Origin: Rufibacter immobilis
GTDB lineage: Bacteria > Bacteroidota > Bacteroidia > Cytophagales > Hymenobacteraceae
NCBI RefSeq assembly: GCF_003721565.1
Contig: NZ_RJJE01000009.1
Span: 620,001 to 684,000, forward strand
DNA length: 64,000 nt
Direction of reading: 5' to 3'
Numbering within the stretch: position 1 is the first letter of the stretch; the number at the start of each line of letters is the position of its first letter. The notes under the pieces were generated by a model that was not told where the DNA came from, made no database searches, and saw only the letters and a program-made list of their open reading frames with translations. Positions 1 to 64,000 of the stretch are shown one piece after another. A program made the translations under genes and the position numbers.

Positions 1-111
1 GGGCATGACGGGTTCATCATTGAGGGCGAGAAGATCACTAAACATTTTGTGGCATGGCTGGCTGAGGTGGAAGATGAACAATTGGCTCCAAACCCAGCGT
101 TACCATTGTAA
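1..111 (+). CDS. C-terminal end of an unrecognised protein (cut by window edge)
   Basis: An open frame runs from the first base to a TAA at 109-111 and gives 36 residues rich in acidic residues, ending in NPALPL. The start lies outside the window. No motif is recognisable in so short a piece, so no function is offered. It is read on the plus strand, convergent with the endonuclease-like gene that ends at 321, with a palindromic repeat between them. Confidence 0.5.
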   Translation, partial: GHDGFIIEGEKITKHFVAWLAEVEDEQLAPNPALPL

Positions 112-275
112 AAATTGGTAAGCCAGCTTTATAAACTTCTGCCGCAAGTTTAGCAATAGCGTAACTTGTGGCTACTATCAGGTACGTTTAAAAACTTACC
201 TGATAATTCCACAGCAGTTGGCACAGACACTCGCAGGTATGAAAGACGCTGCGAGGTCTTTGAGTAACTGCCAAC

Positions 276-315
276 CTGTTTTGGGCCTGTTTTTCCCAAA
301 ACAGGCCCAAAACAG
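276..315. repeat. Family A palindrome, copy 1
   Basis: Perfect-arm variant with outer bases CTGTTTTGGGCCTG and CAGGCCCAAAACAG. The whole arm has changed relative to the commoner GTTTAGGGGC form, and both sides changed together. It ends 5 nt from the stop codon of the endonuclease-like gene. Confidence 0.9.
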
Positions 316-320
316 AAACC

Positions 321-1196
321 CTACTTCTTCCCCTTCTGCGCCACTGCTAACTCCACCATCACCGGGAAGTGGTCTGATGGGTATTTGCCGGGGCCGTAGG
401 TGTTGGTCAGGATGCCGTATTTCTTTACCTGGAACTGCGGAGTCAAGAAGATGTGGTCAATGCGCCGGTCGGTTTGCCGCAGTACATTGAAGCCGTTGAA
501 CGTACCGTTGGGCACCAGCTTGAACTGCGCCGTCTCAAACGCGTCTTTCAGCTTGCCCGAGGTGTTCAGGATTTGGTAGCTTTCGTTGTCCTGGTCAATG
601 TTGAAATCGCCCAGGAGCACCACCGGGGTATTGGGCGCCACGGCCTGCATTCTGGCCAGAATCTGCTTGGAGCTTTCACGGCGGGCTTCTACGCCGCGGT
701 GGTCAAAGTGCAGGTTGTACACGTAGAACACAAACCCAGAGGCTTTCTCTTTGAGCTGCACCCACGTGCAGATGCGCGGGAAAGCGGCGTCCCACCCTTT
801 GCTGGGCTTCTCCGGCGTGGGCGACAGCCAGAACGTGCCCGAATTCAGCAGTTGGAACTTATCTTTCCGGTAGAAAATAGCCGAATATTCCCCGGCTTCT
901 TTCCCATCATCGCGCCCTACACCGGCAAAGGCATACCCCGGAAGCTCCTGCTGCAAATGTTGGATTTGGTGGGCTTTGCCTTCCTGCGTACCCACTACGT
1001 CCATGTCATAAAACTTGATGAGATTGGCCACCTGCGGGTACCGGTCTTTCCAGGGGTTGAGCGAATCAGCTTTCACGTCTACCCGCACATTAAACGTAGC
1101 TACACTCAGTGTTTGCGCTTGGGAAATATGAGAAAGAAGGCTAACGCCGAAGGCCAGAACTAACAGAGGAAGTCTGGAAAAAGAGAAGGTTTTCAT
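321..1196 (-). CDS. Secreted endonuclease/exonuclease/phosphatase family protein
   Basis: 291 residues with a signal peptide at about 1-28, so exported. The fold markers of metal-dependent phosphodiesterases are present in order: N36 in ATFNVR, E72 in GTQEG, H163 in YNLHFDHRG, D197/N199 in GDFNID, the RIDHIF motif near 245-250, and SDHF at 274-277. These residues coordinate Mg2+ and activate water in DNase I/sphingomyelinase-like enzymes. Substrate cannot be told from sequence; it could be nucleic acid, a phospholipid or a sugar phosphate. It stands alone, with a repeat-filled 326-nt gap before the sulfur operon. The family call is firm; the exact role is unknown. Confidence 0.85.
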   Translation of the reverse strand: MKTFSFSRLPLLVLAFGVSLLSHISQAQTLSVATFNVRVDVKADSLNPWKDRYPQVANLIKFYDMDVVGTQEGKAHQIQHLQQELPGYAFAGVGRDDGKEAGEYSAIFYRKDKFQLLNSGTFWLSPTPEKPSKGWDAAFPRICTWVQLKEKASGFVFYVYNLHFDHRGVEARRESSKQILARMQAVAPNTPVVLLGDFNIDQDNESYQILNTSGKLKDAFETAQFKLVPNGTFNGFNVLRQTDRRIDHIFLTPQFQVKKYGILTNTYGPGKYPSDHFPVMVELAVAQKGKK

Positions 1197-1260
1197 AGGA
1201 GGAAGATGAACCGGCAGCGTTTGATGAAGTAACTGCTTGCTCCAAATTAAAGGAAATTCG

Positions 1261-1300
1261 GTCTGTTTTGTGCCTATTTTCAGAAAAACTGCTCAAAAAC
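1261..1300. repeat. Family A palindrome, copy 2 (degenerate)
   Basis: Reads TCTGTTTTGTGCCTATTTTC followed by a decayed opposite arm (CTGCTCAAAAACG). It lies upstream of the endonuclease-like gene. The pairing is partly broken, so this looks like an old copy. Confidence 0.6.
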
Positions 1301-1351
1301 GCACCAACTGCTTTCCCTTTATCTGCCAGCGAAGAGATACGTTATCAGATA

Positions 1352-1491
1352 GTCCCCCTTTGAAGGGGGTAGGGGGATGACAAGGGCGGCAGAAGAACCA
1401 CCAGCTTCAGATAAGTGAATAGGAGGCCGATTCTCGGGAATGCGTACCTCTGCACGAGTAATCATCCCCCTACCCCCTTCAAAGGGGGACG
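1352..1491. repeat. Family B inverted pair with 82-nt spacer
   Basis: A 29-bp sequence (1352-1380, core CCCCCTTTGAAGGGGG followed by TAGGGGGATGA) is repeated exactly in inverted orientation at 1463-1491. Each arm also contains its own small palindrome. The spacer has no obvious gene. Together the two arms make a MITE-like unit in the gap between the endonuclease-like gene and the sulfur operon. Confidence 0.8.
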
Positions 1492-1522
1492 AAATACGTG
1501 CAATCTTAATGAAGAAGCGGTT

Positions 1523-3028
1523 TTAAAACACGCCAACTGCCTTGAGCAAGATTCTGAGGCTCCAGATAATTACCAGCGAGCCTACCGCGATGAACATGGT
1601 CTTCACGGGTAGTTTACCTGCTAACTGAGCCGCAATGGGAGCCGCGATGAGCCCGCCCAGGATCAGACCCAGAATGATGTGCAGGTGGCTCATGCCCAGC
1701 ATGGCAAAAAAAGTGACGGAACTGGCCAGCGCCACAAAAAACTCCGTGATGCTCACCGAGCCAATCACAAACCGGGGGGTACGGCCTTTAGAGATGAGGG
1801 TACTGGTCACCAGAGGTCCCCAACCGCCGCCGCCAAAGGAATCCAGGAAACCTCCGGCCCCGGCCAGCCAACCGGCTTTTTTGATTTTCTTGCGCTGCTT
1901 CGTCTTCCGGAAGGCGGCATAAATAATTCGGGCACCTAAAATCAACGTATAAAATGCCAGGAAAGGCCGCACGTAGTCGCCGTACTCCTCTCCTACCACA
2001 GACAACAGATACGCTCCCACCACCGCGCCAATCACCCCCGGAATCAAAAGTACCTTGAACAGTTTCTTGTTCACGTTGCCGTACTTGTAGTGGCTGTACC
2101 CAGAAGCCCCGCTGGAGAAAACCTCGGCGGTATGGATGCTCCCGCTAATGGCCGGCAGGTTCACGCCCAACGACATAAGAATAGTGGTACAGGTTACGCC
2201 GTACCCCATGCCCAAGGCGCCGTCTACCATCTGAGCGGCAAAACCGGCTAAGATCATCCAGTAGAAAAGCGGGTCAATGGAATGGGCGAAGGCGCTGGTC
2301 TGCCCCATGGCGGCCTGCACCGGGGCATACGTACTCAGCCAGAGACCCAGCAACACAAACACAGCGGCAATCAGGCTACCCAAAAACAGTTTCTTCCACC
2401 ACGGCACGGCCACCGGTTCTTTGGGCGCCCCTTCCGACTTGGCCATGACCTTGGTGATGTTGTTGAGTTGGGTCACTTTGGCGCTGAAATCACCTTTGAG
2501 CCGGTTCCGGATCTGCTGCATGTTGTCCAGCACCTCGTCCAGTTCCTCGGGCAGCGTTTCATTAAATGTTTCCTTCAGGCGCTTGGCCATGGTAGGCGAT
2601 TTTCCGTTGGTGGAGATGGCTATTTTGAGGTTGCCTTTGCGCACCACGGAGCTGAGGTAGAAATCACAGAGCTCCGGAGTATCTGCCACGTTCACCAGCC
2701 TGCCCTGGCGCTTGGCCTCATTGCTGATCTCGCGGCTGGCGGAGCGGTCATTCACGGCCACAATCACCACATCGGCCCCGGCCAGGTCTTCCGGGCTGAA
2801 GGCTTTGGGCACCAGGGAAATGGCATGATGTTCCTGAGCCAACTGCAACACCGCTTTGTTAAACTCAATGGCCACCACTTTGATGGTAGTTCTGGGGGAG
2901 TTCTGCAGCAGGGCCGTTAGTTTTTCCAGGGCCACGTTGCCCCCTCCTACCACCAGCACGCACAAGTGCTCCAGCTTGAGGAAGACCGGGAACAGTTCAT
3001 TTTGCTCTTTGATCTCTGTGATGGTCAT
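1523..3028 (-). CDS. Fusion of precorrin-2 dehydrogenase/sirohydrochlorin ferrochelatase domain with TSUP (TauE/SafE) permease
   Basis: 501 residues. Residues about 13-190 match the N-terminal half of CysG/Met8: a Rossmann glycine motif in VVGGGNVALEK, then VNVADTPELCDFYLSSVVRKGNLKIAISTNGKSP (split here: VADTPELCDFYL and ISTNGKSP are the diagnostic parts). This domain makes siroheme from precorrin-2, needed by sulfite reductase. From about residue 212 the chain becomes a multi-pass membrane protein with the two glycine-rich repeats typical of TSUP anion permeases (GALGMGYG and GGFLDSFGGGGWGP). It is the last gene of the cys operon, 261 nt beyond cysI. The permease half probably moves sulfate or sulfite, which is inferred. 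CobA supplies the missing methyltransferase step. Confidence 0.88.
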   Translation of the reverse strand: MTITEIKEQNELFPVFLKLEHLCVLVVGGGNVALEKLTALLQNSPRTTIKVVAIEFNKAVLQLAQEHHAISLVPKAFSPEDLAGADVVIVAVNDRSASREISNEAKRQGRLVNVADTPELCDFYLSSVVRKGNLKIAISTNGKSPTMAKRLKETFNETLPEELDEVLDNMQQIRNRLKGDFSAKVTQLNNITKVMAKSEGAPKEPVAVPWWKKLFLGSLIAAVFVLLGLWLSTYAPVQAAMGQTSAFAHSIDPLFYWMILAGFAAQMVDGALGMGYGVTCTTILMSLGVNLPAISGSIHTAEVFSSGASGYSHYKYGNVNKKLFKVLLIPGVIGAVVGAYLLSVVGEEYGDYVRPFLAFYTLILGARIIYAAFRKTKQRKKIKKAGWLAGAGGFLDSFGGGGWGPLVTSTLISKGRTPRFVIGSVSITEFFVALASSVTFFAMLGMSHLHIILGLILGGLIAAPIAAQLAGKLPVKTMFIAVGSLVIIWSLRILLKAVGVF

Positions 3029-3230
3029 GGCAATAGATTAGTGGTGGGGGAATGATAAAAACAAGGCACGAGCGCAAAGCTGGCAACCAAAGGCAGATGA
3101 GCCGAAAAGCTCAGCGGGCAGGATGGATCTGGAACTATGAATATAAGTAACCTACTAATAAACAACAAATTACTACCAATATTTTCAACGTAACGCAGAA
3201 GATACCAGCTACTTTACCTCCCGCAAAAGT

Positions 3231-3275
3231 TTTCCGTTTAGGGGCCTTTTTTGGAAAAACAGCCCCTAAACGGAA
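3231..3275. repeat. Family A palindrome, copy 3
   Basis: Full-length CCG...CGG form with arms TTTCCGTTTAGGGGC and GCCCCTAAACGGAAA. It sits 14 nt beyond the cysI stop, between cysI and the fusion gene. Confidence 0.95.
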
Positions 3276-3289
3276 AGCTCTGCCAAGGG

Positions 3290-4969
3290 CTAGTTTACCA
3301 AAGTGCGGTAGGCAAAATCGCCGAAGCGTTCTCCCGCCAGCCTGTTCTGCTTGAAAAGCCCGAAAGCCGTGTCCAGTTCCTGTAGAATGGCGGCCTCATC
3401 CAGGTTTTCCCGGTAGAGTTTGTTCAGGCGCTGGCCCTGCTCATCGCCACCCAGGTTGAGGTTATAGTGGCCGGGGGCGGTTCCCACGAAACCAATCTCT
3501 GAGAGCACCGACCGGCCGCAGCCGTTGGGGCAACCCGTCATCCGGATGATGATTTCCTCGTCCTGAAGCCCGTGCTGGGCCAGTACTCCGTCAATCTTGG
3601 TAATGAGCTCAGGCAGGTAACGCTGGGCTTCGGCCAGGGCCAACGGACAGGTAGGCAGCGCCACGCAGGCCATGGCGTTTTTGCTCACCAGAGAAGCGGC
3701 CTCCGTGTGCGGAATCAGGTTGTACAGCACCAGAATCTGCTCAATGGCGGCTTTGTCTTCGGGAGTTATGTCACTGAGGATGACGTTCTGGTTACAGGTG
3801 AACCGGAAATTGGCTTTGCCGGTTTGCGCCACTGCCAGGAGAGCCGCTTTCATGGGCAGTTGCTCGGTGTCCAGCACGCGGCCATTCTCTACGTACACCG
3901 TGTAATGCCACAGCCCGGTGTTGCTTTGCCGCCAGCCGTAATGGTCTTGCCGCGTGGTGAGCACGTACGGACGGGCCTCTTCCAAGGCAAACCCAATGCG
4001 GCTTTCCAACTCCTGCCTAAAACCGTCTACGCCCATGCGGTCTACCGTGTATTTCAGGCGGGCCAGTTTGCGGTCAGTGCGGTTCCCGAAGTCACGCTGC
4101 ACCGTCAGGACTTCGTACACGGCCTTGAACAGTTTCTCGTCAGACTCCTCCGTGCTCACGAACCCAATCTCAGTAGCCAGCCTTGGATACGTCTCCGGGT
4201 TGCCGTGCGTGAACGACAAACCGCCGCCCACCGCCAGATTGAAGCCTTTCAGCTCATCGTTCTCAATGATGGCAATAAGGCCCAGGTCCTGCGCAAACAC
4301 GTCTGAGTCATTGTTAGGCGGAATCACCAGCCCAATCTTGAACTTACGGGGTAGGTAGCGGTCCTGGTACAGCGGATCTTCCTCGTCTTTCTTCTCCACC
4401 AGCTTTTCCTCGTCTAGCCAGATGTCATAGTAAGACCGGGTTTTGGGCAGCAGGTATTCACTGATCCTGTCGGCGTACTGGTAGATGCGCTCGTGCAGCG
4501 GCGACTCCAGCGGGTTAGCGCTGGCCACCACGTTGCGGTTCACATCGCCGCAGGCGGCAATGGAATCCAGGCCCGCCTGGTTGAAAGCCTTGATGGTAGG
4601 CTTGGTCTTTGATTTGACAATGCCGTGCAGCTGCAAGGTCTGGCGGGTAGTGATTTTAATAACGCCCGTAGAGTTGTCTCCGGCAATGTTGTGCGTGGCC
4701 ACCCACTGCTCCGGCGTGAGGAAGCCGCCCGGCAGGCGCAGCCGGATCATGAACGAATACAGGCGCTCCAGTTTTTTGGCGGCGCGTTCCTCGCGGCGGT
4801 CGCGGTCGTCCTGCATGTACATGCCGTGGAACTTCACCAGCGCGGTATCATCTTCCCGAATAGCCCCGGTGATTTCGTCTTTCAGACTTTCTTTGAGTGT
4901 CCCCCGCAGTCCATCACTTACTTCTTTGATGCGCTCAATAGGCGACAGATTCTTTTTCTCAGTTGACAT
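3290..4969 (-). CDS. cysI: Assimilatory sulfite reductase hemoprotein (beta) subunit
   Basis: 559 residues, the usual length for CysI. It reduces sulfite to sulfide with six electrons at a siroheme-[4Fe-4S] centre. The four cluster cysteines are visible as C435/C441 in ACVALPTC and C480/C484 in TGCPNGCGR. Siroheme-binding segments TTRQTLQLHG (107-116) and CGDVNRNV (140-147) are also present. It is encoded downstream of cysJ, its flavoprotein electron donor, with a 293-nt gap that holds family A and B repeats. The pairing with CysJ indicates the NADPH-dependent rather than the ferredoxin-dependent type. Confidence 0.95.
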   Translation of the reverse strand: MSTEKKNLSPIERIKEVSDGLRGTLKESLKDEITGAIREDDTALVKFHGMYMQDDRDRREERAAKKLERLYSFMIRLRLPGGFLTPEQWVATHNIAGDNSTGVIKITTRQTLQLHGIVKSKTKPTIKAFNQAGLDSIAACGDVNRNVVASANPLESPLHERIYQYADRISEYLLPKTRSYYDIWLDEEKLVEKKDEEDPLYQDRYLPRKFKIGLVIPPNNDSDVFAQDLGLIAIIENDELKGFNLAVGGGLSFTHGNPETYPRLATEIGFVSTEESDEKLFKAVYEVLTVQRDFGNRTDRKLARLKYTVDRMGVDGFRQELESRIGFALEEARPYVLTTRQDHYGWRQSNTGLWHYTVYVENGRVLDTEQLPMKAALLAVAQTGKANFRFTCNQNVILSDITPEDKAAIEQILVLYNLIPHTEAASLVSKNAMACVALPTCPLALAEAQRYLPELITKIDGVLAQHGLQDEEIIIRMTGCPNGCGRSVLSEIGFVGTAPGHYNLNLGGDEQGQRLNKLYRENLDEAAILQELDTAFGLFKQNRLAGERFGDFAYRTLVN

Positions 4970-5023
4970 GGTAACTGGTCTTTATGATTAGATCAGGAAG
5001 GCTCCTGTTTCTTCTTGTAGTTA

Positions 5024-5066
5024 TTTCCGTTTAGGGGCTTTTTTTGGAAAAAGAGCCCCTAAACAG
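5024..5066. repeat. Family A palindrome, copy 4
   Basis: Arms TTTCCGTTTAGGGGCTTTTTT and AGAGCCCCTAAACAG. It lies in the cysJ-cysI intergenic gap inside the operon. Confidence 0.95.
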
Positions 5067-5086
5067 TTCTTTATGGAATCTCTTCT

Positions 5087-5250
5087 TCGTCCCCCTTGGA
5101 AGGGGGTAGGCGGATGACAGGCCGGTTAAAAAACCAGGCATCTTTCGCTATGAAGCAAGGGCAACCACAAGGGATTGCCCCTACATAAATTCTGCTATGC
5201 CTGATCTGCAAGAGTCAACATCCCCTTACCCCTTCCAAGGGGGACGAAGA
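5087..5250. repeat. Family B inverted pair with about 100-nt spacer
   Basis: Two inverted arms (5087-5118 and 5219-5250) carry TTCGTCCCCCTTGGAAGGGG. The core has changed from TTTGAA to TTGGAA in both arms relative to the copy at 1352, so the pair keeps its complementarity. The spacer contains a separate small hairpin, GGGCAACCAC...GATTGCCC. The unit sits between cysJ and cysI within the operon. Confidence 0.75.
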
Positions 5251-5262
5251 AGTACCAGATGC

Positions 5263-6975
5263 TTAATACACGTCTTTCAGATACCGGCCTTCTTCTTTGA
5301 GTTGCTCTAGATAGACGGCGGCTTCTTCGGGGCTTGAACCGGCGCCCAGGCCTATGATCTGCAGCAGCGTGTTCTCCACGTCCACGCTCATGGGCTCCTT
5401 GGCCCCGCACACGTACACATAGGCTCCGGCCTTGAGCCACTCATAGAAGGCAGCGGCGTTCTCCAGCATCTTGTGCTGCACGTACACTTTCTCTTGCTGG
5501 TCACGGGAGAAGGCGCCGTTGAACTTGGACAGGATGCCGGTCTCATACCAACTCTGGATCTCAGTCTGGTACAGAAAATCGGTGGCGAAGTGCTGGTCTC
5601 CGAAGAAAAGCCAGTTACGACCTTCGGCGCCCACGGCATCGCGTTCGGCCAGGAAAGAGCGGAACGGAGCCACGCCCGTACCCGGACCAATCATGATCAC
5701 GTCTTTGTCTGGAGCCGGTAACTTGAACTGGCTGTTTTTGTGGATGTAGAATTCTACCCTGGAACCCTCTGGCAACCCAGACAGGTAATCTGAGCAGTGG
5801 CCGCACAACAGTTCCTCATTGATTCGGAATTCATCCCGGGCCACGGTCACGTGAATCTCACCAGAATGGGCTTCCAGAGACGAGGAGATGGAATACAGCC
5901 GCGGCGTAATGGGCTCCAGAATCTGTAAGACTTCCTTGAACTGCTCGGCGTCTTTCACGGGGTAAATCCGGAGCAAATCCAGCAGGTCAATGCGGGTAGC
6001 CGGGATGTTCTGCTCCACCACTTCGGCATATTTCTTTACCACCCGCTCAGGCAGGTACGTGATGTTTACTTTGTCCTGCAACAGTTCCTGAACAGTTGAC
6101 TCACTGTTGCGGTGGGTCACTTTCTCAGTGGGCGCAATGCCGGTAATCTTAAAAATGGCCTCAATGGCGGCTGGCCGGTTTTTAGGCACTACCCCCAAGG
6201 CATCGCCGGGCTCATAGGCCAGGTCTTCGGCCTCTATCTCAATGTGGTGCGTCTTTTTGTTGGAGCCCACATCGTTCAGGATGATGTTGGTGAGCAGGGT
6301 ACCCTGGTAGATTTTCTTGCCCGTTTTTTTGGCAGGGGCAGGAGCTACCGCAGGGGCAGAAGAGGCAGAACCATTGCTGGCCAAGGATTGCATCACGCTC
6401 TGGAACCAGGCATTGGCTTCGTCTTCATAGTCCACATCGCACTTCTGGATGGGCACCAGCTGGCTGCCGCCCAAGCGCTTCAGCTGCGCGTCTACGTCTT
6501 CGCCGGCTTTGCAGAACAGCGGGTATGAGGTATCGCCTAAGGCCAGCACACTGTACTTGAGTTTAGGCAGTTGTTTATCGGTTTGGTGCACGTAGTCAAA
6601 GAACTTCTGCGCACCGGCGGGCGGATCTCCCTCGCCCTGCGTACTGATCACGGTCAGGAAATATTCTTCCTTTTCCAGATCTGTGAGGCGGTACTGGTCT
6701 AAGCTTACCACTTTGGCGTTGATCCCGCTCTTTTTGGCTTTACCCGCCAGTTCCGTGGCCACACGTTTGGAGTTTCCGGTCTCGGTGCCGTAGGCAATGG
6801 TTACCTTACCCGCCGCCGGCTTGGGAGCCTGGGCCACCGCCGTTCCAGATGCCGTCGCCGCAGCTCCCTGGCCTGAAATAAGCCCCGACAAGTAGCCGCT
6901 CATCCAGAGCACTTCATCCCTGGAAGATTGGTTCACCAGTTCCTGGAGGGCCTTAAGTTTCGCTTCTGCTAACAT
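5263..6975 (-). CDS. cysJ: Sulfite reductase flavoprotein (alpha) subunit
   Basis: 570 residues in the order flavodoxin domain, FAD domain, NADPH domain. The FMN loop is seen in YGTETGNSKRVA. A proline/alanine-rich linker (about 198-217) follows. The FAD-binding motif RLYSISSS is followed by GHCSDYL, the NADPH site is GPGTGVAPFRSF, and the C-terminus YLKDVY is typical of CysJ. It passes electrons from NADPH through FAD and FMN to CysI. It starts 11 nt after cobA, so the two are probably co-translated. Confidence 0.95.
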   Translation of the reverse strand: MLAEAKLKALQELVNQSSRDEVLWMSGYLSGLISGQGAAATASGTAVAQAPKPAAGKVTIAYGTETGNSKRVATELAGKAKKSGINAKVVSLDQYRLTDLEKEEYFLTVISTQGEGDPPAGAQKFFDYVHQTDKQLPKLKYSVLALGDTSYPLFCKAGEDVDAQLKRLGGSQLVPIQKCDVDYEDEANAWFQSVMQSLASNGSASSAPAVAPAPAKKTGKKIYQGTLLTNIILNDVGSNKKTHHIEIEAEDLAYEPGDALGVVPKNRPAAIEAIFKITGIAPTEKVTHRNSESTVQELLQDKVNITYLPERVVKKYAEVVEQNIPATRIDLLDLLRIYPVKDAEQFKEVLQILEPITPRLYSISSSLEAHSGEIHVTVARDEFRINEELLCGHCSDYLSGLPEGSRVEFYIHKNSQFKLPAPDKDVIMIGPGTGVAPFRSFLAERDAVGAEGRNWLFFGDQHFATDFLYQTEIQSWYETGILSKFNGAFSRDQQEKVYVQHKMLENAAAFYEWLKAGAYVYVCGAKEPMSVDVENTLLQIIGLGAGSSPEEAAVYLEQLKEEGRYLKDVY

Positions 6976-6986
6976 AGCTTTGTAAA

Positions 6987-7808
6987 TTATTGAAGTACCA
7001 GGCCCACTTGTTCAGACACCGGTTTGAAGTAATATTCTCTTGTTGGGTTGTTGGTAAACCACTTGAACTCCTCATGCAGGTTCACCACTTTGCCTATGAT
7101 CACGAGCGAGGGCGAGACAAACGTTTTCCCGCCCAGGTTCTTTTCATAGTCATACAGGTTGCTCACCTGCACGTGCTGCAGCGGGGTGGTGGCCTGTTCC
7201 ACCACGGCCAGCTGTTTCTCCGCAGAGATGCCGTGCCGGGTCAGCTTCTCCACCACTTCAGACAGTCTTTCTGAGGACATGTAAAACACCAGGGTGTCCT
7301 GGGTTTGGGCCAGTTCGTGCCAGTATGCTTCGGTGAGTTTGCTGTAGGTGTAGTAGGTGAGGAAGCGCACCGCCGTGGAATGCTGCCGGGCCGTGAGCGG
7401 AATTCCTGCGTAAGCCGCGGCCCCCAGGGCGGCCGTGATGCCCGGAATAATCTCGTACTCAATCTCATGGGCCACCAGGCTTTGCAGCTCATCCAGCACG
7501 TTGGAGAAAATGGACACGTCGCCGCCTTTGAGCCGAAGTACTCTTTTCCCCAGCAGCGCATATTCCACCAAAAGCTCATTAATGGTAGCCTGCGGCGTGG
7601 TGCCGTGGCTGCGGCATTGTTTGCCTACGTACACAATCTCGGCGTCTGGGGCGGCGTAATTTGCCAGGATCTCCTCACTCACCAGCCGGTCTACCAGAAT
7701 TACCTGGGCCTGGCGCAACGCCTTTACCGTCTTCACCGTGATCAGGTCAGGGTCGCCGGGACCGGCTCCTGCAATAATCACTTTTCCTCTTTGTTGCGCT
7801 GAGTTCAT
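6987..7808 (-). CDS. cobA: Uroporphyrinogen-III C-methyltransferase
   Basis: 273 residues from the start chosen here. The open frame continues upstream to 7895, but that extension translates a family A repeat (EKRPLNGN), so the ATG at 7808 beginning MNSAQQRGKV is preferred. SAM-dependent methyltransferase motifs are GAGPGDPDLITVK near the N-terminus, LRLKGGDVSIFS and EIIPGITAALGAAAYAGIPLT (key part PGITAALGAA). It methylates uroporphyrinogen III twice to precorrin-2, feeding the dehydrogenase/ferrochelatase domain encoded at the operon end. It is a stand-alone SUMT, not a CysG fusion. Confidence 0.93.
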   Translation of the reverse strand: MNSAQQRGKVIIAGAGPGDPDLITVKTVKALRQAQVILVDRLVSEEILANYAAPDAEIVYVGKQCRSHGTTPQATINELLVEYALLGKRVLRLKGGDVSIFSNVLDELQSLVAHEIEYEIIPGITAALGAAAYAGIPLTARQHSTAVRFLTYYTYSKLTEAYWHELAQTQDTLVFYMSSERLSEVVEKLTRHGISAEKQLAVVEQATTPLQHVQVSNLYDYEKNLGGKTFVSPSLVIIGKVVNLHEEFKWFTNNPTREYYFKPVSEQVGLVLQ

Positions 7809-7869
7809 TTGTTTGGTTATAGATTCTCCTCCCTCTCCAAAACAGGAGAAGCAGAATAGGTTTGAAGGG

Positions 7870-7915
7870 TTTCCGTTTAGGGGCCGTTTTTCCAAAAAGA
7901 GCCCCTAAACGGAAA
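7870..7915. repeat. Family A palindrome, copy 5
   Basis: CCG...CGG form with tight loop (GCCGTTTTTCCAAAAAGAGC). It lies in the cysN-cobA gap. The reading frame through it gives a false N-terminal extension to cobA. Confidence 0.95.
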
Positions 7916-7960
7916 GTTGCATCTTCCCGCAGGCGCGGATGTTCATGAAAGATTGGTCTC

Positions 7961-9238
7961 TTAGATTTCTGGCCAGAATTCTTCTTGCTTGGCTTGGGTG
8001 GAGATCATACAGGCGCCCACAGTCACGTTGCTGGTCTCATCAATCAAGATGGCGCCGCCGTTGGCTCTCAGGTTCTGGTAAGCATCAAACACAATGGGCG
8101 AGGCAGTTTTGATGGTGGCTTTCACCACATCGTTGAGCCCCGCCTGCACCGGCGAAAGTTCTTTCTCCAGCGTGTTCACGTTCAGCTTGTACTCCAGCTC
8201 CTTTACCACGCAGCGCACGGTGCGGCTGTTGATCTGCAGCAGGTATTTGTTGCGCGGCACCAGCGGTGTGTTGCTCATCCAGCACAGCACCACCTCAAAT
8301 TCCTGGGCTACCTGCACCGGCGCGTCTTGCTTCACAATCACGTCACCCCTACTGATGTCCACGTCATCTGCCAGGTGCAGCACCACGCTCTGCGGCGCAA
8401 ACGCTTCTTCCACTTCCTTACCGGCAACTTCCACCGCCGAGACGGTGCTCTCCACCCCAGACGGCTGCACCACCACTTTATCGCCTTTGCGGTAAATGCC
8501 GCTGATGATTTTTCCGGCGTAGCCGCGGTAATCGTGCAGTTCCTCGGTCTGCGGACGGATCACGTACTGCACCGGGAAGCGGCCTTGGGTGAGGTTAACG
8601 TCTTCGTGCACTTCCACGGTCTCCAGCAGGCCCAGGAGAGAATTACCCTCGTACCACGGCATGGCCGCAGATTTCTCCACAATGTTGTCGCCGTTGAGCG
8701 CGCTGATGGGAATGAAGGTCACGTTCTTGAGGCCCAAAGATTTGGCTACCTGCGCGTAATCAATCACGATGTCATTGAACACATCCTGCGAGAAGTTCAC
8801 CAGGTCCATCTTGTTCACGGCCACCACCACGTGCGGCAGGTTGAGCAAGGACACAATGATGGAATGCCGGCGGGTCTGTTCCACCACCCCGTGGCGCGCA
8901 TCAATGAGGATAATGGCCAGGTCTGAGTTAGACGCGCCCGTGACCATGTTGCGGGTGTACTGGATGTGGCCCGGCGTGTCTGCGATGATGAACTTACGCT
9001 TGGGTGTGTTAAAGTATTTGTAGGCCACGTCAATGGTGATGCCCTGCTCCCGCTCGGCCCGGAGACCGTCTGTGAGCAACGCCAAATCCACCTGTCCTTC
9101 GGCCTTGTTTTTGGTGCTGCGCTCAATGGCTTCCAACTGGTCTACCATGATGGATTTGCTGTCATACAACAGGCGGCCAATCAGGGTGCTTTTGCCATCG
9201 TCTACGCTACCGGCGGTTAAAAATCTTAGAATATCCAT
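7961..9238 (-). CDS. cysN: Sulfate adenylyltransferase large subunit (GTPase)
   Basis: 425 residues, an EF-Tu-like GTPase that drives ATP sulfurylase. G1 is GSVDDGKST (9-17), the switch II region is DTPGHIQYTRNM, and G4 is NKMDL. Beta-barrel domains follow. There is no APS kinase (CysC) extension, which agrees with the downstream reductase being an APS reductase. With CysD it converts sulfate and ATP to APS in the cytoplasm. It follows cysD after a 275-nt gap containing repeats of families A, D and E. Confidence 0.95.
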   Translation of the reverse strand: MDILRFLTAGSVDDGKSTLIGRLLYDSKSIMVDQLEAIERSTKNKAEGQVDLALLTDGLRAEREQGITIDVAYKYFNTPKRKFIIADTPGHIQYTRNMVTGASNSDLAIILIDARHGVVEQTRRHSIIVSLLNLPHVVVAVNKMDLVNFSQDVFNDIVIDYAQVAKSLGLKNVTFIPISALNGDNIVEKSAAMPWYEGNSLLGLLETVEVHEDVNLTQGRFPVQYVIRPQTEELHDYRGYAGKIISGIYRKGDKVVVQPSGVESTVSAVEVAGKEVEEAFAPQSVVLHLADDVDISRGDVIVKQDAPVQVAQEFEVVLCWMSNTPLVPRNKYLLQINSRTVRCVVKELEYKLNVNTLEKELSPVQAGLNDVVKATIKTASPIVFDAYQNLRANGGAILIDETSNVTVGACMISTQAKQEEFWPEI

Positions 9239-9245
9239 TTCAAAA

Positions 9246-9277
9246 TGAGTTCTGAGTCTTGAGTTCTGAGTCTTGGT
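9246..9277. repeat. Family E tract (GAGTTCTGAGTCTT type)
   Basis: Short degenerate run built from TTCTGAGTCTTGAG units, directly abutting a family A copy. Similar tracts occur at 19071, 24364 and 36611. Confidence 0.55.
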
Positions 9278-9320
9278 CTGGTTTAGGGCTGTTTTCAGAA
9301 AAACGGCCTTTAAACGGCTT
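9278..9320. repeat. Family A palindrome, copy 6 (diverged)
   Basis: GTTTAGGGCTGTTTTC facing GGCCTTTAAACGG; arms are shortened and partly mismatched. It lies in the cysD-cysN gap. Confidence 0.8.
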
Positions 9321-9410
9321 TGTCTCAGCTCTCAGTCTCTCTTTATTCTTTCATCGGCAGAACCGAAACTATTTTCTACAATGCTTGGCTATTGCCTTTC
9401 AAGTTTGCCT

Positions 9411-9433
9411 ACAAGGTCCTTTCAGGATGACAA
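9411..9433. repeat. Family D single arm
   Basis: Reads ACAAGGTCCTTTCAGGATGA. It matches one arm of the inverted pair at 59498-59588. No partner is seen nearby. Confidence 0.6.
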
Positions 9434-9513
9434 GAGAGAAGCATCAGGGCAGCAAACCTGCAAGAGAAAATCCTGCGTCTTGCGTCTTATATCCTGTGTC
9501 TAAAATCTAGCAT

Positions 9514-10422
9514 CTAGAAATACCCGTTCTTCTTACGGTCTTCCATGGCGGCCTCAGAGACGCGGTCATCTATGCGGGTCTGGCCGCGCTCGCTGGTGTT
9601 GGTGGCGATGATCTCGTTGATGATATCGTCCAAGGTACTGGCGCTGGACTCCACGGCGGCGGTACAGGTCATGTCGCCCACGGTGCGGTAGCGCACGGTT
9701 TTGCGGGTCACCACGTCATTGTCATGCAGTTGGATGAACTGGTTGGTGGCTACCAAACGGCCGTCAAACTCCAGCACCTCGCGCTCATGGGCGAAGTAGA
9801 TAGAGGGCAGCTCAATGTTCTCGCGGCGGATGTAGTTCCAGATGTCCAGCTCGGTCCAGTTACTGATGGGGAACACCCGCACGTTCTCACCCTTGCTGAT
9901 TTTGCCGTTGTAGGTATTCCAGAGCTCGGGGCGCTGCAACTTAGGGTCCCAGGACCCGAACTCGTCGCGCACGGAGAAGATGCGTTCTTTGGCGCGGGCT
10001 TTCTCCTCATCGCGGCGGGCGCCGCCAATGCAGGCGTCAAAGTCAAACTCCTCAATGGTGTCCAGCAGCGTGTAGGTTTGCAGACCGTTGCGGCTGGGCA
10101 GTTTGCCTTTCTGCTCCGTTAAACCTTTGGCTTTGATGGTGTCTTCCACGTTGCGCACAATCAGTCTCTCGCCAATCTTATGGGCCAAATAGTCTCTGAA
10201 GTCAAGCGCTTCCTGGAAGTTGTGGCCGGTGTCAATGTGCACCAGCGGGAAAGGGAACTTACCGGGCCTGAACGCCTTGAGCGCCAGGTGCACCAGCACA
10301 ATAGAGTCTTTTCCGCCGGAAAACAGAAGGGCTGGGCGCTCAAACTGACCCGCCACTTCTCTGAAAATGTGAATCGCTTCTGATTCTAGCTGATCCAGGT
10401 AATCTAATTTATACGAACCCAT
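9514..10422 (-). CDS. cysD: Sulfate adenylyltransferase small subunit
   Basis: 302 residues, the usual CysD length. The PP-loop ATP pyrophosphatase motif SGGKDSIVL is at about 35-43, followed by HIDTGHNFQE and, further on, GGARRDEEKARAKER, all typical of the catalytic subunit. It adenylates sulfate to APS together with the GTPase CysN. The start codon lies 20 nt downstream of cysH, so the two are almost certainly one transcript. The C-terminus GYF is usual for the family. Confidence 0.96.
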   Translation of the reverse strand: MGSYKLDYLDQLESEAIHIFREVAGQFERPALLFSGGKDSIVLVHLALKAFRPGKFPFPLVHIDTGHNFQEALDFRDYLAHKIGERLIVRNVEDTIKAKGLTEQKGKLPSRNGLQTYTLLDTIEEFDFDACIGGARRDEEKARAKERIFSVRDEFGSWDPKLQRPELWNTYNGKISKGENVRVFPISNWTELDIWNYIRRENIELPSIYFAHEREVLEFDGRLVATNQFIQLHDNDVVTRKTVRYRTVGDMTCTAAVESSASTLDDIINEIIATNTSERGQTRIDDRVSEAAMEDRKKNGYF

Positions 10423-10442
10423 GATTGGTATTTCTATGCTTT

Positions 10443-11192
10443 CTACTTAGCCAGCTCCGGGGCTACCGGGGCCGGCGATTCTGATACGTGTAACCCACAC
10501 TCTTTTTTGCTGCTGTCTTCCCACCACCAGCGCCCGGCCCTGAAATCCTCGCCCGGCTGAATGGCTCTGGTACACGGCGCGCAGCCAATACTCACAAACC
10601 CTTTGTCATGCAGGTGGTTGTACGGAATGTTGTGTTGCTTGATGAAGGCCATCACCTCTTCTGTACTCCAGTGCAGCAGCGGGTGGAATTTGAGGAGCTG
10701 ATTGCCCTCGTCCCACTCAAACTTGGGCAGATCGCTGCGGCCGGCAGAGTGTTCGGCGCGCAGGCCGGTAATCCAGACGGCGTTTCCCGCCAGCGCCCGC
10801 TTGAGCGGCTCCACTTTTCTGATGAAGCAACAGTCTTTGCGGTTCTGGGTAGAGGCGTAGAAAGAGTTGGGACCATGGGTATGGACAAACTCCTCCAGCA
10901 GCTCATTGTTGGGGTAATAGGCCCTGATGCGGGTTTTGTAGGCATCATTGGTCTTGCTCCACACGCTGTAGGTCTCCGGGAAAAGGCGGCCGGTATCTAG
11001 CGTGAAAATGCTGATGGGGAAGTGGTTCTCCAGGATCTGATGCGAGATCACCTGGTCTTCAAAGCTGAAGCTGGAGGAGAACGTTACCGCGTTGGGATAA
11101 TGGTTCACCAGCAGCGCGAACGTTTGGTCTATGGTGAAGCCTTCTGTCTCAAGGATAAGCTGAGACACGTGCTCTTGTGCAGAAGCGGCCAT
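10443..11192 (-). CDS. cysH: Adenylyl-sulfate (APS) reductase, 4Fe-4S type
   Basis: 249 residues. The PAPS/APS reductase fold is shown by TFSSSFSFEDQV (37-48) and FTLDTGRLFPET. The cluster cysteine pairs C121-C122 (KDCCFIRK) and C204/C207 (GCAPC) mark the iron-sulfur APS reductase type; PAPS reductases lack them. The nucleophile C232 is in KKECGLH. It makes sulfite from APS using thioredoxin. As the first gene of the operon it lies 79 nt after the stop of a cysteine-rich leader peptide. The absence of a CysC domain in CysN fits direct APS use. Confidence 0.95.
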   Translation of the reverse strand: MAASAQEHVSQLILETEGFTIDQTFALLVNHYPNAVTFSSSFSFEDQVISHQILENHFPISIFTLDTGRLFPETYSVWSKTNDAYKTRIRAYYPNNELLEEFVHTHGPNSFYASTQNRKDCCFIRKVEPLKRALAGNAVWITGLRAEHSAGRSDLPKFEWDEGNQLLKFHPLLHWSTEEVMAFIKQHNIPYNHLHDKGFVSIGCAPCTRAIQPGEDFRAGRWWWEDSSKKECGLHVSESPAPVAPELAK

Positions 11193-11271
11193 GGCAAGAA
11201 AATACGTAAACGAAAATAACTGAATTGATGAGGCGTGCGCACGGGCACAGGGATTTGTTGACTGCTAAAAA

Positions 11272-11313
11272 CTAGCGACAACAGCAGCAGGAGCTGCAAC
11301 AGCAGAAGCGCAT
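11272..11313 (-). CDS. Cysteine-rich leader peptide MRFCCCSSCCCCR
   Basis: A 13-codon frame (ATG at 11313, TAG at 11274-11272) encodes seven cysteines, in runs of three and four. It lies in the 5' leader of the cys operon, about 58 nt after the predicted transcription start and 79 nt before cysH. Cysteine is the end product of the pathway, so ribosome stalling at the Cys runs when Cys-tRNA is short would be a direct sensor, as for his/trp leader peptides and the cysteine-rich leaders reported in mycobacteria. No clear terminator stem with a U-tract follows, so control may act on translation or through Rho. The reading is seen in sequence; the mechanism is inferred. Confidence 0.72.
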   Translation of the reverse strand: MRFCCCSSCCCCR

Positions 11314-11376
11314 TCGCTTTATGTAAGATGAGTAGACCATATAGTCTTTTTTCTCTGGCTGTTTGTTAAGATGCTG

Positions 11377-11406
11377 CAAAGATAGGCACTGACTTTTATA
11401 AATCAA
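11377..11406 (-). promoter_or_regulatory. Bacteroidetes-type promoter of the cys operon
   Basis: On the minus strand TTG (11406-11404) is followed after 19 nt by TATCTTTG (11384-11377), matching the Bacteroidetes TTG/TAnnTTTG consensus. Transcription should start near 11371. That gives a leader of about 180 nt containing the cysteine-rich peptide before cysH. Confidence 0.75.
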
Positions 11407-11523
11407 GTTTTCCTATCAATTTAGTAGAGTTTTAGATTTTAAATTACCTAAACAACCCTTTCATTGTTTCAGACTCTGCTAAAGAAACTTAGGTTGTTTT
11501 AACGTATTCACAAACCACTGCGT

Positions 11524-11564
11524 TCCGTTTAGCGGCTCTTTTTCCAGAATTAGCCCCAAACCAG
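11524..11564. repeat. Family A palindrome, copy 7 (partly diverged)
   Basis: TTCCGTTTAGCGGCTCTTTTTCC faces AGAATTAGCCCCAAACCAG (described by arms CCGTTTAGCGGC and GCCCCAAACC). It lies between the divergent cys operon and the LRR-kinase gene. Confidence 0.85.
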
Positions 11565-11660
11565 TAAGTGTTATAAGTAAGCCTGCCCCCTAGCCGCACC
11601 ACCTGCTCACTGCTCCCAACCTGAAAATGCCTACCTTCGCGGCGCTTATTCCCTGCGTGC

Positions 11661-12977
11661 ATGCAAACTTTAGAACAACTCCGGAGCGGAGCGCTGGCCG
11701 GTGCCAAACAGCTGAAGCTTTCCTGCGGACTTACCGCTTTCCCGCCCCAAATCCTGGACTTAGCCCCCACGCTGGAGATCCTGGATTTAACGGGCAACAA
11801 GCTCAGTCACCTGCCCCCTGCCTTCGCCCAGCTGCAAAACCTCCGGATCGCGTTTTTCTCAGACAATGACTTCACCGTCTTTCCCCAAGTGCTGGCCCAG
11901 TGCCCAAAACTGGAAATGATTGGCTTCAAGGCCTGCCAGATCAGGGAAATTCCGGAGGGCGCCCTGCCCGCCGCTACCCGCTGGCTTATCTTGACCAACA
12001 ACCACCTGGAGAAACTGCCCGCTTCTATTGGCCAATGCACCCGCCTGCAGAAACTCATGCTGGCGGGCAACCGCCTGAAAGAGCTTCCTCAGGAATTGGC
12101 CCACTGCCAGCACCTGGAGCTGCTCCGTATCTCAGCAAACAACTTGGAGGAGCTTCCGGCCTGGCTGTGGTCGCTGCCGCGTTTGTCCTGGCTCGCGTTT
12201 GCGGGGAATCCCTGCCAGCCCCTTGCTCCCAACCCGAGTTCCTTACCGGAAGTGCCATGGCCTGATCTTGAGTTGGAAGAGCAGTTAGGCGAAGGCGCCT
12301 CCGGCATCATCTCCAAAGCGTACTGGCCCAGTCAGGAAACCCATGTGGCGGTGAAAGTCTTCAAAGGCGAAGTCACCAGCGACGGCCTGCCCCAGGATGA
12401 AATGAGCGCCTGTATGGCCGCGGGTAAGTACCCTAACCTGGTGCAGGTACTGGGCCAACTCCAGCAGCACCCCGAAGGGAAACAGGGCCTGGTACTAAGT
12501 CTAATTCCCCCTGATTACCGCAACCTGGGCGGGCCACCCAGCTTTGCCACCTGCACCCGTGATGTCTACGCCAGCGGCACCGTTTTCCCCTTGGCAGCAG
12601 CACTCCGCATAGCGGTAGGCATGGCATCCGTGGCCGGTCATCTGCACCGCCGGGGCATCCTGCACGGCGATCTCTACGCCCATAATACCTTGGTGAACGG
12701 CAGCGGCCACCCGCTGTTCGGGGATTTCGGGGCCGCCACCCGCTATGACCGCTCAGACGCGGCCCTGGCCGAACTTCTGGAACGGATAGAAGTGCGCGCC
12801 TACGGTTATTTACTGGACGATCTGCTCACCCACCTTTCCCCCCAAGACCAAACCCAAGAAACGGCCATAGCCCTGGCGCAACTGAAAGAAGCGTGCCTGG
12901 ACCCCCAGGTACAGCATAGGCCAGACTTTGCCAGCATTGAAAAGCTGTTGAGCTCGCTTCCCGTGGCTGGGGAATAG
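11661..12977 (+). CDS. Leucine-rich-repeat protein kinase
   Basis: 438 residues without signal peptide or membrane span, so cytoplasmic. Residues about 15-190 form seven or so LRRs (LTGNKLSHLP, LTNNHLEKLP, LAGNRLKELP, ISANNLEELP). A protein-kinase domain follows from about 205: glycine loop LGEGASG (209-215), VAIK-type lysine K232, catalytic loop HGDLYAHN (335-342), and GDFG (354-357). The usual HRD is HGD here, as in some atypical kinases, while D337, N342 and D355 are kept, so activity is plausible. A promoter-like TACCTTCG lies at 11629-11636. It is divergent from the cys operon; no partner is encoded nearby. The substrate is unknown. Confidence 0.88.
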   Translation: MQTLEQLRSGALAGAKQLKLSCGLTAFPPQILDLAPTLEILDLTGNKLSHLPPAFAQLQNLRIAFFSDNDFTVFPQVLAQCPKLEMIGFKACQIREIPEGALPAATRWLILTNNHLEKLPASIGQCTRLQKLMLAGNRLKELPQELAHCQHLELLRISANNLEELPAWLWSLPRLSWLAFAGNPCQPLAPNPSSLPEVPWPDLELEEQLGEGASGIISKAYWPSQETHVAVKVFKGEVTSDGLPQDEMSACMAAGKYPNLVQVLGQLQQHPEGKQGLVLSLIPPDYRNLGGPPSFATCTRDVYASGTVFPLAAALRIAVGMASVAGHLHRRGILHGDLYAHNTLVNGSGHPLFGDFGAATRYDRSDAALAELLERIEVRAYGYLLDDLLTHLSPQDQTQETAIALAQLKEACLDPQVQHRPDFASIEKLLSSLPVAGE

Positions 12978-13010
12978 CCGCACCGCGGTAGCTTCCCTAC
13001 CGGAACAGCG

Positions 13011-13055
13011 TTTGCGTTTAGCGGCTCTTTTTCCAAAAACAGGCGCTAAACGCAA
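13011..13055. repeat. Family A palindrome, copy 8
   Basis: GCG...CGC form with GCGGCTC paired against AGGCGC. The outer bases TTTGCG and CGCAAG show compensatory change from the CCG/CGG form. It lies between the LRR-kinase and the GH15 gene. Confidence 0.95.
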
Positions 13056-13158
13056 GTTACTGGGGGCGTGGATAAAAATTAAGAAACCTCTATACGTCTT
13101 ATACGGTACATGATACTTCAAGCACCGGCAGTCACCCCCGGTGCGTGGAACTAACCGT

Positions 13159-14943
13159 ATGGCGAAGCACACCTATGACATGGGGCTGATTGGCAACTGC
13201 GCTTACTTGGCCCTCATACACAAAGACACCAATGTAGAATGGCTCTGCTGGCCCCGCTTTGACAGCAGCTTTGTTTTCGGGCCCATCATGGACCGGCAGA
13301 AAGGGGGCGAATACTCCATCAAGCCCGATGCCGAGGAATTCACCTCGCACCAGTACTACATGGAGAACACCAACATTCTGTGTACCGAGATCACCACCCA
13401 GGAGGGTTCTTACCGCGTCACAGACTTTGCCCCGCGCTTCCGGCAGCACCAGCGCTATTACAAGCCGCTCATGCTGGTGCGCAAAGTGGAGCCGCTCCAG
13501 GGATCTCCGCGCATCAAAGCCACCTGCCGCCCCGTGGGCCAATACGGCGATCTGGAACTGAAACGCCGCCGCAGCAGCAACCACATCGCGTTTCTGGGGC
13601 TGGACGAAGAAGTGAGGCTCACCACCAACGCCTCGCTGAGCTATATTCTGGAAGACCAGTACTTCGTGCTCAACGAGACCCTGTATTTTGTGCTTACCTA
13701 CGGCGCGCCGCTGGAAGCCAATCTGGAGAGCACCGCTGAGGCCTTCATGAGCCAGACCCGCCGCTACTGGCGCAACTGGGTCAAGAACACCAGCATCAGC
13801 AACTTCTTTCAGGAGCAGGTTATCCGGAGTGCGCTGGCCCTCAAAATCCACCAGTACGAAGACACCGGCGCCATCATTGCCTCGCCCACTACCAGTTTGC
13901 CCGAACACCCCGGCAGCGGCCGCAACTGGGACTACCGCTTCTGCTGGATGCGGGACACGTACTACATCCTCAACGCGTTCAACAACATTGGGCACTTTGA
14001 GGAAATGGAGCGTTACTTCCACTTCATTGCCAACATCACGGCCAAAGACACGCAACGCTACCAACCGCTCTACTCCATCAGTGGACAAAGCAAGCTCACG
14101 GAGATTGAGCTGGACCTGGAAGGCTATTTAGGCAATAACCGCCCCGTGCGCATTGGCAACGATGCCTACACGCACATACAGAACGACGTGTACGGCCAGA
14201 TTCTGGTGGCCCTGCTCCCGCTCTACATAGACCGCCGCTTCAACGACGAGGAGCGCATAGAGTCTCAGAAACTCATCTACAAAACGCTGAAGAAGATTCA
14301 GCAGACCATGGAGGAGCCCGATGCCGGCCTCTGGGAGTTCCGGGATTTTGCGCAATACCACTGCTATACGTACCTGTTCCACTGGGCCGGGGCCGCCGCC
14401 GCCCGCAGCGCTGCCCGCCACATGGGAGATGCGCAGCTGGGGCAATTGGCCAATGACCTCATGAACCAGGCCGCCGCCAAAATTGAGGAATGCTTTGACC
14501 CGCAGCGGGGCGTGTACACCCAGGCCATTGGCAAACACCACCTGGATGCCAGCACCCTCCAGCTCATCATGATGCACTACCTGGACCCCGCCTCTGAACG
14601 GGCCAAAACGCACCTGGAGGAGATGGAGAAAGAACTCAAAACCCCCGAGGGCCTCTTCTACCGCTACAAACACGCCGATGACTTTGGTGTGCCGCAAAGC
14701 ACCTTCCTGATCTGCGCGTTCTGGTACATTGAAGCCCTGGCCTGCGTAGGGCGGGTAGACGATGCCATCAAAGAGTTTGAGAGCATCCTGAAGTACACGA
14801 ACCACCTGGGCCTGTTAAGCGAGGACGTAGACTCCCGCGACGGCAGCCAGTGGGGGAACTTCCCGCAGGCCTACAGCCACGTGGGGCTCTTGAACGCCGC
14901 CTACCGCATCTCCAAACGCCTGGACCGGCCTTCGTTCCTGTAG
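13159..14943 (+). CDS. Glycoside hydrolase family 15 protein (glucoamylase/trehalase type)
   Basis: 594 residues from the ATG at 13159 (MAKHTYDMGLIGNCAYLALI); a GTG 18 nt upstream is also open but less typical. The N-terminal beta-sandwich is followed by an (alpha/alpha)6 barrel. Family markers are NWDYRFCWMRDTYYI near residue 256 and LTEIELDLEGYLGN near 312, which contains a probable catalytic Glu; VDSRDGSQWGNFPQAYSHVG sits near the C-terminus (core QWGNFPQAYSHVG). It has no signal peptide, so it acts in the cytoplasm. Bacterial GH15 enzymes of this layout hydrolyse trehalose or alpha-glucans. The convergent otsA-otsB fusion next door favours a trehalose role, but this is inferred. Confidence 0.88.
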   Translation: MAKHTYDMGLIGNCAYLALIHKDTNVEWLCWPRFDSSFVFGPIMDRQKGGEYSIKPDAEEFTSHQYYMENTNILCTEITTQEGSYRVTDFAPRFRQHQRYYKPLMLVRKVEPLQGSPRIKATCRPVGQYGDLELKRRRSSNHIAFLGLDEEVRLTTNASLSYILEDQYFVLNETLYFVLTYGAPLEANLESTAEAFMSQTRRYWRNWVKNTSISNFFQEQVIRSALALKIHQYEDTGAIIASPTTSLPEHPGSGRNWDYRFCWMRDTYYILNAFNNIGHFEEMERYFHFIANITAKDTQRYQPLYSISGQSKLTEIELDLEGYLGNNRPVRIGNDAYTHIQNDVYGQILVALLPLYIDRRFNDEERIESQKLIYKTLKKIQQTMEEPDAGLWEFRDFAQYHCYTYLFHWAGAAAARSAARHMGDAQLGQLANDLMNQAAAKIEECFDPQRGVYTQAIGKHHLDASTLQLIMMHYLDPASERAKTHLEEMEKELKTPEGLFYRYKHADDFGVPQSTFLICAFWYIEALACVGRVDDAIKEFESILKYTNHLGLLSEDVDSRDGSQWGNFPQAYSHVGLLNAAYRISKRLDRPSFL

Positions 14944-14956
14944 CCACCATCTACTT

Positions 14957-15002
14957 CCTAAACAGAAAAGGCCCGCAGTGTTGCGGGCCTTTTCTGTTTA
15001 GG
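14957..15002. terminator. Perfect 21-bp stem terminator fused to family A arm
   Basis: Arms 14957-14977 and 14982-15002 are exactly complementary around a GTGT loop. The GC core is GGCCCGCA/TGCGGGCC, followed by TTTT. The base of the stem is CCTAAACAG/CTGTTTAGG, which is the end of a family A element. It lies between the convergent GH15 and otsAB genes and could stop transcription from both sides. Confidence 0.85.
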
Positions 15003-15034
15003 GGCTGTTTTTCTGAAATTAAGGCAAAAACAGC
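14993..15034. repeat. Family A palindrome, copy 9 (overlaps terminator)
   Basis: CTGTTTAGGGGCTGTTTTTC facing a decayed arm GGCAAAAACAG. Its left end is also the right arm of the terminator at 14957-15002. Confidence 0.85.
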
Positions 15035-15119
15035 TAGACCTTTCCTCAACGCTGGCAAAAGTTACAAACTCGCGCCAGCGAATGTCGCTATTGGCACTTA
15101 CGTTCAACAATAGGCAATC

Positions 15120-17291
15120 TTAGCACAAAGACTTGAGCAGTTTCCTGACCTGCTTGGAGTTCTCCAAGTTGAAGCGGGCAAGGGAACGCTCACTGCCTAC
15201 TTTGATGGTGAAGGCGTCTTCGGGCATTACTTTGAACATGTCTTCATCGGTGCGGTCATCGCCTATGCAGAGGATGAAATCATGGGCGTGCTGTTCCAGC
15301 CAGCGGGTACTGCCTACGCCTTTGTTCACCTCGCTGTTCTTCACCTCCACAATCTTATCGCCCTCCATAACCTGGAGGTTGATGTTGGCGGCAATGAACA
15401 GCAGGTAATTGCTCAGTTCACGGGCCCTAAGCTCGGCCAGGGTGCGGTCTACTTTACGGTAATGCCACACCAGGGAAAAGTCTTTCTCCTCAATGAACGA
15501 ACCAGGCGTGCGGCTCACGTGCAGTTCCAGAATGGGCTTGATCTCCTGCTTCCAGGCATCTGACAGGTTTTGGAACATTTCCCACTCGCCGGTCCGCTCC
15601 TTATACCAGACCCCGTGCTCGGCAATGAAATCTACGGGCAGGTGCCCCAGCCATTTCTGCAGAGTGTTGCGGTCACGGCCACTCACAATAACCACCCGGT
15701 TCTTCTCTTCTTGGGTAAGGCACTCCAGAATAGAAAGCAGTTCCTGGTCTGGCAGCGCCTTGGTAGGATCTTTGGTGAAAGACGTAAGGGTACCGTCATA
15801 ATCCAGGAACAGCATGCGTTGTCTGGCTTCTTTGAACGTGCTCACCAGCTGCTCACTTTCCTCTTTGGAAAGCGTTTCAGTGGCCATGGTTTCCTGCTTC
15901 ATTTTAATGTATTGTAGACGGTTCATGAAAATCTCCACCCAGTGGTGGATGTTGTAGCGGCGTACAATGTCCTGCATCTGCCCCATGCGGGCCATTTGCT
16001 CGTCTTCGGGCATCAGGAGCGCATCCTGGAGGGCCTGCACCATCTGCCCCATGTCATTGGGGTTGATGAGCACGGCATCTGCCAGTTCACGGGAGGCACC
16101 GGCCATCTCACTCAAAATCAGTACGCCTTTCTTATCCAGCTTGCTGGCGATAAACTCTTTGCAGACCAGGTTCATGCCGTCGCGCATGGGGGTTACCAAC
16201 GCGATGTCTGCGATGGAATACAACGCCGACAGTTCCTCCATTGGAAACGAGCGGTAAAAGTATTGGATGGGGTTCCAGGTGATGGTGCGGTAAGAGCTGT
16301 TAATACGGCCCACCAACTCATCAATGGTTTCCTTTAACTGGCGGTACATTTCCACTTGGTCTCTTGACGGCACCACCAGCATGAAGAGCGTCACCTTGCC
16401 GTGGAACTCCGGGTTTTCCTTCAGGAACAGCTCAAATGCCTGCAACCGCTGCGGAATGCCCTTGGAGTAATCAAGTCGGTCAATGGAGAGAATAATGCGC
16501 TGCTCCTGCAGGGCCTCGCGGTATTCATCCATTTTGGCTTTAGTCTCCTGGGAAGCGGCCAGCGTGGCGTACTTCTCATCATCAATACCCATGGGAAAAG
16601 CATCTACCATGATGTGGCGGTACCCGTTGTCAATGAGGCCCTGCGAGGTGTTGAGGCCCACAATCCGGCTCACGGAGGAAAGGAAGTGGCGGGCATCATC
16701 ATAAGTATGAAACCCGATCAGGTCTGCGCCCAACATACCGTTCAGGAGCTGCTCCCGCCAGGGCAACAGCCGGAACACCTCATAAGACGGGAACGGAATG
16801 TGCTGGAAAAACCCGATGCTGCTGTCTTCAATCTGAGACCGGAGCATAGCCGGCAGCAGCAGCAGTTGGTAGTCATGCACCCAGATGGTGTCGCCGGGTT
16901 CTGCCCGCTCCATCACGGCCTGGCAGAACTTCTGGTTTACCTGTTGGTAGGCATTCCAGAAGCTATCGTCGTAGATGGCGTATTGGCTGAAGTAGTGGAA
17001 GGTGGGCCACAGGGTCTCGTTGCTGAAGCCTTCGTAGAAATCCCGGATCTCGCTTTCGGTGAGGAACACGGGGTGCATGCTCTGCTTGGCCAGGTCCTGG
17101 GTTACCTGCTGCTGCTCGGCCTCGTCTTCAAAGTACGTGCCGGGCCAGCCAATCCAGATGTTGTCGTCTTGCTTGTAAATGGAACCCAATCCGGTAGCCA
17201 GGCCTCCTTCACTTGTCTCGTATGCTAGACCGGCTTCTGAGCGCTGTACTTTGATGGGAAGCCGGTTAGATATAATGATGGTTTTGGGCAT
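15120..17291 (-). CDS. Bifunctional trehalose-6-phosphate synthase/phosphatase
   Basis: 723 residues. Residues about 1-465 are a GT20 trehalose-phosphate synthase: SNRLPIKV, GGLATGL, the YQLLLLP region with WVHDYQ, and SIDRLDYSKGIPQRL. From about residue 490 a HAD-type trehalose phosphatase follows: FLDYDGTLTSF (nucleophile and acid Asp), VSGRDRNTL, and GDDRTDEDMF. The fusion (OtsA plus OtsB) makes trehalose from UDP-glucose and glucose-6-phosphate. It converges on the GH15 gene and is divergent from mscS, which makes an osmotic-stress neighbourhood. The frame and ATG are clear. Confidence 0.95.
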   Translation of the reverse strand: MPKTIIISNRLPIKVQRSEAGLAYETSEGGLATGLGSIYKQDDNIWIGWPGTYFEDEAEQQQVTQDLAKQSMHPVFLTESEIRDFYEGFSNETLWPTFHYFSQYAIYDDSFWNAYQQVNQKFCQAVMERAEPGDTIWVHDYQLLLLPAMLRSQIEDSSIGFFQHIPFPSYEVFRLLPWREQLLNGMLGADLIGFHTYDDARHFLSSVSRIVGLNTSQGLIDNGYRHIMVDAFPMGIDDEKYATLAASQETKAKMDEYREALQEQRIILSIDRLDYSKGIPQRLQAFELFLKENPEFHGKVTLFMLVVPSRDQVEMYRQLKETIDELVGRINSSYRTITWNPIQYFYRSFPMEELSALYSIADIALVTPMRDGMNLVCKEFIASKLDKKGVLILSEMAGASRELADAVLINPNDMGQMVQALQDALLMPEDEQMARMGQMQDIVRRYNIHHWVEIFMNRLQYIKMKQETMATETLSKEESEQLVSTFKEARQRMLFLDYDGTLTSFTKDPTKALPDQELLSILECLTQEEKNRVVIVSGRDRNTLQKWLGHLPVDFIAEHGVWYKERTGEWEMFQNLSDAWKQEIKPILELHVSRTPGSFIEEKDFSLVWHYRKVDRTLAELRARELSNYLLFIAANINLQVMEGDKIVEVKNSEVNKGVGSTRWLEQHAHDFILCIGDDRTDEDMFKVMPEDAFTIKVGSERSLARFNLENSKQVRKLLKSLC

Positions 17292-17535
17292 AAGGAAAGT
17301 CTTTAAGAACTGTAGCGGAGTGCGGCGCCCACACAGGAGGCAGGCGCGAAGGACAGGTCAGGCAGAAGCCCTGCCACCACTCACTGCTATTTATTTACTC
17401 CCATTCTGCCCGGGAGGTTCTAAAACATTTAAAAAGTACTATATAAAGAACAGGCCAAGCCAACCCCGGAAACAGCAAAGGGTAACCATTCTTTCTTGGA
17501 ACGGGTAAACAGGAACTTGCATTTGCTTCGCTTCT

Positions 17536-18651
17536 ATGGAATTGCTAGATGACTTAAGCCATTTAGTCCAGAACCATCTACCGCTGCTTCTGGAAGGATT
17601 GGGTGTAATGGCGGGCAGCCTCTTGCTGGGCGGCCTTTTTAAGTGGTTTCTTTTCAGGTTTTTATCAGCTTACAACCGGCGTTTTCCCAAACTTTGGGTT
17701 ACCGGGGTGCTCAAATGCCTGGACCGCCCCCTGTTCTATTTCCTGCCGCTGCTGGTTTTGTCCATGTCCCTGCCCCTGGTGCCGCTGCGGCCAGATGCCT
17801 TTGAGGTGCTGCGCCGGGTGGTGGAGATTCTGCTCACCAGCGCCTTCGCCTGGACCCTCATTGGCTGCGTGTATGTGGTGCAGTACAGAATCCGCCATAA
17901 GTACCAATTAGACAAAGCCGATAACTTCAGGGAACGGAAGCTGTTCACCCAGCTCCAGTTTGTGAAGAAGATGGTCATTATCATGATTGTGTTTTTCACC
18001 GTCTCGCTTATTCTCATGAGTTTCCCCACGGTGCGGAAGATTGGGACCGGTCTGGTAACCTCGGCGGGGATTGTGGGGGTCATTCTGGGGTTTGCGGCCC
18101 AACGCTCACTGGCCAACTTACTGGCCGGTTTCCAGATTGCCTTCACGCAGCCCATCAGGCTAGACGATGTGCTGGTAGTGGAGAACGAATGGGGCCGGGT
18201 GGAGGAAATAACGCTTACCTACGTGGTGCTGCGCATCTGGGACCAGCGCCGCCTCATCCTGCCGCTCAACTACTTCATTGAAAAACCCTTCCAGAACTGG
18301 ACCCGCACCAGCGTGGAGCTGTTGGGCACCGTCTTCATGTACCTGGACTATAAAGCCCCACTGGAGGAAATGCGGAAGGAACTCACCCGCTTGCTCCCCC
18401 AGCATCACCTCTGGGACGGCCGGGTAGGCATCTTACAAGTCACTGATTTCAAGGAGCGGACCATGGAAGTCCGCATTCTGGTAAGCGCCGCAGATTCTGG
18501 CAGTGCTTTTGATTTGCGTTGCTGGGTACGGGAGAAGATGATCTCGTTTCTGCAACAGCACTACCCAGAGGCGCTGCCGGTTACCCGCACCGCCGGCACC
18601 GGAGAAGACCCTAAACTGCCGTTTGTGCCCATGGAGGAGGCGAGCGTATAA
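17536..18651 (+). CDS. Small-conductance mechanosensitive channel family protein (MscS-like)
   Basis: 371 residues with an N-terminal membrane region of four or so spans (about 17-36, 60-82, 95-118, 148-168) and a pore helix near 175-200 rich in Gly/Ala (GTGLVTSAGIVGVILGFAAQ; key part GVILGFAAQRS). The cytoplasmic MscS beta domain follows, with GRVEEITLTYVVLRIWDQRRLILPLNYF (core VEEITLTYVVLR). It should release solutes on hypo-osmotic shock. Its position beside trehalose synthesis genes fits osmotic adaptation. Confidence 0.92.
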   Translation: MELLDDLSHLVQNHLPLLLEGLGVMAGSLLLGGLFKWFLFRFLSAYNRRFPKLWVTGVLKCLDRPLFYFLPLLVLSMSLPLVPLRPDAFEVLRRVVEILLTSAFAWTLIGCVYVVQYRIRHKYQLDKADNFRERKLFTQLQFVKKMVIIMIVFFTVSLILMSFPTVRKIGTGLVTSAGIVGVILGFAAQRSLANLLAGFQIAFTQPIRLDDVLVVENEWGRVEEITLTYVVLRIWDQRRLILPLNYFIEKPFQNWTRTSVELLGTVFMYLDYKAPLEEMRKELTRLLPQHHLWDGRVGILQVTDFKERTMEVRILVSAADSGSAFDLRCWVREKMISFLQQHYPEALPVTRTAGTGEDPKLPFVPMEEASV

Positions 18652-18683
18652 TGACGCGTAATGACGCGGCTGATGCCTTGGGC

Positions 18684-18882
18684 TTGTCTGCCTTTCTATG
18701 GTTTTAGGTGCTGTGTTGTTCCATCTTTTCCGGTAAGCGCTCACGGCCGCGGGGCCCCGTCTTCCCCTCTCGCACTGCCCTTGCGGCCAGGTGAATACAG
18801 CTTGTGCTTAGCTTCCGCTTTTCTTTGGCCACAAGCGAGGCGCTCTAGGGAAAGACTGGAATAGGTGCGGGTAGTAAAGGCT
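18684..18882. repeat. Family F 200-bp dispersed repeat, copy 1
   Basis: Shares long near-identical blocks with 36161-36360, for example CGCTCACGGCCGCGGGGCCC and TTTCTTTGGCCACAAGCGAG. It begins 33 nt after the mscS stop. Reading frames across it are short and differ between the copies. The nature of the element is unknown; it may be a non-autonomous mobile element or a structured RNA. Confidence 0.8.
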
Positions 18883-18924
18883 TTGCAGGTTGAAACAGAG
18901 CATCTTTACCTACCATAGCCCCTT

Positions 18925-19033
18925 CTGGCGCGAGTCTCCAGACTCGTGCCGATGGATAAGTGGAGTCTCCAGACTCCTATGTTCCGGCCGGTGGTTCCCG
19001 GCGAGTCAGGGAGTTCGCTTCATCCTGTGTCAC
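18925..19033. repeat. Family C element, copy 1 (right end lost)
   Basis: Begins with CTGGCGCGAGTCTCCAGACT and matches 20531-20640 over about 110 bp, but lacks the right terminal inverted repeat. Together with copy 2 it flanks the rtcB gene in direct orientation. Confidence 0.8.
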
Positions 19034-19070
19034 AAACCTTCAGTCTCGCTCCAGTTTCTTCTATCAGATG

Positions 19071-19100
19071 TAGACTCAGAACTCCAAACTCAGAACTATT
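19071..19100. repeat. Family E tract
   Basis: TAGACTCAGAACTCCAAACT followed by another CAGAAC unit. It sits just before a family A copy. Confidence 0.5.
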
Positions 19101-19117
19101 TTCCGTCAGCGCCAACT

Positions 19118-19161
19118 TGCGTTTAGGGGCTGTTTTTGGAAAAAGAGCCCCTAAACGCAAA
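19118..19161. repeat. Family A palindrome, copy 10
   Basis: GCG...CGC form (TTGCGTTTAGGGGC and GCCCCTAAACGCAA). It ends 1 nt from the rtcB stop codon. Confidence 0.95.
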
Positions 19162-19162
19162 A

Positions 19163-20386
19163 TCAGTCTTTGTAGGGATCGTACACATCTTCGCCGGCCA
19201 TGGCTACGCCGAGGGGGCGGAGGGTGTGCAGGATCTTGATGGTATTACCCTGGTACTGGAGCACATCTTCCAGTTTCTTGTAGGCTTCGGGGGCTTCATC
19301 GGCACCGGCGCCGCGCAGTTCAATGCCTTTGGCTTTCATGCGCTGCTGCACGGCTTCAAAATCTACCAGCCCCGGTGAAACCACGGTTTTCCGTTTCACG
19401 CCGTTTTTGTCGCGCATCCATTTGGTTTTGCCGGCGGCGGCTCTTCGGCTCAACTGTCGGCCAGCTCCGTGCACTGTGGAATACAGACCCCGTACGGAAA
19501 GTTCGTTCTCCACGCCTTCAATAATCACGGAGTTGTCATACATGTTGGCCCCAATAAAGCCTTTCTGGCCCGGGAACGCGGGCGTGCAGCCCTTGCGCAC
19601 CACCCAGTAATTCTCGCCCTGGTGCTTCTCAAACCACGCGAAGTTGTGGTGGTTGTGCACCAGTTCGGTGGCTTTTCCTCCCAGAATCTCCAGCACTTTT
19701 TCTACCACCACATCGCGGCCCGCGTAGGCATATTCTCCGGCCAGAGACATGGCGGCAATGTAGTCCTGGCCCAAGGCCGAGTCAATGTCGAACAGGATGG
19801 GTGGGGCATCCATGGAGCCTTCGCGCGCCTTGTCAAAGAAGCTGAGCCCCTGGCTGAGCGCGATAAACCCCGAGGCCGTCTTGTGCCCGAAACCCCTGGA
19901 CCCGAAGTGCACGCCCACCCACAGAAAACCCTTCTCATCCTCAAACAGATCAATGAAATGGTTGCCGCTACCCACGGTGCCCAACTGTTCGGCGGCCAGT
20001 TTGCGGAGCTCGCGCTGCGGTTTGAACTCGGCTTTGTTGATGTGGTCCAGCACCGGGTGGTCAATGCGTTTGGGATTAGGCCGGCCCACTCCAAAGCCAA
20101 TGGAGCGAACGATCTGGTCCATCACTTTGGCAATGTTCACATCGGCGGCCATGATGTCGGTTTTAACGGCCTTGTTTCCGCAGCCAATGTCAAAGCCCAC
20201 CCCAGAGAGGGAAACTTTGTTTTTATAGGCCACAGCTCCGCCGATGGGGTGCGCGTAGCCGTAGTGGGCATCGGCGGTGAGCACGCCAATGTCTTCCTCG
20301 CTCACGCAGCGCTTGAGCTGGTCAATGGCGCTCTGGTCAATAATCTCCTCCCCAAAAACGGTGATGTTGTTCTGTACAATAGCCAT
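19163..20386 (-). CDS. rtcB: RtcB family RNA ligase
   Basis: 407 residues from ATG 20386 (MAIVQNNITVFGEEI). The frame is open further upstream to 20635, but that stretch is translated from family A and C repeats, so it was excluded. Conserved RtcB metal and GMP-binding motifs are GVGFDIGCGNKAVK, GSGNHFIDLFED, GVHFGSRGFGHK and HNHHNFAW. The C-terminus carries the PLGVAMAGEDVYDPYKD block. RtcB joins 3'-phosphate or 2',3'-cyclic phosphate ends to 5'-OH RNA ends with GTP. No archease or RtcR regulator is adjacent. A weak -7 like AATCTTTG close to the ATG suggests a very short leader. Confidence 0.92.
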   Translation of the reverse strand: MAIVQNNITVFGEEIIDQSAIDQLKRCVSEEDIGVLTADAHYGYAHPIGGAVAYKNKVSLSGVGFDIGCGNKAVKTDIMAADVNIAKVMDQIVRSIGFGVGRPNPKRIDHPVLDHINKAEFKPQRELRKLAAEQLGTVGSGNHFIDLFEDEKGFLWVGVHFGSRGFGHKTASGFIALSQGLSFFDKAREGSMDAPPILFDIDSALGQDYIAAMSLAGEYAYAGRDVVVEKVLEILGGKATELVHNHHNFAWFEKHQGENYWVVRKGCTPAFPGQKGFIGANMYDNSVIIEGVENELSVRGLYSTVHGAGRQLSRRAAAGKTKWMRDKNGVKRKTVVSPGLVDFEAVQQRMKAKGIELRGAGADEAPEAYKKLEDVLQYQGNTIKILHTLRPLGVAMAGEDVYDPYKD

Positions 20387-20430
20387 GGTCCTGCAAAGAT
20401 TGGTGCTATAAGCTATACGTGAAAATGATG

Positions 20431-20475
20431 TTCCGTTTAGGGGCTCTTTTTCCAAAAAAAGGCAAAAACGGAGCC
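20431..20475. repeat. Family A palindrome, copy 11
   Basis: TTCCGTTTAGGGGCTCTTTTTCC faces a decayed arm GGCAAAAACGGAGC. It lies upstream of rtcB. Confidence 0.85.
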
Positions 20476-20530
20476 TCTCACCGGAGCTGTATGCACTACG
20501 GGGTTTTATTAAGGGGTGATTTCGTATACA

Positions 20531-20666
20531 CTGGCGCGAGTCTCCAGACTCGTGCCGATGGATGGGCGGAGTCTCCAGACTCCAGATATGTAGAACCGGC
20601 TCGTGGCTCCCGGCGAGTCTGGAGACTCGCTTCATCCCATGTCACGAGTCAGGAGACTCGCGCCAG
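20531..20666. repeat. Family C element, copy 2 (complete, 136 bp, TIR-bounded)
   Basis: Terminal inverted repeats of 24 bp (20531-20554 and 20643-20666) match at 23 positions, starting CTGGCGCGAGTCTCC. Internal GGAGTCTCCAGACTCC palindromes add structure. It has no coding capacity, so it resembles a MITE-like non-autonomous element. Confidence 0.82.
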
Positions 20667-20702
20667 ATTTTTTTTCTATCTACCCTCCTGGAATATCTCT
20701 GT

Positions 20703-20745
20703 GTTTTCAGCCAATTTTTCGAAAAGAAGCCCCTAAACGCAAACA
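20703..20745. repeat. Family A palindrome, copy 12 (right arm kept)
   Basis: TTTTCAGCCAATTTTTCGAAA with the well-preserved arm AAGCCCCTAAACGCAAA. The conserved end continues into the terminator stem of the tricorn-like gene. Confidence 0.85.
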
Positions 20746-20776
20746 GCCCCACCGTTTGGCAGGGCTGTTTGCGTTT
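20735..20776 (-). terminator. Stem terminator of the tricorn-like gene, built on family A end
   Basis: Arms 20735-20749 and 20762-20776 (15 bp, AAACGCAAACAGCCC and its complement) with a 12-nt loop. It lies 17 nt beyond the stop codon of the minus-strand protease gene. The outer half AAACGCAAA is the end of the adjacent family A element. Confidence 0.8.
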
Positions 20777-20792
20777 GAAATCAGTGAATAGG

Positions 20793-23700
20793 TTACTTTT
20801 TCTTAGGCAGTTCCTGCAAGAGCACTTCCACGGCTTTCTCCAGCTGCTGGTCGCGGCCCTGGGCCACCAGAGCGGGATCATTGGCTATCAGGTAATCGGG
20901 CTCCAGCTGGGTGTTCTCCAGAAATTTGCCGCCGCCCAGAGTACGGTAGCCTACCTGCGGAATCCCGAAGACCATGGTGGGGTCAATCAGGGTTTCCCAC
21001 CACACAAAGGTACCGGTTCCGGCCACGGGCATGCCCACGGTTTTGCCAATCCCCAGCTCTTTGTACAGCACCGGGAAGATGTGCGCGTCTGAGTAGTTGC
21101 TCTCGTTCATGACCACCACCGACGGACGCGTCCATTTGTTGCGGGGCTCGTCTGAGAGGTGCTGTCCGCGGGGAATAAACTCAGCGTACTGCTTGGTGTT
21201 CAGGAAGCTGATGAGGTCATCGTGCAGGTTGCCGCCACCGTTGGAGCGGGTATCTACCACCAGCCCTTCCTTGGTGGCGTTCTTACCCAGGGCCTCTTCA
21301 TACACCGTGCGGTAACTGGCATCATTCATGCCCCTGATGTGCACGTAGCCCAACTTCCCACCCGACAAACGCTCTACTTCTTTGCGGCGGCCTTCTACCC
21401 AGCGCTGGTAGAGCAGCTCGCTCAAGTCTGAGCCCGAGATAGGTTTCACGGTTTCTTCCCAGCGTTTTTTGGTTTTCTCGTCATACAATGAAACCAGCGT
21501 GTATTTCTCCGCTTTGCGGTTCAGGAGTTGGTCAAAGTCTGTGTTGTCTTCAATGGCCTGCCCGTCTATCTTTTCCAGAATAACGCCCGGTTTCACCTTG
21601 GAGCTGGCGCGGTCAAAGGGACTCATGTTAATCACTTCCTTCACTTTGAGGCCGGGACCGGTGTACTGCTCATCATAGAACAGGCCCAGGGAAGCCGTAG
21701 CGTCTGCGTTAGCCTGGCGGTGGCTGTAACGGCCTCCTGTGTGCGACGCATTGAGCTCGCCCAGCAGTTCACTCAGGACATCAGCGAAGTCATAGTTATT
21801 GGCGATGTGGGGCAGAAACTGGCGGTAATTGTCTGTGTAGAACTTCCAGTCTGTGTTATGCAGGTCCTGCACGTAGAATTTCTTCTCCAGCTGCCGGATC
21901 ACGTGGTCATACATGTAAGCACGCTCGGCGGTGGCGTTGAGGTTCAGCTCGCCGTTTACTTTGAGGGTTTCCTGCTTGCCGGTGTCAGTGTCCAGCTTCA
22001 GGATTTTGCCTTCGGTTAAGACAAACAGGTTTTTGCCGTCTTTGCTCATGACCATCTCCCCCCCACGGGCACCTAGTTTGGCCAGCAGTTTGGTGTCATT
22101 GTCGCGCAGATTGGTGACCCAGAGGTCATAGCCTTTCTCAAAACGGCTCAGGTAAAACATGCGGTCGCCTTTCTCGGTGACCACCGCGTCTGACAAGTCT
22201 GAGGAATTAACAGTGAGGCGGGCTTTGCGGTAGGACAGGTTGTCCAGCTCCAAGTTCATGCCCGCCGGGCCTCCGTTTTTGGAAGCTTCGCCCTTTTTGC
22301 CTTTCCCTTTGGCTTCGGCTTTCTCGGCCAACGTGCCCGCCTGGGTCTCGCGCTTCTCCAGGTCTTCCAGCAGGTTATAGTCTTCTTTGCTCAGCTTGAA
22401 ACGGTCAAATGCGTCTTGGGTGGTGAAGAGGGCGTAGATGTCGCCGGTGCCGGAATTGTTGCCGTTGCCGCGCAAGCCCTCGCGGTTAGAGTAGTAGGTG
22501 ATCATTTTGCCGCCCATCATCCACTGCGGATTGCGTTCGGCGTAGCCACTCTGGCTCAGGTTGATGACCTCGCCTTTGCCGCTGGCCGAGATCAAGCCCA
22601 CCTCTCCCAGCCACTGCTTGGGCTGGTTGTACTGCACCAAGAACCACTTGCCATCCGGAGACCATTTGAAATACTGGTCGCCGTCTGAGTAGGAGTAGTT
22701 GTTGGCGTTGCCCAGAATGGTGCGCACCTGCTTGCTGGCTTTATTCACCACCTTCAGTTTCACGCGTTCCTCCAGGTACGCCACTTCCTTGCCGTCAGGG
22801 GAGTAAGAAGGCTGAAATTCCTCGGCGGGGGTGGCAATGACGGGTTCCTCTTTCAGTAGCGTGGACGCGTAAAAATAAGGTTCATTGCTGCGCACCAGGC
22901 TGGTTTCATACACGTTCCAGCTGCCGTTGCGCTCGCTGGCGTACAGAATCTTGCGGCCGTCTGGCGAGAAGCTCACGCTGCGCTCCTGCTCCGGGGTATT
23001 GGTGATGCGGCGGGTAATGCCTCCTTCCACTGAGGAAACGAACACCTCGCCCCGGTTCACAAACACCACCTCCTTGCCGTTAGGCGATACCTCCATCTCG
23101 GTCATGCCGCCGGAAATAGGCAGCACAGTCTCTGGGTTGGAGCGGATGTCTGAGTACAGCTGGATGGCCACTTTCTGCGGCTGCGCACCGGGCTTTAACG
23201 TGTAAATCTCGCCGTTGTAGGTAAACGACAGCATCCCGCCCCGGGAACCGCTCAGGTGCCGCACCGGGTGCTTGGTGAAACTAGTGACTGCCGCCGTCTG
23301 CTTAGGGTTCTGCAAACTCATCTTGTGCACGTTGAACGTACCGTTGACCTGCTCGCTCAGGTAATAAATATCTTGGCCATTAGCCGAAAAAACCGGCTGG
23401 CGGTCTTCGCCCACGTTATCGGTGAGTTTGGTGTGCTGTTTGGTTTTGGCGTTATACGCCCACACATCACGGGCCGTGGACGAGGTCTGGTGCTTGCGGA
23501 GGGTGTTCTCGGGGCTTTTCTTGTCATGGTACACCAGCACATCGCCAGCTGGGCTGTACCGGGCCGCCTCAGCGGGCGTGGTGAGCAACATGGCGTTGCG
23601 GCCGCCGCCAATGGCCACGCTGTACAGCTCCGGGAACGCCCCGGAGGGGAACAGGGTATTGGCCGCCGCGTCTACCCTGGCCGAGGAGAAGATCACGCTT

Positions 23701-24068
23701 TTGCCGTCTGGAGTGAAATCTGAAGGCAGATCACTGGACGAATGGAAGGTTAAGCGCTTGCTCTCGCCGCCCTGCGCGGGCATCACAAACACGTCAAAGT
23801 TCCCGTAACGGTCAGAGGCGTAGGCAATTTGCTTGCCGTCTGGTGACCATACGGGCATGTGCTCGTAGCCTTCGTGCATGGTGAGCGGGGTGGCGTTTCC
23901 GCCCGCGGCGGCAACTTTATAGAGATCGCCTTTGTAGCTGAAGACAATGGTTTGCCCGTCTGGTGAAATGGCCGGGGTATTGAGCCAGAGCGGGGTTTGG
24001 GTTTGGGCCATGGTGCCCAGGCTACTGGCGCAGCAGAAGGCGAGCACGGCAAGAAACCGCTTTTTCAT
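20793..24068 (-). CDS. Tricorn-protease-like S41 peptidase with beta-propeller and PDZ domains
   Basis: 1091 residues with signal peptide (about 1-21, ending in TMAQ), so periplasmic or secreted. Residues about 25-640 form WD40/TolB-like propeller blades (repeated SPDGK motifs such as WSPDGKQIAYASDRYGN). A helical domain follows, carrying NASHTGG near 780 (Ser-His of tricorn). Then a PDZ domain sits around 800-890, and an S41 core with TRSNGGGNLHDDL and NESNYSDAHIFP, whose Ser-Asp pair matches the tricorn nucleophile region. It is a likely oligopeptide-degrading serine protease. A promoter-like pair lies at 24100-24130. Confidence 0.9.
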   Translation of the reverse strand: MKKRFLAVLAFCCASSLGTMAQTQTPLWLNTPAISPDGQTIVFSYKGDLYKVAAAGGNATPLTMHEGYEHMPVWSPDGKQIAYASDRYGNFDVFVMPAQGGESKRLTFHSSSDLPSDFTPDGKSVIFSSARVDAAANTLFPSGAFPELYSVAIGGGRNAMLLTTPAEAARYSPAGDVLVYHDKKSPENTLRKHQTSSTARDVWAYNAKTKQHTKLTDNVGEDRQPVFSANGQDIYYLSEQVNGTFNVHKMSLQNPKQTAAVTSFTKHPVRHLSGSRGGMLSFTYNGEIYTLKPGAQPQKVAIQLYSDIRSNPETVLPISGGMTEMEVSPNGKEVVFVNRGEVFVSSVEGGITRRITNTPEQERSVSFSPDGRKILYASERNGSWNVYETSLVRSNEPYFYASTLLKEEPVIATPAEEFQPSYSPDGKEVAYLEERVKLKVVNKASKQVRTILGNANNYSYSDGDQYFKWSPDGKWFLVQYNQPKQWLGEVGLISASGKGEVINLSQSGYAERNPQWMMGGKMITYYSNREGLRGNGNNSGTGDIYALFTTQDAFDRFKLSKEDYNLLEDLEKRETQAGTLAEKAEAKGKGKKGEASKNGGPAGMNLELDNLSYRKARLTVNSSDLSDAVVTEKGDRMFYLSRFEKGYDLWVTNLRDNDTKLLAKLGARGGEMVMSKDGKNLFVLTEGKILKLDTDTGKQETLKVNGELNLNATAERAYMYDHVIRQLEKKFYVQDLHNTDWKFYTDNYRQFLPHIANNYDFADVLSELLGELNASHTGGRYSHRQANADATASLGLFYDEQYTGPGLKVKEVINMSPFDRASSKVKPGVILEKIDGQAIEDNTDFDQLLNRKAEKYTLVSLYDEKTKKRWEETVKPISGSDLSELLYQRWVEGRRKEVERLSGGKLGYVHIRGMNDASYRTVYEEALGKNATKEGLVVDTRSNGGGNLHDDLISFLNTKQYAEFIPRGQHLSDEPRNKWTRPSVVVMNESNYSDAHIFPVLYKELGIGKTVGMPVAGTGTFVWWETLIDPTMVFGIPQVGYRTLGGGKFLENTQLEPDYLIANDPALVAQGRDQQLEKAVEVLLQELPKKK

Positions 24069-24099
24069 AAGTAAGCTGTAGTTTGTTAGTATAGACTAC

Positions 24100-24130
24100 T
24101 AAAGCTACTCATTCAACGGCTTTTCTTCAA
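24100..24130 (-). promoter_or_regulatory. Possible promoter of the tricorn-like gene
   Basis: On the minus strand TTG (24130-24128) and TAGCTTTA (24107-24100) are 20 nt apart, one mismatch from the TTG/TAnnTTTG consensus. It lies about 30 nt before the start codon. Confidence 0.45.
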
Positions 24131-24157
24131 GTGTTTGGGGGTAAACCTTTGCGGCAG

Positions 24158-24236
24158 TTTTGACCTGATTTCAGAAAAAGAGCCCCTAAACAGAAAGTGG
24201 CGTTTAGGGGCTCTTTTTCTGAAATCAGGCCTAAAA
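24158..24236. repeat. Family A copies 13 and 14, head-to-head
   Basis: Two copies in opposite orientation share 28-bp perfectly complementary arms (24164-24191 and 24202-24229) around a 10-nt loop. Each arm holds AGAAAAAGAGCCCCTAAAC or its complement. The outer bases TTTTGACCTG and CAGGCCTAAAAC extend the similarity. Confidence 0.92.
24164..24229 (-). terminator. Giant hairpin between tdk and the tricorn-like gene
   Basis: The 28-bp stem formed by the two family A copies lies downstream of tdk (minus strand, stop at 24402) and upstream of the next promoter. It could end tdk transcription. The stem is long enough to matter for RNA stability, though no U-tract of the usual type follows. Confidence 0.45.
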
Positions 24237-24363
24237 CACAGTGACGCAATTACTTCGTTTGCTTGTGATTGTCCTTAGTACGCATGATAAATGAACGCCG
24301 AGAGGGCACCCATCAGGGATTGATCAACAAGAAAACTGTTCTACGTTAACCGCTTACTTAATC

Positions 24364-24400
24364 CCGACTCAGGACTCAGGACTATAGACTCAGAACTCCC
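24364..24400. repeat. Family E tract
   Basis: Units CGACTCAGGACTCAGGACTA and GACTCAGAACTCC in a row, ending at the tdk stop codon. Confidence 0.5.
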
Positions 24401-24401
24401 T

Positions 24402-24995
24402 TTAGAGCTTTCCTTTCATGCCTTCCTGGAAACAGTGGCGGCAGCGGGCCTCGTAGGAATCGGTTTCGCCTAGCAGGACTTTCTCTTTGGAGACCGCGTT
24501 GCGGAAGGAATAGGAGGCGATGTCGCCGCACTGCACACAGATGGCGTGGACCTTGGTCACGTATTCGGCTACCCCCATCAGGGCGGGCATGGGCCCGAAG
24601 GGTTTGCCTAGGTAGTCCATGTCCAGACCGGCCACAATTACCCGCGTACCGTTATTGGCCAGTTGCACGCAGACTTCGGTGATGGCTTCGTCAAAGAATT
24701 GGGCTTCGTCTATGCCCAGCACGTCGCAGCCGCTGCCTAGCAGGAGCATGTCATTGGCGAACTGGATGGGCGTGGAACGGATGGCCGTGGCGTTGTGCGA
24801 GACCACGTCTACGTCATGGTAACGGGTGTCTAGAGCGGGTTTAAAGATCTCCACGCACTGCTTGGCAATCTTGGCGCGGTTGAGCCGCCGGATTAACTCC
24901 TCGGTCTTCCCCGAGAACATAGACCCGCAGATCACTTCTATCCAACCTCTTCTCTGGCCTTGCTGGCGGTTTCCTACCCGGGGTTCTATGAACAT
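24402..24995 (-). CDS. tdk: Thymidine kinase, type II
   Basis: 197 residues. The P-loop [11 protein letters not shown] is at about 24-34, the Walker B-like DEAQFFD follows, and zinc ligands are seen as CVQCGD and CRHCFQ. It phosphorylates thymidine to dTMP in salvage. Length and motif order match the tetrameric zinc-containing bacterial family. It appears monocistronic. Confidence 0.95.
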
Positions 24996-25193
24996 AATCT
25001 ATTGTGTTGAAGGAATAAGCGCGTGACGCAGCAGCAGAAAGCGGCTCCATCACGGCACGAAGTTACTAGCCGCCACCCCTCCCCTAATGCACAATTTTTC
25101 CACACAGTTATCCAATCAACTACCAATCAATCAATTGCGACTAAAACCCATGGAATGGGGTAGATCATTTTTTGAATGCTGAGGTTCTTCCGC

Positions 25194-25514
25194 TCACGAG
25201 GAATAGGTCATGTGCGGCAGCTTGGTCTGGTTGGGAACGCGGCAGGTGACGGGGCCGGTAAGCTGGGCCTGGCAGGTGAGCCGTTCGCTGGGTTTGAGGC
25301 GGCCATTGTTGCGGAAGCGGGTCTCAGGGGCGGTGTCTGGGGCAATGTTTTCGGCTCCGTCCAGGACAATCATACGGCAGGAGGTGCAGCGGCCCTTGGC
25401 CCCGCAGGCGTGCATCCAATCCAATCCGGCGGCTTGCAGGGCAGCCAGAACCGTCTGCCCCTGGGCTACGTTAACCACAATTCCGCCCAGATTCTGAACC
25501 GTTAATTCGGCCAT
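25194..25514 (-). CDS. 2Fe-2S ferredoxin
   Basis: 106 residues. The plant-type cluster motif is CGAKGRCTSC (C-x5-C-x2-C) with the fourth cysteine in RLTCQAQL. It carries electrons to an unidentified partner. The start codon at 25514 is only 22 bp from the ATG of the divergent gene at 25537, so the two promoters overlap. Confidence 0.9.
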   Translation of the reverse strand: MAELTVQNLGGIVVNVAQGQTVLAALQAAGLDWMHACGAKGRCTSCRMIVLDGAENIAPDTAPETRFRNNGRLKPSERLTCQAQLTGPVTCRVPNQTKLPHMTYSS

Positions 25515-25536
25515 ATTTCGCTATATTTACGAGCGT

Positions 25537-26601
25537 ATGCTTCCGCCCATGAAAGACAAATATAATCAAATACGCCTAGCGCAGTACAGCCAGGCCCTTG
25601 CCCAACGTCTCAGTGAAGAACATTTTGCTCAACATGAGAACGTTACCGCCCAACAACTGATTTCCTTTACTCCTATTAAACAGGTGAACCTTTTCATGAT
25701 CAGGGAGCTGCTCACGCTCTGGAACCATGAGATGGCCAACCTGCGCAGCCCTTACTTTGATTTTGAGCACCCAGAGGTGAAAGACGCGCTGGTACAGTTC
25801 ATGAACGTGCTTTCGCGCAAAATCTCCATCAAACGTCCGCACTTTGAGCCGTTGCTGCTCAAGGCCATCCAGGATACCCTGCGCACGGTGCTGGAGCCGG
25901 TGGCGGTGTTTGAGGAGAAGTTTCTGCGCATGGATGATCTTTCTGTGACCAAACTGCAGGAAAGCCTCAAGTACCAGGACATTGACAAAGACCTGTACCG
26001 CCAGTTCCTGGACACATTGCCTGTGCCTACGCCCAACCGGGTACACGTGGCCCAGCAGCTGAACCGTTTCCTGGCCGAGCACGAAGAGGAACGCATGTCT
26101 GTGAACGAGCTGGTGGCGCGGTTCAATGAACTACAGCCGCTGCAGGTAGAGGAGCTTCTTCCGCCGGTGGTGTCCGCTCCGGCATCGGCCCAAAGTGTGG
26201 CGGCGGGAACTCCCAGCGCTCCGGCCCAGCCTGCGTTCAGACCAACCCTTAACGCCGAGCCTAAGCTGAATGAGCGGTTCCAGACCGAACAGAAACAAAC
26301 GCTCAACGACCGGCTCAAGCAGCCCCTGGTTTCCGCTACCTTCGCAGACCGCCAGCAGGACCAGAAAATAGGTTCGCTCAAAGATGCCATCTCCATTAAC
26401 CAGCGTTTCTCGTTCATCAATGAACTGTTTGAGGGCGACAACATGGCCTATCACGCTGTGATTAAGCAGTTGGATGAGTATGGCAACCCAGACCAGGCCA
26501 AGCAGTTTCTGTTGCAGGAAGTGAGCAGCCGCTATAACTGGACCAAGAAAGACGAACACGTCCAGAAACTGACCCGCCTCATTGACCGCAAATTTGCCTA
26601 A
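25537..26601 (+). CDS. Unrecognised 354-residue cytoplasmic protein
   Basis: No family was recognised. The start could be this ATG or the one 12 nt downstream (MKDKYNQIRL). The N-terminal 200 residues look alpha-helical with many charged residues. A proline/alanine-rich stretch (about 212-235) leads to a second helical region (about 245-354) with KDAISINQRFSFINELFEGD. No signal peptide or membrane span is seen. It is divergent from the ferredoxin gene with 22 bp between starts, but a shared function is not established. Confidence 0.75.
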   Translation: MLPPMKDKYNQIRLAQYSQALAQRLSEEHFAQHENVTAQQLISFTPIKQVNLFMIRELLTLWNHEMANLRSPYFDFEHPEVKDALVQFMNVLSRKISIKRPHFEPLLLKAIQDTLRTVLEPVAVFEEKFLRMDDLSVTKLQESLKYQDIDKDLYRQFLDTLPVPTPNRVHVAQQLNRFLAEHEEERMSVNELVARFNELQPLQVEELLPPVVSAPASAQSVAAGTPSAPAQPAFRPTLNAEPKLNERFQTEQKQTLNDRLKQPLVSATFADRQQDQKIGSLKDAISINQRFSFINELFEGDNMAYHAVIKQLDEYGNPDQAKQFLLQEVSSRYNWTKKDEHVQKLTRLIDRKFA

Positions 26602-26646
26602 GCCGTTTAGCGGCTCTTTTTTGAAAAACAGGCCCAAAACAGAAAT
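26601..26646. repeat. Family A palindrome, copy 15
   Basis: Starts at the last base of the TAA of the preceding gene: GCCGTTTAGCGGCTCTTTTT facing AGGCCCAAAACAGAAA. Its right end continues into a terminator stem. Confidence 0.9.
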
Positions 26647-26682
26647 CCCTTGCCGCATTTGTCAGCAAGGGATTTCTGTTTT
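26636..26682. terminator. 18-bp stem terminator extending a family A end
   Basis: Arms 26636-26653 and 26665-26682 are exactly complementary (AAAACAGAAATCCCTTGC and its complement) with an 11-nt loop and a T-run to 26683. It lies between the convergent 354-residue-protein gene and the TlpA-like gene. The outer AAAACAGAAA is family A sequence. Confidence 0.85.
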
Positions 26683-26698
26683 TATAGCGCGAGGCTGG

Positions 26699-27892
26699 TT
26701 ACCTAAACACCAGTACATCAATGGGCCGCTGGGCTTTCTCCAGCTTCAGGCCCAGGTTGGCCAAAGCCTCGTGAACGGCGCCTTTCTTCTCGGGCTCAAA
26801 CTCAAAAGAGAGGTCATAGAACGTCTTGTCCCCGGTCTCGTCCACCACCGGCAGGTTCACCATCCCGAAGCTCTCCAGGTAATCGGCTACTTTGGCCAGG
26901 GTCACGTGCTCTCCGTCAAAAACGCCCGCCGAGGCCTCAAAAACCTCGGTCTTGGCCTGCGAAACGGGATTTTTTTTCACTTTGGCCGCATCTGCCACCT
27001 GCAACACATACACCGCCCGCAGCCGTTTCTCCAGTCGCGCCCGCACCGTGAACATTTTCTGGAGTTCCTTCCGGAGGGTGGGCAACAGCTGGGCTTCCTG
27101 CCCTTGGGGTACAATAATATCAAAGCAGTACTTGGTCTTGTTTTCCTCCACGCTCTCGCCCGTGGTTAAATCCAGGGTTCGGCCGTGGGGCAGGCTTTCA
27201 TAGGCCAGGCGGTACACACTTTCCAGCGGCAGGTTAATCATGGTAAGCCTTCGGCCTTTGAAAACGGGGTCTTTTAAATACGAATGGGAAAGCCCGCCTA
27301 CCCCCTTCAGCTCGGGCTGCACCAGAAAATGCGCACGGGTGTCGGCCGCCACCGTGAAATACGTGAGTGGGTCAGCCGTGAGGTTGTCTTCCTTTAAAGG
27401 TAAATCTACCGGCCCGCCCGCCAGCACCTTCTCTATTACGGCGGAAGTAATGTTCTGGGGAGACGTGATGGCCACCACCTTGCCCTCTGGACTGATCAGC
27501 ACCGAATGCGGAAACATGCGGTAGGGAAAGGCCTTTCTGGCCCCGCCCGTGTCTGCCACCGCAAACAGAAGCTGGGACGGCCGGTTGACCAGAAACCGCC
27601 GGATGCGCTGCTCGGTCTCCTCTGTGACGGTAATAACCTGCAGCCGGTCTTTGAACTGTTGCTGTAGTTCCTGCAGATGGGGCATAGCCTGTACGCAGGG
27701 ACCGCACCAGGTGGCCCAGAACTCCAGCAGCACGGCTTTGCCTTTGAGGTCAGCCAGGTGCAGGGAGCGGCTGGCTCCGTTCAGCACGGTGGGGAAAGTG
27801 ATGGCCGGCGCGGCTTCGCCGATGTTGGTCTGGGCCAGGAGCTGCCCGTGCAGCACGGCTATCAGGAAGCAGAGAGAAAGGAGCTTTTTCAT
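26699..27892 (-). CDS. TlpA-like thioredoxin fused to a TIGR03435/DUF3738-type domain
   Basis: 397 residues from ATG 27892; an ATG 12 nt upstream is also possible. A signal peptide (MKKLLSLCFLIAVLHGQLLA) targets it to the periplasm. Residues about 25-165 are a TlpA/ResA thioredoxin domain with WCGPC in FWATWCGPCVQAM. The C-terminal part (about 190-397) resembles the TIGR03435 family, ending VDVLVF-like. It may reduce or oxidise extracytoplasmic disulfides. It is divergent from a two-component system, with tandem TTAA boxes between, which suggests that system controls it. Confidence 0.85.
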   Translation of the reverse strand: MKKLLSLCFLIAVLHGQLLAQTNIGEAAPAITFPTVLNGASRSLHLADLKGKAVLLEFWATWCGPCVQAMPHLQELQQQFKDRLQVITVTEETEQRIRRFLVNRPSQLLFAVADTGGARKAFPYRMFPHSVLISPEGKVVAITSPQNITSAVIEKVLAGGPVDLPLKEDNLTADPLTYFTVAADTRAHFLVQPELKGVGGLSHSYLKDPVFKGRRLTMINLPLESVYRLAYESLPHGRTLDLTTGESVEENKTKYCFDIIVPQGQEAQLLPTLRKELQKMFTVRARLEKRLRAVYVLQVADAAKVKKNPVSQAKTEVFEASAGVFDGEHVTLAKVADYLESFGMVNLPVVDETGDKTFYDLSFEFEPEKKGAVHEALANLGLKLEKAQRPIDVLVFR

Positions 27893-27939
27893 ATCGTTAA
27901 TCATTTCCCCAAACCTACCGGTGCCGCCGAAGAAACTAG

Positions 27940-27980
27940 GTTAACCAGCGTTAAGCACTGTTAATTAGTGTTAACGCGCG
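27940..27980. promoter_or_regulatory. Four tandem TTAA boxes at 10-bp spacing (candidate response-regulator operator)
   Basis: TTAACCAGCG, TTAAGCACTG, TTAATTAGTG and TTAACGCGCG follow one another with an exact 10-bp period, each ending in G. The array lies in the divergent region of the TlpA-like gene and the histidine kinase gene, just upstream of the -7 box at 28003. OmpR-family regulators bind direct repeats about one helical turn apart, so the adjacent regulator at 29499 is the obvious candidate. The pattern is seen; the binder is inferred. Confidence 0.65.
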
Positions 27981-28002
27981 GCCGGTTTGTAGTCGGAACC
28001 CT

Positions 28003-28010
28003 TATCTTTG
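28003..28010 (+). promoter_or_regulatory. -7 box TATCTTTG of the two-component operon
   Basis: An exact TAnnTTTG match ends 5 nt before the kinase ATG at 28016. No good TTG lies at the usual distance, which fits a promoter needing an activator on the TTAA boxes. The transcript would have almost no leader. Confidence 0.55.
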
Positions 28011-28015
28011 GTCAT

Positions 28016-29527
28016 ATGAAGCGGAGAATTCAATGGGTGTTGCTCTTGATGGTGGTCTGCACGCTGGGCGTGGTGGGGCTGCAGCTGTTCTGGAGTTACC
28101 AGAGCTACCGCACGGCCTCCCAGGAATTCACCAGAGACATAAATGAGGCGCTTCAGGAGGCTACGCGGCAGGAGCAGGACGCCCGCCGGAAAGAAATTCT
28201 TCAACAGTATCGCGGCTGGCTAGCCGATACTAACCTTGTGAAGATTACCTGCCGCCTGGACCCCATCTACCAAAACACCAAATTCTACCTAGCCGATAAA
28301 CACCCCTGGGCCCCGGAGAAGCGAGAGCCGTTCACTATTGGGTTTGCCCATTTCATCCAGAAACTGCCAAAAATCACACCGGCCGCCAAGGCCTACTTCA
28401 TCCAGCACTTTACAAAAGACCTGGTCTGGGAAAACCTGCAGGAGGGCTCCCTTTATTTCTACACCAAGCAGCTAGGCGATAAAATGGAGGAAGCCTACAC
28501 TCAGAACCGCCTGAACCCCACGCGGCTGAAAAAACTGTTCCAACAGCAGTTACAGCAACGGGAAATTACCGCTGGTTTTGACCTGATTCTGGAAAAACAG
28601 CCCCTAAACGGAAAATCTGGCCACTCCTACGCCACCCGCGCCTACAATGTGAGCCTCCGCCAACCCGAGCAACTGGTGCGGGCCTACTTCCCAGACCCCA
28701 ATCTGGTGTTTCTGCAACGCATGAAATGGATCATTGGCAGTTCCCTGCTGCTCATTGCCACGGCTATCTTCTGCTTCGGCTATACCCTCCAGACGTTGTT
28801 CCGGCAGAAGAAACTGGCCGAGCTCAAGAATGACTTTGTGAACAACATGACCCATGAGCTCAAAACGCCCGTGGCCACCATCAGCCTGGCCGCCGAGGCC
28901 ATCCAAGAGTTTGACCTAAGCAAGGCTTCCGCCGATGAATATGTAGGCATCATCCGGCAGCAGAGCGGGCGCCTCAGCGGGCTCATTGACCAAATCCTGA
29001 AGAGCGTGGCCCTGGAGCAGGAAAGCGTGGCCTTAGAGAAGAAGAGCATCTGTTTGCAGGAGCTAGTCACCAGCGTACTGGCCCAACACAAACCGCAGCT
29101 GGAACTGGTGGCCGCCACCGTAGAAACGCAATTTACCCCCGAGCGTCTGGTGGTCACCGCCGATGAACTGCACCTGGGCAACGTGCTGGCCACGCTGCTG
29201 GACAACGCCCTGAAATACCGCAAGAACCAGCTCCAACTCCGCCTCTCCCTTTACAGACAAGCCGGAAATGCACTGCTGGAAATCTCAGACAACGGGTTGG
29301 GAATAGCCCCTGAGCATCAGGCCAAAGTTTTCGAGAAATTCTACCGGGTTCCCTCCGGCGATGTGCACAACGTGAAGGGCTACGGCCTGGGCCTCAGCTA
29401 CGCCCAAGCCTTAGCCGAGCGCCACGGCGGCACCCTCACCCTCCGGAGCCAATTAGGTATTGGCACCACCTTCACCCTTTCCATTCCGCTTGCGCCCCAT
29501 GAAGCCCCCACACCTGTTGTTGCTTGA
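28016..29527 (+). CDS. Sensor histidine kinase
   Basis: 503 residues from ATG 28016. The frame is open upstream, but that part overlaps the promoter and operator. Membrane spans at about 7-27 and 237-258 enclose a periplasmic sensor of about 200 residues. The HisKA H-box is NNMTHELKTPVAT (H280), the N-box is DNALKYRK, and ATP-lid motifs are DNGLGI and GYGLGLSYA. Residues 192-201 ([10 protein letters not shown]) are translated from a family A repeat embedded in the gene. The 3' end overlaps the response regulator by 29 nt. It presumably phosphorylates that regulator. Confidence 0.93.
   Translation: MKRRIQWVLLLMVVCTLGVVGLQLFWSYQSYRTASQEFTRDINEALQEATRQEQDARRKEILQQYRGWLADTNLVKITCRLDPIYQNTKFYLADKHPWAPEKREPFTIGFAHFIQKLPKITPAAKAYFIQHFTKDLVWENLQEGSLYFYTKQLGDKMEEAYTQNRLNPTRLKKLFQQQLQQREITAGFDLILEKQPLNGKSGHSYATRAYNVSLRQPEQLVRAYFPDPNLVFLQRMKWIIGSSLLLIATAIFCFGYTLQTLFRQKKLAELKNDFVNNMTHELKTPVATISLAAEAIQEFDLSKASADEYVGIIRQQSGRLSGLIDQILKSVALEQESVALEKKSICLQELVTSVLAQHKPQLELVAATVETQFTPERLVVTADELHLGNVLATLLDNALKYRKNQLQLRLSLYRQAGNALLEISDNGLGIAPEHQAKVFEKFYRVPSGDVHNVKGYGLGLSYAQALAERHGGTLTLRSQLGIGTTFTLSIPLAPHEAPTPVVA
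28575..28614. repeat. Family A copy 16, inside the histidine kinase CDS
   Basis: TTTTGACCTGATTCTGGAAA followed by AACAGCCCCTAAACGGAAA. This matches one orientation of intergenic copies such as 24158-24191. It is the only copy found within a gene. It keeps the frame and adds [10 protein letters not shown] to the periplasmic domain. Confidence 0.88.
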
Positions 29528-30188
29528 AGATGAGGTGCCGCTGGCCAAGATTCTGCAGGAAAGCCTCCAGAAACGCGGCTTCACCGTCACCCATGCCCCA
29601 GACGGCAAGCAAGGATTGGAGTTGTTCCGGCAGCACCAATTTGACATCTGCGTGGTAGACGTGATGCTGCCGCAACTGGACGGATTCTCTTTTGTGCGGG
29701 AAGTCAGAAAGGTCAACAGCCAGCTACCGGTGCTTTTCCTCACGGCCAAGTCCCAAACCCAGGACCTGGTGCAAGGCTACGCCTCCGGCGGAAATGATTA
29801 CCTCAAAAAACCGTTTACCCTGGAAGAGTTGGTGCTGCGGCTCCAGGAACTGCTTCGGCGGCAACCGCCTCTGGAAAATCTCAGCCAAACGCTATTGGTG
29901 GGCCGTTACACCTTTCTGCCGCAGAAGCAGGAACTGTGGCTGGAGGAAAAACTGCACGCTAAACTTTCTCACCGCGAGAACGAACTGCTGCTCCTGCTGG
30001 TGCAGCACCGGCATCGGGTTCTGGAACGGAAAGCGGTACTCCTGCAACTCTGGGGCGATGACGGCTTTTTTCAAGCGCGCACCATGGATGTCTTCATCAC
30101 CAAACTCAGAAAGCACCTGCGGCAAGACGCTTCGGTAGAAATTTTGAACATCAGGGGCGTGGGCTACAAACTAGTGGGAAAGGGTTAG
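29499..30188 (+). CDS. OmpR-family response regulator
   Basis: 229 residues from ATG 29499 (MKPPHLLLLEDE). The receiver domain has acidic D11/E10, phospho-acceptor D54 (VVDVML), T82 and K104 (DYLKKPF). The C-terminal winged helix (about 135-229) shows LSHRENELLLLL and MDVFITKLRKHL, ending in GVGYKLV. It overlaps the kinase gene by 29 nt, so translation is coupled. It likely binds the TTAA array at 27940. Confidence 0.94.
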   Translation: MKPPHLLLLEDEVPLAKILQESLQKRGFTVTHAPDGKQGLELFRQHQFDICVVDVMLPQLDGFSFVREVRKVNSQLPVLFLTAKSQTQDLVQGYASGGNDYLKKPFTLEELVLRLQELLRRQPPLENLSQTLLVGRYTFLPQKQELWLEEKLHAKLSHRENELLLLLVQHRHRVLERKAVLLQLWGDDGFFQARTMDVFITKLRKHLRQDASVEILNIRGVGYKLVGKG

Positions 30189-30202
30189 CGACAGTCTGGC
30201 TC

Positions 30203-30243
30203 CTGTTTAGGGGCTGTTTTTTGGAAAACAGGTCCAAAGCAGA
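30203..30243. repeat. Family A palindrome, copy 17
   Basis: CTGTTTAGGGGCTGTTTTTT facing AAACAGGTCCAAAGCAG. It starts 15 nt after the response regulator stop, in tandem with copy 18. Confidence 0.9.
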
Positions 30244-30246
30244 ATT

Positions 30247-30291
30247 TTGCGTTTAGCGGCTTTTTTCGGAAAAAGAGCCTCTAAACGCAAA
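30247..30291. repeat. Family A palindrome, copy 18
   Basis: GCG...CGC form (TTGCGTTTAGCGGC and GCCTCTAAACGCAA). It sits 3 nt from copy 17 and 25 nt from the rodA stop, between convergent genes. Confidence 0.93.
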
Positions 30292-30315
30292 GATTTCTCA
30301 TTGTGCCCTTCGCTT

Positions 30316-31593
30316 TTATCCCCGGCCCAGATCCAGTTTACGGTGGGCGTCTATGGCCAGTAAGATGAACAGCAGAATGGTGAACGACCAGAGCGAGGAC
30401 CCGCCATAGCTGAAGAAAGGCAGCGGAATGCCCACCACCGGCGCCAGGCCTATGGTCATGCCCACGTTCACCAGAAAGTGAAAGAAGATGATGGAAGCCA
30501 CGCAATAACCGTAGGTGCGGCCAAAGACGGAACGCTGCCGCTCGGCCACGAAGACAATGCGCATGAGCAGGGCAATGAATAGCCCAATGATGACCAGACT
30601 GCCTATCCAGCCGTGCTCTTCGCCCACGGTACAGAAAATAAAGTCGGTGCTTTGTTCAGGCACGAAGTCAAATTTGGTCTGCGTCCCCTCCAGAAAACCC
30701 TTCCCGAAAAACCCGCCCGAGCCGATGGCAATCTTGGACTGGGTTACGTTCCAGCCCACACCCAAAGGGTCTACCTCAGGGTCTACCAGTACTTTGATGC
30801 GGTTCTGCTGGTGCTCCTGCAGCACATTGTCAATGAAGTACGTCACGCTGAACACCATGATCAGCACCGCTGCCCAAATACCCACGTACATAGCGAGGTG
30901 GCGCTTAAGGCGGTGGAAATTAAGCCAGAGATAGGCTCCCATGAGTACGGTCAGCGCCCCGGCCAGATACCACTGCGGTATAAGCAGGGTCAGTATGAAG
31001 ATGAACACCGCCACCGCTCCAATGATGAGAATCAACGGCGACATTCCCTCCCGGAAGAATGCTAGGGTAAACGCGCCAAACACCAGGGCAGAACCCGTCT
31101 CGTTCTGAAGAATGATGATGATGGGCGGCAACAAGGCCATTCCGGCCAATTTCGCCTGATCTTTCCAGTTCTGCTGCCGCAGGTTTATGCTGCTCATGAA
31201 CTTAGAAACCGCCAGGGCCGTGGCAAACTTGGCAAACTCGGCGGGCTGCAACCGCACCGTATCGGTGATTACCAGCCAGGACCGCGACCCTTTGATAGGC
31301 GAAGCCAGCAGCAAAGTCCCCAACAGCACCAGAATCACGAGCCCGTAAATGGCATAAGCCAGAGAATCATAGGCCTTGTAGTCAATAGCGAACAGCATCA
31401 CGATGATGACCACCGATGTCCCTATCCAGGCCAACTGCTTCCCGGAGTTGAGGGTGAAGTCAAAGATGCTGGTTACGTGCTCTGGGTTATAGACCGCCGC
31501 GTAAATGTTCATCCAGCCCAGCATCACCATAAGCCCGTAGAGCCCAATAGTGACCCAGTCAATGTTACGGGATATTTTATAGGAAGTGCGCAT
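30316..31593 (-). CDS. rodA: Rod-shape SEDS peptidoglycan glycosyltransferase
   Basis: 425 residues with about ten membrane spans, as in the SEDS family. The start INWVTIGLYGLMVMLGWMNIYA-like helix (key part GLYGLMVMLGWMNIY) is followed by conserved KGSRSW and PAEFAKFATALAVS, and near the end GIPLPFFSYGGSS. It polymerises lipid II glycan strands during elongation with PBP2. It is the last gene of the mre cluster and starts 9 nt after mrdA. Confidence 0.94.
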   Translation of the reverse strand: MRTSYKISRNIDWVTIGLYGLMVMLGWMNIYAAVYNPEHVTSIFDFTLNSGKQLAWIGTSVVIIVMLFAIDYKAYDSLAYAIYGLVILVLLGTLLLASPIKGSRSWLVITDTVRLQPAEFAKFATALAVSKFMSSINLRQQNWKDQAKLAGMALLPPIIIILQNETGSALVFGAFTLAFFREGMSPLILIIGAVAVFIFILTLLIPQWYLAGALTVLMGAYLWLNFHRLKRHLAMYVGIWAAVLIMVFSVTYFIDNVLQEHQQNRIKVLVDPEVDPLGVGWNVTQSKIAIGSGGFFGKGFLEGTQTKFDFVPEQSTDFIFCTVGEEHGWIGSLVIIGLFIALLMRIVFVAERQRSVFGRTYGYCVASIIFFHFLVNVGMTIGLAPVVGIPLPFFSYGGSSLWSFTILLFILLAIDAHRKLDLGRG

Positions 31594-31602
31594 CTGCTTT
31601 CG

Positions 31603-33441
31603 TTATTTCCCCCACTTGTAGAAACCACCGCTGATCATATCGGCTTCCCAGCGCTTGCGGTAAGCGGTGGTTACGGTATCTGTGAGGTACTTCTCCATCA
31701 TTAAACTGGCCATTGGTGCGGCGGCAATGGCGCCCCCACCGGCATTCTCCACGTACACCGCAATGGCAATCTTGGGATCATCTTTGGGCGCGAAGGCAAT
31801 GAACACTGAGTGGTCTTTACCATGCGGGTTCTGTACCGTTCCGGTTTTACCGCAGACCACCACCCCGATGTGTTTCAGGCTGGCGTTGCGGCCGGTTCCT
31901 TTGTCCACCACCAGCTGCATGCCCTCAATCACCGGCGGAAAGTAGCGGGGGTTGACAGACGTATAGTTCTTCACCGAGTACTCCGGCAGTGGTTTGCCTT
32001 TCTCCCCCACTGAACGCACAATGTGCGGTTTGTAGTAAAAGCCCCGGTTGGCAATGGTAGCGGCAAAATTAGCCATCTGGAGCGGCGTCACCCCTGTCTC
32101 ACCTTGCCCAATACTAACCGAGTAAATGGTAGGAAACTTCCAGCCGTCGCGCTTGTAGATGCGGTCATAGAATTGGGAGTTTGGCATGAGCCCTTTCTTC
32201 TCACCGGGCAGATCAATGTTCAGATGGCTGGCAAACCCGAAGCTCTTGATGTGCCTATTCCAGTTATCCAGCCCTTGGCGCGCGTCTTCATAGATGTTGC
32301 GGTACTTGCCCCGGTTCACTACAGACCGGAACACTTGGTAGAAATAAGGGTTACAGGAGTTTTCAATGGCAATGTTCAGGTTAGCCGGATACTCGTGCCG
32401 GTGCGAACACTTCACCAGAGACCAGTTGCATGGGTACCCCGTGTTAGGCGTCAGTACGCCTTCCTGCATGGCAATCAAAGCCTGCGCCAGTTTGAAGATA
32501 GAACCCGGCGGATACGTTGCCATGAGCGGCCGGTTAAACAAAGGCTTCGTTGGGTCATTCAACAACTTCATGTAATTGTTGCCCAATTCTTTCCCCGTCA
32601 GCATGGAGGGATCAAAGTACGGTGCCGAAACCAGGGCCAGAATTTCTCCGGTTTTAGGTTCTATGGCCACAATGCTGCCTACCTTTCCGCCAGACATGAG
32701 TAGTTCCCCATACTGCTGCAGTTTCAGATCAATGGTGGTCACTAAGTTCTGGCCGGCCTCAGAGAGGGTATCATAGGCGCCGTCTTTGAAAGAGCCTTTC
32801 TCAATGCCCCGCACGTTCACCATGGTGTACTTCACCCCACGCTTACCCATCAGGAACTTCTCGTACTCCCGCTCAATGCCGCTGATGCCCAGGTAGTCGC
32901 CCTGGCGGTAGCCGCGGTAGGTGGTGTCTTCCAATTGCAGAGGGCTAATCTCGCCAATGTACCCCAAGGCATGCGCCAGACTCTGGTGCGGATACCCCCT
33001 TACAGTACGCGCATTAATGTAGAACCCCGGAAAATCTACCAGATTGTCTTGTATGGCCGCAAACTCTGTATTGGAAAGACGCTGCAGAAACGGCGACGGT
33101 TTCACGTAGGAATACTTCTTGGCGGCTGCGATTTTCTCCCGATACTCCGGCAGAGTAATGCCCACCAGCTGGCAGAATTTAAGGGTATCAATGGCTTTGG
33201 CCTCTTTGGGCACCACCATTAAATCATACACGGGCGTGTTCTCTACCAGTAAGGTACCGTGGCGGTCATACACCAACCCCCTGAACGGGTATTGAATCAC
33301 CGGACGGACAGCATTGCTTTCGGCGGCAGTTTTGTAACTGTCGTCTAGTACCTGTATATAGAAAAGTTTGATGAGATAAACCGCCCCTATCGCTATAAAG
33401 ATTGCTTGTATTACGTATTTGCGGCTTTCTAAGTAGTTCAT
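31603..33441 (-). CDS. mrdA: Penicillin-binding protein 2 (transpeptidase of the elongasome)
   Basis: 612 residues. A single N-terminal membrane anchor (about 10-28) is followed by the PBP dimerisation domain (RGLVYDRHG) and the transpeptidase: SxxK in PPGSIFKLAQ, SxN as ENSCNPYF, and KTG in CGKTGTVQNPHGKDH (core KTGT). It cross-links peptidoglycan with RodA. Its ATG overlaps the mreD stop by 4 nt (ATGA), so translation is coupled. Confidence 0.95.
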   Translation of the reverse strand: MNYLESRKYVIQAIFIAIGAVYLIKLFYIQVLDDSYKTAAESNAVRPVIQYPFRGLVYDRHGTLLVENTPVYDLMVVPKEAKAIDTLKFCQLVGITLPEYREKIAAAKKYSYVKPSPFLQRLSNTEFAAIQDNLVDFPGFYINARTVRGYPHQSLAHALGYIGEISPLQLEDTTYRGYRQGDYLGISGIEREYEKFLMGKRGVKYTMVNVRGIEKGSFKDGAYDTLSEAGQNLVTTIDLKLQQYGELLMSGGKVGSIVAIEPKTGEILALVSAPYFDPSMLTGKELGNNYMKLLNDPTKPLFNRPLMATYPPGSIFKLAQALIAMQEGVLTPNTGYPCNWSLVKCSHRHEYPANLNIAIENSCNPYFYQVFRSVVNRGKYRNIYEDARQGLDNWNRHIKSFGFASHLNIDLPGEKKGLMPNSQFYDRIYKRDGWKFPTIYSVSIGQGETGVTPLQMANFAATIANRGFYYKPHIVRSVGEKGKPLPEYSVKNYTSVNPRYFPPVIEGMQLVVDKGTGRNASLKHIGVVVCGKTGTVQNPHGKDHSVFIAFAPKDDPKIAIAVYVENAGGGAIAAAPMASLMMEKYLTDTVTTAYRKRWEADMISGGFYKWGK

Positions 33442-33962
33442 CTAAAACCTCTTGCCCTTCGCTCAAAAAATAACATTTGAAAGATGACCAGCACTGTTCC
33501 GGTGAACAGTGTACTGGCAATTATCTTGGCTAACGTAAAACCAATGAGTTTAAATCCGTTCAGTTCCAGAAAAAACAGGGTAAAGTGATGCACCAAGATA
33601 AGCGCAAACCCATAGGTGAGAAACCAGCGCCACCCCATGGAGGGCAAACTGGCATTGTCTGAGGTTTCATAACCGTCTCTGGGCGTGAGCAGTTTGAGCA
33701 TGAACGGACGCAGGTACGCCATGAGCACCGTAGCCGCCGAGTGTACCCCGGAGGTGTCATAGAACAGGTCAATGGTGAAGCCGCAGATAAAGCCCAGGAG
33801 CAGCAAGAGCACTTTGTCCATGTCTATGGGCAGAAACAGGATAAAGCCAATGTACACAAAGCAAAACGCGGTCTCAAACATGACCAGATTGCGCATGAGC
33901 AACACCTGCAGGCTCATCAATACCACAAACTGGATTAAGTGTATGAACCTAAAATTATTCAT
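33438..33962 (-). CDS. mreD: Rod shape-determining protein MreD
   Basis: 174 residues, hydrophobic with about five membrane spans, for example VVLMSLQVLLMRNLVMFETAF (core part QVLLMRNLVMF) and LLLLLGFICGFTIDLFYDT. The position between mreC and mrdA and the length fit MreD, which is poorly conserved in sequence. The start overlaps mreC by 8 nt and the end overlaps mrdA by 4 nt. Confidence 0.9.
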   Translation of the reverse strand: MNNFRFIHLIQFVVLMSLQVLLMRNLVMFETAFCFVYIGFILFLPIDMDKVLLLLLGFICGFTIDLFYDTSGVHSAATVLMAYLRPFMLKLLTPRDGYETSDNASLPSMGWRWFLTYGFALILVHHFTLFFLELNGFKLIGFTLAKIIASTLFTGTVLVIFQMLFFERRARGFR

Positions 33963-34821
33963 TCTCTTCGGTTATTCCTGACCTGATCATCAGGCTATCT
34001 AGCTCTGGCTTGCGTTTATTTTCTACCACGTACACGTAAGACAGCTTCTCAAAATCTACCCCCAGCCGCACCACAATGGTGTAAAAACTTTTGTCCAGTT
34101 CTTTTCTAACACTGACTACGCGCCCTACCAGAATACCCGGCGGATAAATACCACCGGCCCCTGAGGTTACCACAGAATCGCCTTTGAACACTTTCTCGCT
34201 CAACGGAATGTAATGCAGACTGGCCGTTTCAGGGTTCTCCGTGTCCCAGCGGATGGAGCCTAAGCTTTTGTTCCGTTTCAACTTCACGGAGATTAGCGTC
34301 TGGGAGTGCAGCAGTGAGGTAACGGTGGCATAATGTTTAGACACCGCCTTTACCCTACCTACTACCCCGTTGGCCGTTAAGACGCCCATACCCGGCTGAA
34401 TTCCCGCATCTGACCCCATATTGAGCGCCAGGTGGTTGTTAAGCCCTCGCACTGAATTACTGGTTACCCTGGCAGGCCTATAGGTGAACACTGCCGGTCC
34501 CAGTGAGTCTGTCGCGACAAAGAGCGAATCTTTCACCCCGCCCAGGCTGTCGTTCTGCTGCCGTTCCTGCAATTGGGTCAACTGCATGCGCAGGCTGGCA
34601 TTCTCCTGGGCCAGGTGTTCGTTTACCTCCGTGAGGTTGAAATAATTGGCTACTTCGCTCTGTATCTCCAGTACGCGCCCCACATAGTAATTGGAAGACT
34701 GGTAGAAAGCCGCATTGTGGTACGCGTTGCTGCGGTACAGCAGGTACAATGAAAAGCCCTCTAACAGCAGAAATACCAGGAAAGCCCTAATCCGGAAGAT
34801 GAAAATGAATAGTTTCCGCAT
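33955..34821 (-). CDS. mreC: Rod shape-determining protein MreC
   Basis: 288 residues: one N-terminal span (about 12-29), a coiled-coil stretch (about 55-90, LTEVNEHLAQENASLRMQL), then the beta-rich MreC domain with GSDAGIQPGMGVLTANGVVGRV (core PGMGVLTANGVVG) and SGAGGIYPPGILVGRV. It links MreB to the wall synthases from the periplasmic side. It follows mreB by 12 nt. Confidence 0.95.
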   Translation of the reverse strand: MRKLFIFIFRIRAFLVFLLLEGFSLYLLYRSNAYHNAAFYQSSNYYVGRVLEIQSEVANYFNLTEVNEHLAQENASLRMQLTQLQERQQNDSLGGVKDSLFVATDSLGPAVFTYRPARVTSNSVRGLNNHLALNMGSDAGIQPGMGVLTANGVVGRVKAVSKHYATVTSLLHSQTLISVKLKRNKSLGSIRWDTENPETASLHYIPLSEKVFKGDSVVTSGAGGIYPPGILVGRVVSVRKELDKSFYTIVVRLGVDFEKLSYVYVVENKRKPELDSLMIRSGITEENE

Positions 34822-34833
34822 GGGCGCGCGTAC

Positions 34834-35862
34834 TTAGCTCAACAGCACGTTGCGGAAGCCTTCTATGTTTTTCACCGCGGCACCGGTACCGCGCACCACG
34901 GCGCGCAACGGATCTTCGGCAATGTGGATAGGCAGTTTGGTTTTAGCGGCCAGGCGCTTATCCAAGCCACGCAGAAGGGCTCCCCCGCCAATCAGATGAA
35001 TCCCGTTGTCATAGATATCGGCGGAAAGTTCTGGTGGCGCAATCTCCAGGGCCTTCAGCACGGCCTCCTCAATCTTAGACACGGATTTGTCCAATGCGAT
35101 GGCGATTTCCTGGTACGTTACCTTGATCACTTTAGGAATACCGGTCATCAAGTCGCGACCTCTGATCTCAAAATCGGCGGGTGGGTTCTCCAGCTCCGTG
35201 AGCACGGCGCCTACCTCAATCTTGATTTTCTCCGCGGAGCGCTCACCAATGAGCAGATTGTGCTGGCGGCGCATGTGGTCCAGAATGTCTTTGTTGAACA
35301 CATCACCGGCCACCCGAATAGATTGGTCACACACAATACCAGACAAGGCGATCACCGCAATCTCTGTGGTACCGCCCCCTATGTCTACCACCATGGTACC
35401 CACGGGCTGCTCCACGTCAATCCCAATCCCGATAGCGGCGGCCATAGGCTCCTGGATCATCCAGACCTCACGGGCATCGGCGTGCTCGGCAGAGTCTTTC
35501 ACGGCGCGTTTCTCCACCTCGGTAATGCCAGAGGGAATACAGATTACCATACGGTAAGACGGCTGAAACAGGCGGTTCTTGCCTTTGTCCACCATCTTGA
35601 TCATGCCCCTGAGCATCATCTCAGCCGCGGTAAAGTCAGCAATGACACCGTCTTTGAGCGGACGGATGGTTTTGATGTTCTCGTGGGTTTTCTCGTGCAT
35701 CTGCATCGCCTCGCGGCCTACAGCAATGACTTTGTTCGTACGCCGATCCATGGCAATGATGGAAGGCTCGTCAACCACTATCTTATCGTTATGGATGATG
35801 AGGGTATTGGCCGTACCCAAATCAATCGCTATATCGGCAGTGAAAAAATTAAATAATCCCAT
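34834..35862 (-). CDS. mreB: Rod shape-determining actin homologue MreB
   Basis: 342 residues. Actin-fold motifs are AIDLGTANTLI (phosphate 1), VVDIGGGTTEIAVI (phosphate 2) and HLIGGGALLRGLD (adenosine). It forms membrane-bound filaments guiding the elongasome. It is the first gene of the mreB-mreC-mreD-mrdA-rodA cluster. The region upstream is a long repeat-rich stretch; a TACCTTGT resembling a -7 box lies at 35926-35919 on the minus strand. Confidence 0.97.
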   Translation of the reverse strand: MGLFNFFTADIAIDLGTANTLIIHNDKIVVDEPSIIAMDRRTNKVIAVGREAMQMHEKTHENIKTIRPLKDGVIADFTAAEMMLRGMIKMVDKGKNRLFQPSYRMVICIPSGITEVEKRAVKDSAEHADAREVWMIQEPMAAAIGIGIDVEQPVGTMVVDIGGGTTEIAVIALSGIVCDQSIRVAGDVFNKDILDHMRRQHNLLIGERSAEKIKIEVGAVLTELENPPADFEIRGRDLMTGIPKVIKVTYQEIAIALDKSVSKIEEAVLKALEIAPPELSADIYDNGIHLIGGGALLRGLDKRLAAKTKLPIHIAEDPLRAVVRGTGAAVKNIEGFRNVLLS

Positions 35863-36160
35863 TATTTGTCGGTGGTGCGTTCTCTGTTAGAACACTATAT
35901 ATGAAATGTATTTTCTCTACAAGGTACTAGATTGGCGCAAAATTACGTATTTCCCGCCAATAATTCTCCTGGCGGCAAGACAGTTTATTTTTTGCCTTTT
36001 TTCCTGACAAACAAGCAAAAACAAGGCGTTATTGCGTTATGAGCGCCTGCTGCTGGCGGTTGCACCTCCGTAGTTGGTACTCTTATACGTGCCGGTTGAG
36101 AATAGTCTCGCTTTGGCTTAGTTGCAGGTTCCGTTGATTGAACTGAATTAGTTGCTGGTA

Positions 36161-36360
36161 TTGTCTGCCTTTCTATGGTCTTGTGGGCTTTGTTGTTCCA
36201 TCTTTGGTGGAAAGCGCTCACGGCCGCGGGGCCCCGTCTTCCCCTCTCGCACTGCCCTTGCGGCCAGGTTGGTGCAGCTTCCTCTTCGCTTCTGCTTTTC
36301 TTTGGCCACAAGCGAGGCGCTCGAAGGAAAGACTGGAATAGGTGCGTTTAGTAGAGGCTA
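36161..36360. repeat. Family F 200-bp dispersed repeat, copy 2
   Basis: Near-identical blocks with 18684-18882 in the same orientation. Both copies have GGCGCTC followed by AAAGACTGGAATAGGTGCG. Differences are spread and include small indels, so this is not a recent duplication. Confidence 0.8.
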
Positions 36361-36394
36361 TTGTTGGTTGGTGGCAGAAGCTCAGCAGGAGTAA

Positions 36395-36574
36395 ACCCAC
36401 CCCTACCCCTCCAAGGAGGGGAATAACGGATCTTTGCGCAGGATGTGGCACTGGTGGAAAGTGGCGCAGGAGTAGGCGTAGCGGCGGCAGAAAACTTACG
36501 GCATGAACTGACCTTCCAGGTTATTTCCTTTCTCGTGCAGATGACTCCCCTCCCGGGAGGGGCAGGGGTGGGGT
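36395..36574. repeat. Family B variant inverted pair
   Basis: CCACCCCTACCCCTCCAAGG at the left (36395-36423) faces GGAGGGGCAGGGGTGGGG at the right (36544-36574), about 120 nt apart. Core bases differ from the CCCCCTTTGAAGGGGG form, so this is a sub-family also seen at 40001. Confidence 0.7.
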
Positions 36575-36617
36575 CTTCCGTTTAGGGCCTCTTTTTCCCA
36601 AACTAGGCCAAAACTGA
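36575..36617. repeat. Family A palindrome, copy 19
   Basis: TTCCGTTTAGGGCCTCTTTTT facing TAGGCCAAAACTG; the mixed-arm type with GGCC. It directly follows a family B arm. Confidence 0.85.
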
Positions 36618-36650
36618 ACTCAGGACTCAAGACTCAGAACTCTGAACGTC
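36611..36650. repeat. Family E tract
   Basis: AACTCAGGACTCAAGACTCA followed by GAACTCTGAACG, lying between family A copies 19 and 20. Confidence 0.5.
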
Positions 36651-36691
36651 CGTTTAGGGCCTCTTTTTCCGGAATCAGGCCTAAAACAGAA
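36649..36691. repeat. Family A palindrome, copy 20
   Basis: TCCGTTTAGGGCCTCTTTTT facing ATCAGGCCTAAAACAGAAG. It continues into the purH terminator stem. Confidence 0.9.
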
Positions 36692-36723
36692 GCCCGGACA
36701 CTTTGGGAGTAGCCGGGCTTCTG
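36687..36723 (-). terminator. purH terminator extending a family A end
   Basis: Arms 36687-36697 and 36713-36723 (CAGAAGCCCGG and its complement) with a 15-nt loop, 31 nt beyond the purH stop. CAGAA is the end of family A copy 20. Confidence 0.75.
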
Positions 36724-36754
36724 GTGTAATGTTGTGTAATGTTATAATGCGAGA

Positions 36755-38284
36755 TTAGTGTTTGAAGTGACGCACTCCGGTCATGACCATGGCCATGTTG
36801 CGGGCGTTGCAGGCGTCAACGGAGTCTTGGTCCTTGATGGAACCTCCCGGTTGCACTACGGCAGTGATACCGGCCTCTGCGGCAATCTCTACGCAGTCTG
36901 GGAACGGGAAGAACGCATCTGAGGCCATCACGGCACCTTGCAACTCAAACCCGAAGCTTCTGGCTTTCTCAATGGCTTGGCGCAGCGCGTCTACCCGTGA
37001 GGTCTGCCCTACCCCGCTGGCGAGCAACTGGTTTCCACGGGACAGCACAATGGTGTTGGATTTGGTGTGTTTGCAGACTTTAAGCGCGAATTCCAACCCT
37101 TCTACCTCCTCTTGCGAAGGAGCGCGGTTGGTTACGGTCCTGAAATCGGCGGCGGTTTCAGTGGCCAGGTCTTTGTCTTGCTCAATCACCCCGTTCAGCA
37201 AGGTTTTGAACAGCTTGGCAGGCAACTGAACTGGTTTCTGACGCAGCAGAATGCGGTTTTTCTTTGACTTGAGCAATTCCAGAGCGTCCTGGTCAAATTC
37301 TGGGGCAATGAGCACCTCAAAGAAGAGTTTGTTCAATTCTTCGGCGGTAGCCAGATCAACGGTTTTGTTCGCGATGATGACGCCCCCAAACGCCGACACT
37401 GGGTCGCAGGCCAAGGCGTTCACATAGGCTTGGTGCAACGTGTCTGCCACGGCTACGCCGCAGGCATTGGTGTGTTTCAGAATGGCAACGGCGGGCTGGT
37501 CGGCAAATTCGGCCATGAGCAACACGGCGGCGTCTACGTCTACCAGGTTGTTGTAAGAAAGCTCTTTGCCGTTGAGTTTGTCAAAGAGGGCATCCAGGTT
37601 TCCGTAGAAGGTACCGGCCTGGTGCGGGTTCTCGCCGTAGCGCAACGACTGGCTCTGGCGCTCGCTTTGCTTGAAGGCGGGGGCCAATTCCTGCTCCTGG
37701 CTCAGGTAGCTGAAAATATGGGTGTCATAGTGCGAGGACACGTCAAAGGCTTTGGCGGCAAAGCGCTTGCGGTCTGCCAATTCTGTGCTGCCGTCTTTGG
37801 CTTGCAGCAGCTCCACCACCTCGCCGTACTGCTCCCGGGAAGAAACGATCAAGACATCCTGGAAATTCTTGGCCGCCGCCCGAATAAGGGAAATCCCGCC
37901 AATGTCAATCTTCTCAATCACATCCTCTTCAGGGGCGCCGGAGGCCACGGTTTCTTCAAACGGATACAGGTCCACAATCACCAGGTCAATGGCCGGGATG
38001 TTGAACTGCTGCACTTCCTGCTGGTCAGTTGGGTGGTTGCGGCGGTGCAGGATTCCCCCGAAGACTTTAGGATGAAGGGTCTTCACCCGCCCCCCGAAGA
38101 TAGAAGGATAATCGGTCACGCTGTCTACGGCCACCACCTGCGCGCCCAAGCCTTCCAGGAAGGTCTGCGTGCCGCCGGTTGAATAAAACGTTACCCCTTG
38201 TTTCTGAAGCTCGCGCACCAATGGTTCCAGACCATCTTTATAGTACACAGAGATGAGGGCAGATTTGATTTTCACGGAATTCAT
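36755..38284 (-). CDS. purH: Bifunctional AICAR transformylase/IMP cyclohydrolase
   Basis: 509 residues. The N-terminal IMP cyclohydrolase (MGS-like) has YSTGGT near 33-38, RVKTLHPKVFGGIL and GGISLIRAAAKN. The C-terminal formyltransferase has SLRYGENPHQ, KHTNACGVA, DPVSAFGG and the terminal DAFFPFPD and QPGGSIKDQD motifs. It carries out the last two steps of IMP synthesis. The ATG overlaps the stop of a 75-codon frame (ATGA) that fills the gap to purN, so coupling is possible. Confidence 0.96.
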   Translation of the reverse strand: MNSVKIKSALISVYYKDGLEPLVRELQKQGVTFYSTGGTQTFLEGLGAQVVAVDSVTDYPSIFGGRVKTLHPKVFGGILHRRNHPTDQQEVQQFNIPAIDLVIVDLYPFEETVASGAPEEDVIEKIDIGGISLIRAAAKNFQDVLIVSSREQYGEVVELLQAKDGSTELADRKRFAAKAFDVSSHYDTHIFSYLSQEQELAPAFKQSERQSQSLRYGENPHQAGTFYGNLDALFDKLNGKELSYNNLVDVDAAVLLMAEFADQPAVAILKHTNACGVAVADTLHQAYVNALACDPVSAFGGVIIANKTVDLATAEELNKLFFEVLIAPEFDQDALELLKSKKNRILLRQKPVQLPAKLFKTLLNGVIEQDKDLATETAADFRTVTNRAPSQEEVEGLEFALKVCKHTKSNTIVLSRGNQLLASGVGQTSRVDALRQAIEKARSFGFELQGAVMASDAFFPFPDCVEIAAEAGITAVVQPGGSIKDQDSVDACNARNMAMVMTGVRHFKH

Positions 38285-38508
38285 ATAAAAGATGATATAG
38301 GTAAGTTACAAAGAAGCGAGTGAGATGAAACTCTGCCTGGCCGGAAAGCAACGGGCACAGTTCTCCGGTTCACTGGTTTTTTCCCGCCGGAACCAGTGGT
38401 AATGCCCCCAAGGGGCTTTCCCAGGAAAAACATGTAAGAAGCAGTCCGCAAGAGACACGCCATTACCTGAGAGAGCAATTGGAAGAGGCGTGCCTGGTGC
38501 GTCATCAT
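38281..38508 (-). CDS. Possible small ORF between purN and purH (75 codons)
   Basis: The frame begins with ATGATG 8 nt after the purN stop and ends in an ATGA overlap with purH, a spacing typical of coupled operon genes. The predicted peptide (MMTHQARLFQLL...) shows no motif. The RNA contains an 8-bp hairpin CACTGGTT/AACCAGTG (38371-38398). It may be a real small protein, a coupling ORF, or chance in a 230-nt leader. Confidence 0.3.
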   Translation of the reverse strand: MMTHQARLFQLLSQVMACLLRTASYMFFLGKPLGGITTGSGGKKPVNRRTVPVAFRPGRVSSHSLLCNLPISSFI

Positions 38509-38516
38509 GGTACGGG

Positions 38517-39110
38517 TTAGCTGGGCGTTCCGGTGGTGAGCAATTTCTCTACTACGCGGGGCAGGTGCCGGTGCTCCAGGGCAAGTACCCTAGCCGACAG
38601 GGTTTCGCAGGTATCCTGGGGCTGCACCTCACAGAATTCCTGAAAGATGGGTGCACCTTCATCATAGTGCTCATTCACGTAGTGGATGGTAATGCCGGTT
38701 TGGGCCTCGCGGGCATCCAGTACCGCCTGGTGCACGTGTTGCCCATGCATACCCTTGCCCCCAAACTTGGGCAGCAGAGACGGATGGATGTTGATGATCT
38801 TATTGGGGAACGCCTGCACAAAAGAAGCAGGCAACAGCCACAGGAAACCGGCCAGCACAATCAGGTCTGGGGAGTAAGATTCTACCTGCGCCTGCACTTC
38901 ACCGGCCTTGAGGGCGGCTCTGTCAAACACCAGGGCAGGCACCCCAAAGTTCTGGGCCCGCTGCAAGGCGAACGCCTCTGCGTTGTTGGAGAAAAGCGCC
39001 ACCACCTGTATCTGCGGATGCTGCTCAAAATGCTCCAGCAAACGCTGTGCATTACTCCCGGAGCCGGAAGCAAAAATGACGATGTTCTTTTTTTCTGAAA
39101 TGGTACCCAA
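38517..39110 (-). CDS. purN: Phosphoribosylglycinamide formyltransferase
   Basis: 197 residues. GSGSNAQRL near 15-23, VVALFSNN, LAGFLWLLP, INIHPSLLPKFGGKGMHG (core HPSLLPKFGG) and TIHYVNEHYDEGAPIFQ are the folate-binding and catalytic motifs (N, H and D triad). It formylates GAR using 10-formyl-THF. A promoter -7 box lies at 39137-39144. It precedes purH on the same strand, making a small purine operon. Confidence 0.95.
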   Translation of the reverse strand: MGTISEKKNIVIFASGSGSNAQRLLEHFEQHPQIQVVALFSNNAEAFALQRAQNFGVPALVFDRAALKAGEVQAQVESYSPDLIVLAGFLWLLPASFVQAFPNKIINIHPSLLPKFGGKGMHGQHVHQAVLDAREAQTGITIHYVNEHYDEGAPIFQEFCEVQPQDTCETLSARVLALEHRHLPRVVEKLLTTGTPS

Positions 39111-39136
39111 AACGGCTTGTACTGCGGATGGAAGAG

Positions 39137-39144
39137 CAAAGATA
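39137..39144 (-). promoter_or_regulatory. -7 box of purN (TATCTTTG)
   Basis: Exact TAnnTTTG on the minus strand. The start would be near 39131, about 20 nt before the purN ATG. The -33 element is not clear. Confidence 0.5.
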
Positions 39145-39240
39145 GTGTTTCTAAGCTATTTTTAAGGGAACAGAAAAAAAAGCTAAAATTTTCTCTCCCG
39201 GCCTTCCGCGTTTGCCTCTAGCGGCTGCCCCGGCGGTCTA

Positions 39241-39285
39241 TTTGCATTTAGGGGCTCTTTTTCTGAAAACTGCCCCTAAACGCAA
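39241..39285. repeat. Family A palindrome, copy 21
   Basis: TTTGCATTTAGGGGCTCTTT facing TGCCCCTAAACGCAAG; one G-to-A mismatch in the outer arm. Confidence 0.93.
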
Positions 39286-39380
39286 GTTTCATGAACAGCC
39301 ATGTTTTTTTCCTCGAGCGGTAAAAGAGGGCAGCGAATCGGTCAGATATCTTTGCTGAATTTTGACTGGTTTACGCTCCT

Positions 39381-39410
39381 GCCGTTGTTGGTGTTCTCAC
39401 TAACAGCCAA
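39381..39410. repeat. Small hairpin repeat (family G), copy 1
   Basis: GCCGTTGTTGGTGTTCTCAC followed by TAACAGCCAA. It is repeated directly at 39553, flanking a family B arm. Confidence 0.6.
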
Positions 39411-39433
39411 GCAGACTGCGGTTGCCAGCGCAG

Positions 39434-39463
39434 AGTCCCCCTTTGAAGGGGGTAGGGGGATGT
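39434..39463. repeat. Family B single arm
   Basis: Core CCCCCTTTGAAGGGGG then TAGGGGGATG, the same as the arm at 1352. No inverted partner was found nearby. Confidence 0.75.
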
Positions 39464-39552
39464 TTACACAAGCAGATTTATCATTTGCTGATCTGTTAGC
39501 AAGGGCCGCTACACTCCCCATTACCTCCCTTGCCGAACCTCCTGCTGCTTTC

Positions 39553-39579
39553 GCCGTTGTTGGTGTTCTCACCGACAAC
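39553..39579. repeat. Small hairpin repeat (family G), copy 2
   Basis: GCCGTTGTTGGTGTTCTCAC then CGACAAC. GTTGTTGGTG and CACCGACAAC can form a stem around TTCT. Confidence 0.6.
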
Positions 39580-40000
39580 CAGGACTATCGCTCCGGTTAG
39601 CTACCCGTCTTTACTCTTTACCTCCTTCATGCTAAACTCATGGCGGCTGATGCGATCTGCCTGCGTTTGTCACTTTTCTCCTTGATGAGAAAAGTAACCA
39701 AAAGAATCAAGAAGAAAAGAAACTCGCTGACGCTCGGACAGTCTTTTCTTCATTTGAGGTACCACCGGGCAACCATCCTCTGTTCCATAGGGAGCGCGGG
39801 CCATTGCAGGCTTTTAAGGGCCAAGCATGCTCCCGCTAAGCGCCTCGGGGCATGCCGCCCCTGCGTTGCCCGCTTCCGCAGGCAAGCCAACTGCTAGAGG
39901 GACCGCTTCCTAGCCTTTTGCATGCCTTCCTCGTCCTGTGGATGTGGCTGGAGGGCGGGGCGCATGAATTTAAGGAACTGCATGTTGATCCTTGGTTGCG

Positions 40001-40030
40001 GGACTCCCCTCCCGGGAGGGGCGGGGAAAG
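40001..40030. repeat. Family B-variant single arm
   Basis: CTCCCCTCCCGGGAGGGGCG, like the right arm at 36544, directly before a family A copy. Confidence 0.6.
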
Positions 40031-40075
40031 TTGCGTTTAGCGCCTCTTTTTGGAAAAACAGCCCCTAAACGCAAT
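40031..40075. repeat. Family A palindrome, copy 22
   Basis: TTGCGTTTAGCGCCTCTTTTT facing ACAGCCCCTAAACGCAA. It ends 5 nt from the stop of the next (minus-strand) gene. Confidence 0.95.
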
Positions 40076-40080
40076 TAATG

Positions 40081-40917
40081 TTACGCACCCAGCCTTGGCA
40101 CGCCGGTGGGCACCTGTTTGTTCTGGATGGGCTTGTGCGCCTGCCCCCGGGGCTTCTTCTCCGTGAGGTATTTCCAGTAGCGCTTGGGCATGTGGCGCAG
40201 GTGCAGCTTTTTGTTTTTCCGCTCCGGAATGTTCACATGGTCAAAATAGGCCTGCCACAGTTCCTGGTAAAGGGGTTCCGCAGAAGTTAGAACAGCAGGA
40301 TCAAGCTGCCCTTTCCTCAGTCCGGGAGGTGCATCCTCCAAGGTGACCAGGGTTACCCGCTCTACATCATAATACGCCCCGTACTGCCGCCGCACGTCAT
40401 AGATGAGCCACGGCTGGTCTGCGTACCGGCTTTCAAAATGCGCGATGACCAAGGGCAGCACGTTGAAATCTGGACTGATGGGAGCTACGTACAGGCCGTC
40501 TTGCGTACGCTGGAACCGAATAAAAGCCTCCATGCGGTGCTTCTCCCGGAACATCTGCTTGCCTACCGCGGCCATTTTCTGCACGCTTCTGTTCGCGAAG
40601 TTCTCCTCCACCCCACCCTCAGCGCTACTGAAGACCAACTGCACAAACTGGAAGATAAGCATCTCAAAACCCGGCTGCTCCCAGAGATACGCTTTGTACA
40701 CGTTTTCCCAAGCCGCCTTTGACAGCTTTTTGCCCAGCCCGTCCCACACCCGCTTGGCTTTGCCAGGGTCTGTGGGCACAAAATGATGCGTGGCGAAGAT
40801 GCCGGGAGGAGCCTCTCCTTCCCTGCCTATCTGCGTGGGCCACGCTTTGCGCTCATACGCTTCAAACACCACCGTCAGGAGGCCTTCAAAGGAACCATCA
40901 TAGGTATAGAAGTGCAT
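40081..40917 (-). CDS. TIGR03915-type putative DNA metabolism protein
   Basis: 278 residues from ATG 40917 (MHFYTYDGSFEGLLTVVFEAY), the usual opening of this family; the longer frame to 40998 is less likely. FVPTDPGKAKRVWDGL, RMEAFIRFQRT and PLVIAHFESRYADQPWLIYDVRR (core HFESRYADQPW) are family-like blocks, and the middle part resembles DUF4130. It lies immediately downstream of the radical-SAM gene, a pairing widely seen for TIGR03915/TIGR03916. The partnership suggests a shared role in DNA modification or repair; biochemistry is not established here. Confidence 0.85.
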   Translation of the reverse strand: MHFYTYDGSFEGLLTVVFEAYERKAWPTQIGREGEAPPGIFATHHFVPTDPGKAKRVWDGLGKKLSKAAWENVYKAYLWEQPGFEMLIFQFVQLVFSSAEGGVEENFANRSVQKMAAVGKQMFREKHRMEAFIRFQRTQDGLYVAPISPDFNVLPLVIAHFESRYADQPWLIYDVRRQYGAYYDVERVTLVTLEDAPPGLRKGQLDPAVLTSAEPLYQELWQAYFDHVNIPERKNKKLHLRHMPKRYWKYLTEKKPRGQAHKPIQNKQVPTGVPRLGA

Positions 40918-41166
40918 GGCGCGTGAACTCAACTTAGGAAGCGATACGAACGGAAGTGCGTCTGCCGGAGCCGTTGTTCTCATGGCGCTGGGCGGCAATC
41001 TGGCGCAGATAGGGCACCAAGGTGCTCAGTTTGCAGCGGAAAGAAACAGGGGCTACGGTTTGGCGGTTTACTACAGATGGCATGGCTTTGGTTTCTTTAT
41101 GAGGTTTTACAAATACAATTCTCTTTCTCTTGATGGGTGCAGGGGAATTAGCTCTCTGGCTTACAT

Positions 41167-42432
41167 TCAGCTGGCTTGCTGAAACAGATCCAGCTGGCTT
41201 CCCCACAGTTGGGCACGGCTTCCTTTCTCCCCGTACATGATTCTTCTCCGGATGGCTTCCTCGTCCCATTCTCTTGTCTCCAAACTGCGCCCTCCGCAGG
41301 TAATGAAATATTTGGCCCTTTTGATGACCACCCCTATCTGCCGCAGATGCTCCCAGGTGAGGTGGGCGAAGCGGCGGGCTGCCACTATTTTTTTCGCAGA
41401 CTTCAGCCCAATGCCCGGCACCCGAACAATGACTTCATAATCTGCCGTGTTGATCTCCAGCGGGAACAAATGCCGGTTGCGCAACGCCCACGCCAGCTTA
41501 GGGTCTATCTGCAGGTCCAGCTGGGGGTTCTGCTCATCCAGCAGCTCATTTACCCCGAAACCGTACAGACGCACGAGCCAATCGGCTTGGTAGAGCCTGT
41601 TCTCCCGGATGATGGGGGGAGTGCTGATAATGGGCAATCGGCTATCTGCACTCACGGGCACGTAGCCAGAATAGTAGACGCGCTTCAGCTGGAAATTCTG
41701 GTACAGGCCATCGGCTAAGGTCAAAATCTGCCGGTCACTCTCGGGCGTGGCGCCCACAATCAACTGCGTGCTTTGCCCGGCGGGCGCGAAAGAGGGCGTA
41801 GATTTGAACAGTTTCTTTTCTTCCTTCACCAATACCAGTTGGTCCTTGATGTGCCCCATGGGCGTGAGCACCTCCGTGAAGTTCTTCTCCGGCGCCAGCG
41901 TTTGCAGACTTTGCTCCGTGGGCAACTCAATGTTCACGCTTAGTCTATCGGCGTAGAGGCCAGCTTCCTTCACCAGTTCTTCGCTGGCTCCCGGAATGGT
42001 TTTCAGGTGGATGTATCCGTTGAACTTATGCTCCTGGCGCAGCTTCTTGGCTACGCGCACCAACCTTTCCATGGTATAGTCGGCGTTCTTGAAAATACCA
42101 GAACTCAGGAACAGCCCCTCAATGTAGTTGCGGCGGTAGAAATTGATGGTGAGGTCTACTACTTCCTGCACCGTGAAAGCAGCCCGTTTCACGTCATTGC
42201 TTTTCCTGGACACGCAATAGGCGCAGTCAAAGATGCAGAAGTTGGTAAGCAGGATTTTGAGCAAAGAGACGCATCTGCCGTCTTCGGTATAGCTGTGGCA
42301 AATCCCCATTCCCTCTGCGTTTCCTAATCCTTTGCCTTCATTCTTGCGTTTACCGCCGCTGGAAGAACAGGAAACATCATATTTAGCCGAATCTGCCAAA
42401 ATACTTAGTTTTTCTTGGATCGAAATTTGCAT
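41167..42432 (-). CDS. TIGR03916-type putative DNA modification/repair radical SAM protein
   Basis: 421 residues. The radical-SAM triad is C-x3-C-x2-C in CIFDCAYC near 95-102, with an upstream CHSYTEDGRCVSLLK block, typical of the family. A helix-hairpin-helix at about 355-380 (RVPGIGLKSAKKIV) suggests DNA contact. It is the upstream partner of the TIGR03915-type gene; the 249 nt between them contain no clear gene. A DNA repair or modification role is inferred from family and HhH. Confidence 0.88.
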   Translation of the reverse strand: MQISIQEKLSILADSAKYDVSCSSSGGKRKNEGKGLGNAEGMGICHSYTEDGRCVSLLKILLTNFCIFDCAYCVSRKSNDVKRAAFTVQEVVDLTINFYRRNYIEGLFLSSGIFKNADYTMERLVRVAKKLRQEHKFNGYIHLKTIPGASEELVKEAGLYADRLSVNIELPTEQSLQTLAPEKNFTEVLTPMGHIKDQLVLVKEEKKLFKSTPSFAPAGQSTQLIVGATPESDRQILTLADGLYQNFQLKRVYYSGYVPVSADSRLPIISTPPIIRENRLYQADWLVRLYGFGVNELLDEQNPQLDLQIDPKLAWALRNRHLFPLEINTADYEVIVRVPGIGLKSAKKIVAARRFAHLTWEHLRQIGVVIKRAKYFITCGGRSLETREWDEEAIRRRIMYGEKGSRAQLWGSQLDLFQQAS

Positions 42433-42615
42433 CTGCTGCGCGTATTAACTCTCTGATTACGTTAGCAAGTTACAAACACTGCTGCTAATTAACTAATATT
42501 TTTAGCCACAACTTTTCAACACCCTGTGGATAAAACTAATTTAAATAGCAAAATAATTCCTATTACTGTTATACAGAGATTTTGCCTTATTTTGAAGGAT
42601 GGAGAATCACGAATA

Positions 42616-44514
42616 ATGGCGGTTCAGGCATTTTTTACACGTTGGAACTTACTTTTTCTGCCAGTGCTGCTAAGCTGCTGGCTCAGTAGCTTCTGCGTCC
42701 AAGCCCAGGATCTACCGCCCGTTTCTCCGCGAGACACCGTTAAAACGCCTGTTGACACGGCTAGCCACCAGCGTTTTCTGGAATCATTGAAGCGCATAAG
42801 CCAGAGGAAAACTTTGGTGGGTAGGGCGGTGAAGGCGTTGGTTGTATTCAAGCCCCGGCGCGTCAATGAACCCGCAGAAAACTCCCTGCTGCCACCAGCG
42901 CATGAGCAACATAATTATAAAGTAGTCCGGAGCATTTACTTCAAGCGCTTAGATGCTTTTGGCTATTCTATCAATGACACCCTGGCCGTGCCGGATAACG
43001 GTCTGGAAAGGCTGGGCAACGCCCTACACATGCGCACCAAGCAAGGGCTCCTGCGCAACCAGATCCTGTTCAAAGAAGGCGATTTACTGGAACCTCTGGA
43101 TTTATCAGAATCGGAGCGTTTGCTCCGCCAAACAGACTACCTGCTAGATGCCCGGGTGTTTGTGAATGACTCCACCTCCACCAAAGACAGCGTAGACATT
43201 GTCATCATCACCAAGGATGTGTTCAGTATTAATGCTTCCGGCTCGGCCAGTACTTCGGGAACCCGCCTGGCCTTACGCGACATCAACTTCATGGGCGTGG
43301 GGCACCAGATCAGGACCAACTACCGTTTCGGCTTGTCTGACCCCCAGCCCTGGCAGTTTGAGGGGAGCTATTTCATCCAGAACATTTCGCACAGCTTCAT
43401 TTCCGCTGAGCTGATCTACCAGAACACCTATTACTACAAACAGCAGAGCATAGGGTTCAGGCGCGACTTCTTCGCGACCAACACCAAGTATGCGGGTGGG
43501 GCTCAGGCGGCCTGGTACCAGACAAGGCAGCCCGACTATTACCAGGACGGTGTTCCACTCCCCGACGAAGAGATAGTCCATGTTCCGCTGGATTACAACA
43601 TCCAGGACTTTTGGATTGGTCGCGCATTCAGGCTTAAATCCTATGATCTGGCGCAGGAGAATCCGGGCAGGTTTATAACCGCCGCGCGCTTCATGAACAT
43701 CAAATACACCCAGGGAGGAGGCCCTACGCTGCAAAGCGCCCGTCTTTACCTTTCCGCTTTCGGGTACAGCTTCAGGAAGTATTACAAAGACCAGTATCTC
43801 TTCGGTTTTGGTAGAACGGAGGATATTCCTGCCGGAAACCTTTTAGCCGTCACCACTGGCTTTGAGGATGGTGCCTTCAAAAACCGCATGTATCTGGGTT
43901 TGAAAGGAGCTTTTGCCAAATACCGTCCCGACTTTGGATATCTCTACGGAGGCATAGAATACGGCAGCTACCGGAACAAGAGCGCGTGGGAACAAGGAGT
44001 TTTTATGTCTGAGGCCTTGTATTTCACGCCATTGTACCGGCTCAGAAACTGGCGCTGGCGGCATTTCCTGTGGCATAGAACGGCACTGGGAATTCGTCGG
44101 CCAGACCTCTTTGCGCTAGACATTGACCAGGAAGACGGCATTAGGGGTTTCAGATCTTCCAGTGTGCGGGGTTATCGTAAATTTGTTCTGAACTATGAAA
44201 CCAACCTTTTCACGCCGCTCACGCTCCTTGGGTTCAGGCTGGCCATTGTTGGTTTTGCAGATGCTGCCTGGCTTACCAGTACAGAAAACAAATCTCCCCT
44301 GAAAGAAAAACCCTATACCGGTTTTGGCCTGGGCTTACGGTTCCGGAACGAATACCTCACGTTCAACACCATTCAGATTCTGTTAGGATATTACCCACGC
44401 TTGCCACAGGTAGATGGGCATCAGCAGGATTTCAAGATCTTCCAGACTACCCGCCAGTACTATGACTTCAATGACATGCGCTTTACCCAACCTTTGATTT
44501 CAGAATTTAGGTAA
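42616..44514 (+). CDS. Outer-membrane beta-barrel protein, BamA/TamA-like
   Basis: 632 residues from ATG 42616; the frame is open upstream to 42526 but a signal peptide begins here (MAVQAFFTRWNLLFLPVLLSC...VQAQ; core hydrophobic LLFLPVLLSCWLSS). Residues about 90-210 resemble POTRA-like folds (VRSIYFKRLDAFGYS, LLRQTDYLLDARVFVND). The remainder is rich in aromatic-ended strands and ends in a strand-like MRFTQPLISEFR, typical of a surface-antigen barrel. It may assist insertion or export at the outer membrane; the partner is unknown. It lies 149 nt before the PKD adhesin gene. Confidence 0.75.
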   Translation: MAVQAFFTRWNLLFLPVLLSCWLSSFCVQAQDLPPVSPRDTVKTPVDTASHQRFLESLKRISQRKTLVGRAVKALVVFKPRRVNEPAENSLLPPAHEQHNYKVVRSIYFKRLDAFGYSINDTLAVPDNGLERLGNALHMRTKQGLLRNQILFKEGDLLEPLDLSESERLLRQTDYLLDARVFVNDSTSTKDSVDIVIITKDVFSINASGSASTSGTRLALRDINFMGVGHQIRTNYRFGLSDPQPWQFEGSYFIQNISHSFISAELIYQNTYYYKQQSIGFRRDFFATNTKYAGGAQAAWYQTRQPDYYQDGVPLPDEEIVHVPLDYNIQDFWIGRAFRLKSYDLAQENPGRFITAARFMNIKYTQGGGPTLQSARLYLSAFGYSFRKYYKDQYLFGFGRTEDIPAGNLLAVTTGFEDGAFKNRMYLGLKGAFAKYRPDFGYLYGGIEYGSYRNKSAWEQGVFMSEALYFTPLYRLRNWRWRHFLWHRTALGIRRPDLFALDIDQEDGIRGFRSSSVRGYRKFVLNYETNLFTPLTLLGFRLAIVGFADAAWLTSTENKSPLKEKPYTGFGLGLRFRNEYLTFNTIQILLGYYPRLPQVDGHQQDFKIFQTTRQYYDFNDMRFTQPLISEFR

Positions 44515-44663
44515 TAGTTCTATCTAATTATTATTTCCATCCTAAACTACAACTAAATAGCTATATTACAGGTAGTAACCCAAAGTCATTGCTACGAAGC
44601 CTTACAATTAAACCTGTGCTGCTGGGACTGATGCTGTAATCTAAATCTGTAAGCTATATTGCG

Positions 44664-47600
44664 TTGAAGTTTTACCCACTTATCTTCAGGAGCGCCTGCC
44701 TGTGCCTTCTGCTAGTATGGCAGTATAGCACTCAAGCCCAGAGCACGTCTAACCGAGGCCGTGACTTCTGGATAGGCTATATGGCGCATATCCAGAATGA
44801 GATAGGCCCAAACACACAGGGTGGTATCTCCGCCATGAATTTGTATGTCACCTCCCAGGTGACCACCCAGGCACAGGTAACAATTGGGCAAGGCGCTCCC
44901 AAAACGCACCAGGTTAATGCGAACTCCGTCACGGTTATTCCTATTAGCCCCAGAGATGCTTATGTAGGTTCCAGCGAGAGAATAGAGAGCAAAGCCATTC
45001 ATGTCACCGCCAATGACCCCATAGTGGTATATGCCCACATCTATCACTTGAACAAGTCTGGGGCCACCTTGGTGTTGCCCGCCAATACGTTGGGGCGCTC
45101 TTATTACGCCTCCAGCTATACCCAAACCGATTCCATGGGCGCAAGAGCGGCCTCGCAGGTGATGGTGGTGGCATTGGAAGACAATACTACCATTGAGATT
45201 ACCCCCACCGGCCCCACTTTGGGTGGCCAACCCACCGGTCAGGCCTTTTCTCCCCCCAGACCGCTTATGAAAGGGGAAGTATACCAGGTTAGATCCCTGC
45301 AAGACCTCACCGGCACCAAAATTGAGTCCATTGCCGCAGACGGGGGCACCTGCAAAAGAATCGCAGTTTTCTCAGGGAGCTCTTACACGGCAATCCCAGA
45401 GCCCTTCACCTGCCCTAGCAGACTCTCCGGCGACAACCTGTACCAGCAACTATACCCCGTTAGTGCCTGGGGCAAGAACTTTGTGACAAGCCCGTTCAGC
45501 AGCCGTCGGGCCGGAGATATTTACCGAGTATTGGCTTCTAAAGACAACACTATCATTCGGGTCAACGGAAGTTCAGTCAGTAGAAACCAGGGGGAGTTCT
45601 ATGAATTTGAAAATGACATTGCCAATTACATTACCGCTTCAGAGCCGGTACAGGTAACACACTACACCAAATCCCAGTCCTGCGATAACGTTCCCAGCGA
45701 TCCGGACATGGTGCTCATCAATCCGGTAGAACAGACTCTGCGGGAGATCACGCTCTATTCCTCCCCTAATTTCCAGATTTCCCGTCAGTACATCAACATC
45801 ACCATGAAAACGGCGGAAACCGGTTCATTTAGGCTTGACGGTCAGGCGGTGGCTTTTAAGCCGGTACCGGCCAATCCGGAATATTCTTACTCCCAGAACG
45901 CAGTCAACTCAGGCAACCATTCGCTTACGGCAGATAGCGGTTTTAACGCCATTGCCTACGGATTTGGCGACGTGGAATCCTACGCCTATTCAGCGGGGGC
46001 AAACGTCACAAACCTCAACCAGAACATAACGGTTCTCTCTGACAGCATCTGTGATGGGCGCAGCATCCGGTTCAAAGGGTTTGCCCAGTATCAGCCCCTT
46101 GCCTGGAAATGGCACTTTGGAGACGGCGCTACCTCTACCCTTCAAAATCCTTCGCATCTGTTCCCAGGCCCGGGTAAATACACTGTTTCACTGGTCACTA
46201 CTAAGTCTAACGGCAATGACTGTAACTCTCAGGACTCTACTTATATAGAGGTGGAAGTTCATCCCAATCCTAAGGTAGATTTCACGGTTGACCTTGCCTG
46301 CTCTAATGAAAGCACTCGCTTTACAGACGCTTCTGCTCTCACCACCGGAGAGAAGATCATTGCCTGGCGCTGGAATTTTGGAGACGGCACTACGTCCAGT
46401 GAGCAGAATCCTTCGCACCGCTTCCCTAAACAAGGCAGCTATACCGTCACGCTTTCTGTTACCAATCAGAACCTGTGCATTAGCACCTTAACTAAGCAGA
46501 TAACAATTGCAGCACCGCCAGCCGCCCGTTTTCAGGCGCAGGAGGCCTGCGTGCAAGCAGCTATGGCCTTTCAAGACCAATCTAGTGTACCGCAGGGGCG
46601 CGTGGTGCAGTGGGAATGGGATTTTGGCGATGGCACCGAACGTTCTACTGAGCAGCACCCCCAACATCAATTTTCCACCGCCGGCACTTTTACCGTCAAA
46701 CTTAAAGTTATCTCAGACCAAGGCTGCCGCGATTCTACGCAGCAAACCGTACGGGTGAATCCTAAACCAACAGTAGCGTTCCGTTTACCAGATATATGCG
46801 TGCGGGATGAGGCCATTTTCCAAAACTTGTCTACCGTGCCGGCAGGCACTATGAGCTTTAGATGGGAGTTTGGAGACGGCAACACCAGCACCGCCAACTC
46901 GCCGCGGCACCAATACGCCACCGCAGGCACCTATACGGTAAAACTGGTTGTTACTACCAACAAAGGATGCCAGGACAGTGTCTCCCAAACGTACACCATT
47001 AACGGGGCACAGCCCATACCAGACTTTACCGCCTCTTCTTTCTGCCAGGAGCAGGGAGTTAGCTTTTCAGACGCCAGCACTATTTCCTTCGGAAAGATTC
47101 TGCGGCGGCAATGGAGCTTTGGCGATGGCTCTTTCTCTGAGGAAGCCAACCCCACCCATACATACAAAACACCTGGCACCTACCAGGTAACACTGCGGGT
47201 TTGGTCTGGCATTGTGTGCATGGAGTCTATCAGTAAAACTATTACCGTGCTTCCCAACCCGCTGGCCTCCTTTACCGCACCCAACGTCTGCGAGGGCAAT
47301 TCTGTGATTTTCGCCAATACCACCCAGCACCGGGGCAGCGGCAACCTCACGTACACCTGGGATTTTGGGGATGGCACCACCTCCACAGACACCAATCCCA
47401 CACATTTATATACCGCACCCGGCACCTATACCGTCACGTTAAAAGCCCAGGGCGCCAACACCTGTGAGCAGACATTCTCAGGCGCTGTCACCATTTATCC
47501 TATGCCAAAGGCTGACTTCTCCCCTACGGTAGGCTGCGTGGCAGACGCGGTCACGTTCCAGAACAGCAGCAGCCTGGCAAGCGGCCAAATGACTACCTGG

Positions 47601-48491
47601 GTCTGGGACTTCGGTGATGGGAACAAAACTTCCTCAGAGCAGCCAACCCATACCTATTCCAGTCCCGGCAGTTACACGGTTAGCCTCACTGTTTCGTCAG
47701 CGTTGGGTTGTTCGCAGACCGTTCAGAAAATCATCCAGATTGCTCCCCCTCCAATAGCGCAAGCGGGGCCAGACCAGTTGCTCTGTGGCCAGACCTCCAC
47801 CCGGTTATCGGCCAACGCCCCGGCTCCGGCAACTGGCGTCTGGACGGTGATTCAAGGCACGGGCGGTTCCTTCTCTGACGCTAACAGTCCCACCGCAATT
47901 TTCTCGGGAAGCTTCCACCAAACGTATCTGCTGCGCTGGACGGTAAGCAACAGCCCTTGCAAGAGTGCCACAGACGAGGTGCAGATCAGGATAGAACCCA
48001 CCCCGGCAGCCGACGCGGGACCTGATCTCCTATTAGAGGAAGGAGACAAAATAACTTTGCAGGGGAGCGGACAGGGGCAACTCTCCTGGACACCCACTAT
48101 CGGCCTGAGCAACCCTGACATCAGCAACCCTGTTGCCTCACCGGCCACTACCACCACTTACTACCTCCATGCCCGCTCTGAGGCCGGTTGCACCAACCTG
48201 GATAGCATGGAAGTGAAAGTGGTGAAACGGCTGCAGATTCCCACGGCATTCTCCCCCAACGCCGACGGCACGAATGACACCTGGGTTTTGGAGGGAATTC
48301 AGGACTACCCGCTCATCTCCATTGAGATCTATAACCGTTGGGGACAGTTGGTCTACTCCACCCGGGGCTACCCTTCGCCCTGGGACGGGAAACGCAACGG
48401 CTCTGACCTGCCCATTGGCGCCTATTATTATATCATTGATCCTCACAACGGTCTCCCTAAAAAGTCTGGACCGCTTACCATTCTTCGCTAA
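44664..48491 (+). CDS. Giant PKD-repeat surface protein with type IX C-terminal signal
   Basis: 1275 residues. The start is a TTG at 44664 (MKFYPLIFRSACLCLLLVWQ signal peptide). An IgGFc-binding-protein-like N-terminal region (RGRDFWIGYM; about 29-420) is followed by seven or so PKD domains (W-x-FGDG motifs such as WKWHFGDG, WNFGDG, WEWDFGDG). The C-terminal 90 residues form a gliding-type CHU_C domain (TAFSPNADGTNDTW, YNRWGQLVY) used for type IX (type B) sorting. It should be exported to the cell surface. It is followed by a PorP/SprF gene 12 nt downstream. Confidence 0.93.
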   Translation: MKFYPLIFRSACLCLLLVWQYSTQAQSTSNRGRDFWIGYMAHIQNEIGPNTQGGISAMNLYVTSQVTTQAQVTIGQGAPKTHQVNANSVTVIPISPRDAYVGSSERIESKAIHVTANDPIVVYAHIYHLNKSGATLVLPANTLGRSYYASSYTQTDSMGARAASQVMVVALEDNTTIEITPTGPTLGGQPTGQAFSPPRPLMKGEVYQVRSLQDLTGTKIESIAADGGTCKRIAVFSGSSYTAIPEPFTCPSRLSGDNLYQQLYPVSAWGKNFVTSPFSSRRAGDIYRVLASKDNTIIRVNGSSVSRNQGEFYEFENDIANYITASEPVQVTHYTKSQSCDNVPSDPDMVLINPVEQTLREITLYSSPNFQISRQYINITMKTAETGSFRLDGQAVAFKPVPANPEYSYSQNAVNSGNHSLTADSGFNAIAYGFGDVESYAYSAGANVTNLNQNITVLSDSICDGRSIRFKGFAQYQPLAWKWHFGDGATSTLQNPSHLFPGPGKYTVSLVTTKSNGNDCNSQDSTYIEVEVHPNPKVDFTVDLACSNESTRFTDASALTTGEKIIAWRWNFGDGTTSSEQNPSHRFPKQGSYTVTLSVTNQNLCISTLTKQITIAAPPAARFQAQEACVQAAMAFQDQSSVPQGRVVQWEWDFGDGTERSTEQHPQHQFSTAGTFTVKLKVISDQGCRDSTQQTVRVNPKPTVAFRLPDICVRDEAIFQNLSTVPAGTMSFRWEFGDGNTSTANSPRHQYATAGTYTVKLVVTTNKGCQDSVSQTYTINGAQPIPDFTASSFCQEQGVSFSDASTISFGKILRRQWSFGDGSFSEEANPTHTYKTPGTYQVTLRVWSGIVCMESISKTITVLPNPLASFTAPNVCEGNSVIFANTTQHRGSGNLTYTWDFGDGTTSTDTNPTHLYTAPGTYTVTLKAQGANTCEQTFSGAVTIYPMPKADFSPTVGCVADAVTFQNSSSLASGQMTTWVWDFGDGNKTSSEQPTHTYSSPGSYTVSLTVSSALGCSQTVQKIIQIAPPPIAQAGPDQLLCGQTSTRLSANAPAPATGVWTVIQGTGGSFSDANSPTAIFSGSFHQTYLLRWTVSNSPCKSATDEVQIRIEPTPAADAGPDLLLEEGDKITLQGSGQGQLSWTPTIGLSNPDISNPVASPATTTTYYLHARSEAGCTNLDSMEVKVVKRLQIPTAFSPNADGTNDTWVLEGIQDYPLISIEIYNRWGQLVYSTRGYPSPWDGKRNGSDLPIGAYYYIIDPHNGLPKKSGPLTILR

Positions 48492-48502
48492 AGCCAGCGC
48501 TT

Positions 48503-49537
48503 ATGAGAACGTCGTACAGCTGCCTCCTGCTTTTCCTGCTCTGCTTCCCACTTTGGGGGCTGGCGCAGCAGGTGCCGCATTACAGTCAGTACATGCTCAA
48601 CCCTCTCCTCATGAACCCAGCGGTCAGCGGCACAGACAATTACCTGGATGTACGCGCCGGTTACCGCAACCAATGGACTGGCCTAGCGGGAGCCCCCACC
48701 TCCTATTACCTGAGCGGCCATATGCCCCTTTCCCGCCTGGACTACCTGAGCCCGCCCACCACTTTTCAGCCCCAGCCGGTCATCAAAGGCAAGCTGCGCG
48801 TACGGTGGCGCCCCGAACATCAAAACAATGCCCAGAAAATCCGTCCGCACCACGGCGTGGGCATCTTGGTACAGGCAGACAAAGCCGCCGGGCTCAAACG
48901 CACCGAAATTCAGTTACTTTATGCCTACCACCAGCCGCTCACCCCCTCGCTCAAGCTAGCCGCCGGAGTGGCCGCCGGGCTCACCCAGTTCAGTCTGAAC
49001 CGCGACATGCTCACCTTCGGGAGTCCCGGCGACCCGGTCATGAACGCCGATGAGTACAACCGCCTGCTGCCCAACGTAGGGGTGGGGGTATTGCTGTACA
49101 GCAGCACCCTCTTTGCCGGCGCATCGGTCACGCAGGTGCTGCCTACGCCCTTCAGCTTCAGGGAGACGCGGGGCAAAATCCCAGCCAGGCAGCAGCGCCA
49201 CCTTTACGTGCACGGCGGGTACCGTATGCTGGTGAGTCCAGACTTCAGCGTGATGCCTTCCGTGGTCATGAAATACGCCGCTCCCAGCCCCCTTTCCGTT
49301 GACCTGAATGTAAAAGTGTTCTGGCGCGATCAGTTCTGGGCCGGGGGCTCCTACAGATTGCAGGATGCGGCCGTCATTACCGCCGGTTTCCAGTACAAGC
49401 AGAAGTTCCACCTGGGCTATGCCTATGACCTCACCACCTCTGGCCTGAACCAGGTAAGCTACGGTTCCCATGAACTGGTGCTGGGCCTCATGCTCCGCAA
49501 CCGCCGCTCAGTGTACTCGCCGTCCCAGTACTGGTAG
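48503..49537 (+). CDS. PorP/SprF family type IX secretion-associated outer membrane protein
   Basis: 344 residues with signal peptide (about 1-22, ending in WGLAQQ). The family start Q-x-P-x-YSQYMLNPLLMNPAVSG is at 22-43 (core QYMLNPLLMNPA), and WTGLAGAP follows. The rest fits a beta barrel. PorP/SprF proteins usually sit beside type B sorted substrates, as here, and help to attach or export them. It starts 12 nt after the PKD adhesin, so both are probably one transcript. Confidence 0.93.
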   Translation: MRTSYSCLLLFLLCFPLWGLAQQVPHYSQYMLNPLLMNPAVSGTDNYLDVRAGYRNQWTGLAGAPTSYYLSGHMPLSRLDYLSPPTTFQPQPVIKGKLRVRWRPEHQNNAQKIRPHHGVGILVQADKAAGLKRTEIQLLYAYHQPLTPSLKLAAGVAAGLTQFSLNRDMLTFGSPGDPVMNADEYNRLLPNVGVGVLLYSSTLFAGASVTQVLPTPFSFRETRGKIPARQQRHLYVHGGYRMLVSPDFSVMPSVVMKYAAPSPLSVDLNVKVFWRDQFWAGGSYRLQDAAVITAGFQYKQKFHLGYAYDLTTSGLNQVSYGSHELVLGLMLRNRRSVYSPSQYW

Positions 49538-49582
49538 GGCGTTTAGGGGCCGTTTTTCCAAAAAGAGCCCCTAAACAGAAAG
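49538..49582. repeat. Family A palindrome, copy 23
   Basis: GCGTTTAGGGGCCGTTTTTCC facing AAGAGCCCCTAAACAGAAAG. It starts directly after the porP/sprF stop codon. Confidence 0.95.
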
Positions 49583-49600
49583 CCAATTACTCTAACCTTC

Positions 49601-49643
49601 TGCGTTTAGCGGCTCTTTTTCCAAAATCAGGCTAAAAACAGAT
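49601..49643. repeat. Family A palindrome, copy 24
   Basis: TGCGTTTAGCGGCTCTTTTT facing ATCAGGCTAAAAACAG. It lies 18 nt from copy 23 and just upstream of the cvfB promoter. Confidence 0.9.
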
Positions 49644-49668
49644 TTCTGCCCACAAACTTCCCCAACCC

Positions 49669-49700
49669 TTGAAACGAGCCGCTCAGATTCTCTACCTTTG
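49669..49700 (+). promoter_or_regulatory. Promoter of the CvfB-like gene
   Basis: TTG (49669-49671) and TACCTTTG (49693-49700) are 21 nt apart and match the Bacteroidetes consensus. The start would be near 49706, about 20 nt before the ATG. Confidence 0.65.
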
Positions 49701-49726
49701 TTCCTGAACCTCTTACACCAAAGACA

Positions 49727-50563
49727 ATGCTGCATCTAGGCGACTACAACTACCTGGAAATCCTCCGTGATCTGGAACATGGCCTTTACCTGGGCTCAGA
49801 CGACGGTGATGTCTTGCTGCCCCGCAAATACGTTCCGGCCGGGGCACAGGTAGGCGACATGATCAGCGTGTTTGTGTACAGAGATTCTGAAGATCGCCTC
49901 ATTGCCACCACCCTGGAGCCCAAGGCCAAAGTAGACCAGTTCGCCTGCCTGCAGGTGCGGGACGTGAACAACTATGGTGCGTTTCTGGACTGGGGCCTGG
50001 AAAAAGACCTGTTCGTGCCTTACAAAAACCAGCACGATGACCTATACCCCGGCCAGTGGGCGCTGGTATACATTTATTTAGACGATAACTCAGACCGCCT
50101 GGTAGGTTCTTCCAAACTGGCTCCTTACCTGAGCTATGACCCTATTTCCCTTCAGGAAGGCGAGGAAGTACAGCTCCTCATTGGTCCTGAGAAGGCGCTG
50201 GGCTACCAGGTAATCGTGAACAACAGCTACCTGGGTATGCTGTACCGCAACGAGGTGTTCCGCCCGCTACAGCCGGGTGAGTACACCCAGGGCTACGTGA
50301 AGAAAGTGCGGGAAGACAACAAGCTGGATGTGAGCCTGCAGAAACAAGGCTATGACGAGGTGGAACAAGCCGCCCAAACCATCTTGCAGCGCCTACAGGC
50401 CGAAAACGGCTGGCTCCCGCTCACGGATAAAAGCGCCCCAGAACTCATCTATGACACCCTGGGCATGAGCAAGAAAACCTTCAAGAAAGCACTGGGCAAT
50501 TTATACAAGCGCGGTGCGGTGCAGTTGCTGCCCCAAGGCACCCAGTTGATTACTACTTCCTGA
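49727..50563 (+). CDS. CvfB-like S1-domain RNA-binding protein
   Basis: 278 residues. Residues 1-65 form a first S1-like domain, followed by a second (about 65-135, VRDVNNYGAFLDWGLEKDLFVP) and a third (about 145-210, YKVIVNNSYLGMLYRNEVF-like). A winged-helix end (LPLTDKSAPELIYDTLGMSKKTFKKALGNLYKRG; core MSKKTFKKALGNLYKRG) is typical of CvfB. It is probably an RNA-binding regulator. It is preceded by its own promoter. Confidence 0.9.
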   Translation: MLHLGDYNYLEILRDLEHGLYLGSDDGDVLLPRKYVPAGAQVGDMISVFVYRDSEDRLIATTLEPKAKVDQFACLQVRDVNNYGAFLDWGLEKDLFVPYKNQHDDLYPGQWALVYIYLDDNSDRLVGSSKLAPYLSYDPISLQEGEEVQLLIGPEKALGYQVIVNNSYLGMLYRNEVFRPLQPGEYTQGYVKKVREDNKLDVSLQKQGYDEVEQAAQTILQRLQAENGWLPLTDKSAPELIYDTLGMSKKTFKKALGNLYKRGAVQLLPQGTQLITTS

Positions 50564-50591
50564 GCAATACCCGGCCCGTAGCGTCTCCTTA

Positions 50592-53099
50592 ATGCGACAC
50601 CTTTTCCTTTTGGCCTTTTGCTTAAGCAGTTTCACCGCTGCCTTTGGCCAAACCCCCGTGCCTGTCAAAAAACAGATGACCGCCGTTAGAACGGCCACCC
50701 CACCCAAGCTAGATGGTCTGCCTACCGAAGAAGTCTGGTTACAGGCCCCTCCGGCCACAGATTTTATCCAGAACGAGCCGGTGAACGGGGCCCCTTCGCG
50801 CCAGCGCACGGAGGTACGCCTTCTCTATGACGACCAGGCCATTTACATAGGGGCCATTCTCTATGACAGCTCCCCAGACTCTGTCCTTACCCAGCTGAGC
50901 CAGCGCGACGGCGGACAGGTGAACGCAGACATGTTTGGGGTGTACTTAGACACGTACCTGGACAAGCAGAACGCCTTTGGGTTTGAGGTTTCCACCGCGG
51001 GCGTGCAAACCGATTTCCGGGCCACAAGCAACGGCAATGACTTCTCCTGGAACGCCGTCTGGGAAAGCACCGTGGCCCGCCATGCGCAGGGCTGGTCCGT
51101 GGAGTTCAGGATTCCGTACTCGGCCCTCCGTTTTCCAAAGAAGGACGTGCAGAGCTGGGGCATTAACTTCTGGCGTTCTACCCGCCGCTACCGTGAGAGT
51201 GCCTTCTGGAATTTCATAGACAGCTCCATCCAGGGCTTCGCAAACCAGTTTGGCGTGTTACAGGGGGTGCAGGGGCTGGAAGCGCCGCTGCGGCTGTCAT
51301 TGATGCCGTACCTTTCCGGCTACGCCGATCATTACCCGCACGGCAAAGCGGACAAGAAAGACCTTAAAACCACGGTTAATGGTGGTATGGACATTAAATA
51401 CGGTATCAATGACGCCTTTACCTTAGACATGACCCTGGTGCCGGACTTCGGGCAGGCGCAGTCAGACGCGCAGGTGCTCAACCTCTCGCCGTTTGAGGTG
51501 AGGTTCAATGAAAATCGTCAGTTCTTCACGGAAGGGACCGAGCTTTTCAACAAAGCCGGACTTTTCTATTCCAGACGCATTGGGGCCACGCCATTGTTAT
51601 ACGATGACCTGCCCTATGACAGAAACCGCTACGGCGAAGGTCCGGCGCAAGTGCAGGTGGTTGAAAACCCAGACAAAACAAGCCTCCTCAACGCCACCAA
51701 AATATCAGGGAGAACCAACAAAGGACTAGGCATTGGCTTGTTCAACGCCGTGACGCGCAACACCTACGCTACCCTCAGAAGCAACCGCCTGGAAGAGGAA
51801 TTTAAGGTCTTGACAGACCCGGCCACCAACTACAACGTGCTGGTGCTGGACCAAACGCTGCCCAACAGCTCTTACGTCACCTTCACCAACACCAACGTAA
51901 CCCGAAGCGCCGGTTTTTACAATGCCAACGTGACCGGGCTCATGACGCGGCTCTCCAACAAGAAGAACTCGTACGCCCTCAACCTATCGGGTAACCTGAG
52001 CCAGCGCTACAACAAAGGCGAGATAGAAGAAGGCACCCACAAAGTGGAACTGGGCCATGCCTACGCCGCCAGCTTTGGGAAGACCAGCGGTAATTTCCAG
52101 TTCACGGTGAGCCACAGCGTGGAGAGCCATACCTATGAAATCAATGACCTGGGCTATCTGGAGAACAACAACTCCCTGGAGAACGCGGCCAATGTGCGGT
52201 ACAACCTCTACAAGCCCTTCTGGAAGCTGAACAATATGTACAACACCTTAGGCGTGGAGCACCGCATGCTGTACAAACCCAACAAGCTGGCGCAGCTGGT
52301 GTACTTTCTGGAGACCAACGCCACCACCAGAAACTTCCTTTCCTTTGGATACACCCTCTCCTGGCTTCCGCTGAACAACTATGACTATTTTGAGCCTCGG
52401 TCTTATGACGCCAACCGTGCTCCTAACCGCCGGTGGCGCGACCCGTCCGGCTGGGAGATAAGTGGCTATATCTCCAGCGACTACCGCAAGAAATTCGCGC
52501 TGGACATAAACGGCGGCCTCTACCGCTCCGCGGAATATGACCGCCTTACCCAGTGGGTTGGCCTCAGTCCCCGCCTGCGCGTGAACGACAACCTCCAGCT
52601 GGTGTACAGCGTGGATCTGAACCAGGCCCTCCGCGACTTCGGGTTCACGGGCAACGGCGGGCAGGACAGCATCTTCTTCGGGAACCGTACGGTGTACACG
52701 GTGAGCAACACCCTTACTGGCACGTACATCTTCAACGCCCGCACCGCACTTAACCTAAACATGCGCCACTATTGGTCTAATGCCACCTACAAAGAGCACT
52801 ATCTGCTGCTGGAAGACGGGAACATGGCACCCCTGGGCTACAAACCCACCTCGCCGTGGGCCGATGACCGCAACTTCAACGCCTTCAACGTAGACCTGGT
52901 GTACAGCTGGCGGTTTGCCCCGGGCAGTGAGGTGAGCGTGGTCTGGAAGAACGCCATTGACTACAGTCTTTTCCCCAGCCGGAACGACTATTTCCTGAAC
53001 CTGCGCAATACCTTACAGGCCAAACAATTAAACAGCTTCTCCGTTAAGGTTCTATATTACCTGGATTATCAGGTGCTTAGAAAAGCCTTAAAATCATAG
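50592..53099 (+). CDS. DUF5916 outer-membrane protein with CBM9-like N-terminal domain
   Basis: 835 residues, signal peptide about 1-19 (LLAFCLSSFTAAFG). Residues about 35-215 are a carbohydrate-binding module 9-like domain (PPKLDGLPTEEVWLQA, WSVEFRIPYSALRFPK). Residues about 235-835 are the DUF5916 region, rich in barrel-like strands, with VPDFGQAQSDAQVLNLSPFEVRF and NENRQFFTEGTELF. It is a family common in Bacteroidetes; the substrate is unknown. It starts 28 nt after the CvfB-like gene. Confidence 0.88.
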   Translation: MRHLFLLAFCLSSFTAAFGQTPVPVKKQMTAVRTATPPKLDGLPTEEVWLQAPPATDFIQNEPVNGAPSRQRTEVRLLYDDQAIYIGAILYDSSPDSVLTQLSQRDGGQVNADMFGVYLDTYLDKQNAFGFEVSTAGVQTDFRATSNGNDFSWNAVWESTVARHAQGWSVEFRIPYSALRFPKKDVQSWGINFWRSTRRYRESAFWNFIDSSIQGFANQFGVLQGVQGLEAPLRLSLMPYLSGYADHYPHGKADKKDLKTTVNGGMDIKYGINDAFTLDMTLVPDFGQAQSDAQVLNLSPFEVRFNENRQFFTEGTELFNKAGLFYSRRIGATPLLYDDLPYDRNRYGEGPAQVQVVENPDKTSLLNATKISGRTNKGLGIGLFNAVTRNTYATLRSNRLEEEFKVLTDPATNYNVLVLDQTLPNSSYVTFTNTNVTRSAGFYNANVTGLMTRLSNKKNSYALNLSGNLSQRYNKGEIEEGTHKVELGHAYAASFGKTSGNFQFTVSHSVESHTYEINDLGYLENNNSLENAANVRYNLYKPFWKLNNMYNTLGVEHRMLYKPNKLAQLVYFLETNATTRNFLSFGYTLSWLPLNNYDYFEPRSYDANRAPNRRWRDPSGWEISGYISSDYRKKFALDINGGLYRSAEYDRLTQWVGLSPRLRVNDNLQLVYSVDLNQALRDFGFTGNGGQDSIFFGNRTVYTVSNTLTGTYIFNARTALNLNMRHYWSNATYKEHYLLLEDGNMAPLGYKPTSPWADDRNFNAFNVDLVYSWRFAPGSEVSVVWKNAIDYSLFPSRNDYFLNLRNTLQAKQLNSFSVKVLYYLDYQVLRKALKS

Positions 53100-53108
53100 A
53101 CCGGAGAT

Positions 53109-53771
53109 ATGGTATCTGCCAAGACTGCTCTTATTGCTGGCGCCAGCGGATTGGTGGGCGGCCACTGTCTTCAACTGCTGCTGCAAAGCCCCCGCTATAA
53201 CAAGGTGATCTCCATTGGCCGAAAAACGCTTCCCGTGGAACATCCCAAACTACAGCAGCTCACCGTAGATTTTGACCACCTGGAAAAGCACCGCCACAGC
53301 CTCATCGCCGATGACGTGTATTGCTGCCTGGGCACCACCATCAAGAAAGCCGGCTCCAAGGAAAATTTCAGGAAGGTAGATTACCAGTATGTGGTGAACC
53401 TGGCCAAAGTCACCTCCGGGCATTTCGCCACGCAGTTTCTGGTGGTGTCGGCGTTGGGGGCAGATGGCGGTTCCAGCATTTTCTATAACCAGGTGAAAGG
53501 CGAGATGGAGCAGGCCGTGAAAGCGCTTCCGTTTACGGCCGTGCATATTTTCCAGCCCTCGCTGCTGTTAGGCGACCGGCAGGAGTTCAGGCTGGGCGAG
53601 AAGGCCGCCGAAGTGTTCATGAAAGGGTTCGGTTTCCTGTTCAAAGGGCCGCTGAACAAGTACCGCGCCATTGAGGCCCGCACCGTTGCCAAGGCCATGC
53701 TGGAAGCCGCCAAACAGGACGGCGGCGGCGTGCTGGTGCACCCCTCAGAGCAGATGCAGCAATACGCGTAG
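53109..53771 (+). CDS. NAD(P)-binding Rossmann-fold protein (TIP30-like)
   Basis: 220 residues. GASGLVGGHCL near 11-21 is the nucleotide-binding loop. Then FDHLEKHRHSLIADDVYCCLGTT, a conserved VSALGAD, and YNQVKGEMEQAV, whose Tyr-x-x-x-Lys matches the short-chain dehydrogenase active pair, and FQPSLLLG. It is a probable oxidoreductase or isomerase. It starts 9 nt after the DUF5916 gene. Confidence 0.87.
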   Translation: MVSAKTALIAGASGLVGGHCLQLLLQSPRYNKVISIGRKTLPVEHPKLQQLTVDFDHLEKHRHSLIADDVYCCLGTTIKKAGSKENFRKVDYQYVVNLAKVTSGHFATQFLVVSALGADGGSSIFYNQVKGEMEQAVKALPFTAVHIFQPSLLLGDRQEFRLGEKAAEVFMKGFGFLFKGPLNKYRAIEARTVAKAMLEAAKQDGGGVLVHPSEQMQQYA

Positions 53772-53786
53772 CAGCATTCCAGTGCC

Positions 53787-53830
53787 TGCGTTTAGGGGCT
53801 CTTTTTCCAAAAACAGGCGCTAAACGCAAA
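53787..53830. repeat. Family A palindrome, copy 25
   Basis: TGCGTTTAGGGGCTCTTTTTCC facing AGGCGCTAAACGCAAA. It starts 15 nt after the preceding stop. Confidence 0.95.
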
Positions 53831-53885
53831 TGCCTTAACTTCCCGGCCACCCATCGCGTAAAGGCAGCAGAAACAACCCAACACC

Positions 53886-54674
53886 ATGGACAACGCTGCC
53901 CAGCATCAAATCAAGCATCATTTTCCGCGCAGTACCCAATATGACCCACAATGGGTGCGGGAGCATTCTATGGGAGAGAACGTGCTTTTCAACCTGGAGA
54001 GCATTACCTCGCTTATTCCTCTTAAAAAAGGCATGCGAGTGCTGGACTTAGGCTGCGGCAAAGCGGCCAGCTCTATCTTTCTGGCCAACGAGTTTGGGGT
54101 GCAGGTCTGGGCCGTGGACGAAGCCATCTCCGCCACAGACAATTACCGCCGCGTGCAGGACGAGAACCTGGAAAACCAAGTATTCCCGCTTCAGGCCGAT
54201 GCCCGTTCCCTGCCCTTCCCCGAGGAATTCTTTGACGTAGTGCTGGTCATTGACTCCTACACCTACTTCGGCACCGACGACAAGTACCTACCTTACATCT
54301 GCCACTTCCTCAAGCCCGATGGCTACATAGGCATTGTGGACGTCTGTTTCAAAGAAGAGATTGAGACCATTGACCAGGTACCCGATTTCCTGCGTGAGGA
54401 TTTCCAGGCGTACTGGTACTACATCCATTCGGTGGCCTGGTGGCGCAAACTGTGGGAGAAAACCGGCCTGGTCCAGATCAGAACCGCCGAGCTGCTGCCC
54501 GCCGCCGAGCTGATAAGGGAACAGTACGTGAAAGACTTTGAGGAGCACGGCCAGAAGAAAGACCCCTTCGCGCGGGCGCTCAAGAAAGATACCGAGCACA
54601 AAATCAGTTTCTTCCGGCTGGTGGGCCAGCGCACCTCCCGCGAGGCGTACCTGCAATCCTACAAAAAAAGCTAA
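53886..54674 (+). CDS. Class I SAM-dependent methyltransferase
   Basis: 262 residues. Motif I is VLDLGCGKAASSIFLA near 53-68, motif II is VWAVDEAISA, and the post-I acidic residue lies in that VDE. LQADARSLPFPEEFFDVVL follows with DSYTYFG. The substrate is unknown. It could modify a small molecule or, less likely, a quinone. Confidence 0.85.
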   Translation: MDNAAQHQIKHHFPRSTQYDPQWVREHSMGENVLFNLESITSLIPLKKGMRVLDLGCGKAASSIFLANEFGVQVWAVDEAISATDNYRRVQDENLENQVFPLQADARSLPFPEEFFDVVLVIDSYTYFGTDDKYLPYICHFLKPDGYIGIVDVCFKEEIETIDQVPDFLREDFQAYWYYIHSVAWWRKLWEKTGLVQIRTAELLPAAELIREQYVKDFEEHGQKKDPFARALKKDTEHKISFFRLVGQRTSREAYLQSYKKS

Positions 54675-54803
54675 CTTGCGCGCCCAAAATTGGCCAGAGC
54701 CTTGTGTCAGTTTTTATCCACAGGTAAAATAAACCTTAGTTTTGGGCAGTTTTAGAAAGACAGCAAGACATTAAGCCAGCCTTTTTGCAAAGAATCTTTT
54801 ACT

Positions 54804-55313
54804 ATGAAAAACAAACCTCTTATTTTTGGGCTCGGGATACTCCTGCTGTCCCTTTGCTCTCTTACCGGTGCCCAGGCACAGCAGGGAGGCATAGGGCTCA
54901 GGGTGGGCGGCCATACCGCCGGTATCTCCGGGAAATACTTCATGCGGGAGTCACTTGCCCTGGAAGGAATTCTGGGCACCGGCTTTGGCCGAAGAGGCTT
55001 CCAATTAACCGCCCTCATTGAGCAGCACGCCGATGCCTTCAGCGTGCCGGGGTTGCGGTGGTTTTACGGCGGTGGTGCCCACGTTGGCTTCTTCAAGGGC
55101 CGGTACTACCACAAACGTTCTAGCAGACATTACGAAGACTCTTACAATAGAACCCTCACCACGGTGGGGATAGACGGTATTGTAGGTTTGGAATATCAGA
55201 TTACGGAAATTCCGCTTTCTCTGTCCCTCGATTTTAAGCCATTTTTCGAGGGTAACCGAGACGGGATTTTCTTGTATGGAGACGGAGCTCTGACCGTGCG
55301 CTATACATTCTAA
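54804..55313 (+). CDS. Small secreted protein, outer-membrane-like
   Basis: 169 residues with signal peptide (about 1-26, ending AQAQ). The rest has alternating strands (GGIGLRVGGHTAGISGKYFM; GAHVGFFKGRYYH) and ends with the aromatic LTVRYTF, like small beta barrels. The product was not recognised. A terminator follows at 55335. Confidence 0.75.
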   Translation: MKNKPLIFGLGILLLSLCSLTGAQAQQGGIGLRVGGHTAGISGKYFMRESLALEGILGTGFGRRGFQLTALIEQHADAFSVPGLRWFYGGGAHVGFFKGRYYHKRSSRHYEDSYNRTLTTVGIDGIVGLEYQITEIPLSLSLDFKPFFEGNRDGIFLYGDGALTVRYTF

Positions 55314-55334
55314 TGCTTCCCCGAACCTACTAGA

Positions 55335-55362
55335 AAAGCCTGCCTCGTGCAGGCTTTTTCTT
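55335..55362 (+). terminator. Intrinsic terminator of the small secreted protein gene
   Basis: AAAGCCTGC and GCAGGCTTT form a 9-bp stem with a CTCGT loop, followed by TTTTTCTTTTT. It ends the transcript before the family A copy and the metH promoter. Confidence 0.85.
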
Positions 55363-55372
55363 TTTCCATGGT

Positions 55373-55417
55373 TTTGCGTTTAGCGCCTGTTTTTGGAAAA
55401 AGAGCCCCTAAACGCAA
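55373..55417. repeat. Family A palindrome, copy 26
   Basis: TTGCGTTTAGCGCCTGTTTTT facing AGAGCCCCTAAACGCAA. It lies directly after the terminator. Confidence 0.95.
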
Positions 55418-55451
55418 TGATCCCCACCATTGAATCGCCCGCCCAATCCCC

Positions 55452-55482
55452 TTGCAGAATCCAACCCCAGCCCGTACCTTTG
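55452..55482 (+). promoter_or_regulatory. Promoter of metH
   Basis: TTG (55452-55454) and TACCTTTG (55475-55482) are separated by 20 nt, an exact consensus. Transcription should begin near 55488, exactly where the riboswitch P1 stem begins. Confidence 0.8.
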
Positions 55483-55488
55483 CAGATG

Positions 55489-55593
55489 CTTATCAAGAAA
55501 GACGGAGGGATTAGGCCCTGTGATGTCTTAGCAACCCAATTCAGTTGGGTGCTACTTCCTACCCGCTGCCACTGCTGCAACGGGGGAGATGAG
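55489..55593 (+). ncRNA. SAM-I riboswitch upstream of metH
   Basis: CTTATC (55489-55494) pairs with GATGAG (55588-55593) as P1. The core AAGACGGAGGGATTAGGCCC, then GATGTCTTAGCAACC, and GGGTGCTACTTCC match the SAM-I core (GCAACC...GGTGCTA, kink-turn region). It senses S-adenosylmethionine and lowers metH expression when SAM is high. No strong terminator follows before the ATG, so the output may be translational. Confidence 0.9.
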
Positions 55594-55677
55594 TGACGGA
55601 GATTCCTACACGCCTACCCGCCACTTCCTCCTACCCTTTCTTGAGCCGCCACTAACCCTTTAGGTTTGCACAAGAAG

Positions 55678-58600
55678 ATGACCCGCATTGAGGAAGAAGT
55701 ACAGAAACGAATTTTAGTCTTAGACGGTGCCATGGGTACCATGATCCAGCGGTACAACCTGCAAGAGGAAGATTACCGCGGCGAACGTTTCAAAGACTAC
55801 CACCTGGACGTGAAGGGCAACAATGATTTGCTTTCCCTCACCCAACCCCACATCATCAAGGAAATCCACAGCCTCTACTTTGAGGCGGGCGCCGATATTG
55901 CCGAGACCAACACTTTCAGCGGCACCTCCATCGCCATGGCCGACTACGACATGCAGGACCTGGTGTACGAGCTGAACTATGAATCGGCGCGCATTGCCCG
56001 CGAAGCCGCCGATGAGTGGACTGCCAGAACGCCAGACAAACCGCGTTTTGTAGCCGGAGCCATCGGGCCTACCAATCGTACCGCTTCTTTATCGCCAGAT
56101 GTGAACAACCCCGGCTACCGCGCCATTACCTATGATGAGCTGGTAGAAGCCTACACCGAGCAGGTGCGCGGGCTGGTAGACGGCGGCGTGGATTTGCTGT
56201 TGGTGGAAACCATCTTTGATACCTTGAATGCCAAGGCGGCACTGTTCGCCATTGACCAATACAGCCAGCAGACGGGCAAGCGCCTGCCGCTCATGGTGTC
56301 CGGTACCATTACCGATGCCAGCGGTCGTACCCTATCCGGCCAGACCGTCGAGGCGTTTTTGTACTCGGTTTCACACATGCCGTTGCTGAGCGTGGGCTTT
56401 AACTGCGCCCTCGGGGCGAAGCAGTTGCGTCCGCACTTGCAGAGCTTAAGCAAGGCGTCTAAGTTCCACATCAGTGCCTACCCCAATGCCGGTCTGCCCA
56501 ACGCCTTCGGAGCGTATGACGAGACACCGGAGCAAATGGGCCAGCACATCCGTGATTTCCTGGAGAACAACTTCGTGAACATCGTGGGGGGCTGCTGCGG
56601 AACTACGCCGCCGCACATCAAGGTCATCGCTGAGATTGCCAAAGAATACCCGCCGCGCCCGCTGCCACAATTACCGGCCGTTCCTACCTACTCGGGCCTG
56701 GAGCCGCTCACGGTGTACGAAGGCTCTAACTTCGTGAACATAGGCGAGCGTACCAACGTGACCGGTTCCAAGAAATTCGCCCGTCTCATTCTGAACGAGC
56801 AGTACGAAGAAGCCCTGGCCGTAGCCCGTCAGCAGGTGGAGAACGGCGCCCAGATCATTGACGTGAACATGGACGAAGGCATGCTGGACTCCGAAGCCGC
56901 CATGACCCTGTTCCTGAACCTGATCGCCTCTGAGCCAGACATCGCGCGGGTGCCCATCATGATCGACTCCTCCAAGTGGAGCGTGATTGAGGCCGGTCTC
57001 AAGTGCGTGCAAGGCAAAGCCATCGTGAACTCTATCTCGCTCAAAGAAGGCGAAGAGAAGTTCAAAGAGTACGCCCGCAAAGTGCGCAGCTACGGCGCCG
57101 CCGTGGTAGTGATGGCGTTTGACGAAGAAGGCCAGGCCGATAACTACGAGCGCCGCATCCAGATCTGTGAGCGTGCCTATAACATCCTGACCAAAGAAGT
57201 AGGCTTCCCCGCCGAGGACATCATCTTTGACCCCAACATCCTCACCGTGGCCACCGGTATGGAGGAGCACAACAACTACGCCGTCGACTTCATTAACGCC
57301 ACCCGCTGGATCAAACAGAACCTGCCGGGTGCCAAAGTAAGCGGCGGGGTGAGTAATATTTCCTTCTCGTTCCGGGGCAATGACCCCGTGCGCGAGGCCA
57401 TGCACTCTGTATTCCTGTACCACGCCATCAAAGCCGGTCTGGATATGGGCATTGTGAACGCGGGTATGCTGGAAGTCTACGAGGAAATCCCGAAGGACCT
57501 GCTGGAGCGCGTAGAGGATGTGCTGCTGAACCGCCGCCCCGATGCCACCGAGCGTCTGGTGGAGTTCGCCGAAACGGTGAAAAACAAAGGCAAAGAAGTG
57601 GTGCGTGACGAGGCTTGGCGCCAGGAACCGGTGCAGAAACGCTTGACGCACGCGCTGGTGAAAGGACTGGTAGAATACATTGACCAGGACGTGGAGGAAG
57701 CCCGCCACCTCTACAGCAAACCGCTGGAAGTGATTGAAGGTCCGCTCATGGACGGCATGAACGTAGTGGGTGACCTCTTCGGCGAAGGCAAAATGTTCCT
57801 GCCGCAGGTAGTGAAAAGCGCCCGCGTCATGAAGAAAGCCGTGGCCTACTTGTTACCGTTCATTGAGGAAGAGAAAGTACGCGCCGCCGCTTCCGGTGAC
57901 ACCTCTACCCGCCAGACCAACGGAAAAATCCTGATGGCAACGGTGAAAGGCGATGTGCACGACATCGGGAAAAACATTGTGGGCGTGGTCTTGGCCTGCA
58001 ACAACTACGAGGTGATTGACCTGGGCGTGATGACGCCCGCCGATAAAATCTTGGATGCCGCCCGCGAGCACAACGTGGACGTGATCGGACTCAGTGGTCT
58101 GATTACGCCGTCACTGGACGAGATGGTGCACGTAGCCCGCGAAATGGAGCGGCAGAACTTCAATATTCCGCTGCTTATTGGCGGGGCCACCACGTCCCGC
58201 GCGCATACGGCCGTGAAAGTAGCGCCCGCCTATAACGGAACCGTCGTGCACGTACTGGATGCTTCGCGCAGCGTACCGGTGGTTGGTAATTTGCTGAGCC
58301 CGGACAACAAGGAGCAGTTTGCGGTAGACATCAGGAAAGAATATGATGAGATGCGCGAAGGCTATCTGAGCCGCCAGAAGGAAAAGAAATACTTACCTAT
58401 TGCCGAGGCCCGCGCGAACAAGCTGCCCATTGAGTGGAAAGCCGAAGACGTGTACACGCCAGCCAAAACCGGCGTGCAGGTGTTCCAGAACTTCCCGCTG
58501 GAGGAACTGGTGCCGTACATTGACTGGACGCCCTTTTTCCAGGCTTGGGAACTGCACGGCAAATTCCCGAAACTGCTGGAAGACCCGATTGTAGGCGCGG

Positions 58601-59367
58601 AAGCCACCAAACTGTACGCCGATGCTCAGGCTTTGCTCCAACGCATTGTAGACGAGAAGCTACTTACCGCCAACGGCGTGGCCGGTTTGTTCCCGGCCAA
58701 CTCTGTGGGTCATGACGATGTGGAAATCTACACCGATGAGCAGCGTACCCAAGTCCTCACTCACTTCCGTACCCTGCGCCAGCAAGGCCAGAAAGGGCCC
58801 AACGTGCCTAACCTCGCACTTGCTGACTTTGTCGCGCCTAAAGAAACTGGCCTGGCAGATTACACGGGAGGCTTTGCCGTAACCGCCGGTATTGGCCTGG
58901 ACGATCTGGTAAAACAGTTTGAAGCCGACCACGATGATTACCACTCCATCATGGCCAAAGCCTTAGCCGACCGCCTGGCCGAAGCCTTCGCCGAAAAGCT
59001 GCACGAGATTGTGCGCAAGGAAATCTGGGCCTACGAGCCCGAGGAAAGCTTCACCAACGAAGAACTCATCAAAGAGAAATACCAGGGCATCCGCCCGGCG
59101 CCCGGCTATCCGGCCTGCCCAGACCACACCGAGAAAACCACGCTGTTCCAGCTCCTGAACGTGGAGCAGCACACCGGCATCACCTTAACCGAGAGTCTGG
59201 CCATGTGGCCTACGGCAGCGGTATCGGGTATGTACTTCGCGCATAGGCAGTCAAGGTACTTCGGGTTGGGCAAGATTGAGAAAGACCAGGTGGTAGACTA
59301 CGCCCAGCGCAAAGGCATGACGGTAGAAGAAGTAGAGCGCTGGCTGTCGCCGAATTTGAATTACTGA
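55678..59367 (+). CDS. metH: Cobalamin-dependent methionine synthase
   Basis: 1229 residues from ATG 55678 ([11 protein letters not shown]). Four modules in order: homocysteine-binding (DGAMGTMIQ; zinc cysteines in FNCALG and GGCCGTTP), folate-binding ([20 protein letters not shown]), cobalamin-binding ([19 protein letters not shown] with His; core HDIGKNIVG), and the SAM-reactivation domain ([15 protein letters not shown]). It transfers a methyl from 5-methyl-THF to homocysteine. It is under the SAM-I riboswitch and is followed by metF. Confidence 0.97.
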
Positions 59368-59415
59368 TTTTCCGTTTAGGGGCTGTTTTTCTAAAAAAAG
59401 GCCAGAAACAGAAAG
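59368..59415. repeat. Family A palindrome, copy 27
   Basis: TTTCCGTTTAGGGGCTGTTTTT facing GGCCAGAAACAGAAAG. It starts at the base after the metH stop codon. Confidence 0.9.
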
Positions 59416-59497
59416 GTGAAATGAGTTGAGTTGAATGGTACTAGAGGAACTTGGCATCCACCTTGGGTTCTGTTTTCTCTGCTACCCTCTCCCCCTC

Positions 59498-59588
59498 CTG
59501 TCATCTTGGAAAGATCTTGTGGGCGAACTAGAAAAGCATTAAAGAAGCGCTGCTACCGTTCGATCACAAGATCCTTTCAGGATGACAA
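59498..59588. repeat. Family D inverted pair
   Basis: CTGTCATCTTGGAAAGATCT (59498-59521 arm) faces AAGATCCTTTCAGGATGACA (59565-59588), near-complementary over 24 bp, spacer about 43 nt. A single arm is at 9411. Confidence 0.75.
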
Positions 59589-59640
59589 AAAGAAGGGAGA
59601 CTAGTTATAGAGGTGAAGCCTCTATCCATGTAAATAAAAA

Positions 59641-59741
59641 TGGCGCAAGCGGCCGTTTGTGCTGGCGTTTAGGGGCTGTTTTTCTGAAAACAGGTCAAAA
59701 ACAGAAATGCGTGCGATGGACGCAAGCAGACGCTTGCGCCA
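59641..59741. repeat. TIR-bounded unit carrying a family A copy
   Basis: TGGCGCAAGC at 59641 and GCTTGCGCCA ending at 59741 are perfect inverted ends of a 101-bp unit. The inside is mainly family A copy 28 (59664-59707). A CGCAAGC-AGAC-GCTTGCG hairpin lies near the right end. The unit is in the metH-metF gap. Confidence 0.6.
59664..59707. repeat. Family A palindrome, copy 28 (nested)
   Basis: GGCGTTTAGGGGCTGTTTTT facing CAGGTCAAAAACAGAAA. It sits inside the TIR-bounded unit. Confidence 0.9.
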
Positions 59742-59831
59742 GAAAATCGCAAAAGAAACAGAAGCATCGCCCTTGGCGGAATCAAAAATAAACATCGGCC
59801 AACGGCCAAAAAAGACACCGACACTACGTCA

Positions 59832-60785
59832 ATGAAAGTTACTGAGCACTTACAGAACGCAGACAAAACCCTTTTCTCCTTTGAGATTCTGCCGCCGGTG
59901 AAAGGCACCAGCATCCAGTCTATCTACGAGGGCATTGACCCGCTTATGGAGTTCAAGCCGCCGTTCATCAACGTGACTTATCACCGCGAGGAATACGTGT
60001 TCAAGGAGCGCGAGAATGGCTTGCTGGAGAAAATCACCATTAGGAAGCGGCCCGGCACGGTGGGTATCTGTTCGGCCATCATGAACAAGTACCACGTAGA
60101 TGCGGTGCCGCACATCATATGCGGGGGCTTCAGCAAAGAGGAAACCGAAAACGCGCTCATGGACCTCAACTTCCTGGGCATTGATAACGTGCTCCTGCTG
60201 CGCGGCGATGCCGTCAAAACCGAACCTGGATTCCGTCCGCATAAAGACGGGCACGCCCATGCCTCAGATCTGATCCAGCAGGTGGTGCAGTTGAACCACG
60301 GCCATTACCTGGACGAGGAGATGGAAAACCCCGTACCCACTGATTTCTGCATTGGCGTAGCCGGGTACCCCGAAAAACACGTAGAGGCACCCAACCTGGC
60401 CACCGACCTCAAGTACCTGAAACACAAGATAGACTTAGGAGCCGAGTACATCATCACGCAGATGTTCTTTGACAACGAGAAATTCTGCGACTTTGTGAAA
60501 GCCTGCCGCGCCGTGGGCATCAAAGTTCCCATTATTCCGGGCCTGAAGCCCCTCACCACCAAAAGCCAACTGAACGTACTGCCCCGCTACTTTAATATAG
60601 ACCTGCCCGAAGATCTGGTGAATGCCGTGGAGGCCGCCAAAACCCCGGCCGAGGTGAAACAGGTAGGCATTGAGTGGACTATTCAGCAATGCAAAGAGTT
60701 GGTGGAGTTTGGCGTGCCATGCCTGCATTTCTACACCATGAGTAAATCTGAGGCCACCGCGGCGGTAGCCCGGGCCATTTTCTAA
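59832..60785 (+). CDS. metF: Methylenetetrahydrofolate reductase
   Basis: 317 residues. The family opening TLFSFEILPPVKG is at about 15-27 (Glu catalytic), followed by NVTYHRE, HIICGGFSKEE, LLLRGD, and QMFFDNEKFCDFV. FAD-dependent, it makes the 5-methyl-THF used by MetH. It lies 464 nt after metH on the same strand; the gap is filled with repeats, so co-transcription is possible but not certain. Confidence 0.95.
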   Translation: MKVTEHLQNADKTLFSFEILPPVKGTSIQSIYEGIDPLMEFKPPFINVTYHREEYVFKERENGLLEKITIRKRPGTVGICSAIMNKYHVDAVPHIICGGFSKEETENALMDLNFLGIDNVLLLRGDAVKTEPGFRPHKDGHAHASDLIQQVVQLNHGHYLDEEMENPVPTDFCIGVAGYPEKHVEAPNLATDLKYLKHKIDLGAEYIITQMFFDNEKFCDFVKACRAVGIKVPIIPGLKPLTTKSQLNVLPRYFNIDLPEDLVNAVEAAKTPAEVKQVGIEWTIQQCKELVEFGVPCLHFYTMSKSEATAAVARAIF

Positions 60786-60791
60786 GATTGC

Positions 60792-60834
60792 TGGTTTAAG
60801 GCAGATTCCGGAAAAAGAGCCGCTAAACGGAAGG
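60792..60834. repeat. Family A palindrome, copy 29 (right arm kept)
   Basis: TGGTTTAAGGCAGATTCCGG facing AAAGAGCCGCTAAACGGAAG. Its right end becomes a terminator stem. Confidence 0.85.
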
Positions 60835-60868
60835 CCCCTCTACTGATTGGTAGAGGGGCCTTCCGTTT
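60825..60868. terminator. Perfect 19-bp stem terminator extending a family A end
   Basis: Arms 60825-60843 and 60850-60868 (AAACGGAAGGCCCCTCTAC and its complement) with a 6-nt loop, then TT. It lies between the convergent metF and AspA-like genes. AAACGGAA is family A sequence. Confidence 0.85.
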
Positions 60869-60903
60869 TTATGCTACTACAGCTTCACTCATCCGCAGCT
60901 GAA

Positions 60904-60946
60904 ATGCGTTTAGGGGCTCTCTTTCCGGAATCTGCCCCAAAGTAGC
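60904..60946. repeat. Family A palindrome, copy 30
   Basis: TGCGTTTAGGGGCTCTCTTT facing ATCTGCCCCAAAGTAGC; the right arm is diverged. Confidence 0.8.
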
Positions 60947-60993
60947 AAAACCACCAGGAAGCTAGGCTATTCGGCAGTTGGCCGATCTGGCCA

Positions 60994-61932
60994 CTAATAC
61001 CCGATGTGCAGGATGGCGTCGCCTTGGTTTACCACCGGCATGTTGTTGATCCCAATCACGTACCCGCTTACATGTGAGGCAATGGGATGGGTGGCATAGC
61101 CGTACGGATCTGAAACGGCTCCTACCTGCTGCCCGCGGCTGATGGCCTGCCCATTTTTCACGAAGCTGCGGAACAGCCCGGCCCTCCGGGCCCTGATCCA
61201 GGACGTATGTCGGCATACCACCGAGGGCTGAGACGCCGGAACGCTGTTTTCCACCATGCCCAGATGGTGCATCACGCGCACGGCCCCCTCCATGGCCAGA
61301 TTGATTCCCGCCTCATCAAACCGGAGCGACTCACCGGTTTCGTAGACGATGATGGATTTACCTAACTTAGAAGCTTCCTTGCGCAGAGACCCCGGGCGCA
61401 GCTTTGAATCCAGGATGAACGGAGCGCCAAAGGCCTGCGCCAAGGGCTCATTGCCCTCGCCTTCCAGCTCGCAGCGTATCTGCGGAAAATTTGATCGGCT
61501 GGAGCCGCCAGTATGGAAGTCAATGCCATAGTCTACCAACGGCAGTATCTCTGAGGTGAAGCGTGCCGCCACCCGGCTGGCCAAGGAGCCTTTGGCGTTC
61601 CCCGGGAAACTTCGGTTCACGTCTTTCCCGTCCGGTACCTCGCGGGAGAAGTTCAGGAAACCGTAGATGTTCAGGATGGGAATGGCCAGCACCGTTCCGC
61701 GCAGGGGTTGCAGCATATTGCGCCTGATCATGCGCCGGATGGTCTCTACGCCGTTGACCTCGTCTCCGTGCATACCCGCCATGAGCAGCAGCACCGGGCC
61801 CGGCTCCTGCGCCCTGAACACGTGGATAGGAATGTCAATGGCGGTACCGCTGGGCAGCCTGGAAATGTTAAGCCGAACTAAAATATTATCCCCAGGATAA
61901 ATGGGAATGTCATTGATGGTCATCTCCGCCAT
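60994..61932 (-). CDS. Succinylglutamate desuccinylase/aspartoacylase family protein
   Basis: 312 residues. Zinc-binding motifs of the M14 ASTE/AspA type are [12 protein letters not shown] (H, E) near 51-62 and [11 protein letters not shown]. It would hydrolyse an N-acyl or amide bond on an amino acid; the substrate is unknown. Its start overlaps rimK by 23 nt. Close association with a glutamate ligase and a protease suggests a role in trimming glutamate tails or related conjugates, which is inferred. Confidence 0.88.
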
Positions 61933-62845
61933 CTGGGGTCTTGTTTTGTTTGGTTTTCTTAGACTTGCCTTTGTTCACCAGCAACTCTGTATACTCAATG
62001 ATTTTACCGGCAATGTCCTGTTGGGTAGCTTTCTCAATGCCCTCCAGCCCCGGCGAGGAATTCACTTCCAGAATAAGCGGCCCGCGTTTAGATTGCAGCA
62101 TGTCTACACCGGCCACGTCCAGCCCCAGAGACTTGGCAGCCATGAGCGCGGCGGCTTTCTCTGCGCGGGTAAGCTTAATGAGGCTGGCACTGCCGCCGCG
62201 GTGCAGGTTAGACCTGAACTCGCCCTCTTTGCCCTGGCGCTTCATGGCGCCCACCACCTCGCCGTTCACCACAAACACACGTATGTCGGCGCCCTTGCTT
62301 TCGGCAATGAACTCCTGCACAATGATACGGGCCTTGAGGTTGTGGAAGGCTTCAATCACAGACTCAGCGGCTTTCTGGGTTTCCGCGAGCACCACGCCCA
62401 GACCTTGGGTACCTTCCAGCAACTTAATTACCAGCGGGGCACCGCCCACTTCCGTGATCAGTTCTTTGACTTGTTTGGAATAGTTGGTAAAGGCTGTCTT
62501 GGGCATGCCCAGTCCCGCCCGTGCCATGATCTGGAGGCTGCGGAGTTTGTCTCTGGACCGCACAATAGACTGCGAGGCCACCACGCTTTTTACCTTCATC
62601 ATCTCAAACTGGCGCACCACGGCCGTTCCGTAAAACGTAACCGAAGCCCCAATTCTGGGAATGATGGCATCTATGCCAGTAAGCAGTTCGCCTTTGTAGA
62701 GAATATGCGGGTCGCCTTTCTCCATGACCAGGTCACAGCGCAAATGGTCAAGCACCACGGCCTCGTGCCCGCGCTGCTGGGCGGCTTCCACCAACCGGCG
62801 GGTGGAATATAATTTGGGGTTGCGAGAAAGGATCGCAATTTTCAT
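61910..62845 (-). CDS. rimK: ATP-grasp ribosomal protein S6 glutamate ligase-like protein
   Basis: 311 residues. The family opening [21 protein letters not shown] is seen (core [12 protein letters not shown]). ATP-grasp motifs are [39 protein letters not shown] and the metal site [10 protein letters not shown]. It may add glutamates to the C-terminus of ribosomal protein S6 or to another substrate. The start overlaps the protease gene by 4 nt. Confidence 0.92.
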
Positions 62846-63336
62846 AAGGGCGGATTCTTGGGTGAATTACTTTTTTTCCTGGTTTTGTTTTTGGCCTTGA
62901 GCGACAGGTTTTTCCTGGACACGTCTACAATGAAACGTTTCCGGAGCAGCGTACGGCCCAAAAGGACCGGATATTTAAGGTCGCTGCGGTCTGAGAGGGA
63001 GAACTCTGTCTCTACCTCCTGCCCATGGATAAGAATCTTGGTACGGATAACGTAGCGTTCCTGTACATCGCCAAACGAACTTTTTACACTCCGCAGATCA
63101 AAATCTGTGAACTGGAACGCTTTGTGGTTGTAAGCCGGGTGGTTCTCGTCCAGGAGTTCAAAGTGGATGGCGCGTTGCCCGTTGGGTAAATCTACCTCCC
63201 GGATGTTGTTGCAGTGGATGGAGGAGGTGTAGGCCCCGGTGTCTACCTTGGCTTCTATCTCATACAGCTCCAACTCCGGGAAATCTACCATCTCCCTTCT
63301 CCCAATGATACTTTTTTCAGCACGGTCTTTCTTCAT
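62842..63336 (-). CDS. RimB-like retropepsin-fold protease
   Basis: 164 residues. The retropepsin-like motif is [13 protein letters not shown] near 29-41. [14 protein letters not shown], in the C-terminal half, completes the family. Formerly annotated as ATP-dependent zinc protease. In Pseudomonas, RimB is encoded with RimK and acts on glutamated S6. The gene overlaps rimK by 4 nt and heads the operon here. Confidence 0.9.
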
Positions 63337-63349
63337 ATGCCAATGCTTA

Positions 63350-63394
63350 GCTGTTTTTGAGCCAATTTGTGAAAAAGAAGCCAGAAACGGAATT
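63350..63394. repeat. Family A palindrome, copy 31 (diverged)
   Basis: AGCTGTTTTTGAGCCAATTT facing AAGAAGCCAGAAACGGAA. It runs into the stop codon of the sugar dehydrogenase gene. Confidence 0.7.
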
Positions 63395-64000
63395 ACTTGT
63401 TGCCGGTGTAGGTAATGCGGTAAATGGCATCGTTCATGTCATCAGAGACCAGCAGAGAGCCGTCTGGCATTACCTCCACGTCTACCGGGCGGCCCCATTC
63501 CTTGCCATTCTGCAGCCAACCGGCGGCAAACGGTACAAAACTGGACTTGCCCTGGGCATCGGTACGGAACAAGCTCACCCGGTACCCAATTTTCTCTGAA
63601 CGGTTCCAGGAGCCGTGCTCCGCAATGAAGATCTGGTTTTTATACATCTCCGGGAACATGTTGCCGGTATAGAACTCCATGCCCAAGGTACCGCCGTGTG
63701 GGTTCAGCTTCTGCACGGGCGCGGTGTAGTCGGCGCAGTTTTTCCCTTTGCCAAACTCAGGGTCTAGAGTCTCGCCGGCGTGGCAGAACGGGTACCCGAA
63801 GTGCATGCCCTTCTTAGGGGCGCGGTTCAGTTCATCTGGGGGCATGTTATCGCCCATGAGGTCACGGCCGTTGTCGGTGAACCAGAGCTCTTTGGTTTGC
63901 GGATGCCAGTCAAAGCCCACGGTATTGCGCACGCCGCTGGCAAACACCTCCAGGCCAGATCCGTCTGGGTTCATGCGGTTGATGGCTGCAAACACCGGTT
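63393..64000 (-). CDS. PQQ-dependent sugar dehydrogenase-like protein (C-terminal part, cut by edge)
   Basis: The frame runs off the right end with no start seen; about 202 residues are visible. Beta-propeller motifs of the glucose/sorbosone dehydrogenase family are GVRNTVGFDWHP, DNGRDLMGDNMPPDELN (core GDNMPPDELN), FIAEHGSWNRS, GRPVDVEVMPDGSLLVSDD and AIYRITY. It probably oxidises a sugar in the periplasm. The true start and any signal peptide are outside. Confidence 0.88.
   Translation of the reverse strand, partial: PVFAAINRMNPDGSGLEVFASGVRNTVGFDWHPQTKELWFTDNGRDLMGDNMPPDELNRAPKKGMHFGYPFCHAGETLDPEFGKGKNCADYTAPVQKLNPHGGTLGMEFYTGNMFPEMYKNQIFIAEHGSWNRSEKIGYRVSLFRTDAQGKSSFVPFAAGWLQNGKEWGRPVDVEVMPDGSLLVSDDMNDAIYRITYTGNK

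Follow-up and report, generated by a model that had tools for sequence, protein, structure and literature searches.

To our knowledge, the Bacteroidota have no well-described regulators of cysteine and sulfate assimilation. In mycobacteria, polycysteine leaderless short ORFs before sulfur genes were reportedly described by Canestrari et al. in Mol Microbiol in 2020. Another source cites these ORFs as a case of translation attenuation of cysteine genes (PMC13236596). A uORF with tandem Cys codons, uORFC-8-2, is located before cysS in Rhodobacterales and is read as ribosome-mediated attenuation in the accessible text of PMC8632094. Riboswitches joined with uORF translation could be found in excerpts on M. 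tuberculosis, where the B12 riboswitches of metE and ppe2 have associated uORFs (PMC11260477) and the Mbox of pe20 combines a uORF with Rho-dependent termination (PMC12810186). Leader-peptide control has also been suggested within the Bacteroidota (Bacteroid-trp RF01692, PMC2864571; PMC9723704; PMC7366714); these attenuators belong to the same phylum as the present locus, and the accessible portions of the three sources have no Cys leader among them. For SAM-I riboswitches, a layout in which the ribosome site forms part of the 3' strand of P1 is an established one (PMC2258182). A survey of the open-access literature, a scope which leaves out most subscription papers, revealed neither a report of a Cys leader from the Bacteroidota nor one of a SAM riboswitch that gates such a leader.

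The stretch of DNA analysed here, referred to as the window, consisted of 64,000 nt of Rufibacter immobilis (NZ_RJJE01000009.1, 620,001-684,000), and all coordinates are given as window positions (Table 1). A short uORF rich in Cys codons is situated ahead of sulfate-assimilation genes, which is the arrangement of an amino-acid leader peptide. The promoter is of the Bacteroidota type and would place the transcription start site at approximately 11371. The preliminary description had claimed this promoter, an ORF with seven Cys codons and a gap of 79 nt between the stop of the uORF and the ATG of cysH (11192), and all three were borne out by the sequence. An additional in-frame ATG could be identified upstream at 11340; since both ATGs (11340 and 11313) are kept in all 14 sequences of the genus, 11340 may be the real start of the uORF. 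This longer in-frame start, together with a palindrome, an RNA-level constraint on the Cys codons and a link to SAM riboswitches in relatives, goes beyond what had been described before.

Table 1. Features of the cysH leader and the sulfate-assimilation operon (window positions).
Feature	Position	Strand	Basis
Palindrome-like CTACTAAATTGATAGG (CTAYTAAMTTGATAGG), candidate operator	11412..11427	(-)	just upstream of the -33 element
Promoter TTG-N19-TATCTTTG	11377..11406	(-)	sequence; conserved block in the 14-sequence genus alignment
5' UTR element AACAGNCAGA, complement of Cys run 1	11354..11363	(-)	9 pairs; pairing in 14/14 sequences
Long form of the Cys leader MVYSSYIKRMRFCCCSSCCCCR, 22 codons	11272..11340	(-)	open and conserved in 14/14 genus genomes
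Short Cys leader ORF MRFCCCSSCCCCR, 13 codons, 7 Cys codons	11313..11272	(-)	sequence
Hairpin GCAGC/GCTGC joining both Cys runs	11284..11297	(-)	pairs in 14/14; invariant, so uninformative either way
Hairpin around the uORF stop codon	11257..11282	(-)	95-98% of cells paired; one pair changed on both sides (3 sequences)
Untranslated 79-nt C-over-G spacer, candidate Rho loading region	11193..11271	(-)	C/G 1.83
cysH, (phospho)adenylylsulfate reductase, first operon gene	10443..11192	(-)	NCBIfam NF002537, 257 bits vs cut-off 154
cysD, cysN, cobA, cysJ, sulfite reductase, siroheme synthase/TauE fusion	1523..10422	(-)	NCBIfam and Pfam

The likeness to the mycobacterial ORFs lies in the poly-Cys uORF before sulfur genes. 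However, those ORFs are leaderless, whereas the uORF described here begins about 30 nt past the predicted transcription start, its first ATG being 36 nt after the -7 element; the phylum is also a different one, and a SAM aptamer lies ahead of the uORF in relatives. The uORFC-8-2 motif likewise has tandem Cys codons in a uORF that precedes a cysteine gene, but its Cys codons number two, it ends in an intrinsic terminator with a U run and it belongs to cysS of alphaproteobacteria, while the present gene is cysH and is not accompanied by a terminator. The M. tuberculosis cases are similar in joining a riboswitch with uORF translation, and in the use of Rho for the Mbox, but they involve other ligands, and in the excerpts available none of their uORFs responds to an amino acid from the pathway under control. 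With regard to SAM-I (RF00162), the aptamers of relatives exceed the cut-off of the family, for which control via P1 beside the start site is established (PMC2258182); here, the gated frame would be a Cys-tailed uORF and not an enzyme, and the cysH leader of the window is without an aptamer.

The conservation of the uORF was evaluated among cysH loci. In the family, cysH was present in 106 of 150 genomes at 107 places, of which 41 were read, including the window. In the genus of the window (g1; 16 genomes searched, 14 with cysH), a frame with CCC-xx-CCCC was kept in all 14 cysH genomes, the one exception being a change of one Cys to Gly (L016). A Cys-rich uORF ahead of cysH was observed at 14/14 loci of g1, 10/13 of g3 (absent at the other three), 6/6 of g5 and 8/8 of g6, giving 38 of the 41 family loci read. 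The preliminary description had proposed the conservation of Cys codons in related genomes as a check on its claim, and the outcome is in its favour. The N-terminal parts of the uORF vary between genera, while the Cys tail ahead of the stop recurs, and in most leaders the Cys codons occupy the very end of the frame, adjoining the stop codon. At three loci (L018, L019, and L027), the Cys codons are scattered across the last 20 or so codons and do not form a single run. Predicted ribosome stalling at the Cys codons is well supported by this comparison. Outside the family, a Cys uORF could be found at 3 of the 40 loci read from an order sample of 54 loci, and at least 4 Cys in 9 codons were present at 5 of 20 further loci and at 12 of 80 named-species loci. 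Five of these 80 were judged convincing by position and C-terminal run (L113, L116, L118, L159, and L189), with L159 being a Chitinophagales genome and L189 Hymenobacter nivis. Another Hymenobacter cysH locus (L181) had no Cys uORF; this absence, those at three g3 loci and the low counts outside the family weigh against the leader-peptide reading.

Scanning of the window with Rfam revealed no leader or riboswitch family match in the cysH leader. The sole match in the window was a SAM-I aptamer at 55487..55595, which is located ahead of a metH-like gene; its P1 differs (CTTATC...), and it is not followed by a Cys uORF. Within the genus, the scan covered the cysH leaders of the window, L004, L006, and L012 and gave no SAM-I match; the leaders of the other 10 loci align with these along their full length. 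When 58 cysH leaders were scanned, many of which had been chosen for having a uORF, 30 contained SAM-I above the gathering score, with the aptamers of relatives scoring 49-87 bits against a cut-off of 44.4. The uORF start (ATG or GTG) was positioned 4-12 nt past the last base of the aptamer in 29 of these 30 leaders. The exception was L095, in which the uORF starts 112 nt past the aptamer, behind a terminator-like hairpin.

A genome-wide set of SAM-I riboswitches was also collected, with 21 matches from five family genomes and 31 from twelve other genomes of the order and class. These 52 matches were distributed over 16 of the 17 genomes (G166 had none), and 51 of them had a readable locus. 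With a Cys-tailed uORF defined by three or more Cys among its final 9 codons, 26 of the 51 riboswitches were followed by such a frame at 7-12 nt. It was found after an AU-only P1 (TTTATA/TATAAA) in 24 of 28 cases and after any other P1 in 2 of 23 cases (Fisher p 2.3e-8), while 4 of the 28 AU-type riboswitches lacked the Cys tail. In L346, L362, and L368, the uORF that begins 9-10 nt past an AU-type SAM riboswitch has no Cys tail, and this frame may sense something else or may have lost its tail. The Cys tails of the SAM-linked uORFs mix TGT (96 codons) and TGC (53 codons), so that conservation in these tails acts on the amino acid.

In the five family genomes, 16 of the 21 SAM-I riboswitches were accompanied by a Cys-tailed uORF, and the five exceptions, one per genome, resemble metH leaders by eye. 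The targets of the 16 modules were cysH (4), a metY-like sulfhydrylase (5), sulfite reductase (2), permeases (2), an NhaC-like transporter (1), an ATP-grasp protein (1), and a gene without identification (1). Downstream genes were searched against protein families for L332 (metY-like), L305 and L312 (sulfite reductase), L324, and L330, and the rest were named by eye on the basis of shared N-termini; the permease match of L324 and the RimK-like match of L330 were both below their cut-offs. The genome of the window itself contains one such module, before metY, which encodes O-acetylhomoserine sulfhydrylase (G000:C10:386085-386199, L332), where the SAM-I aptamer is followed at 9 nt by MEKQTNATSDNAAPRLTMAAKGSTLLSIIPTTTRMCTMSTTGICCCCR. 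The interpretation as a Cys leader is well supported, and the cysH element would belong to a larger set of such leaders, putatively SAM-gated at many loci. If true, many SAM-I riboswitches would receive a target that has been overlooked by gene annotation.

Several further arrangements could be observed among these modules. The sulfite reductase leaders of three g3 genomes (L305, L322, and L312) carry a SAM aptamer and two tandem Cys-rich uORFs, the second of which is weak in L312. Modules of a SAM aptamer and a Cys uORF were also present ahead of NhaC-like transporters (L303 and L338), another membrane protein (L365), and, as named by eye, an outer-membrane receptor-like protein (L360).

The element is very probably a Cys-sensing leader peptide of the sulfate-assimilation operon, and the Cys-responsive leaders would make up a regulon that is SAM-gated at cysH in most relatives. 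We infer a course of events that leads from translation of the uORF and stalling to the sign of the response, gating by P1 and the action of Rho. When charged tRNA-Cys is ample, ribosomes would be released at the stop codon, and expression of the operon would be held down by the exposed spacer, rich in C and poor in G, or by a refolded leader. When tRNA-Cys is uncharged, the ribosome would stall in the Cys codons before the stop and cover the stop-proximal RNA, and the operon would be expressed. Translation of the uORF would, in most related genera, depend on a SAM-I aptamer whose AU-rich P1 ends 4-12 nt before the uORF start. Expression of the genes would then require low levels of both SAM and cysteine, as low expression would result either from an untranslated uORF at high SAM or from a fully translated uORF at high cysteine.

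A wider reading is rather probable, in which many Bacteroidota (Cytophagales with Hymenobacter-like genera, and some Sphingobacteriales and Chitinophagales) use a SAM-I gate with an AU-rich P1 together with a poly-Cys uORF and switch the genes on only when both inputs are low. According to the same reading, the genus of the window lost the aptamer at cysH, kept that of metY, and reused the leader with the opposite effect at a cysteine desulfurase. If true, the Bacteroidota would gain a regulator of cysteine and sulfate assimilation in which a riboswitch and a leader peptide are placed in series on one transcript.

The step by which a stalled ribosome would affect the operon can be considered from the terminator search. 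A promoter/terminator scan of 10900-11700 revealed no terminator-like site on the minus strand, which confirms for the window that no intrinsic terminator follows the ORF and agrees with the suggestion of the preliminary description that the mechanism could differ from classical attenuation. A trp/his-type attenuator was rejected for the window on this finding. Transcription attenuation with an intrinsic terminator, even though it is the usual form of amino-acid attenuation, is very improbable here, since a separate terminator scan gave candidates in 2 of 48 leaders (L008 and L009), both within the Cys run, and the hairpin of L095, which was recognised by eye, follows the SAM aptamer and precedes the Cys uORF. 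With an intrinsic terminator missing, Rho-dependent termination or translational refolding would be the most likely output. In tna-type Rho control, a stalled ribosome covers stop-proximal RNA, and by analogy a Rho-dependent output of this type is given somewhat less than an even chance. The spacer had a C/G ratio above 1 in 48 of 48 leaders and exceeded the start of cysH in 43 of 48, with the C-over-G bias being present in cysH itself too; such spacers fit Rho loading without proving it. Translational attenuation without Rho, in which the stalled ribosome refolds the leader (pairing of Cys run 1 with the 5' element and with run 2, and the stop hairpin) and thereby opens or closes cysH initiation, is a close rival, to which a somewhat lower chance is given. 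It is favoured by the near absence of synonymous change at the Cys codons of the g1 uORF, which were identical in 656 of 669 pairwise comparisons, as against 245 of 364 for the Cys codons of the initial 230-codon part of cysH. The consensus fold of the genus places all three helices on the Cys codons and stop codon with 99.0% of cells paired, against at most 76.3% in slid controls, and the block GTATTTTCTTGCCATGG at the cysH start is conserved in the genus alignment. Moreover, the 5' element AACAGNCAGA can pair with the second Cys run almost as well as with the first, and a ribosome could choose between the two pairings. On the other hand, changes on both sides occurred in one pair only of the genus structure, a number that shuffles reach in 344 of 500 cases, and no helix of the consensus fold convincingly covers the cysH start. 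The fold stability of the single window leader was also no better than that of shuffles (z 0.05), and the GCAGC/GCTGC hairpin never varies, so it speaks neither for nor against structure. Support for a conserved RNA structure in the genus is thus modest, and that from covariation is weak.

Two other explanations concern the frame itself and not the output of the proposed Cys-sensing leader. Metal-binding Cys-rich upstream peptides are known in other bacteria, and the peptide could likewise sense a metal or the thiol state, or act as a small protein; however, the variable N-terminal parts and the recurring Cys tail argue against this, the identified targets are all sulfur or amino-acid genes, and a poly-Cys tail beside the stop suits stalling better than a folded site, so that little probability is assigned to it. 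The probability of a chance frame in TGC/TGT-rich DNA is next to nil. A loose pattern of four TGY codons in a row does occur at 78 places in the genome of the window, mostly within genes, but only one further place had the long Cys pattern, and it contained an in-frame stop codon. Seven Cys in 9 codons were reached by 1 of 20,000 dinucleotide-preserving shuffles of the leader. Moreover, at least 5 Cys in 9 codons were found in 27 of 80 leaders of relatives on the sense strand, 13 of these 27 being from the close genus of the window, against 0 of 80 on the reverse strand. The conservation of the uORF in 14/14 genus genomes likewise contradicts a chance origin, and the statement of the preliminary description that so Cys-rich a frame is unlikely to arise by chance is upheld.

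The looser-pattern search of the same genome also exposed the uORFs of metY and of a cysteine desulfurase. At the latter, which is IscS/NifS-like, MNRICSTCCCCKK stops 7 nt short of the gene (L219, minus strand, ~1534-1493). The best model for the protein was NifS with 391 bits, which is under the equivalog cut-off of 530.75, which makes the family clear but leaves the exact type open. A Cys-rich uORF with its end 7-13 nt ahead of the desulfurase could be found in all 16 genus genomes (L223-L238), including the two without cysH, and at 0 of 14 loci in other genera; in L238, the aligned start codon reads ACG. As Cys uORFs occur at the desulfurase and, putatively SAM-gated, at metY in the same genome, the link to cysteine made in the preliminary description does not rest on one coincidental case. 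Stalling within CCCC, 20-30 nt before the desulfurase start codon, would block the next initiation and spare cysteine. Judging from this spacing, low cysteine would switch the desulfurase off, with a sign opposite to that at cysH. If true, the cysH and desulfurase leaders of one genome would respond in opposite directions to a ribosome stalled in the same way, so that the pair would directly test the effect of stall position.

The palindrome upstream of the promoter is a candidate site of a sulfur regulator. With at most one mismatch, it could be found before cysH in 14/14 genus genomes with cysH and in 0/2 genomes without it. One more copy in the genome of the window lies before cysK (L045:1501-1516). 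A shared cysH/cysK operator was considered and rejected: four extra sites in other genus genomes were not beside cysK by tblastn, and a cysH/cysK regulon is therefore not established.

A search of viral contigs revealed no relatives of cysH. The operon has the gene order cysH-cysD-cysN-cobA-cysJ-sulfite reductase-siroheme synthase/TauE fusion, and its genes are predicted from order and strand to be co-transcribed from cysH to the fusion gene. At the end of the operon (1523..3028, minus strand), a siroheme-synthase N-terminal domain is fused to a TauE/SafE sulfite-exporter domain. The product of the divergent gene at 11661..12977 on the plus strand combines leucine-rich repeats with a protein-kinase domain.
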